A stretch of DNA of 25,626 nucleotides from a virus, in the IMG/VR virus record IMGVR_UViG_3300009285_001944, positions 1-25,626 of that record, one strand, 5' to 3'. The notes beneath the pieces were generated by a model that worked only from the letters and a program-made list of their open reading frames with translations, made no database searches and was not told the DNA's origin. The translations under genes and the position numbers were made by a program. Of this stretch, positions 1-25,626 are shown one piece after another. Position 1 is the first letter of the stretch; every line of letters starts with the position of its first letter.

Positions 1-2130
1 CGCATTTTCCGCACCGTCTCGCGGCGGGTGGCGCTGTACCGCGAGATGGGCGACGACCCCGTCGCGGCGGCTATCATGCAGGCCATCACCATGACGCTGA
101 TGGGGTACGGCTGGTACACCGAAGCCGGGGGCGAGAAGACGAGCGCGGACGAGGCGGCGGCGGAATTTATCGAACAGGCCAGGGACGATATGTCGCTGAC
201 CTGGAACGATTTAATCTCTAACGCGCTCTTCATGCTCCAGTACGGATTCCAACTCGGCGAGACGGTGTACAAGAAGCGCAACGGCGAGCAGCCGCTACGG
301 ATAGAAGAATCCCCGCCCCTTTCCGGGGGCGGCCCGGCCCAAAGCGCGGCGCAGGCGGAGGACCGCCCGGCCAGCAAATATGACGACGGGCGTATCGGAT
401 GGCGCAAGGTAATTTTCGTCGCGCCCGAAACCCTGACGCCGGGGAACGAGTGGGTATTCGACGCCCACGGCGGGTTGCGCGGGTTCAACCAGACCGCGCC
501 GCCCGACTACCGAACCGTTTCCGTCCCTATTGACAAGACGATTCTATTCCGCACGACGACGCAGAAAGGCAACCCCGAAGGCGAGTCCCTGTTCCGCAAG
601 ATGTACTCGGCCTGGTTCCTGAAGAAGAACCTGGAAGAAGTCGAGGCTATATCGGCGGAGCGGCTCGGCGCAGGGCTGCCGATAGCGTATCTCGGCAAGG
701 ATGTCGGCAAGGGGACGGACTCGAACTCAGACCTATCCGTGATCAAGGGTATCGTCCGCAACATTCGCGCGGACGAGCAAGCCGGGATAGTCCTGCCGTG
801 GGCCAAGATGGGCGCGGGGGCGGAGCCGGGCAAGGGTGTGCTGCTGGAACTCCTGTCGCCGCCAACGCGCGGGAACGTGGACTTCAATGCGACGATTACG
901 CGACACGAGCAGCGCATGGCGATGGTTGGTTTGGCGCAGTTCATCCACCTGGGAATGAACCAGGTCGGCGCGCGGGCGCTCGGCGAGAGTTCGCAGGACT
1001 TCTTCACGACGGCGGTATCGGCCTGGGCCGACGCGCTGGCCGAAACGCTCCAGCGGTTCATGGTCGAGCGGCTTATCCGCCTGAATTACTTCCCCGGTCT
1101 GACAGGCATGCCGCTCCTGAAGCACGAGACTATCGGCATGGCGTCTCTGGCGGGGGTGGCCGACTACGTGAACAAACTCGCGGGCGCGGCCATTATCAAC
1201 TACTCGACCGACCTGGAAGACCGCCTCTTGGAGATGGCAGAACTCCCGACGCCCGACCGGACGGCGACGCTGACGATGCCTGCGCCCGCGGCGACGCCCG
1301 AAGTCGCGCCGGGGACGGGGACACAGGCGGGGCTGGATAAGGGCGCGGGGGCGAGTGATAACGCGGCGGCGCTGCGTCTGCTGGCGTTTTGGGAAGCGGA
1401 GGCTTTTCAAGCCGACAAGCGCGGGCAGGGCAAGGCGGGGGCGAAAACGAAAGCCATCGTGACCGTCAACCGTTACCAGGACGCGCTAACGAGCGGATAC
1501 GACGACTGGAGCGAGGACCTGGCGGCGGACCTGGCGGAAGCGGACGAGGATAAGCGCGACGAACTTATCGCGGCGGCGCTGCTGACGCTGCTGGCGCTCC
1601 TGGACGGCCTCGGCAAGCGTTATCTGCCGGAGGCTATAGAACTCGGACTCGCGGGGGAGTTGGGGACGGCGGAGATATACAGTGGACTGGCGGCGGCGCT
1701 GACGGCAAACGAGACCTACTTGACGAATTCACTCATCCCGGACATCCGCGCGAAACTCGCGGCGGCTCTGCTCGACCCGGACGTGAAGGCGGCGCTGGCA
1801 GTAGGCGGGAAGACGGCGGCGGCGGCGCTCAACGGGGTGTTGGATACGCTCGGCGCGCGCGTCTCGCTCTACGCGGGTCAGTGGTGGGACATCTATAACC
1901 TGACTGTGGGTCTCGCCGCCGACGAAGCGGGCGACGGTGTGGACTGGTTTCTAGACCCGCGCGCGCGCCATTGCGCTGATTGCCCGGCCTACGGGAGCGA
2001 GAGCGGAACGCACTACGCTTCTTATGCGGACATGCTCGCGGCGACAGGCGGGAAGGCTCCGGCGCGCGGCGTCGAATGCGGCGGGAATTGCCGTTGCGAA
2101 CTGAAACGCTCTCCGAAAGGCGCGGCCTAA
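1..2130 (+). CDS. Phage portal protein (Mu gp29/DUF935-like) with C-terminal MuF-like module, 5' partial
   Basis: The portal forms the ring at one capsid vertex through which DNA enters and leaves. The reading frame is open from base 1 (RIFRTVSRR precedes a GTG at 28), so the true start is upstream of the window. The N-terminal two thirds resemble Mu-like portals: repeated Met/Ala-rich helices, a GxSLFRKMY-type segment near bases 580-610 and an AERLGAGLPIAYLG segment. The last ~70 residues carry the Cys/His pattern of the MuF minor head family: DPRARHCADCPAY, then GVECGGNCRCEL. In Mu these are two proteins (gp29 and gpF); here one frame covers both. A Pro/Gly/Ala-rich insertion at 307-390 sits between portal segments. 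The portal call is firm; that the C-terminus works as a MuF ejection/minor head domain is inference. Confidence 0.85.
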   Translation, partial: RIFRTVSRRVALYREMGDDPVAAAIMQAITMTLMGYGWYTEAGGEKTSADEAAAEFIEQARDDMSLTWNDLISNALFMLQYGFQLGETVYKKRNGEQPLRIEESPPLSGGGPAQSAAQAEDRPASKYDDGRIGWRKVIFVAPETLTPGNEWVFDAHGGLRGFNQTAPPDYRTVSVPIDKTILFRTTTQKGNPEGESLFRKMYSAWFLKKNLEEVEAISAERLGAGLPIAYLGKDVGKGTDSNSDLSVIKGIVRNIRADEQAGIVLPWAKMGAGAEPGKGVLLELLSPPTRGNVDFNATITRHEQRMAMVGLAQFIHLGMNQVGARALGESSQDFFTTAVSAWADALAETLQRFMVERLIRLNYFPGLTGMPLLKHETIGMASLAGVADYVNKLAGAAIINYSTDLEDRLLEMAELPTPDRTATLTMPAPAATPEVAPGTGTQAGLDKGAGASDNAAALRLLAFWEAEAFQADKRGQGKAGAKTKAIVTVNRYQDALTSGYDDWSEDLAADLAEADEDKRDELIAAALLTLLALLDGLGKRYLPEAIELGLAGELGTAEIYSGLAAALTANETYLTNSLIPDIRAKLAAALLDPDVKAALAVGGKTAAAALNGVLDTLGARVSLYAGQWWDIYNLTVGLAADEAGDGVDWFLDPRARHCADCPAYGSESGTHYASYADMLAATGGKAPARGVECGGNCRCELKRSPKGAA

Positions 2131-2142
2131 AAAAAGACGGGC

Positions 2143-2171
2143 TTTACTTTTCCGGTAAAAGGGAATAGAAT
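2143..2171 (+). promoter_or_regulatory. Candidate sigma70-type promoter
   Basis: TTTACT at 2143-2148 (4/6 to TTGACA) is followed after exactly 17 bases by TAGAAT at 2166-2171 (5/6 to TATAAT). It lies just after the portal stop in the only sizeable gap of the head module, so it could start a transcript near 2178. This is a pattern match only; a host with different sigma-factor preferences would not use it. Confidence 0.45.
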
Positions 2172-2177
2172 TCGCGT

Positions 2178-2259
2178 AACAGGCCGGACTCGGTTCGGCA
2201 AGCAGGCGGAATATCTGTGCCGCCCCTCCCTTACGCGGGAGCGGGCGGCTTTTCGTTTT
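2178..2259 (+). ncRNA. Candidate small RNA or attenuator leader
   Basis: Between the candidate promoter and the terminator lies about 80 bases with no convincing ORF but clear folding potential. A hairpin GCCGGAC/GTTCGGC (2183-2199, one G-U pair, 3-base loop) comes first. GGCGG at 2205-2209 can pair with CCGCC at 2220-2224, which is also the left arm of the terminator, so the two pairings are mutually exclusive. This is the layout of either a short free RNA or a leader that decides read-through into the downstream head genes. No known riboswitch or sRNA family was recognised. Confidence 0.35.
2219..2259 (+). terminator. Rho-independent terminator
   Basis: The left arm GCCGCCCCTCCC (2219-2230) pairs with GGGAGCGGGCGGC (2237-2249) as 12 base pairs with one bulged C, around the loop TTACGC. 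It is followed by TTTTCGTTTT. It sits 12 bases before the next start codon, an odd place for a plain terminator, which supports attenuation. Confidence 0.75.
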
Positions 2260-2271
2260 ACGGGAGCGAAG

Positions 2272-2562
2272 ATGGACATCAACCAGTTTCTACAGTGGGT
2301 CGCCTCGGCGGGCGGCGCGGCGGTGCTGGTCTCGTTCTTAGCCGAACGCTTTCCAGCCTTCCAAAAACTCTCTTCACAGGCGAAGGGCCTCACGCAGGCC
2401 GGAGCCTGTATCGTCCTCGCCATCGTCGCGTATGCCGTGATGACCTACATCCCGCCTGACACTTTGAAAACTCTGGCCCCCTACTTCCAAATCGTCTACG
2501 GCGTCGGCGCGACTTGGGTCGCCAACCAGATAGCCCACAAAGCCGACCCCCATACCGGCTGA
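2272..2562 (+). CDS. Small membrane protein, holin-like in shape
   Basis: A 96-residue protein with hydrophobic stretches at about residues 8-25, 41-59 (AGACIVLAIVAYAVMTYI) and 68-82, and a hydrophilic end with His and Lys. This size and layout fit phage holins or other small inner-membrane phage proteins, but no family was recognised and it sits among head genes, not beside a visible endolysin. GGGAG at 2262-2266 gives a ribosome binding site for the ATG. Its stop is one base before the next start codon, so it is probably translated with the zinc ribbon gene. Expression may depend on read-through of the terminator immediately upstream. Confidence 0.6.
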   Translation: MDINQFLQWVASAGGAAVLVSFLAERFPAFQKLSSQAKGLTQAGACIVLAIVAYAVMTYIPPDTLKTLAPYFQIVYGVGATWVANQIAHKADPHTG

Positions 2563-2563
2563 C

Positions 2564-2854
2564 ATGGCGACTTACGCTGCGCGCTGCCCGCACTGTGGGA
2601 AGATGGAAGTCGAGAAGGCGATGACGGCTCCCTGGCCGTCCTGCCCCATCTGTGGGCGCGCACTGACGAAGATATTCACCCCCAACGCCGTCATCTTCAA
2701 CGTGACCGGCTTCTACGCCACGGACTACGCGCGTTTCGAGTCGCAGGTCGGCCCGGAGCGCGCGGCCCGTTTCCGGGCGCAGAAGGCCGAGGCCGAGAAG
2801 CGCGCGGCGACGGGGCGGCTGACGCAGTACGAGAAGGCACTGGAGTCCATTTGA
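2564..2854 (+). CDS. FmdB-type zinc ribbon protein
   Basis: A 96-residue protein whose N-terminus holds two Cys-x-x-Cys knuckles (C8/C11 and C27/C30), predicted to bind one zinc ion. The spacing, followed by a hydrophobic segment and VTGFYATDYAR, matches the FmdB family, where a GSGFYxTDY-like tail follows the zinc ribbon. The C-terminus is a charged helix (AEAEKRA). FmdB proteins are described as putative regulators with poorly known function; in a phage head operon it could bind DNA, RNA or a capsid protein. It overlaps neither neighbour, but gaps are one base, indicating translational coupling with the membrane protein and the protease. Confidence 0.7.
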   Translation: MATYAARCPHCGKMEVEKAMTAPWPSCPICGRALTKIFTPNAVIFNVTGFYATDYARFESQVGPERAARFRAQKAEAEKRAATGRLTQYEKALESI

Positions 2855-2855
2855 G

Positions 2856-4322
2856 ATGCCCTACGCTGGCCTACCCGCCGACCAGACCGCGAAATTGGAA
2901 GCCTGCGTCCGGCACGTCATGGCGCAGGGGCGCGACAAGGCCAGCGCGATAGGCATTTGCAGGAGCGCGATGAAGATGAGCAGCACCTACGCTTTCGAGC
3001 CGTTCTCCACTCTGGACGGCGTGTTGAGCGGGAAACCGTTCAAGATGCTACCCATCGGCAAGTGGTATCGGGGAGAGCGGACGCTCGACATCACGCCCGA
3101 CCGCGCGCAGGCCATCGCCGCGAACCTTAAGGCCGGTCTGCCGCGCTTCCGCGTCCCCATCAACGAGAATCACGGCGAAGGCCTCGGCAAGGTCGGGACC
3201 GTCTCGGATGCGGAGTACCTGCCGGACGGGGCGGACGGGCCGGGGCTGTACGCGACGCGGTATGAACTCACCGACGCCGGAAAGAAACTGGTCGCCGATA
3301 AACGCTATGACGCCGTTTCGCCGGAGATGGTCTGGACGCTCAATGACGGCGCGCAATACCAGGACCCGACCACGGGCGCGTATCATGATAACGTCATGGT
3401 CGGGCTAGCCCTGACCGCCGTGCCGTTCTTCGGACACGATAACGTGGCGCTCTTCTCGGCCCATACGCCTGCGGACGGTACGTCGCAGGCGGTGGCGGCG
3501 CTACGGGCGGCGATAGCCGTACATACGAAACACATGGCGAGCGACGCCAAGCCGAGCGCAGCCAGCGCCGCCGAGGCAATGAAGTTTCTCCAGGCGGCGC
3601 TCACGGCCCTCACCGGCGAGGGAGGAGCGGAGACGGAAATGAATCATGTAACCAAGTGGGAAGAATTCAAGGCATGGATTGATAATCTACTCTCTCGCGG
3701 AACGGATACCAACCGCGAGCAGACCGCGACCGACGCCGACCGCAACGAAGGAGACCAGGACATGATCAACCCCATCACCCCCGAGGAATTCGCGGCCCTG
3801 AAAGCCAAGGCGGACGAATCCGCCGCGCTCAAGACCAAAGTCGAGGCGCTCGAAGCGAAGGCGGGCGAGGCAGATAAGTTCAAGGCGGAACTTGTGGCGA
3901 TGAAGACCGCCGCCGACAAGTTCGCCGCGGCCTTCGCCGCCGAACAGAAGGCGCGCCGCCTCGACGCCATCACCGCCGAATGCGAACGCTTCCGCGCGCT
4001 CCCGGCCAAGACCGCCGACCTCGCCGCGTGCCTGTTGGCGCTGGAAGAGAAAGCGCCGGAAGAATTCAAGTTCATCAAGGGCCTGCTGTCCGCGACCGAT
4101 AAAGCCCTCGGCCAATCGGCGCTGTTCGCGCAGATGACGGACGCGCGCGGCGGAAACACGGACGGCGAGCCGGAGACCTTCGACGGCGCGGTCGAGAAGG
4201 TCCTGAAGGACGAATTCAAGGGCGACCGGGCGCAGTACCGCGCCGCGATGACGCGCGCCGAGGCGCTGCACCCGGACCTGTTCTCCGTCTACAAGGCGAC
4301 CGTGGCCGGTCATCGGCGCTAA
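2856..4322 (+). CDS. Mu I-like prohead protease with C-terminal scaffold region
   Basis: Capsid maturation protease of 488 residues. Residues 1-40 are a short helical motif (ACVRHVMAQG, AIGICRSAM) that I recall from other phage head proteins. Residues ~50-205 match the Mu gpI type: VPINENH around H106, a Gly-rich run (GLGKVGTV), RYDAVSPEMVW with S155, then VGLALTAVPFFG. H106 and S155 are the likely catalytic candidates, by analogy only. Residues ~300-390 are Ala/Lys/Glu-rich and strongly helical, as expected for scaffold that fills the prohead before cleavage. In Mu the scaffold (gpZ) is also made separately from an internal start in the protease gene; a well-placed internal start is present here. 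It lies directly upstream of the cement-like and capsid genes. Confidence 0.8.
   Translation: MPYAGLPADQTAKLEACVRHVMAQGRDKASAIGICRSAMKMSSTYAFEPFSTLDGVLSGKPFKMLPIGKWYRGERTLDITPDRAQAIAANLKAGLPRFRVPINENHGEGLGKVGTVSDAEYLPDGADGPGLYATRYELTDAGKKLVADKRYDAVSPEMVWTLNDGAQYQDPTTGAYHDNVMVGLALTAVPFFGHDNVALFSAHTPADGTSQAVAALRAAIAVHTKHMASDAKPSAASAAEAMKFLQAALTALTGEGGAETEMNHVTKWEEFKAWIDNLLSRGTDTNREQTATDADRNEGDQDMINPITPEEFAALKAKADESAALKTKVEALEAKAGEADKFKAELVAMKTAADKFAAAFAAEQKARRLDAITAECERFRALPAKTADLAACLLALEEKAPEEFKFIKGLLSATDKALGQSALFAQMTDARGGNTDGEPETFDGAVEKVLKDEFKGDRAQYRAAMTRAEALHPDLFSVYKATVAGHRR
3762..4322 (+). CDS. Nested scaffold protein from an internal start (Mu gpZ-like)
   Basis: Inside the protease frame, AAGGAG at 3748-3753 lies eight bases before an in-frame ATG at 3762, giving a 186-residue protein beginning MINPITPEEF. 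It is almost all helix-forming charged residues and Ala, the expected composition of a scaffold core. A second possible start is ATG 3639 (MNHVTKWEEF) behind GGAG at 3629-3632. Internal scaffold starts are established for Mu I/Z and lambda C/Nu3; use here is inferred from the ribosome binding site. Confidence 0.55.
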   Translation: MINPITPEEFAALKAKADESAALKTKVEALEAKAGEADKFKAELVAMKTAADKFAAAFAAEQKARRLDAITAECERFRALPAKTADLAACLLALEEKAPEEFKFIKGLLSATDKALGQSALFAQMTDARGGNTDGEPETFDGAVEKVLKDEFKGDRAQYRAAMTRAEALHPDLFSVYKATVAGHRR

Positions 4323-4358
4323 TCCGCGATGTACTACCAGACTACGGAGGAATGAACA

Positions 4359-4784
4359 ATGGCAAACTACAACGACCTGGGCATCGCGGACGTAAGCTTC
4401 CTGGCCGCGACTAACCTGTCCCTGAATCAGTATTACTTCGTCATCCCCGGTTCCGTGGCGGGCGAAGTCAACGTGGCGAATGGGGCCAGCAACCCGACCC
4501 CGATGGGCATTCTCCAGAACGCGCCCTCGGCGGGGCAGAAAGCGCGCGTGCGCGTCTTGGGCTTCTCGAAATTGTTCTGCGTGACGCCCTCGGGCTGCGG
4601 CATCGGCTACGGGCGCTACGTCACGGCCAACGCCTCCGGGCAGGGCATTCCGACCGCGACCGAAAACGGTTCGGCGGTGCTGGCGCGCAACTTCGACACG
4701 GCTGCGCCCGTCTCGGCTTCTCGCTTCCTGAAGGTCTTCGTCAACTGCGCCGGTGTCTCGCCCTGCGCGGTCTCGGCGTCGTAA
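4359..4784 (+). CDS. Capsid cement/decoration-like protein (DUF2190-like)
   Basis: A 141-residue, beta-rich protein between the protease/scaffold and the major capsid gene, the standard place for a head-stabilising protein. The pattern LNQYYFVIPG, PMGILQNAPSAGQKARVRVLG and YGRYVTANASGQG resembles small phage proteins of the DUF2190 type, which trimerise on the capsid surface. It contains several Cys (residues ~74, 79, 128, 135), unusual for this class. CGGAGGA at 4346-4352 supports the ATG. Role is inferred mainly from position and fold-like pattern. Confidence 0.6.
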   Translation: MANYNDLGIADVSFLAATNLSLNQYYFVIPGSVAGEVNVANGASNPTPMGILQNAPSAGQKARVRVLGFSKLFCVTPSGCGIGYGRYVTANASGQGIPTATENGSAVLARNFDTAAPVSASRFLKVFVNCAGVSPCAVSAS

Positions 4785-4817
4785 CGGGACGCCTGGTCAA
4801 GAAAAGGAGATAACGAC

Positions 4818-5744
4818 ATGGCATCCCCTACCTATCCCCAGTTACACCCGGTAGACGTTCCGCTGACGAACATCAGCATTTCCTATCGCAATTCGGCCTA
4901 CGTCGCGGACGAAATCTTTCCCGCCGTCCCCATCAACCGCGTCACCGGGCGGTACTTCGTTTACACGAAGGCGGACTGGTTCCGGCGCGAGGCGGGTGTG
5001 CGCGCTCCCGGCACACGCGCGCCGCGCGGCGACTACGGACTTTCGACCGCGCAATACGTCTGCATCGAATACGCGATGGCGAAGGGCATCACCGACGAAG
5101 ACGTGGACAACGCCCTCGACCCGCTCCAGCCGCTTTCGGACGGCACGGAGTGGGTGACGAATCAAATTCTTCTCCAGCGCGAATACGATGTATCGGCGCT
5201 GGCCTTCGGGACCGGTTGGAGTTCGAGCGCAACGCCGACCACGTTGTGGAGTGCGGACGCCGCCGACCCCGTGGGCGACGTAGAGACCGGGCGCGACGCC
5301 GTGGTTAAGGCCATCGGCCAGGAGGCGAACAAGGGCGTGATGGGGCGCGGGCTGTGGCGCTACGCCAAGCAGCACCCGGACATCGTTGACCGCCTGAAGG
5401 GGTCAGCGGGTCCGGCGAATCCGGCCATCGTCACGGTGCAGGCCGTCGCGGCGCTGTTCTCACTCGAAAAACTTCTCATCGGCACGGCCATCTCCGACAC
5501 CGCCGCCGAGGGCGCGTCCTCGACGCTGGCCTACTTGTGGGGCAATCATCTGCTGCTCGCCTACGTCGCGTCCAATCCTTCTCTCTTGAATCCGAGTGCG
5601 GGCTACACCTTCAACTTCCGCAACCGCGAAGTGACGCGCTTCCGTGAAGACCAGGAGCGGCAGGACGTGGTGGAGTGCCGCCAGAACTGGGATTCGGTCA
5701 TCTCGGCGGCGGACGCGGGGTACTTGGTCAAGTCTGCCGCCTAA
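4818..5744 (+). CDS. Major capsid protein
   Basis: A 308-residue protein that would form the icosahedral shell. It starts after a strong AAGGAG site. The N-terminus (LTNISISYRNSAYVADEIFP, then VTGRYFVYTKADWFR) is typical of a group of HK97-fold capsid proteins, as is a middle helix bearing WVTNQILLQREYDVSALAF. The late segment RNREVTRFREDQERQDVVECRQNWD resembles the conserved P-domain/C-terminal part. There is no N-terminal delta-domain long enough for scaffolding, consistent with a separate scaffold in the protease gene. Position after protease and cement genes agrees. Identification is by composition, length and order. Confidence 0.8.
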   Translation: MASPTYPQLHPVDVPLTNISISYRNSAYVADEIFPAVPINRVTGRYFVYTKADWFRREAGVRAPGTRAPRGDYGLSTAQYVCIEYAMAKGITDEDVDNALDPLQPLSDGTEWVTNQILLQREYDVSALAFGTGWSSSATPTTLWSADAADPVGDVETGRDAVVKAIGQEANKGVMGRGLWRYAKQHPDIVDRLKGSAGPANPAIVTVQAVAALFSLEKLLIGTAISDTAAEGASSTLAYLWGNHLLLAYVASNPSLLNPSAGYTFNFRNREVTRFREDQERQDVVECRQNWDSVISAADAGYLVKSAA

Positions 5745-5755
5745 TCGCGGCTTTG

Positions 5756-5803
5756 CCCCGGACATCTCGCGCCCTACCCGGCGCGCAGCGGCATGAGCCG
5801 GGG
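5756..5803 (+). other. Nested stem-loop in the gap after the capsid gene
   Basis: CCCCGG (5756-5761) pairs with CCGGGG (5798-5803), enclosing a perfect 6-bp hairpin CGCGCC/GGCGCG (5768-5785, loop CTACCC). No T-run follows, so it is not a standard intrinsic terminator. It ends just before the ribosome binding site of the next gene and could protect or process the abundant capsid mRNA. Confidence 0.4.
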
Positions 5804-5820
5804 AGAAAGGAACGTCAGTC

Positions 5821-6435
5821 ATGCCAGCTATCAAGCACCGTCTTGACGTCCGCGCTCCTAACTTCTTGGCGCTGACCGGCCTCAACCGCGACCTGGTTTT
5901 CCAGTGGCAGGACTTCTACCTGGCGGCGGCTTCGCTCTCCGTTTCGTCCTCTCCGCTCTCCACCTGCCTGACCGTGGCTACGCTCTCCGGCTCTCACCTA
6001 TCGGCGCTCCGCTTCGTTTCGACATCGCACGCGGGCGGGACCTTCCCTGTTTGGGTGACGCACCCTGTGCCTCAGGACGCGGCCATTAGCGGCCCGGCCT
6101 CCGGCTCCGGGACGGTCTACATTGACTGGACCGACCCGACCACCGCGAACGCCGTGGCCGTCATCGCGGCCTCGCTCTATCTCGTCCCGAACGGCTCGGC
6201 AGTGAGCGACTCCGGTACGAGCACCCTGGCGACGGCCTGCGCCACGCTGACCGGGACGAGCGCTAGCGAACTCCAGTCCACGAGCCTGATGAGTTTCAAC
6301 GCGCCCACGACGCGCGCCGGATTCTTCGCGCTCAAGGTGGCGGTGGCGGCGGCGGACGCGGCGAATACGAGCGGCTCGAACTTCCACCTGCTCTCGGCGC
6401 GGCTGCGCTACAAGGCTGATCGCATCGGGAGTTAG
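5821..6435 (+). CDS. Putative virion protein, beta-rich (unknown family)
   Basis: I do not recognise this 204-residue protein. It is rich in Ser, Thr, Ala and Val with alternating hydrophobic patterns expected of beta-sandwich structural proteins, has few charges, and no signal peptide or catalytic motif. It follows the capsid gene and precedes other small beta-rich proteins, so a minor capsid, decoration or head-fibre role is plausible. AAAGGA about ten bases before the ATG supports the start. Confidence 0.6.
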   Translation: MPAIKHRLDVRAPNFLALTGLNRDLVFQWQDFYLAAASLSVSSSPLSTCLTVATLSGSHLSALRFVSTSHAGGTFPVWVTHPVPQDAAISGPASGSGTVYIDWTDPTTANAVAVIAASLYLVPNGSAVSDSGTSTLATACATLTGTSASELQSTSLMSFNAPTTRAGFFALKVAVAAADAANTSGSNFHLLSARLRYKADRIGS

Positions 6436-6440
6436 CGGCA

Positions 6441-6463
6441 CGGGCCTCTAGCGCGTTGGCCCG
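6441..6463 (+). other. Stem-loop abutting a ribosome binding site
   Basis: CGGGCC (6441-6446) and GGCCCG (6458-6463) form a perfect 6-bp stem with an 11-base loop. Its 3' base touches the GGAGG (6463-6467) used by the next gene, so folding could affect initiation at the GTG start. Confidence 0.35.
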
Positions 6464-6472
6464 GAGGCAACC

Positions 6473-6775
6473 GTGGCAATCATCGTCCCCAACCGCAGCC
6501 TTATCCTGGACTCGTCGGCGTGCGTGCCGGGGTCGGAAGGCGTGTGGGTCTGGATAGGCATTCAGACCGACGTGTCCCCCGGCACGGCGACTTGGTACGC
6601 TTCGGCCTCGCCTATCCCCGGACACGAAATGATGGTTCTCGCGCGCGCCCCCCTGTGCTCGGATATGTTCGGCCCCTATTGTTCCGCCAGCGGGTTATAC
6701 GCGCGCGTTGGCGCGGGGGCGTGCGCGGTGCTGTGGTTCACGGAACGGAAGGAGAGCAACAATGGCAGCGGTTGA
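6473..6775 (+). CDS. Small hypothetical virion-region protein
   Basis: A 100-residue protein of unknown family starting with GTG five bases after GGAGG. It is beta-rich with Trp residues (GVWVWIGIQT, GTATWYASA) and four Cys. Its 3' end overlaps the start of the next gene by 14 bases, which indicates co-translation. A structural or decoration role is suggested only by location. Confidence 0.55.
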   Translation: MAIIVPNRSLILDSSACVPGSEGVWVWIGIQTDVSPGTATWYASASPIPGHEMMVLARAPLCSDMFGPYCSASGLYARVGAGACAVLWFTERKESNNGSG

Positions 6776-7103
6776 CGCGCAAAAAGGGAATTACGTCTAT
6801 CAGACCTCGGCCTCCCTCGCGGCGGCGGGGTCGGCCACGAGCGGGAGTTTCCCGACTTTTGGTTACGCGCGCATCGTCGGACTCCATATCTCGAACGCCT
6901 CGGCTAAGGCGGCGAGCGGACTGCGTATCTGGCAGAGCGGCGACGGCGGAGTGAACTTCGACTATTTCACCGACTTCGTGCCCTCGGCCTCGTCGGGATC
7001 GGCCTTCTCCGTCGAGGTCATCGGCAATGCGGGCAAAATTGACTACGTTACCGATGGCGCGGCGAGTATCCTGCGCTCGAACTGGTGGCTGAGGCCGGTC
7101 TAA
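6762..7103 (+). CDS. Small beta-sandwich-like virion protein
   Basis: Start chosen at ATG 6762 because GGAAGGAG lies just before it; the frame stays open upstream but without a ribosome binding site. The 113-residue product has the pattern ARIVGLHISNAS, LRIWQSGDGGVNFDYF, FSVEVIG, seen in small phage decoration or fibre-tip proteins with a jelly-roll-like fold. Its stop codon shares a base with the next ATG (TAATG), so the two are translationally coupled. Function is not established. Confidence 0.6.
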   Translation: MAAVDAQKGNYVYQTSASLAAAGSATSGSFPTFGYARIVGLHISNASAKAASGLRIWQSGDGGVNFDYFTDFVPSASSGSAFSVEVIGNAGKIDYVTDGAASILRSNWWLRPV

Positions 7104-7897
7104 TGGCAATTCAGGTCGGGCGCGAGCGGCGCAGCGCGGGTCAGGGCGCGGGAGTTTACGGGGCGCTCATCCGCCGTGACGGATGGGGGCTGGCGGGCGG
7201 GTATGCGCGCAAGGTTCTCTCCGTAGCGCCGGCGAATCTTTACGCCTACTGGCCCATGACCGACGCGCCGGACGGGGCTAGTCCGGTGGACCTCGGCCCG
7301 AACGCTCTCACCACGGCTTGCCTGGCGGGGACCGTTACGCTCGGCGCGCCGGGTATGGATGGAGGGACTTCATTTTACTTCGCCGCCGCGGCGAACTCGC
7401 GGATGACCTTTGTCGGGGGCGCGTTCAATACCGTCGCCAACGGGTCGGAGGGAACAATAGCGGCCTGGGCCAAGGTTTCGGACTCTAGCATCTGGACGGA
7501 TGGCGCGCTGCGCCATGTGCTGCATATGCAGTCCGGCATTCCGAACGAACTTGCGCTCTCTAAAGGACCATCGAATAATACGCTGCGCTTTAATTACACT
7601 ACGGGGAGCAATGTTAACGTGGTCTCTCCGGCCTTTGGGCCGACAAACGAGTGGTTTCATATCGCGCTAACTTACTCTTCGACTGGGAGCGCAGCCATCA
7701 CCTACGGCAACGGCGCTTCGCTCAACAACATCACGGTTGCGGCTCCGTGGTCGGGCACTCCGAACGCAACGCAGAGTTTCATCGGGGACAAAAGTAATGC
7801 CGGGGCCAATCCCTGGAAGGGCTGGCTCCAGCATATCGCCTTTTGGGATACGCCTTTGTCGAGTGATACGATTCTGTGGCTGGCGGATAGGGATTGA
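7103..7897 (+). CDS. LamG/concanavalin A-like domain protein, candidate head decoration
   Basis: The 264-residue product has, after ~40 residues of linker, a typical LamG-type lectin/glucanase-like fold: LYAYWPMTD, an SPVDLGPNALT segment, GTIAAWAKVSD, NEWFHIALTYSSTGS and a closing GWLQHIAFWDTPLSSDTI. Such domains bind carbohydrates or proteins without catalysis. Start ATG 7103 overlaps the upstream stop. Placed between capsid and connector genes, it most simply is a virion surface protein that lets particles stick to polysaccharide. The domain call is good; the location on the head rather than the tail is inferred from gene order. Confidence 0.7.
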   Translation: MAIQVGRERRSAGQGAGVYGALIRRDGWGLAGGYARKVLSVAPANLYAYWPMTDAPDGASPVDLGPNALTTACLAGTVTLGAPGMDGGTSFYFAAAANSRMTFVGGAFNTVANGSEGTIAAWAKVSDSSIWTDGALRHVLHMQSGIPNELALSKGPSNNTLRFNYTTGSNVNVVSPAFGPTNEWFHIALTYSSTGSAAITYGNGASLNNITVAAPWSGTPNATQSFIGDKSNAGANPWKGWLQHIAFWDTPLSSDTILWLADRD

Positions 7898-7899
7898 CG

Positions 7900-8439
7900 A
7901 TGGCTTACGCAAGCGCGAGTGATGTCGCTGGATTGACCCGAAACTTAATAGCGCCGGGGTCTACATTTACGACCTCGACTTCTCCGACGCTCGCGTCGGT
8001 CAACGGCTGGCTCTCGGCAGGGAGCGCGCTCATTGATACGCGCCTGGCGAGTGCGGGCTACGGACCAATCCCCGCGGGCAACGTCGCCTATGATTTAGCC
8101 GTCCAGGCAAATGCGGCTTTCGGGGCATGGTGGGCGGAACGCTCACGGACGAATGCGCGCGTGGCGACCAACGAACGCACGCGCGCCGATTATTTCAAGA
8201 AGGACTTCAACGACCTGATGGAAGGCCTGGTATCGCTCGACCTGTCGCGCAGCGGCGTCTCGCAAACGTCCGTGGCCTACGCCGGGGGGATAAGCGTCTC
8301 GGACAAGGACACAGTGGAGGCGGACGGCGACCGCGTGCAGCCGCGTTTCGTGCGCGGCATGTTCGAGAATCCCGAAGCGCCGCGGCCCACGGCGGGCCAG
8401 GCGGGAGACCCAGAAAGCCGGGCGTCGGACTCTTCCTGA
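7900..8439 (+). CDS. Head-tail connector protein (DUF1320/gp6-like)
   Basis: The 179-residue product begins MAYASASDVAGL and is mostly helical for its first ~115 residues (VNGWLSAGSALIDTRLASAGYG, YDLAVQANAAFGAWWAERSRT). That pattern, a helical bundle starting with a YASxxDVxxL motif, is usual in phage head completion/adaptor proteins that sit under the portal. The last ~60 residues are polar and probably disordered. ATG 7900 is preferred over the in-frame TTG at 7894. Order (after capsid, before gp10-like neck) supports it. Confidence 0.6.
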   Translation: MAYASASDVAGLTRNLIAPGSTFTTSTSPTLASVNGWLSAGSALIDTRLASAGYGPIPAGNVAYDLAVQANAAFGAWWAERSRTNARVATNERTRADYFKKDFNDLMEGLVSLDLSRSGVSQTSVAYAGGISVSDKDTVEADGDRVQPRFVRGMFENPEAPRPTAGQAGDPESRASDSS

Positions 8440-8450
8440 GGCGATAGGCC

Positions 8451-8690
8451 ATGCTGAAACCTTACTTGCTCATCTACCAGACGACCGCGACCATTCCTGG
8501 CCTGGCTATCGAGCGGCATTTCACGGAAGACGAAGCCGAGGCGTCGCGCGCCGCCAACGCCGATAGTATCGGCTGGCACGCCGTGGCGCTGCTGACGGAC
8601 GAGGGGGTGACGATTATCGGGAGCGGTATGACGGAGACAGGGACGGGGAGCGCGATGAAGGCGAAGCGAAAGGCGAAAGGAGAAGCGTAA
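8451..8690 (+). CDS. Hypothetical 79-residue protein
   Basis: No family recognised. The first ~60 residues look like a compact alpha/beta unit (PYLLIYQTTATIP, ERHFTEDEAEASRAANA, GWHAVALLTDEGVTIIG), and the last ~15 are Lys/Ala-rich and basic. It lies immediately upstream of the first glycosyltransferase with a five-base gap, so it is probably co-expressed with it. Confidence 0.5.
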   Translation: MLKPYLLIYQTTATIPGLAIERHFTEDEAEASRAANADSIGWHAVALLTDEGVTIIGSGMTETGTGSAMKAKRKAKGEA

Positions 8691-8695
8691 AGGCG

Positions 8696-10012
8696 ATGGC
8701 CCTGCGCGGAATGCACGTCATCTATTTGTACGCCGACACGGAAAACGAGTGGAATTGCTCTCAGTGGCGGGCGAAGATTCCGGCGGATAGCATAAACGCC
8801 GAACACGAGGCCGGGCGCTGCCCACACACGGCGCGGCTGTTCCTCATGCCGACCGCGCTAGACTGGGCACACCCGCAAGTCAATGCGCTCCTGGGCGCGG
8901 CGGACGTTATCATATTTCAGCGCAACGTCCTCATCCCGCCGGTGTGGGAGGCGATGGACTACTGGCGCGCTATCGGGAAGGCGGTGCTCGTGGACCTGGA
9001 CGACCACTATCCCGGACTCCCGCCGTCGAATCCGGCCTACAACTACTGGATTCGTAACGGTCCGGGGCTGGAGCCGGAGCCGGTCGCGGCGCTCGCCGAG
9101 GGGCTGCGGCACGCGGACGGGCTGACCTCGCCGTCGAAGGTTATCCTTAAGGATTGGGAGCATATCGTCCCCGGCTACTGGCTGCCCAACTGGACTTTCC
9201 GAGCGTGGTACGCCCCCTTCGGCCAAAAGCCTATGGGAGCGGGCGACTTCTTGATTGATTACGAGGCCAAGGAAGTGAATGGCAAGCAGACGCCCACGCT
9301 GCGGGCGCTCCCGCGCCCGAACTCGGAAGGGACGATTATCCTGGGTTGGGGCGGGAGTATCAGTCACGTAGACTCGTGGCTGGCCTCGGGCGTGATGGAC
9401 GCGCTGACGCGGCTGTTCGAGAAGTATCCGCAACTGCGTTTGAAATTCTGCGGGCACGAGGCGCGCCTGGACCGCTGGCTCGCGCCGTTCGGCGAGCGCG
9501 TACTGCGCCAGGGCGGGGTCGGGCCGAAGGACTGGCCGCATGTTGTTTCGACGTTCGACATCGGATTGGCTCCGCTGGACACGCGGCCTATCCCGCCGTG
9601 GCGCGAGGGCGCGCCAGTGGCGTCTTACGACGAGCGGCGGTCGTGGCTGAAGGGCGTGGAGTACCTCTCGGCGGGGGTTCCGTGGGTGGGGAGCAAGTCG
9701 CTGACCTACAACGACCTGGCGCGATGGGGAACGCTCGTGGACAATACGCCGGAAGCGTGGTTCGGAGCGCTGGACTGGATGTTAGCGAACCTCGCGCGCG
9801 AGAAGGAAAAAGCCTGGGACCGGCGGCGATGGGCTTTGAAGCGGGTCGCCTTCGAGCCGAATGTGAGCAATTACTTCGATACCTTCGGGCGCGTGCTGGC
9901 GGACAAGGCCGTGCGCGAGGGGTCGCAACTGCCGGGCATCTACTACGTCGAGCCGGAATCCCCGAATAAAAAGGAGTCAGAGCATGTTACCGCTGATGCC
10001 GTCGCAGCCTGA
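8696..10012 (+). CDS. GT-B-fold glycosyltransferase (GT4/group 1-like)
   Basis: A 438-residue enzyme predicted to transfer a sugar from a nucleotide donor. The N-terminal half contains VIIFQRNV and VLVDLDDHY, the acidic strand end seen in many group 1 glycosyltransferases. The C-terminal half has the donor-binding Rossmann pattern: TIILGWGGSISHVDSW (start of the second domain), LRLKFCGHE, HVVSTFDIGLAPLDTRP, then WLKGVEYLSAGVPWVGS, equivalent to the K-x-x-E-x-x-x-x-G-x-P motif near the nucleotide site. Length is normal for the fold. It lies between the connector and neck genes, so it would be made with virion proteins. Donor and acceptor cannot be read from sequence. Start could also be ATG 8711. 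Confidence 0.75.
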   Translation: MALRGMHVIYLYADTENEWNCSQWRAKIPADSINAEHEAGRCPHTARLFLMPTALDWAHPQVNALLGAADVIIFQRNVLIPPVWEAMDYWRAIGKAVLVDLDDHYPGLPPSNPAYNYWIRNGPGLEPEPVAALAEGLRHADGLTSPSKVILKDWEHIVPGYWLPNWTFRAWYAPFGQKPMGAGDFLIDYEAKEVNGKQTPTLRALPRPNSEGTIILGWGGSISHVDSWLASGVMDALTRLFEKYPQLRLKFCGHEARLDRWLAPFGERVLRQGGVGPKDWPHVVSTFDIGLAPLDTRPIPPWREGAPVASYDERRSWLKGVEYLSAGVPWVGSKSLTYNDLARWGTLVDNTPEAWFGALDWMLANLAREKEKAWDRRRWALKRVAFEPNVSNYFDTFGRVLADKAVREGSQLPGIYYVEPESPNKKESEHVTADAVAA

Positions 10013-10202
10013 TAAGGCGCGCGCCGAAGCCGCGGTCTTAGGAGCCGCGCGCGGGTGGTACGCAGACGTGGACCTGAACTATCAGGGTGTCAATCTCGGA
10101 GACGCGCTGACGTATGACGTGCAACAAATTTTCGGACGGTTGTGGGCGCGTTATTTCATGGGACAGGAGCAGGCCAATGGAAACGCCAGCACCAACGCCT
10201 AA
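9984..10202 (+). CDS. Hypothetical 72-residue protein between the glycosyltransferases
   Basis: AAGGAG at 9971-9976 with seven-base spacing supports ATG 9984. The gene overlaps the end of the first glycosyltransferase by 29 bases and the start of the second enzyme by 26, so three genes are chained by overlap. The protein is mixed helix (KARAEAAVLGAARGWYADVD, YDVQQIFGRLWARYF). Family unknown; a small subunit or acceptor is possible but unsupported. Confidence 0.5.
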   Translation: MLPLMPSQPDKARAEAAVLGAARGWYADVDLNYQGVNLGDALTYDVQQIFGRLWARYFMGQEQANGNASTNA

Positions 10203-11418
10203 GCCCGCGCTGCTCGTCTCCGGCGCGCCGGTCACGCAGCCGCTTTGGGCGGGATTGTCCGAGACCTATCACCTGGTCTTCGCCCACCCGCAGGCGGCTC
10301 AGGTCGCGCGCGAGGTCGGCATCGCCTCGGCCTCGGCGCTGGCCGACTACCTGACCGGGGACGCGAAGGAATCCGCCGACAACGATGCGGCGCTTCTTAC
10401 GGCGCGGGTCGTGAACGCGCTCCCGGACATCTCGCGGCGCGTAGGCGCGACCGTCGCGCCGACCGGCCCCGTAGAACTCAATGGGCGCTTCGGGGCGTGG
10501 TTCGCGGGTTACGTGCAGTTCCAAATGGCGCAATTCGCGCAGATGTTCGCCTGCCTGGACTTGATGGCGGCGCGCGAACGTCTCGCGGGCTGCCTGGTCC
10601 ACGAAGACGTGACGCCGATGGCGCGCGCGCTCGTGGGGTGGTTTCGGGCGCGGGAACTCCCTTCCGTCCACCTGCCGCACGCGGCCTGCCATCTACTGCC
10701 CGGCGTCGCGGATATACACCGCGAGACGCGCGCCGACTACGTTCTGGCAAGCGGCGGCTACATGGCGCAGTTCTACGCGGCGGTCGGCGTCCCGGAGGAT
10801 AGAATCCGTATCGTGGGCGTCCCGGCGTGGGACGGCCTCTATACCGGCCTACCGCCGGGGAAGGCCGAGGCGCGGCGCGTGCTGAAAATAGATAACGCGC
10901 GCGTCATCCTGTACGGCGCGTCCTGGCCGCAGACCACTTCCCTGCGCGGCGGCGGGGAAGCCGAGGCCGAAGCCGCCTGGCGCGCCGTGCTGGCGCTGGC
11001 GCACGCGTGGGAGGCCGTAGTGATGTGTTCCGTCCACCCGAACGACGGCAGGCCGGTGGAGCAGTATTACGCCGAGACGATGAAGGCGGCGGGAGTGCCA
11101 GGGCTGGTGACACGCTTCCACACCAACTATCTCGTGCGGGCGGCGGATGTGCTCATCGCTCAGGGACCGAGTAACTTCTGCGTCTCGACGGCTATCCAGG
11201 GCTTGCCGTCCTGCTACATCCAGACGGAGGGTTTCGACTTCGCCCACCCCCTGCCCCCGCGCGCGGACGCGGACGGGCTGAAAGACGCGGCGGAAGCGGC
11301 CCTGGCCGAGGGCCTGCCGTGGGACGAGTTCGCGACGCTCTACAACGCGGCTCACGAAACGCGCGGCGGGGCAACGGAGAAGGCAGTTGTTGCCGTCAAG
11401 GAAATATGCCGATGGTAA
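10177..11418 (+). CDS. GT-B-like enzyme (CDP-glycerol transferase / UDP-GlcNAc 2-epimerase-like fold)
   Basis: Start chosen at ATG 10177 (METPAPTPKP) behind AGGAG; the open frame upstream to 10114 lacks a site. The 413-residue product resembles the GT-B group that includes CDP-glycerol glycerophosphotransferases, capsule polysaccharide transferases and UDP-GlcNAc 2-epimerases. Visible features are VHLPHAACHL, an ILYGASWPQTTSL strand-loop, VVMCSVHPNDGRP (HPxxxxP motif), TNYLVRAADVLIAQGPS, and a late IQGLPSCYIQTEGF. Exact chemistry is uncertain. It is unlike the first glycosyltransferase in sequence, so the pair probably performs two successive steps rather than being a duplication. Confidence 0.65.
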   Translation: METPAPTPKPALLVSGAPVTQPLWAGLSETYHLVFAHPQAAQVAREVGIASASALADYLTGDAKESADNDAALLTARVVNALPDISRRVGATVAPTGPVELNGRFGAWFAGYVQFQMAQFAQMFACLDLMAARERLAGCLVHEDVTPMARALVGWFRARELPSVHLPHAACHLLPGVADIHRETRADYVLASGGYMAQFYAAVGVPEDRIRIVGVPAWDGLYTGLPPGKAEARRVLKIDNARVILYGASWPQTTSLRGGGEAEAEAAWRAVLALAHAWEAVVMCSVHPNDGRPVEQYYAETMKAAGVPGLVTRFHTNYLVRAADVLIAQGPSNFCVSTAIQGLPSCYIQTEGFDFAHPLPPRADADGLKDAAEAALAEGLPWDEFATLYNAAHETRGGATEKAVVAVKEICRW

Positions 11419-11915
11419 TTACGATTCGGTCGGACGGGAAACTCGAAGCCTACGCCGAGCGGATGAGCAAGTCTCCCGCCTGGCTTCCGCGTCAAATTGA
11501 CCTGGCGCTCTCGGCCCTCGGCCCGACGCTCATGAGTCGGATGCGGACGGCGCTCATGGCGAATCGCTACACGGGCGGGCTGGAAGAATCCGTGCGCGCC
11601 GATTACGATAGGGGAGCGAAGCGCCTGACGGTCGGTCCGACGAAGAAGACCGCCGACGGGAAATGGGACCGGGGAATGATTCTAGAACTCGGCACGCGGC
11701 CTATCCCGCGCGCGCCCTGGACGCCCATCCGCCTTTGGGCCAACTTCCGGGGCCTGCCCGCCTTCCCGGTGTGGTGGAAGATTCGGACCAAGGGCGTGGC
11801 GGCGCACCCGTTCCTTGACCGGACGCTGGCCGCGTCCGAAGCCGACATCCGCGCCATGACAGAGCATTTAGTAGACGTGCTGGCGCGGACGGCGGTAGGT
11901 GAGGTGACGCCGTGA
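11406..11915 (+). CDS. Head-tail joining/neck protein (HK97 gp10-like)
   Basis: Start ATG 11406 follows AAGGA and overlaps the preceding gene by 13 bases. The 169-residue product shows the HK97 gp10 pattern: an N-terminal helix pair, TGGLEESVRADY, a glycine/basic strand region RLTVGPTKK, MILELGTRPIP, then KGVAAHPFLDRTLAAS and a terminal helix. Such proteins form the neck ring between connector and tail. It resumes the normal late gene order after the glycosyltransferase insertion. Confidence 0.75.
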   Translation: MPMVITIRSDGKLEAYAERMSKSPAWLPRQIDLALSALGPTLMSRMRTALMANRYTGGLEESVRADYDRGAKRLTVGPTKKTADGKWDRGMILELGTRPIPRAPWTPIRLWANFRGLPAFPVWWKIRTKGVAAHPFLDRTLAASEADIRAMTEHLVDVLARTAVGEVTP

Positions 11916-12343
11916 GTATCGCCGGGATACGCGACGGGCTGATGGCGCTGCTCTCGGCCTCGGGGCCGTGGGCGGCAAGCGAAATTTCCGCCTGCGCCTT
12001 CGATGTGCTGGAACAATCGTCGGGCTGCGCGATTGTTCTCATGCCGGGACCGACCTCGACCATCGAGCCGTACCGGATGGGAAACCCGCGCGGTTATCTG
12101 CGCCGGTGGGGAATGCAAGGGACCGTTTACATCAAAGACAACGGCGACCCCACCCTGCTTCTGTCAAAACTCTGGCAGGCGCACGACGATTTGTATAGCA
12201 CCATCTCGAAGGATGACACGCTCCAGGCCTCGGCGTGCGCGGCGGCGCTAACGGGGGTGAGTTACAGAAAAGGGGACTTCGAGGAAGTCGCGGGCGCGCT
12301 GTGGGCAACCGTGGACTTCACCATAGAAGCAGACGAGTTTTAG
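11912..12343 (+). CDS. Tail terminator/tail completion-like protein
   Basis: A GTG start overlaps the previous stop (GTGA). The 143-residue protein has a terminator-like arrangement: an initial helix (IAGIRDGLMALLSASG), beta strands (AIVLMPGPTSTIEP, MQGTVYIKD), a helix (LLLSKLWQAHDDLYSTI) and a final strand with WATVDFTIEADEF. Tail terminators cap the tube at the correct length and are encoded between gp10-like and tail tube genes, as here. The family is divergent, so identification rests largely on order and secondary structure. Confidence 0.6.
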   Translation: MSIAGIRDGLMALLSASGPWAASEISACAFDVLEQSSGCAIVLMPGPTSTIEPYRMGNPRGYLRRWGMQGTVYIKDNGDPTLLLSKLWQAHDDLYSTISKDDTLQASACAAALTGVSYRKGDFEEVAGALWATVDFTIEADEF

Positions 12344-12358
12344 CGGAGGAGAAAAACT

Positions 12359-12784
12359 ATGCCTCAGGCGCACGGACGGAATGCAACAGTGTTTGTATGG
12401 GACTCGGCGGGGGCGTGCCAGAACTTGAGCGGCGACCACAACAATATTTCTCTAACATGGCCGCGCGACAACCCGCAGCGCACGACCTTCGGGAAGGACA
12501 CCCACCAGCGCATGTCCGGTATCCGGGACGCCACGCTGACGGGCGCGGGCATCTGGAACACGGGGAGCGGCAGCATTGATGCCGTGCTGTCGGCCATCAT
12601 GGCGGCGAGCCTGAACACGCTCGTCCACTATGCGCCGGGCGGCTCCATCACCGGCTGCCCGCTCTACTCGGCCTGCTACTTGCTCTCGCAGTACCAGATT
12701 ACCGGGCCGTTGAATGGGCCGGTGGGCGTGTCCTACACGTTCCAAATTGCCTCGGGGTCGGTCACGGTCGGCACTTCGGGCTAA
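12359..12784 (+). CDS. Major tail tube protein
   Basis: A 141-residue protein after a strong GGAGGAG site, as expected for an abundant product. It has strands ATVFVWDSAG and NISLTWPRD, a conserved-looking loop TTFGKDTHQRMSGIRDATLTGAGIWN, and a closing VGVSYTFQIASGSVTVG, fitting tail tube folds. It lies directly upstream of the frameshifting chaperone pair and tape measure, the invariant order in long-tailed phages. Confidence 0.75.
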   Translation: MPQAHGRNATVFVWDSAGACQNLSGDHNNISLTWPRDNPQRTTFGKDTHQRMSGIRDATLTGAGIWNTGSGSIDAVLSAIMAASLNTLVHYAPGGSITGCPLYSACYLLSQYQITGPLNGPVGVSYTFQIASGSVTVGTSG

Positions 12785-12795
12785 GAGGAGTCAAC

Positions 12796-13257
12796 ATGGA
12801 CCACGATACGGAGTTATCCGGTCTCGTGTCCGTCCTCTCCACCGCGTTGTCGGCGGGGAACTATCGCGGAGCGATGGAATCTATCGCCGCGCAGTGGATC
12901 GGGCGCTCGCCGGTCGGGACGGTGTACTGTACGCTTCCCGACTTTCCGGGAACGTGGGTCCGCTTCGCCACGCGCGGGTATCCGTTCGCCCTGCGGCGGC
13001 TATGGGCCGAAACGAAAGATGACCGCACGACGATGGAAGCGATTATCCTGCCGCGCGTCGAGGCGTGGAATTTCGTCTCGGCGACGAACGGACTTTCCCT
13101 ACCCCTTCCGCCGAAAGAACAGCGCCCGTTGGAATGCCTGGACGACCTCGACGACCCGCTGCTCGTTTGGCTCATCAACGCCTTCTGGCAGTGGTGGCGT
13201 GCGGGATTACATTTGCCCCGCCCAAACTCGTTGCCGCCCTCGCGCGCTACGTCATAG
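12796..13257 (+). CDS. Tail assembly chaperone, short form (lambda gpG-like)
   Basis: The 153-residue zero-frame product begins after GAGGAG. Its first 100 residues are mixed alpha/beta with PVGTVYCTLPDFPGTWVRF and ALRRLWAETKDDRTTMEAI; it ends in a hydrophobic helix (LLVWLINAFWQWWRAGL) and a short Pro/Ser-rich tail. Chaperones of this type coat the tape measure and recruit tube subunits and are not kept in the virion. Identity rests on its place between tail tube and tape measure and on the frameshift signal near its end, rather than on sequence similarity I can recall. Confidence 0.7.
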   Translation: MDHDTELSGLVSVLSTALSAGNYRGAMESIAAQWIGRSPVGTVYCTLPDFPGTWVRFATRGYPFALRRLWAETKDDRTTMEAIILPRVEAWNFVSATNGLSLPLPPKEQRPLECLDDLDDPLLVWLINAFWQWWRAGLHLPRPNSLPPSRATS

Positions 13258-13502
13258 ACGGCGAGGGCGGTCTGCCCGAGGAACTCTCCGAGACGCAACT
13301 ATGCGAACGCTTCGGGTGGACGTTTACGGAACTGGACGCCGAAGACGAGCCGCGCGTGCGCGAGGGCGTGGCGCTGCTCAACATCCGCGCGGCTCTCGCG
13401 CGAGTACAGGGCTGGCTCCAGACGCAAGGTCAACTCCAACCATCCGACTCCGATTGGGAGATATGGGGGTGGGCCGAGCGGCTAAAGGATTCTAATGGCT
13501 GA
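12796..13502 (+). CDS. Tail assembly chaperone, -1 frameshift fusion (lambda gpGT-like)
   Basis: Slippage at 13221-13227 moves ribosomes from the short-form frame to the -1 frame, whose coding region runs to the stop at 13500-13502. The fusion would have about 144 zero-frame residues and 91 new ones (235 total), continuing LVAALARYVIDGEGGLPEEL and ending in a helical segment. The downstream frame has no ribosome binding site or suitable start of its own near this region, and its protein-like composition begins at the overlap. Its end overlaps the tape measure start by eight bases. In lambda, G and GT are both needed in a fixed ratio. Confidence 0.7.
13221..13270 (+). promoter_or_regulatory. 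Programmed -1 ribosomal frameshift signal
   Basis: The heptamer CCCAAAC (13221-13227) is in the correct phase, read as C CCA AAC in the zero frame. Six bases later a perfect 10-bp stem forms between CCGCCCTCGC (13234-13243) and GCGAGGGCGG (13261-13270), with a 17-base loop that contains the zero-frame stop TAG (13255-13257). Heptamer, spacing and stem match the accepted architecture. Confidence 0.8.
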
Positions 13503-15969
13503 GACGCGCGCCGCTCTCATTGTCGAAGCGAAGAACCAGGCTTCCGGGCCGATGGCGGAGGTCGCCTCGTCCGCGAAGGCGACTTCTCAGGCGGTGACGG
13601 ATTCTTCCTCCGCGAACATGGCGGCGGCGAACGTCGCGGATATGCTCACCGGGGCGCTGGCGCGGGCCGCTTCGCTCGGCTTCGCCGCGCTCACCGCCGC
13701 CGTTATTTATTCGGTCAACGCGGCTGCCGAATCGCAAAAGATAATGGCGCAGACCGAAGCCGTCATCAAGTCCACCGGCGGCGCGGCAGGGCTGTCGGCC
13801 AAGCAAATTTCAGACATGGCGACCGCCTTCCAGGAGAATAGCGTTTACTCGGACGAGGCGGTGCAGCACGCCGAGAACGTCCTGCTAACTTTTAAGAAAG
13901 TCGGGGCCGAGGTCTTCCCGGAGGCGACGCAAGCCATCCTCGACATGAGCGCGGCGTTAGGCACGGACCTGCAAGCGGTGACCATCCAGGTCGGCAAGGC
14001 GCTCGAGGACCCGGTGAAAGGCATTACGGCGCTCTCGCGCGCGGGCGTTTCCTTTACCGCCGACCAGCGCGAGATGATAAAGACGCTGGTCGAGACCGGC
14101 GATACGCTCGGCGCGCAAAGACTCATCCTAGCGGAACTCTCGTCAGAATTCGGTGGGAGCGCGGCGGCGGCGGCGCAGACCTTCTCCGGGCGCTTGGAAC
14201 ATCTCAAGAATGACGCCGACAACCTGGCGGAGTCAGTCGGAAATAGACTCCTGCCGATGTTGACCGCCGCGGTCGAAGCCGCCGACTTGCTCATCACGGC
14301 CAGCGACAAGATAAGCGCGGCGCTTAAGCAGAACGCCGACAGAACCGAACAGACCGCTCAGACTTACGAGCAGTACCTTAACAGCGTCTTGGGCGCGCAG
14401 GTCGCAGCGAAGGCGCTCACGGCGGAGCAGGCCGAGGCCTACAAGGCAACGGCGTTCTTGGCGACGGGGACCGGCGACCTGACCGAAGAACAGGTGCGGG
14501 CGCGTATCGTCAGCGGCGACCTGACCGAAGCGGAAGGGATTCGACTGCTGGCGCAGCAGGCGGACATCGCCGCCATGCAAGACGCCTTCCACAACCTCGG
14601 CATTCTGACCGGCGCGCAACTGGCGGCGATTCAAACTTACGACATCGAAACGCAGCGCGTCTCGGAACTGGCCGAGATGAAGCGCAACAAACTCATTCCG
14701 GCCATAGATGACGAAGCCGCCGCGACCCAGGCCTCGAAGGTCGCGCATGAACTCCTGGCCGACGCGCTGCGCGGCACGCTCGGCAAGGCGACGGACGGAT
14801 ACCTCGAGCAGACCAAGGATACGGCGGTACGCACGGCGGAACTCACGCTCGAAATTCAGAAGTACCAACGAATGCAGGGGCAGACTGTAACGGTGGTCAA
14901 GGAAGCCACGGCGACCTCGGCGGACTTAGACCTGGCGCAGTACAATGCGACGGTGAGCGCGCTCAAACTCGCTGAGGCACAGCAGACGCTCTCCGAGAAC
15001 ACCGACCCGGACAGGCAATTTGAATTGGAAGGCGCTCTGCTCCGGGCGCGCGTGGCGGCGGAGAATGCGACAGAGAAAGTTGCGGCGCTCGGCGGGGAGA
15101 TGGGGAGCAGCACGACCTACACGCTCAATTACAAAACCAAGATAGGGGAACTCAACGCCGAGTTGGAAGGTCTAAAAGCGAAGGCGGACGAGGCGGCGCA
15201 GAAGGTCAAGGACGCAACCGACCAGTTTATCTATAACAAGGTCGCCGCCGGTCTGGACGCGGAAGCGGCGCTCGACCTGGCCCACAGCCTGGGTCTGGTA
15301 GACGAGGAGAGTTATCAGGTCTCGCGCGCCATCGCGGGGCTGCGGGAACAATACGACTTAAATAATGACAGCCAGATAAGCGCCGCCGAGGGCGCAGAGG
15401 AGTATGGACTTAAGGCGCTCGCGCTCCGGGATAGAATCGCGGAACTCCAACAAAAACTTTTAGACGGTCAAATCACTCAGCAGGAATACGAAACGCGCCT
15501 GCGCGACATTGCGGGGGCGATGGATGAGGCGGCGACTTCCGCGAGTAATCTCAAGGCGGGCATTGACGGCCTGACGGATAAGACTATCACCGTCCGCACG
15601 GTTTATGAATATGTCCAGGTCGGGGAGGAACCCGGCCCGCCCGCCCCGGTCGTCATCCCCGACACCGGAGGCGGCGGCACGACCACGCAGCGAGCGGCGG
15701 GCGGACAGGTCTCGGCGGGAATGCCGGTCGTCGTGGGCGACGCGGGTCGTCCAGAACTATTTGTGCCGCGCTCCTCTGGCTATATCTTCCCCTTCGTCCC
15801 GCCCGCGGGCCGCGGCGGGGGGCAGGTACTAAACATTTCGCTCGGCGGAATCACGGTCAACGCCGGAGCCGTGGCTGACCCTGCGCGCCTGGCGCAGCAG
15901 ATTCAGGTCGAAATCGCCCGCGCTCTGCGGGCGAACATTACTTCGGCCACGCGCTCAATAGGAAGGTAA
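13495..15969 (+). CDS. Tail tape measure protein
   Basis: An 824-residue protein that sets tail length and is threaded through the tube. A hydrophobic, Ala-rich N-terminal stretch (about 46-80) leads to a region typical of tail length tape measures: MAQTEAVIKSTGG, FQENSVYSDEAVQHAENVLLTF, ALGTDLQAVTIQVGKALEDPVKG and a GAQRLILAELSSEFGG segment. Long Ala/Glu/Lys coiled-coil-like helices follow. Residues 621-632 match an EF-hand loop (DLNNDSQISAAE). The last ~120 residues are Pro/Gly-rich then GYIFPFVPP and a final strand-helix. At about 0.15 nm per residue the tail would be roughly 120 nm, a general rule and not a measurement. Confidence 0.9.
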   Translation: MAETRAALIVEAKNQASGPMAEVASSAKATSQAVTDSSSANMAAANVADMLTGALARAASLGFAALTAAVIYSVNAAAESQKIMAQTEAVIKSTGGAAGLSAKQISDMATAFQENSVYSDEAVQHAENVLLTFKKVGAEVFPEATQAILDMSAALGTDLQAVTIQVGKALEDPVKGITALSRAGVSFTADQREMIKTLVETGDTLGAQRLILAELSSEFGGSAAAAAQTFSGRLEHLKNDADNLAESVGNRLLPMLTAAVEAADLLITASDKISAALKQNADRTEQTAQTYEQYLNSVLGAQVAAKALTAEQAEAYKATAFLATGTGDLTEEQVRARIVSGDLTEAEGIRLLAQQADIAAMQDAFHNLGILTGAQLAAIQTYDIETQRVSELAEMKRNKLIPAIDDEAAATQASKVAHELLADALRGTLGKATDGYLEQTKDTAVRTAELTLEIQKYQRMQGQTVTVVKEATATSADLDLAQYNATVSALKLAEAQQTLSENTDPDRQFELEGALLRARVAAENATEKVAALGGEMGSSTTYTLNYKTKIGELNAELEGLKAKADEAAQKVKDATDQFIYNKVAAGLDAEAALDLAHSLGLVDEESYQVSRAIAGLREQYDLNNDSQISAAEGAEEYGLKALALRDRIAELQQKLLDGQITQQEYETRLRDIAGAMDEAATSASNLKAGIDGLTDKTITVRTVYEYVQVGEEPGPPAPVVIPDTGGGGTTTQRAAGGQVSAGMPVVVGDAGRPELFVPRSSGYIFPFVPPAGRGGGQVLNISLGGITVNAGAVADPARLAQQIQVEIARALRANITSATRSIGR

Positions 15970-15972
15970 GCG

Positions 15973-18474
15973 ATGTCCGTCAGCGGATTCGTTTGCAAAC
16001 TCACGAAAGGGGCCTACAGTCTCGACCTGACCAGCGGACGCTACGCTCTCGGACTCGACTTCGTGCCCCCGCCCCAATCCGTCGTCCCGCAGTACGCAGC
16101 GGGGACTTCGCTCAACCGGACGGGCGGCGCGGCGCTGGTCGGGACGAAGGCGGTCAACCGCGAATGGGGATTCGGCCTGACCGTCACCGGTGACTCGGAA
16201 GCGGACGTGGCCGACGCGCTGGCGCAGGTGCAATCGTTCCTGAATCTCGCGGGCGACCAGAACGAGCCGCTCTACCTAGAGATGCGCGGCAACGCGGACG
16301 TGGACGTGGAGCCGGTTTGGGGGCAGTACGGCGCGAATAAGCGGTACGAAATTGTCTACGGGTCGGCGGCGATAGCAGACACCTACGGCACGGCGGACTT
16401 TCGGAGCCGGACGCTGCATAATTGCCGCATCGCGTTGACCATCAAGCCGTTCGCGCTCGGTAAGCGGCAGGCACTTGGAAGCGCGAAGGGCGGCATACTT
16501 GAAGATGTCTATCATAGCGCGCCTGGAATGTCACACGGCGTTATTGTCCCCGAAGCCACAACGAATCTGGCGACCAACCCGGTCTTCGGCAATGCGACCT
16601 GGGATACTGGCTGGACGGCGAATGCCGGATTACTCGCGCGCAAAAATAACGACCCGCGCTTTATACTATTCGGATTTGCTTCGGCGCGCATCGAGGTCGT
16701 GGGCACAGTTCCCGGCGGGAAACTATTTTATTATCAGCAGACAGCCGTATCGAGCGGCGTGCTATATAACGTGACGGCCTACGTCAAGAAACCGGACGGC
16801 AGCGCAGTGACGGCTAACGACTGTGCGGTGGTGCTGGACTCCGCCGTGTCGTCCACTTACACCGATTTAGGAAATGGATGGTACGAGGTTAATGCTAATG
16901 CTCCGGCGGTGGTGACGGCTACGGTCGAGATTGGCCTGGCGGTTAGCCAGGGAATCGTTATTTACCTGGCGGGCCTGCATGCCGAACAAAAGAACGGCTA
17001 CGGAACGGCGCTTTGCTATGGCGATATGCTCGGCTGCGCCTGGACGGGAACGGCGCACGCCAGTACTACCAGCCGAACCGCAGGCCGATTGCGTATATCG
17101 GCCTCCGACGCCTTCTCCTTCGCGCAGGGAACTATCCGGCTTATTTATCATACGCGCTATGCTAATACGTATATCCAGGAGATGCCTTTTTTTCAAGCCG
17201 CCAGCGGAACGGACTCGAAACTCAAACTGCGGTTTTCTCCGACCGCCGATGACATTATCCTCTCCGATTTGTCCGGCTCTAATTCGGCCTGCACGGCCGC
17301 GCTCACATTCTCTGGCAATACGCGCTACGTTATTCATTGCACTTATGGCGCAGGTTCGATGAAGGTCTATCTAGACGGCATTCTCTCGGCCTCTACGGCG
17401 AATTACGCAACGGGGTCGTCGGCGGACTTTTTATATGTCGGTTCCGATGCGGCCGGCGCAAGCCAGGCGCACGGCCCCTTCCTGGAATTCGCTACGTTCG
17501 AGCATTCCATGACTGCCTCGCAAGTGGCGGATGATGCGGGGAACCTGGCGCAACTCATCAGTGGACATTACGAAAACGTGGCGGGCGTGCCGTGGCTGTG
17601 GACGAAAGACGGAGATGACATCGTTGATAATTGCGATGACTCCACGCGGGACGATTGGGCGGTCATCGGCGGCATTCCCGGAACGATAGAATCCGAAACC
17701 GAGATTCAGGGCGCGCCCTCGCCGTGGACCGGCGGCGCGCAAGGAACTCCGCTCTGGTTGAGCCTGTTTAGAGCGCCGCGCTTTGACAATCCATCTACGC
17801 TCTATACGGATTTGAGCGGAGTTGCAAGCGGCGCTGATAGTGGCGGTGAACACCAGGACGATACGGTGACAACCGCGGTGAAAACAATCGGAACTTCCGC
17901 GACCGTCACGGACAAAATTGACCTCTATGGTGGACTGGAATATTATCTGTTCACGCGCTTGAGTGACGCCGGTTCTAATTTACAATTAGCCCTGGCAATC
18001 AATATCGGCGGCGTACAACTTTCTAGCGGCTATGCCTCCGTCTCCATCGGCGCTTCTTTTTTCCTGGCGCATACATTGGCCTTGAGTTTGCCCGACCGAA
18101 CCGTTATCCTTACCCGCGCCGGATACCAAAGCCGCTTTAGTTTTCTGCTTCTCGCGCAACGCACGACTGGCTCGGCGACACTTAGCACCGATTACTTTAT
18201 GCTCCTGCCGCGCCCCTTGCTCCGCCTCGCGCCGCAGGGCGCGTCGGCCTTTGCTGAAAGTTTTATTCTACGCGGGCGCGCGGCTCAAATTTTCAATTCA
18301 TCGGTGCCGGCGACGGATAACCTTCCGACCATTACTGGAGATATTATCGAGTTGCAACCGGCGCGTTACAACATTCTGCGCGCGGTGATGGGCGAAACAA
18401 CCAGCGTCGCCACTATCACCTATACGCTGACCTTCAGCAAGGTAATAGTTACTCCGCGCTATGCGCTCCTATGA
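15973..18474 (+). CDS. Distal tail protein-like (Dit) with carbohydrate-binding insertions
   Basis: Follows the tape measure with GGAAGG before the ATG. Residues 1-165 look like a distal tail/baseplate protein (LNRTGGAALVGTKAVNREWG, LAQVQSFLNLAGDQNEPLYLE). Residues ~195-330 resemble a CBM4/9-type beta-sandwich (TTNLATNPVFGNATWDTGW, VLYNVTAYVKKPDGS, DLGNGWYEVNA). Residues ~375-530 resemble a LamG domain (GTIRLIYHTRY, MKVYLDGILSAS, LEFATFEHSMTASQVADD). The remaining ~300 residues are beta-rich and unassigned; they may contain the Dit C-terminal part. At 833 residues it is far longer than a plain Dit (~250), so it is an evolved Dit with receptor-binding modules. The inserted part looks richer in A and T than the flanks. 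Confidence 0.65.
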   Translation: MSVSGFVCKLTKGAYSLDLTSGRYALGLDFVPPPQSVVPQYAAGTSLNRTGGAALVGTKAVNREWGFGLTVTGDSEADVADALAQVQSFLNLAGDQNEPLYLEMRGNADVDVEPVWGQYGANKRYEIVYGSAAIADTYGTADFRSRTLHNCRIALTIKPFALGKRQALGSAKGGILEDVYHSAPGMSHGVIVPEATTNLATNPVFGNATWDTGWTANAGLLARKNNDPRFILFGFASARIEVVGTVPGGKLFYYQQTAVSSGVLYNVTAYVKKPDGSAVTANDCAVVLDSAVSSTYTDLGNGWYEVNANAPAVVTATVEIGLAVSQGIVIYLAGLHAEQKNGYGTALCYGDMLGCAWTGTAHASTTSRTAGRLRISASDAFSFAQGTIRLIYHTRYANTYIQEMPFFQAASGTDSKLKLRFSPTADDIILSDLSGSNSACTAALTFSGNTRYVIHCTYGAGSMKVYLDGILSASTANYATGSSADFLYVGSDAAGASQAHGPFLEFATFEHSMTASQVADDAGNLAQLISGHYENVAGVPWLWTKDGDDIVDNCDDSTRDDWAVIGGIPGTIESETEIQGAPSPWTGGAQGTPLWLSLFRAPRFDNPSTLYTDLSGVASGADSGGEHQDDTVTTAVKTIGTSATVTDKIDLYGGLEYYLFTRLSDAGSNLQLALAINIGGVQLSSGYASVSIGASFFLAHTLALSLPDRTVILTRAGYQSRFSFLLLAQRTTGSATLSTDYFMLLPRPLLRLAPQGASAFAESFILRGRAAQIFNSSVPATDNLPTITGDIIELQPARYNILRAVMGETTSVATITYTLTFSKVIVTPRYALL

Positions 18475-21161
18475 ACACCATCGCGGAATGCTCCGGCTAT
18501 AACCAACTCTCGCTCGAAGTATTTTCTAGCGGGACCACGCGCATCATGGATACGGACGACGACCTGGCGCGCGCCGAATCCGTCTCATTTCAGACCTTCT
18601 ACCCCGGAGGACTCTACGGAGCCGCGACCGTTAAACTCCCGCGCGACGTGACGCGTTCCCTGCGCTTCGCCGGGGGCCAGCGCCTGGTCATTCGCAATGG
18701 ACTGGCGACCGTGTGGGAAGGCGAGATTTCCTCCGTTGACTACGCGCCGAAAGAATCCGAGCAGCACGTCATTCTAAACGGCGCGGGCTTTTGGGGTCAA
18801 CTATCGCGCCGCTACCTCGACAAGCGGTGGGCCGACCAGAGACTAGATAATACTATTTGGCGCTGGAAGCCCGACCCCCTCGACGCCAACAACAATCAAT
18901 TCCTGGCAAATTCCGGGCCAGATAATCGCCTGCGCATCATCCCGAAGGGCGTGGCCTGGACGGCCAGCAACTACATCTATATCGAATACACAATGCCGAT
19001 CTCAGGGAGCGTGGCGCGCATGACTTTCGACGCCGAACTCGCGGAAGGCGCGCAGGCGTGGCGGCTCACGGTCGAGAACGCGACGGCTAGCATCTTCAGC
19101 CGTGGGACGAGCGGCTGTTCTAACTCACAGGATATTATCTTCGGGACGCCGACGCAGAAAGCCTATATCAAATTCTGGTCGGACGCAGCGCAGACTCCCA
19201 TCGAGGACGGGACGTATTTCGGCGAGATTCGCAACCTGACCGTATTCGACGCCTCGGCCTCGGCGACCATGACCCAGGTGGTCAAGGACGTTCAATCCAA
19301 TCTGTCCGGGATAATCAATACGGACACCTCGCAGATAGCAAGCAATACGCTGCTGCTCGCGCCGTTTATGACCAACGGCCCGGAGCCAGCCGATTCGGTT
19401 TTGCTGCGCGCGACCAGCGCCGGGGATAACTCTCAGAATTCCTGGGCTGCCTATTTCCGAGAGAGCGAACTGGCGGGGACGCCGGACGGAAAGCCGGTCA
19501 TGGTGCTGGAGCAACAACCGGCGCTTACGGATTACGATTACGCCGTGCGGCTGGATGAGACTAATCTAGTTGCGCCAGTTGATCTGAATCTAGACACGAG
19601 CGGGATTTCAAACTATATCATTGTCCATTACCGTGACCCGCTTTTCGATGCTGCTCTATTTCGAGAGTTTGTTTTGACGCCGGGCGATGACGCCTCGCTC
19701 AAAGATTCGACTTCGATAGCCAGTTACGGCCAACGTGAACTTGCGATTGACGCAGGCCAGGCGACCGCGGCGACGGCGCTAAACCTGGGAAAGAAATACC
19801 TGGCCGCTCTCAAAAACCCAAAGTTCTATATGTCGTCCCCGGTCTCGGTGCGCGGTTACATCCGCTCCAAGAACGGAAATCCAATCCCTGCCTCTCAGAT
19901 ACGCGCCGGCAAGCGGGTGAAGATAGAAAACTTCCTGACCGACCTATCCTCGATAAGCGGCGCGGGCTTGACGTTCCTCGTCACGCGCACGAATTATACG
20001 GACGAGAGTGAGCAGTGTGATATTTCGGCTAGTATCCCGGACGATCTGGCCGTGATACTTGTGCAACAAACACTGGGAATTATTTCGCCACAGGGTAGCG
20101 GTGGTGGAGGTATACCCCTGCTCGCCGGGGGAGCGGGTGGAGCAGGAGGAACTACAACCGCACAGATTAGCGAAGGTCCTGGCATTGATTTGGTGGATTT
20201 GCTTGCCTCGGGCGGCACGGTTCAGGTCGGCGTCGGCCTGGACACGATCCTGCTGGCGCACGCGAACGGCAGCCCGGCCACAGAGTACGCTGCGACGGAG
20301 GCCGGATTGATTTCTGCGCTGGCGGCGGCGGTGAGCGGCGATGTGGTTAATGGCCCGCGCAACATCACCCTATCTATTACGGCTGGCATTACCGTCCCAA
20401 CAGGCGTCACGGTAAAAAATCTGACAGCTACAGCCACGGCCAACATCACCAACAATGGCGGTCTGCTTATTCATGATGTGCTATATATGAGTAACAGCGC
20501 GCAGGTGGTGATGGGTGACAGTTCGACTCTGTTCGATACCATCGTCTATCTGGCGGGCGGCACTGGCATTGCTGTAAATATAGCGGGAACGTTAGTTGCC
20601 ATTCGGTTCTGCGCCCTGGCGTTCACGGCTAAGACTGGCACAAGCCTATATTGCACTCAGTCTACAGCGCAGATAAGCCACTGCTATTTGAGCGGCTACC
20701 GGCCAGCAAGCCTATCGGCCGGCAACTTCACGGATTGCGAATTTGTAGTAGATGATGACGCGGGCGGCGGTACAACGACCCTCGGCGGCGGCATATTCGC
20801 TAACTGCCGCTTTAGAAAAACCAACCTGGGCACAGCCCTGACGCTGACGGCTCCTACCACACTGATTGATTGCTCATGGACTGACATCTCCGGTGAAGCC
20901 AATATCGCCTATGGAACGGGCGACCACATTCCGCAGAACCGCACCCTCACCGTCCCCACCCCGCTCCTGATAGCGGGTGGGGCTGCGGCTGATCTCTCCG
21001 CTGATCGAACGCTCACCTGGGCCGCCTCACCCGCTAACACATTTCTCGCCGGGCCGACCACCGGCGCGGACGCGGCGCTGACCGTGCGCGCGCTGGTGGA
21101 CGCCGACCTGCCGACAATGGCCAAACTCGGCTATCTCTACCTGGCCGCAACCTACGTATAG
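18471..21161 (+). CDS. Tail hub (Tal-like) protein fused to a beta-helix/fibre region
   Basis: ATG overlaps the previous stop (ATGA). Residues 1-130 look like a gp27/Tal-type hub: ARAESVSFQTFYPGGLYGAATVKLP, QRLVIRNGLATVWEGEISSVDY, HVILNGAGFWGQLSRRY. A middle region of ~400 residues is also hub-like. A Gly-rich hinge follows (residues ~541-560), then residues ~590-800 with short repeating strands and Asn/Thr/Ser turns expected of a parallel beta-helix. The end carries a motif common in tail fibres: LIAGGAAADLSADRTLTW, then NTFLAGPTTGADAALTVRAL and VDADLP. No peptidase or glycosidase motif was seen. Role: closing the tail tip and contacting the cell. Confidence 0.65.
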   Translation: MNTIAECSGYNQLSLEVFSSGTTRIMDTDDDLARAESVSFQTFYPGGLYGAATVKLPRDVTRSLRFAGGQRLVIRNGLATVWEGEISSVDYAPKESEQHVILNGAGFWGQLSRRYLDKRWADQRLDNTIWRWKPDPLDANNNQFLANSGPDNRLRIIPKGVAWTASNYIYIEYTMPISGSVARMTFDAELAEGAQAWRLTVENATASIFSRGTSGCSNSQDIIFGTPTQKAYIKFWSDAAQTPIEDGTYFGEIRNLTVFDASASATMTQVVKDVQSNLSGIINTDTSQIASNTLLLAPFMTNGPEPADSVLLRATSAGDNSQNSWAAYFRESELAGTPDGKPVMVLEQQPALTDYDYAVRLDETNLVAPVDLNLDTSGISNYIIVHYRDPLFDAALFREFVLTPGDDASLKDSTSIASYGQRELAIDAGQATAATALNLGKKYLAALKNPKFYMSSPVSVRGYIRSKNGNPIPASQIRAGKRVKIENFLTDLSSISGAGLTFLVTRTNYTDESEQCDISASIPDDLAVILVQQTLGIISPQGSGGGGIPLLAGGAGGAGGTTTAQISEGPGIDLVDLLASGGTVQVGVGLDTILLAHANGSPATEYAATEAGLISALAAAVSGDVVNGPRNITLSITAGITVPTGVTVKNLTATATANITNNGGLLIHDVLYMSNSAQVVMGDSSTLFDTIVYLAGGTGIAVNIAGTLVAIRFCALAFTAKTGTSLYCTQSTAQISHCYLSGYRPASLSAGNFTDCEFVVDDDAGGGTTTLGGGIFANCRFRKTNLGTALTLTAPTTLIDCSWTDISGEANIAYGTGDHIPQNRTLTVPTPLLIAGGAAADLSADRTLTWAASPANTFLAGPTTGADAALTVRALVDADLPTMAKLGYLYLAATYV

Positions 21162-21170
21162 GAGCACGAC

Positions 21171-21593
21171 ATGGCAACTACGCCGCAATTCGCAAACACG
21201 CCCAACCTCGGCGCGAACCTATCGGCGGCGCGTATTTCCACCGCCAATACCAACCGGGACGGTACTGGCACGCTGGCGACACTCGTGACAGGAGGGGCCA
21301 ACGGGACGCGCGTAGATCGGGTGAACATGCGTGCGATCAGTACGACTACAGCAGGCATGTTGCGTTTCTATTTGGCCGACGCCGCGTCCAACATCCGGCT
21401 TATCCACGAGATTGCGATTTCTGCTGTTACACCGAGCGCTACAGTGAGAGCGTGGGGATATGATAGCGACTGGGTGAGATCTGACGGTCAACCAGTCGTT
21501 GTAGTGCCAAGTGGCTGGACTCTGCGTGTGTCTACGCAGAACGGTGCGCCAGAGACCTTCGACGTAGTAGCTATCGTGAGCGGAGACTTCTAG
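21171..21593 (+). CDS. Fibre-region structural protein
   Basis: The 140-residue product is beta-rich (DGTGTLATLVTGGANGTRVDRV, TTAGMLRFYLAD, IRLIHEIAISAVTPS, GWTLRVSTQNGAPETFDVVAI). I recall this arrangement from small proteins encoded beside phage tail fibre genes, where it may form a tip or collar; its biochemical role is unknown to me. TAGGAG precedes the ATG. The stop shares a base with the GTG start of the next fibre gene. Confidence 0.6.
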   Translation: MATTPQFANTPNLGANLSAARISTANTNRDGTGTLATLVTGGANGTRVDRVNMRAISTTTAGMLRFYLADAASNIRLIHEIAISAVTPSATVRAWGYDSDWVRSDGQPVVVVPSGWTLRVSTQNGAPETFDVVAIVSGDF

Positions 21594-22669
21594 TGTTACC
21601 GCGCGTTCCGATTGGTCACGGTTTTCCCGATCCGCATCCGCTACTCAAGCGCACGGCGTTCGGTGCGCTTGTAGGCGGCGATATGTCCGGTAGTGAGCGC
21701 GGTCAGTACGCCGTTGACTTGCAAACTACACACTCTGCTGCGTCTGAGATTGCCAGCGGATTACGGTCAGTAGCTCTTGGAACAAATAACACGGCCTCCG
21801 GCCAGGATAGTGTCTGCGCTGGTTACAGCAACGTTGCCAGCCAGGCCGGGAATGTCGCAATCGGCTACAACAACGACGCTACGGGTAATGGCGCGTTTGC
21901 CTTTGGACGGAATTGCTCGGTTACCGGTGCATTAGGCGTGGCGTTTGGTCAGACGTGCATAGTTGGAACATCTTATAATGGCGTAGCCATCGGCGTATCG
22001 TGCTCAGCCTACGACACGTTCAATTCGGTGGCGCTAGGCGTCAGTTGTACTATGAGCGGCGGCTATGGAATTGCGGCCGGATATTCGTGTACGGCTTCTG
22101 CCGCCGCTTCTGTTGCGGTCGGAGCGCAAAATACTGCCAGCGCGGCTTATGCCTCCGTTTTTGGCGTAGGCTGCTCGGCGACCGCGCAAAAGACGGCTGC
22201 CTTTGGTTACGGCGCGGTCGCTCGGATCACGACGACAACGGTAGTTAATGGCCCGATCATCGTTCGTAAGGACAACGGCGAAGCGGCTAACTTGGCCTTC
22301 TTGAAATACTGCGGCGTAGAGGTCGTTCTATTTAGCAAAGAAGTCAGTCTCAAAACTGTCGCCGATCAGACGCTTACGCTTCCTGCCGGATGTCACTTTT
22401 GGCTCAACGAAATTGGCGTAGAGTGCACGTCTTTAACAGCACTCACCACTCAACCTGCGGTGCGATTCGGAATCACCGGTTCGTTAGCGAAGCATCGCGC
22501 TGGCGCTCTAACGACCTTGCTTACTGCGGCATATAAGCGCGACAAGTTCACACCGCTCGTTCCCGAAGACGGCGAAACAAGCCTCACTGCGGGTGTGGTC
22601 GTAGCGGCGGTTGCTACGACTATGTTAGGACGCTTTTACTGGAAAGGTCTGCTAGTCGAGGATGAATAA
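21593..22669 (+). CDS. Tail fibre with YadA-like beta-roll repeats
   Basis: A GTG start overlaps the preceding TAG. Residues ~45-210 are about twelve 13-16-residue repeats of the form VALGxNNxASG: VALGTNNTASG, VAIGYNNDATG, AFAFGRNCSVTG, VAIGVSCSAY, VALGVSCTMSG, VAVGAQNTASA. This is the pattern of the trimeric left-handed beta-roll of YadA/Hia heads, also found in phage fibres. Six repeats have Cys where others have the second Asn. The C-terminal ~150 residues (LTLPAGCHFWLNEIGVECTSL) are probably a binding or trimerisation domain. No chaperone motif was found. It probably contacts the host surface. Confidence 0.7.
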   Translation: MLPRVPIGHGFPDPHPLLKRTAFGALVGGDMSGSERGQYAVDLQTTHSAASEIASGLRSVALGTNNTASGQDSVCAGYSNVASQAGNVAIGYNNDATGNGAFAFGRNCSVTGALGVAFGQTCIVGTSYNGVAIGVSCSAYDTFNSVALGVSCTMSGGYGIAAGYSCTASAAASVAVGAQNTASAAYASVFGVGCSATAQKTAAFGYGAVARITTTTVVNGPIIVRKDNGEAANLAFLKYCGVEVVLFSKEVSLKTVADQTLTLPAGCHFWLNEIGVECTSLTALTTQPAVRFGITGSLAKHRAGALTTLLTAAYKRDKFTPLVPEDGETSLTAGVVVAAVATTMLGRFYWKGLLVEDE

Positions 22670-22687
22670 CTTTTCACGGAGGTCGTT

Positions 22688-22993
22688 GTGCCTGCTACAA
22701 CAAATGTCCCAATCTCGGTTGCTGTGTTCGAGATCAATAAGTGGGAGGCCGGTCAGATCGTCATTGATCCTATCGAGCAAACTATCCGCTACCGAATTCG
22801 TCAGTGGCTGACGAATAAGGACGGGACTGAGACCTTCATAGGTACTGTATCTGGCTTAATCAATACGGACGGCTATTTGGCGTTGTTCTCAACCGTCATC
22901 AGCAGTGAAATGCTTGGCGCAGCAATCAAGCGCCTGATCTACGCTCAGGCTCAGGCCGATGGACTGATACCAACGGAGGCGACCATCTCGTGA
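22688..22993 (+). CDS. Hypothetical 101-residue fibre-module protein
   Basis: A GTG start follows CGGAGG. The protein alternates short strands (NVPISVAVFEINKWEAGQ, IVIDPIEQTIRYRIRQWL) with a C-terminal helix (LGAAIKRLIYAQAQADGL). I recognise no family. Lying directly after a fibre gene and overlapping the sulfotransferase start (GTGA), it may be a fibre assembly factor or tip subunit; that is a guess from position. Confidence 0.5.
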   Translation: MPATTNVPISVAVFEINKWEAGQIVIDPIEQTIRYRIRQWLTNKDGTETFIGTVSGLINTDGYLALFSTVISSEMLGAAIKRLIYAQAQADGLIPTEATIS

Positions 22994-23781
22994 ATAAGAC
23001 TTATTACTTCGTCAGTGGCCTGCCGCGCAGCGGCTCGACGCTGCTGCTGAACATCCTCGGCCAGAACCCGCGCTTTCATGTCACCAGCACCAGCGGTGTG
23101 CTCGATATGCTGTTCTTGGTCAGAAACCAGTTCTCGAATCTGATCGAGTTCAAGGCGTCGCCGTTGCCGGACGAGGTACGCCTGAATGCGCTACGCGGTC
23201 TGCTAGATGGCTTCTACGCTCACGTCGAGCGACCTGTCATCTTAGACAAATCGCGTGGCTGGCTGGCCTATTTGGAAATGGCCGAAGCGGTGTTAGAGCG
23301 AAACGCCAAAGTGCTTGTGCCTGTACGTGACCTGCGCGGCGTACTGGCGAGTTTCGAGAAACTCTGGCGAAGGCAGGCGGCCACGGGCCAGATCGGGCAG
23401 GAGCCACAGAATTATTTCGAGTGGCAGACGGTCGAGGGTCGCTGCCAGGTCTGGTCCCGCAACGATCAGCCGGTAGGGCTGGCCTACAACCGCATCAAAG
23501 ATTCTTTACAGCGCGGTTACGGCGACCGGCTACATTTCGTCGAGTTCGAGAAGTTGACGAAGAATCCGAAACGCGCACTCCTGGACATCTACACGTTTCT
23601 CGAAGAGGCTCCTTTCGAGCACGATTTCGAGCACGTCGAGCAGCTAACGCATGAAGACGACGCGCTCTTCGGCTTTCCCGACTTGCACTCCATCCGGCAG
23701 AAGGTCGAGCCGATGGAACCGCAGTGGCCGAAGATGCTGGGCGATGTAGCGAATCAATATAAAGGGCAGGAGTTGTGGTAG
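22990..23781 (+). CDS. PAPS-dependent sulfotransferase
   Basis: A 263-residue enzyme predicted to move sulfate from PAPS to a hydroxyl or amine. The N-terminal strand-loop YFVSGLPRSGSTLLLNILG (residues ~6-24) is the 5'-phosphosulfate loop; R13, S14, G15, S16 and T17 are its key residues. PVRDLRGVLASF (111-122) matches the 3'-phosphate motif, with R113 and S121 in place. DKSRGW (86-91) lies where many members have a conserved Asp-Lys. Length fits small bacterial sulfotransferases. GTG start overlaps the upstream stop, so it is translated with the fibre module. Substrate unknown: phage fibre, virion glycan or host surface sugar are possible. It is rare among phage structural genes in my knowledge. 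Confidence 0.8.
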   Translation: MNKTYYFVSGLPRSGSTLLLNILGQNPRFHVTSTSGVLDMLFLVRNQFSNLIEFKASPLPDEVRLNALRGLLDGFYAHVERPVILDKSRGWLAYLEMAEAVLERNAKVLVPVRDLRGVLASFEKLWRRQAATGQIGQEPQNYFEWQTVEGRCQVWSRNDQPVGLAYNRIKDSLQRGYGDRLHFVEFEKLTKNPKRALLDIYTFLEEAPFEHDFEHVEQLTHEDDALFGFPDLHSIRQKVEPMEPQWPKMLGDVANQYKGQELW

Positions 23782-23782
23782 C

Positions 23783-23896
23783 GTGAGAGCCTTCGCGCTC
23801 GGCTTCGTGCTCGGCCTGGCGCTGTTGCCGCTCGCACTCACGGCGTTGTACGTGCTCACGCACCCGCCGAATTATCGGCGGCCGTACCGCAAATAA
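23783..23896 (+). CDS. Small single-span membrane peptide, 37 residues
   Basis: GTG at 23783 follows CAGGAG (ten-base spacing) and the sulfotransferase stop by one base. The product is MRAFALGFVLGLALLPLALT, then a short basic tail rich in Pro, Arg and Tyr. One hydrophobic helix (residues ~4-26) preceded by an Arg would insert in the inner membrane. It could be a lysis accessory, pinholin-like or superinfection protein; nothing specific is recognised. The clean membrane profile and coupling argue against chance. Confidence 0.45.
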   Translation: MRAFALGFVLGLALLPLALTALYVLTHPPNYRRPYRK

Positions 23897-23960
23897 AAAC
23901 CCCGGCTCACCGCTGTTAGAGGCGGAACAGAATTCTGACGACGCCGCAAGGAGATAACAT

Positions 23961-24410
23961 ATGGTCGAAGAGGCCTGGGCGAGTTACACGACTGAATTTC
24001 CTGATTGGGACGAGTTGAGCAAGCGCATGTTGCCGCTCATCGCTGCCGAACTCGACGCCGAATTTACGCTGGAACCAGTCGAGCGTTTTCACGCGACGAT
24101 TGACAAGAGCAAGCCCGACTTCATTTTGACGCCGGTCAAGTATTGGCGCTTCCATATGCGCCCGAAGGTCGCCCCGCCCCCGACCCCCGACCCGGAGCCG
24201 ACGCTCTGGTGGCTCGCCGCGCTCCCGCCGTTCAAGGTCAAGGCGCATATCCCCTGTTCGCTCTATAGCGCGCCGGACGAAACGAAACTCAACCGCGTCC
24301 TGACGGACGGGCGCGTGATGGACATATTCAAGGTGGACGCTTCGGGTTGGGTCCAGGTATTGCCACAGCCAGAGTTGTGGGCTAAGGTCGGCGAAGTGGA
24401 TAAGGTCTGA
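23961..24410 (+). CDS. Hypothetical protein with C-terminal SH3b-like domain
   Basis: AAGGAG eight bases before the ATG is a strong site. Residues 1-70 are an acidic mixed region with several Trp and Phe (DWDELSKRMLPLIAAELDAEF). A Pro-rich linker (PPPTPDPEPT, 72-81) leads to a C-terminal ~50 residues (CSLYSAPDETKLNRVLTDGR, then GWVQV) with the pattern of bacterial SH3 domains that bind cell wall or other partners. No catalytic lysis motif is visible, so it is not shown to be an endolysin. It pairs with the next gene at one-base spacing. Confidence 0.5.
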   Translation: MVEEAWASYTTEFPDWDELSKRMLPLIAAELDAEFTLEPVERFHATIDKSKPDFILTPVKYWRFHMRPKVAPPPTPDPEPTLWWLAALPPFKVKAHIPCSLYSAPDETKLNRVLTDGRVMDIFKVDASGWVQVLPQPELWAKVGEVDKV

Positions 24411-24411
24411 G

Positions 24412-24855
24412 ATGGAACAAACGCTCCTCGCCGCCGTCCCGCAGGCGGTCTTTGTTGTGCTGTTCGCGATATTCACGCTGCAACTGACGCGCTATTTCGT
24501 GTTGTATATCCGCGAGCGCGATACGGCACTATTCAAGTTCATCAGCGACCGCGATGCGGAATGGCGCGCAGCGATGAAAAAGCGAGATGAGGAATGGGAC
24601 GCGCACGCCGATACGCGCGAAGAAGATTGGACTAAATTTGTGGACGGGCAGACGCGCGCCGCCGAGCGCGTCTCGGATAAACTCATCGAACAGACCGAAA
24701 CGCACAAGAAGTACCTGGATTGCCTCTCCTCCGGCTTGGCTCAAAATACATCGCTCATCGCGCAGATGAGCCACCAACTCGCAGATAACCAGAAGATGTT
24801 CGTCTCCATCATGCAGACGCGCCCCCCTACCCGCTCCGGTGTACGGGACGGCTAA
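24412..24855 (+). CDS. Membrane-anchored coiled-coil protein (spanin/holin-like layout)
   Basis: A 147-residue protein with one hydrophobic N-terminal helix (residues ~9-33, AVFVVLFAIFTLQLT) followed by ~80 residues rich in Asp, Glu, Arg, Lys and Trp at helical spacing (DRDAEWRAAMKKRDEEWDAHADTREEDW is split over residues 46-75), likely a coiled coil. The end is Pro/Arg-rich. This resembles i-spanins or signal-anchor membrane proteins; no Cys-lipobox partner was found. ATG is one base after the preceding stop, so coupled. It is the last gene before the AT-rich gap. Confidence 0.5.
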   Translation: MEQTLLAAVPQAVFVVLFAIFTLQLTRYFVLYIRERDTALFKFISDRDAEWRAAMKKRDEEWDAHADTREEDWTKFVDGQTRAAERVSDKLIEQTETHKKYLDCLSSGLAQNTSLIAQMSHQLADNQKMFVSIMQTRPPTRSGVRDG

Positions 24856-24897
24856 GATGACCCCGGTTAGTAGATTCCCCTCATTCGATACAACCGC

Positions 24898-24919
24898 ATA
24901 GCCTGTAATTACAGGCTAT
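24898..24919 (+). promoter_or_regulatory. Perfect 22-bp palindrome, operator or terminator candidate
   Basis: ATAGCCTGTAA is followed directly by its own complement TTACAGGCTAT, with no spacer. It lies 43 bases after the last late gene. As RNA it would be a hairpin followed by only ATTTGCGCTT, a weak U-run, so a dimeric repressor site is at least as likely as a terminator. Confidence 0.55.
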
Positions 24920-25085
24920 TTGCGCTTACCTTAAAGAATTGAATAATTTAAGGGAAGAGTTAAGTACGGACTCTGTTTCCGGCGTAATATATTAAGTGTA
25001 GAAAGAGAAAAAAGAAAGATTAGTTCGGGCGCAAACGCGGGCACATGAGAATGAGATGACAAAACCGCGGCGCAGCCGAGTAATA

Positions 25086-25117
25086 GGGGCCGGGAGCAAG
25101 CATAGCATCCCGGCCCC
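25086..25117 (+). promoter_or_regulatory. Strong 5'-UTR stem-loop before the pentapeptide-repeat gene
   Basis: GGGGCCGGGA (25086-25095) and TCCCGGCCCC (25108-25117) form a perfect 10-bp stem with a 12-base loop. No T-run follows on either strand. It ends only a few bases before GAAAGGA, the ribosome binding site for ATG 25133, so it would be the 5' leader structure of that mRNA, able to stabilise it or control translation. Confidence 0.5.
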
Positions 25118-25132
25118 ACTGAAAGGACTAAA

Positions 25133-25626
25133 ATGGACGACCACAAAGAACACGGCTACGGATTCAAATTTTTGTCGCCGCACCTCAGCACGACCTACAA
25201 CGGCGCGGAGACGTTCTATCCTGCCCCGGCTCCGGGCGAGAAGTGGAGCGCATGGATGACCCATCCCGCACCGGTCACGGACGGCAAAGGCTGTGGCCCT
25301 GGCCGCTACCACGTCATGAATAAAATCGGAGCGCAGTACGCTCCGAAGGCATGGTGCGTGTGGTTTGTGGAGTGGAGGGGGATGGCGGGCAAGTCGGAAG
25401 AAAAAACAGGCGTGCATAGCCTACGCTTGCGCCGCATTTCCCCGAAAGTATTTTATAGAATTATTCGTTTCGGTTGGTGCAGCGGGGCCGACCTGCGCGG
25501 GGCCTACCTGCGCGGGGCCGACCTGCGCGGGGCCAACCTGAGCGAGGCCAACCTGCGCGGGGCCGACCTGCGCGGGGCCAACCTGAGCGGGGCCGACCTG
25601 AGCGGGGCCAACCTGAGCGGGGCCAA
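25133..25626 (+). CDS. Pentapeptide-repeat protein with unknown N-terminal domain, 3' partial
   Basis: ATG 25133 follows GAAAGGA. The frame stays open to the window end (164 codons). Residues ~1-115 are an unrecognised domain rich in aromatic residues ([20 protein letters not shown], then [11 protein letters not shown]), ending in [16 protein letters not shown]. From residue 117 there are nine full pentapeptides and part of a tenth, with consensus [SR]GA[DN][46 protein letters not shown]. These build a right-handed quadrilateral beta-helix. Some such proteins mimic DNA and protect gyrase, but most have no known role. The gene is the first of a new unit after the gap. Confidence 0.8.
25481..25626 (+). 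repeat. 15-base tandem repeats encoding pentapeptides
   Basis: Near-identical 15-base units (consensus MGCGGGGCCRACCTG) run without gaps to the window edge: nine full copies plus 11 bases. Variation is mostly AGC/CGC at the first codon and GAC/AAC at the fourth. The near identity at DNA level, beyond what the protein needs, suggests recent expansion by slippage or unequal exchange. Confidence 0.85.

Follow-up and report, generated by a model that had tools for sequence, protein, structure and literature searches.

Two predicted GT-B enzymes among the late genes of a clade of uncultured tailed phages and their possible role in virion glycosylation

The stretch of DNA analysed here, referred to as the window, is a virus record of 25,626 bases and comprises a late-gene segment of a tailed phage with portal, capsid, neck, major tail, and tape-measure genes (Table 1). 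Upstream of the neck gene lies a cassette of three genes coding for two predicted GT-B enzymes, GT1 and GT2, and a small protein between them. The initial annotation described these genes as chained by overlaps and this is borne out by the open reading frames: GT1 and the small ORF overlap by 29 bases, the small ORF and GT2 (ATG 10177) overlap by 26 bases, and the same genes are found in the same order in relatives. In addition, the end of GT2 overlaps the start of the neck gene (ATG 11406) by 13 bases, and an AGGAG-type, Shine–Dalgarno-like site precedes each of the starts of GT1, the small protein, and GT2. As the three genes recur in the same order in relatives they are not chance ORFs; this possibility is also ruled out by their conservation, their dN/dS values (see below), and the Shine–Dalgarno-like sites.

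It had further been stated that head–tail genes are usually contiguous and that the cassette splits the connector from the neck gene. The first statement holds for Roseobacter phage RDJL Phi 2, an annotated relative, in which gp64 abuts the Neck1 protein gp65. The second holds for the neck gene, which is identified by its profile match, but the connector is named by synteny alone and a gene for a 79-aa protein also intervenes. The label connector is used by position only, because no profile named a connector in the profile search of this protein. The small head protein precedes the capsid gene, and paralogues of it are found behind the capsid gene in L005, L007, L010, and L059. At the position of the LamG gene relatives encode other proteins, which are often repeat-rich.

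Table 1. Features of the window and of related contigs (L numbers). In the insert rows the last codon, the insert, and the next codon are parted by slashes.
Feature	Position	Strand	Evidence or sequence
Small head protein (scaffold or decoration), candidate acceptor	4359..4784	+	phrog_673 E 0.005
Major capsid protein (lambda gpE-like), candidate acceptor	4818..5744	+	phrog_1005 E 2.4e-81
LamG/ConA-like lectin-domain protein, hypervariable capsid–connector interval	7085..7897	+	PF13385 E 1.2e-13
181-aa conserved protein, "connector" position (synteny name)	7894..8439	+	orthologues in related loci covering the place
79-aa protein, connector–GT1 gap	8451..8690	+	ORF; similar small ORFs at the same place in L005, L006
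GT1, predicted GT-B enzyme, GT4 type	8696..10012	+	AlphaFold pLDDT 81; BshA Z 26.7
Small conserved protein, putative partner, 72 aa	9984..10202	+	profile matches in the GT1–GT2 interval through most of the clade
GT2, predicted GT-B enzyme, TagF/2-epimerase-like	10177..11418	+	AlphaFold pLDDT 87.6; PF04464; NeuC, TarL folds
Neck/tail completion protein	11406..11915	+	phrog_5 E 6.3e-7
Major tail protein, candidate acceptor	12359..12784	+	phrog_10528 E 1.7e-15
L006 GT1 insert	7570		TCT/TGAAAAAAGAAAAAATCT/CCT
L121 GT1 insert	8034		TCG/TGATCG/GAA
L119 GT1 insert	2442		TCC/TGAAGAGGAGTCC/GCG
L054 GT1 insert	15023		ACT/TGACATAACA/GAA
L115 GT1 insert	3670		TCT/AGACATAACT/GAG
L017 GT1 insert	9055		TCT/TGACT/GAA
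L016 GT1 insert	9055		TCT/TGAATTT/GAG
L059 GT1 insert	19302		TGG/TGACAAGG/AAC
L052 GT1 insert	11919		ACT/TAGCC/GAG
L019 GT1 insert	9016		AGG/TAAAGT/TGC
L016 GT2 insert	11441		CAT/TAGCAT/GAG
L121 GT1, second interruption	8537-8650		about 110 bases
Homing-endonuclease-type (LAGLIDADG, HNH, GIY-YIG) or TnpB genes	L010 8111-8947, L017 8390-8953, L059 18113-19075, L016 10459-10950	-	
Homing-endonuclease-type or TnpB genes (continued)	L019 8037-8750, L054 13574-14812, L005 12505-13365		
L117 group I intron in major capsid gene	3686-3868		RF00028, 56 bits
L121 extra glycosyltransferases and methyltransferases	3-4103		
L121 Ser-Pro repeat protein region	4207-7077		
L058 Ser-Pro repeat protein regions	5475-6401 and 7115-11209		
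L050 inverted segment	6389-10148		
L035 portal matches	4067-7094		two ORFs, different frames
L039 portal matches	5053-7526		two ORFs, different frames
L019 neck gene, broken frame	12381-12798		about 7 codons lost

The structural model of GT1 was built from 12 family members and is GT-B over its full length. Its best match is BshA (rmsd 3.3, 325 residues aligned), and PimB′ and MshA lie within 1 to 1.1 Z of it, so that the closest solved folds are retaining GT4-type enzymes. VIA-align gave further GT-B families at similar Z and therefore no single family is claimed from the fold alone. The Glyco_trans_1_4 profile matches 7 of the 12 family members. Invariant in the family alignment are a GWGGS.SHVD-type stretch and K319..E322, a putative active-site motif. 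In the same alignment the canonical EX7E motif is incomplete: the second Glu (E322) is invariant, and the first is replaced by Arg314, for which reason we call GT1 GT4-like and do not place it in GT4. On the model GT1 is predicted to be a GT-B enzyme resembling GT4-type transferases. A tblastn search of 50,697 phage records returned remote matches to GT1 only, and none to GT2, among cultured phages.

The model of GT2 is GT-B as well. Its top structural matches are UDP-GlcNAc 2-epimerases with Z 20–21.5 (NeuC 21.5), and TarL reaches Z 19.1. At the sequence level, PF04464 (CDP-glycerol glycerophosphotransferase, TagF-type) matches 10 of 11 members (best E 3.1e-7; the GT2 of the window scores 17.4 bits, below the Pfam cut-off of 22.1), and in the PDB the sequence matches TagF alone, in a region carrying the motifs G.P..D.L and Y..TW. 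H168 and H287, invariant in the GT2 family, are candidates for the catalytic His pair of TagF, but the TagF alignment spans residues 183–252 only. The Epimerase_2 profile matches 2 of the 11 members (best E 5.8e-5). GT2 is thus predicted to be of another branch than GT1, with TagF-like sequence and a 2-epimerase-like fold. Structure prediction and fold search agree with the earlier view that both enzymes are GT-B, and also the view that they are dissimilar stands: the profiles place them in different families (Glyco_trans_1_4 versus PF04464), and an origin by duplication is rejected.

Since UDP-GlcNAc 2-epimerases have the fold nearest to that of GT2, its role in sugar transfer is less certain than that of GT1. 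GT2 may instead transfer a group linked to CMP or CDP, such as a polyol-phosphate, or produce a donor sugar. In the latter case GT2 would be a 2-epimerase-like enzyme supplying GT1 and there would be a single transfer step. The best fold matches and the two Epimerase_2 matches point in this direction, but the PF04464 matches in nearly all members and the TagF match with its two motifs speak against it, and we regard it as rather unlikely; it would be compatible with a virion protein as the target.

The 72-aa protein carries the motif gVdLgd.m.YDvlrv.gR. Profile matches show it between the two enzyme genes throughout most of the clade and other members have positional equivalents; profile searches returned no known family or relative. 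A hydrophobic stretch typical of a membrane protein was looked for in GT1, GT2, and the small protein, and none was found.

Relatives were gathered by scans of viral contigs with GT1, GT2, or the capsid protein as queries, and about 26 distinct lineages were found to carry GT1. The cassette is present in all contigs that cover the site and have at least about 43% capsid identity; those of this group without it end before the site. GT1 and GT2 were undetected in more distant capsid relatives (about 30–37%) whose sequence extends at least 5.5 kb past the capsid gene. L025 and L117, which look like exceptions, are members of the clade with a shortened or intron-split capsid gene (in L117 a group I intron, Table 1). 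The initial annotation had proposed to survey whether the cassette co-occurs with particular capsid genes, and the survey ties it to the virion genes of one clade. Judged from these sequence comparisons, the cassette is a core feature of this clade. The identities of GT1 and of the capsid protein correlate (r 0.65, 19 contigs; an approximate value, with GT1 of one contig in the wrong frame), and both enzymes are under purifying selection with dN/dS of about 0.07–0.15 (for GT1 of the pair L002/L011 dN 0.13 versus dS 1.5). In the deepest lineages, L119 and L122, the cassette is located slightly downstream, with a tail-terminator-like gene ahead of it and the major tail gene behind. Scans of genome contigs for a prophage or host yielded no relative.

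Some local rearrangements were also observed. The segment of L050 that holds tail terminator, neck, GT2, and GT1 runs in the opposite orientation to its neighbours, and a search of its ends for inverted repeats of at least 10 bases found none. In L019 the frame of the neck gene is broken.

The GT1 gene of the window is intact. In 10 of the 26 lineages, however, GT1 is interrupted within one conserved N-terminal stretch with the consensus ADSxxEWNCSEWRC, and one further insert was found in GT2 of L016 (Table 1). The inserts have 5–18 nt with lengths in all three frames, and in 10 of the 11 an in-frame stop directly after the take-off codon opens the insert. The last triplet of the insert is identical to the preceding codon in four cases, shares two of three bases in six, and one base in the remaining one. 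This resemblance of take-off and landing site (25 of 33 bases versus 14.1 in shuffles, p 0.0002) was assessed post hoc and on few lineages. In L119, the one case with a strong stem–loop, a perfect hairpin (−20.9 kcal/mol, z −5.6) carries the stop in its loop. Without its insert L119 reads ADSAREWNC and is thereby identical to L122, where this stretch is uninterrupted. L016 and L017 are sister lineages (GT1 64% identical) broken at the same codon, and their coding stretch before the break shows mainly synonymous change (pS 0.86, pN 0.13), as if it were still translated into enzyme. Among the capsid, connector, tail-terminator, major tail, portal, and scaffold genes of relatives no stop-led inserts were found. 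In some contigs the portal matches are divided between two ORFs that have no internal stops; in L035 and L039 the two ORFs are in different frames.

Reassigned stop codons are rejected as the cause of the breaks, because TGA, TAG, and TAA all occur and the insert lengths fall in three frames. Sequencing error is unlikely as a general cause, because the same inserts were found in separate datasets (L017/L018 and L119/L120). A homing-endonuclease-type gene or TnpB accompanies the cassette in 5 of the 10 interrupted lineages and in 1 of the 16 intact ones (Fisher p 0.018), a post hoc comparison on few lineages which includes the gene of L016, recognised by eye only. In L005 a gene of this kind sits behind the neck gene. 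GT1 of L121 carries a second interruption (Table 1), and GT1 of L019 contains a further insert, which is intron-like by eye only, as an Rfam search of it gave no match.

The breaks in GT1 could be loss of function through nuclease-repair scars, translation could initiate downstream of the break, or an unseen repair could act at the RNA level. We tentatively put forward another possibility, namely that ribosomes hop the stop-led micro-inserts and produce a continuous enzyme, and that the inserts are immunity scars against homing endonucleases or introns which target the motif. TCG-TGA-TCG in L121 and CAT-TAG-CAT in GT2 of L016 would be candidates for natural "stop hops"; natural in-frame stop-hops are not known according to a review (PMC5009743). 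The precedent is T4 gene 60, with a homing endonuclease gene, a stop-led gap, matched codons, and a stem–loop (PMC3014915), where the gap may have guarded against nuclease cleavage (PMC5009743). The likeness to T4 gene 60 and mobA comprises the stop after the take-off codon, in some inserts a landing codon matched to it, in L119 the hairpin, and the nearby homing endonuclease gene (PMC3014915; PMC5009743). On the contrary, the gap of gene 60 has 50 nt and the GT1 inserts 5–18 nt, one and the same motif is hit repeatedly across many lineages, and 7 of the 11 inserts show no more than a partial match of take-off and landing codon. If they are bypassed, they would add many natural short ribosome hops to the very few known so far, and would tie short hops to a recurrent evolutionary cause, the targeting by nucleases.

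The neighbourhood of the cassette in relatives gives a hint to its function. A Methyltransf_24-type gene directly adjoins the cassette in L007, L019, and L059. In the capsid–connector interval L121 and L136 (the record of L058) carry extra glycosyltransferases of families 2 and 17 and several methyltransferases, and L121 and L058 encode Ser-Pro repeat proteins between the capsid and connector genes (Table 1). Their lengths are 308, 956, and at least 1365 aa; the two longer ones are 40–43% Ser, and all three hold long SPSVSPSLSPS-like repeats. Such mucin-like proteins look like acceptors of O-glycans and are candidates only. In the window no methyltransferase adjoins the cassette, and a Ser-Pro protein is missing. 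Because Ser/Thr-rich ORFs are also present in the cassette-free loci L072 and L083, there is no statistical support for such acceptors as a general hallmark of phages with the cassette.

We suggest that the cassette is probably a core late module which glycosylates a virion protein of the phage itself. A late role is argued from the late structural position together with the strict linkage to one virion-gene clade. The initial annotation had proposed virion-protein glycosylation in two successive steps; this target fits the linkage to virion genes and the modification genes and Ser-Pro proteins near the cassette in relatives, but GT2 as a second sugar transferase is less sure. Within virion glycosylation we infer the catalysis, the donor, the acceptor, the order of the steps, and the benefit as follows. 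GT1, a soluble enzyme of GT4 type, most likely adds a sugar from a host nucleotide donor to a surface virion protein, for which the capsid, decoration, tail tube, or a variable fibre protein are candidates. GT2 most likely adds a second group that extends or caps this sugar. The small protein is probably a partner of GT1 and GT2 or an acceptor adaptor, and some relatives may add O-methylation by the neighbouring methyltransferase. The benefit might be a shielding of the particle or a changed surface binding. The Ser-Pro proteins of relatives point to a testable acceptor.

Two other targets have to be considered. The enzymes could alter a surface polysaccharide of the host late in infection, for example to stop progeny from sticking to debris or to exclude other phages. 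In fact the nearest solved folds of GT1 are small-molecule or lipid-linked transferases (BshA, MshA, and PimB′) and GT2 resembles teichoic-acid and capsule enzymes. Nevertheless, we consider this unlikely, as the cassette is strictly linked to one virion-gene clade and has no membrane partner, and as Ser-Pro proteins and extra modification genes occupy the capsid–connector interval of relatives. DNA as the target is disfavoured, in line with the initial annotation. Virus glycosyltransferases that act on hypermodified bases of phage DNA are known (Pyle et al. 2024, cited in PMC12619734), but the cassette sits among late structural genes, and a thymidylate-synthase-type hydroxymethylase was absent from 12 related records (up to 69 kb, possibly fragments) in a search whose control worked, which makes this reading less likely; we regard it as very improbable. 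A TET/JBP search of related records had no match and is uninformative, as its control matched nothing either.

Our preferred reading, the glycosylation of a virion protein, has a counterpart in the mycobacteriophages. The structural operon of Corndog (cluster O) includes genes for three glycosyltransferases and an O-methyltransferase, whose products were not identified in the virion (PMC4351075). Later work reported that enzymes of this kind modify the capsid and the tail tube (PMC11600133, PMC12619734, and PMC11256854, citing Freeman et al. 2023). Corndog and Che8 (cluster F1) have several glycosyltransferases in the virion structural operon, and the window likewise has two glycosyltransferase-type genes there, the reaction of GT2 being less sure. 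In these phages the genes are located between portal and protease, whereas in the window they lie between connector and neck. Moreover, the clade of the window pairs a GT4-type with a TagF-like enzyme and differs by its conserved small protein. The O-methyltransferase of Corndog may have a counterpart in the Methyltransf_24-type gene beside the cassette, which is present in some members of the clade only and absent in the window. No mycobacteriophage homologue of GT1 or GT2 was found in the tblastn search mentioned above. A further comparison is the podovirus ctQWt234 (MW202801.1), in which a GT1-like transferase (profile E 8e-9, 21% identity to GT1) lies beside sugar-type enzymes in the capsid–tail interval; it has no GT2, and its partner genes differ, being annotated as Fe-S oxidoreductase, PhyH, and NodB-like. 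For Corndog and Che8 glycosylation has been reported on proteins, whereas the present clade is uncultured and known here from genes. In our best reading the cassette is a variant of the Corndog/Che8-type virion glycosylation, a modification that we infer for this clade, and the clade suggests that glycosylation of the particle may be among the core traits of some phages rather than a peculiarity of the mycobacteriophages.
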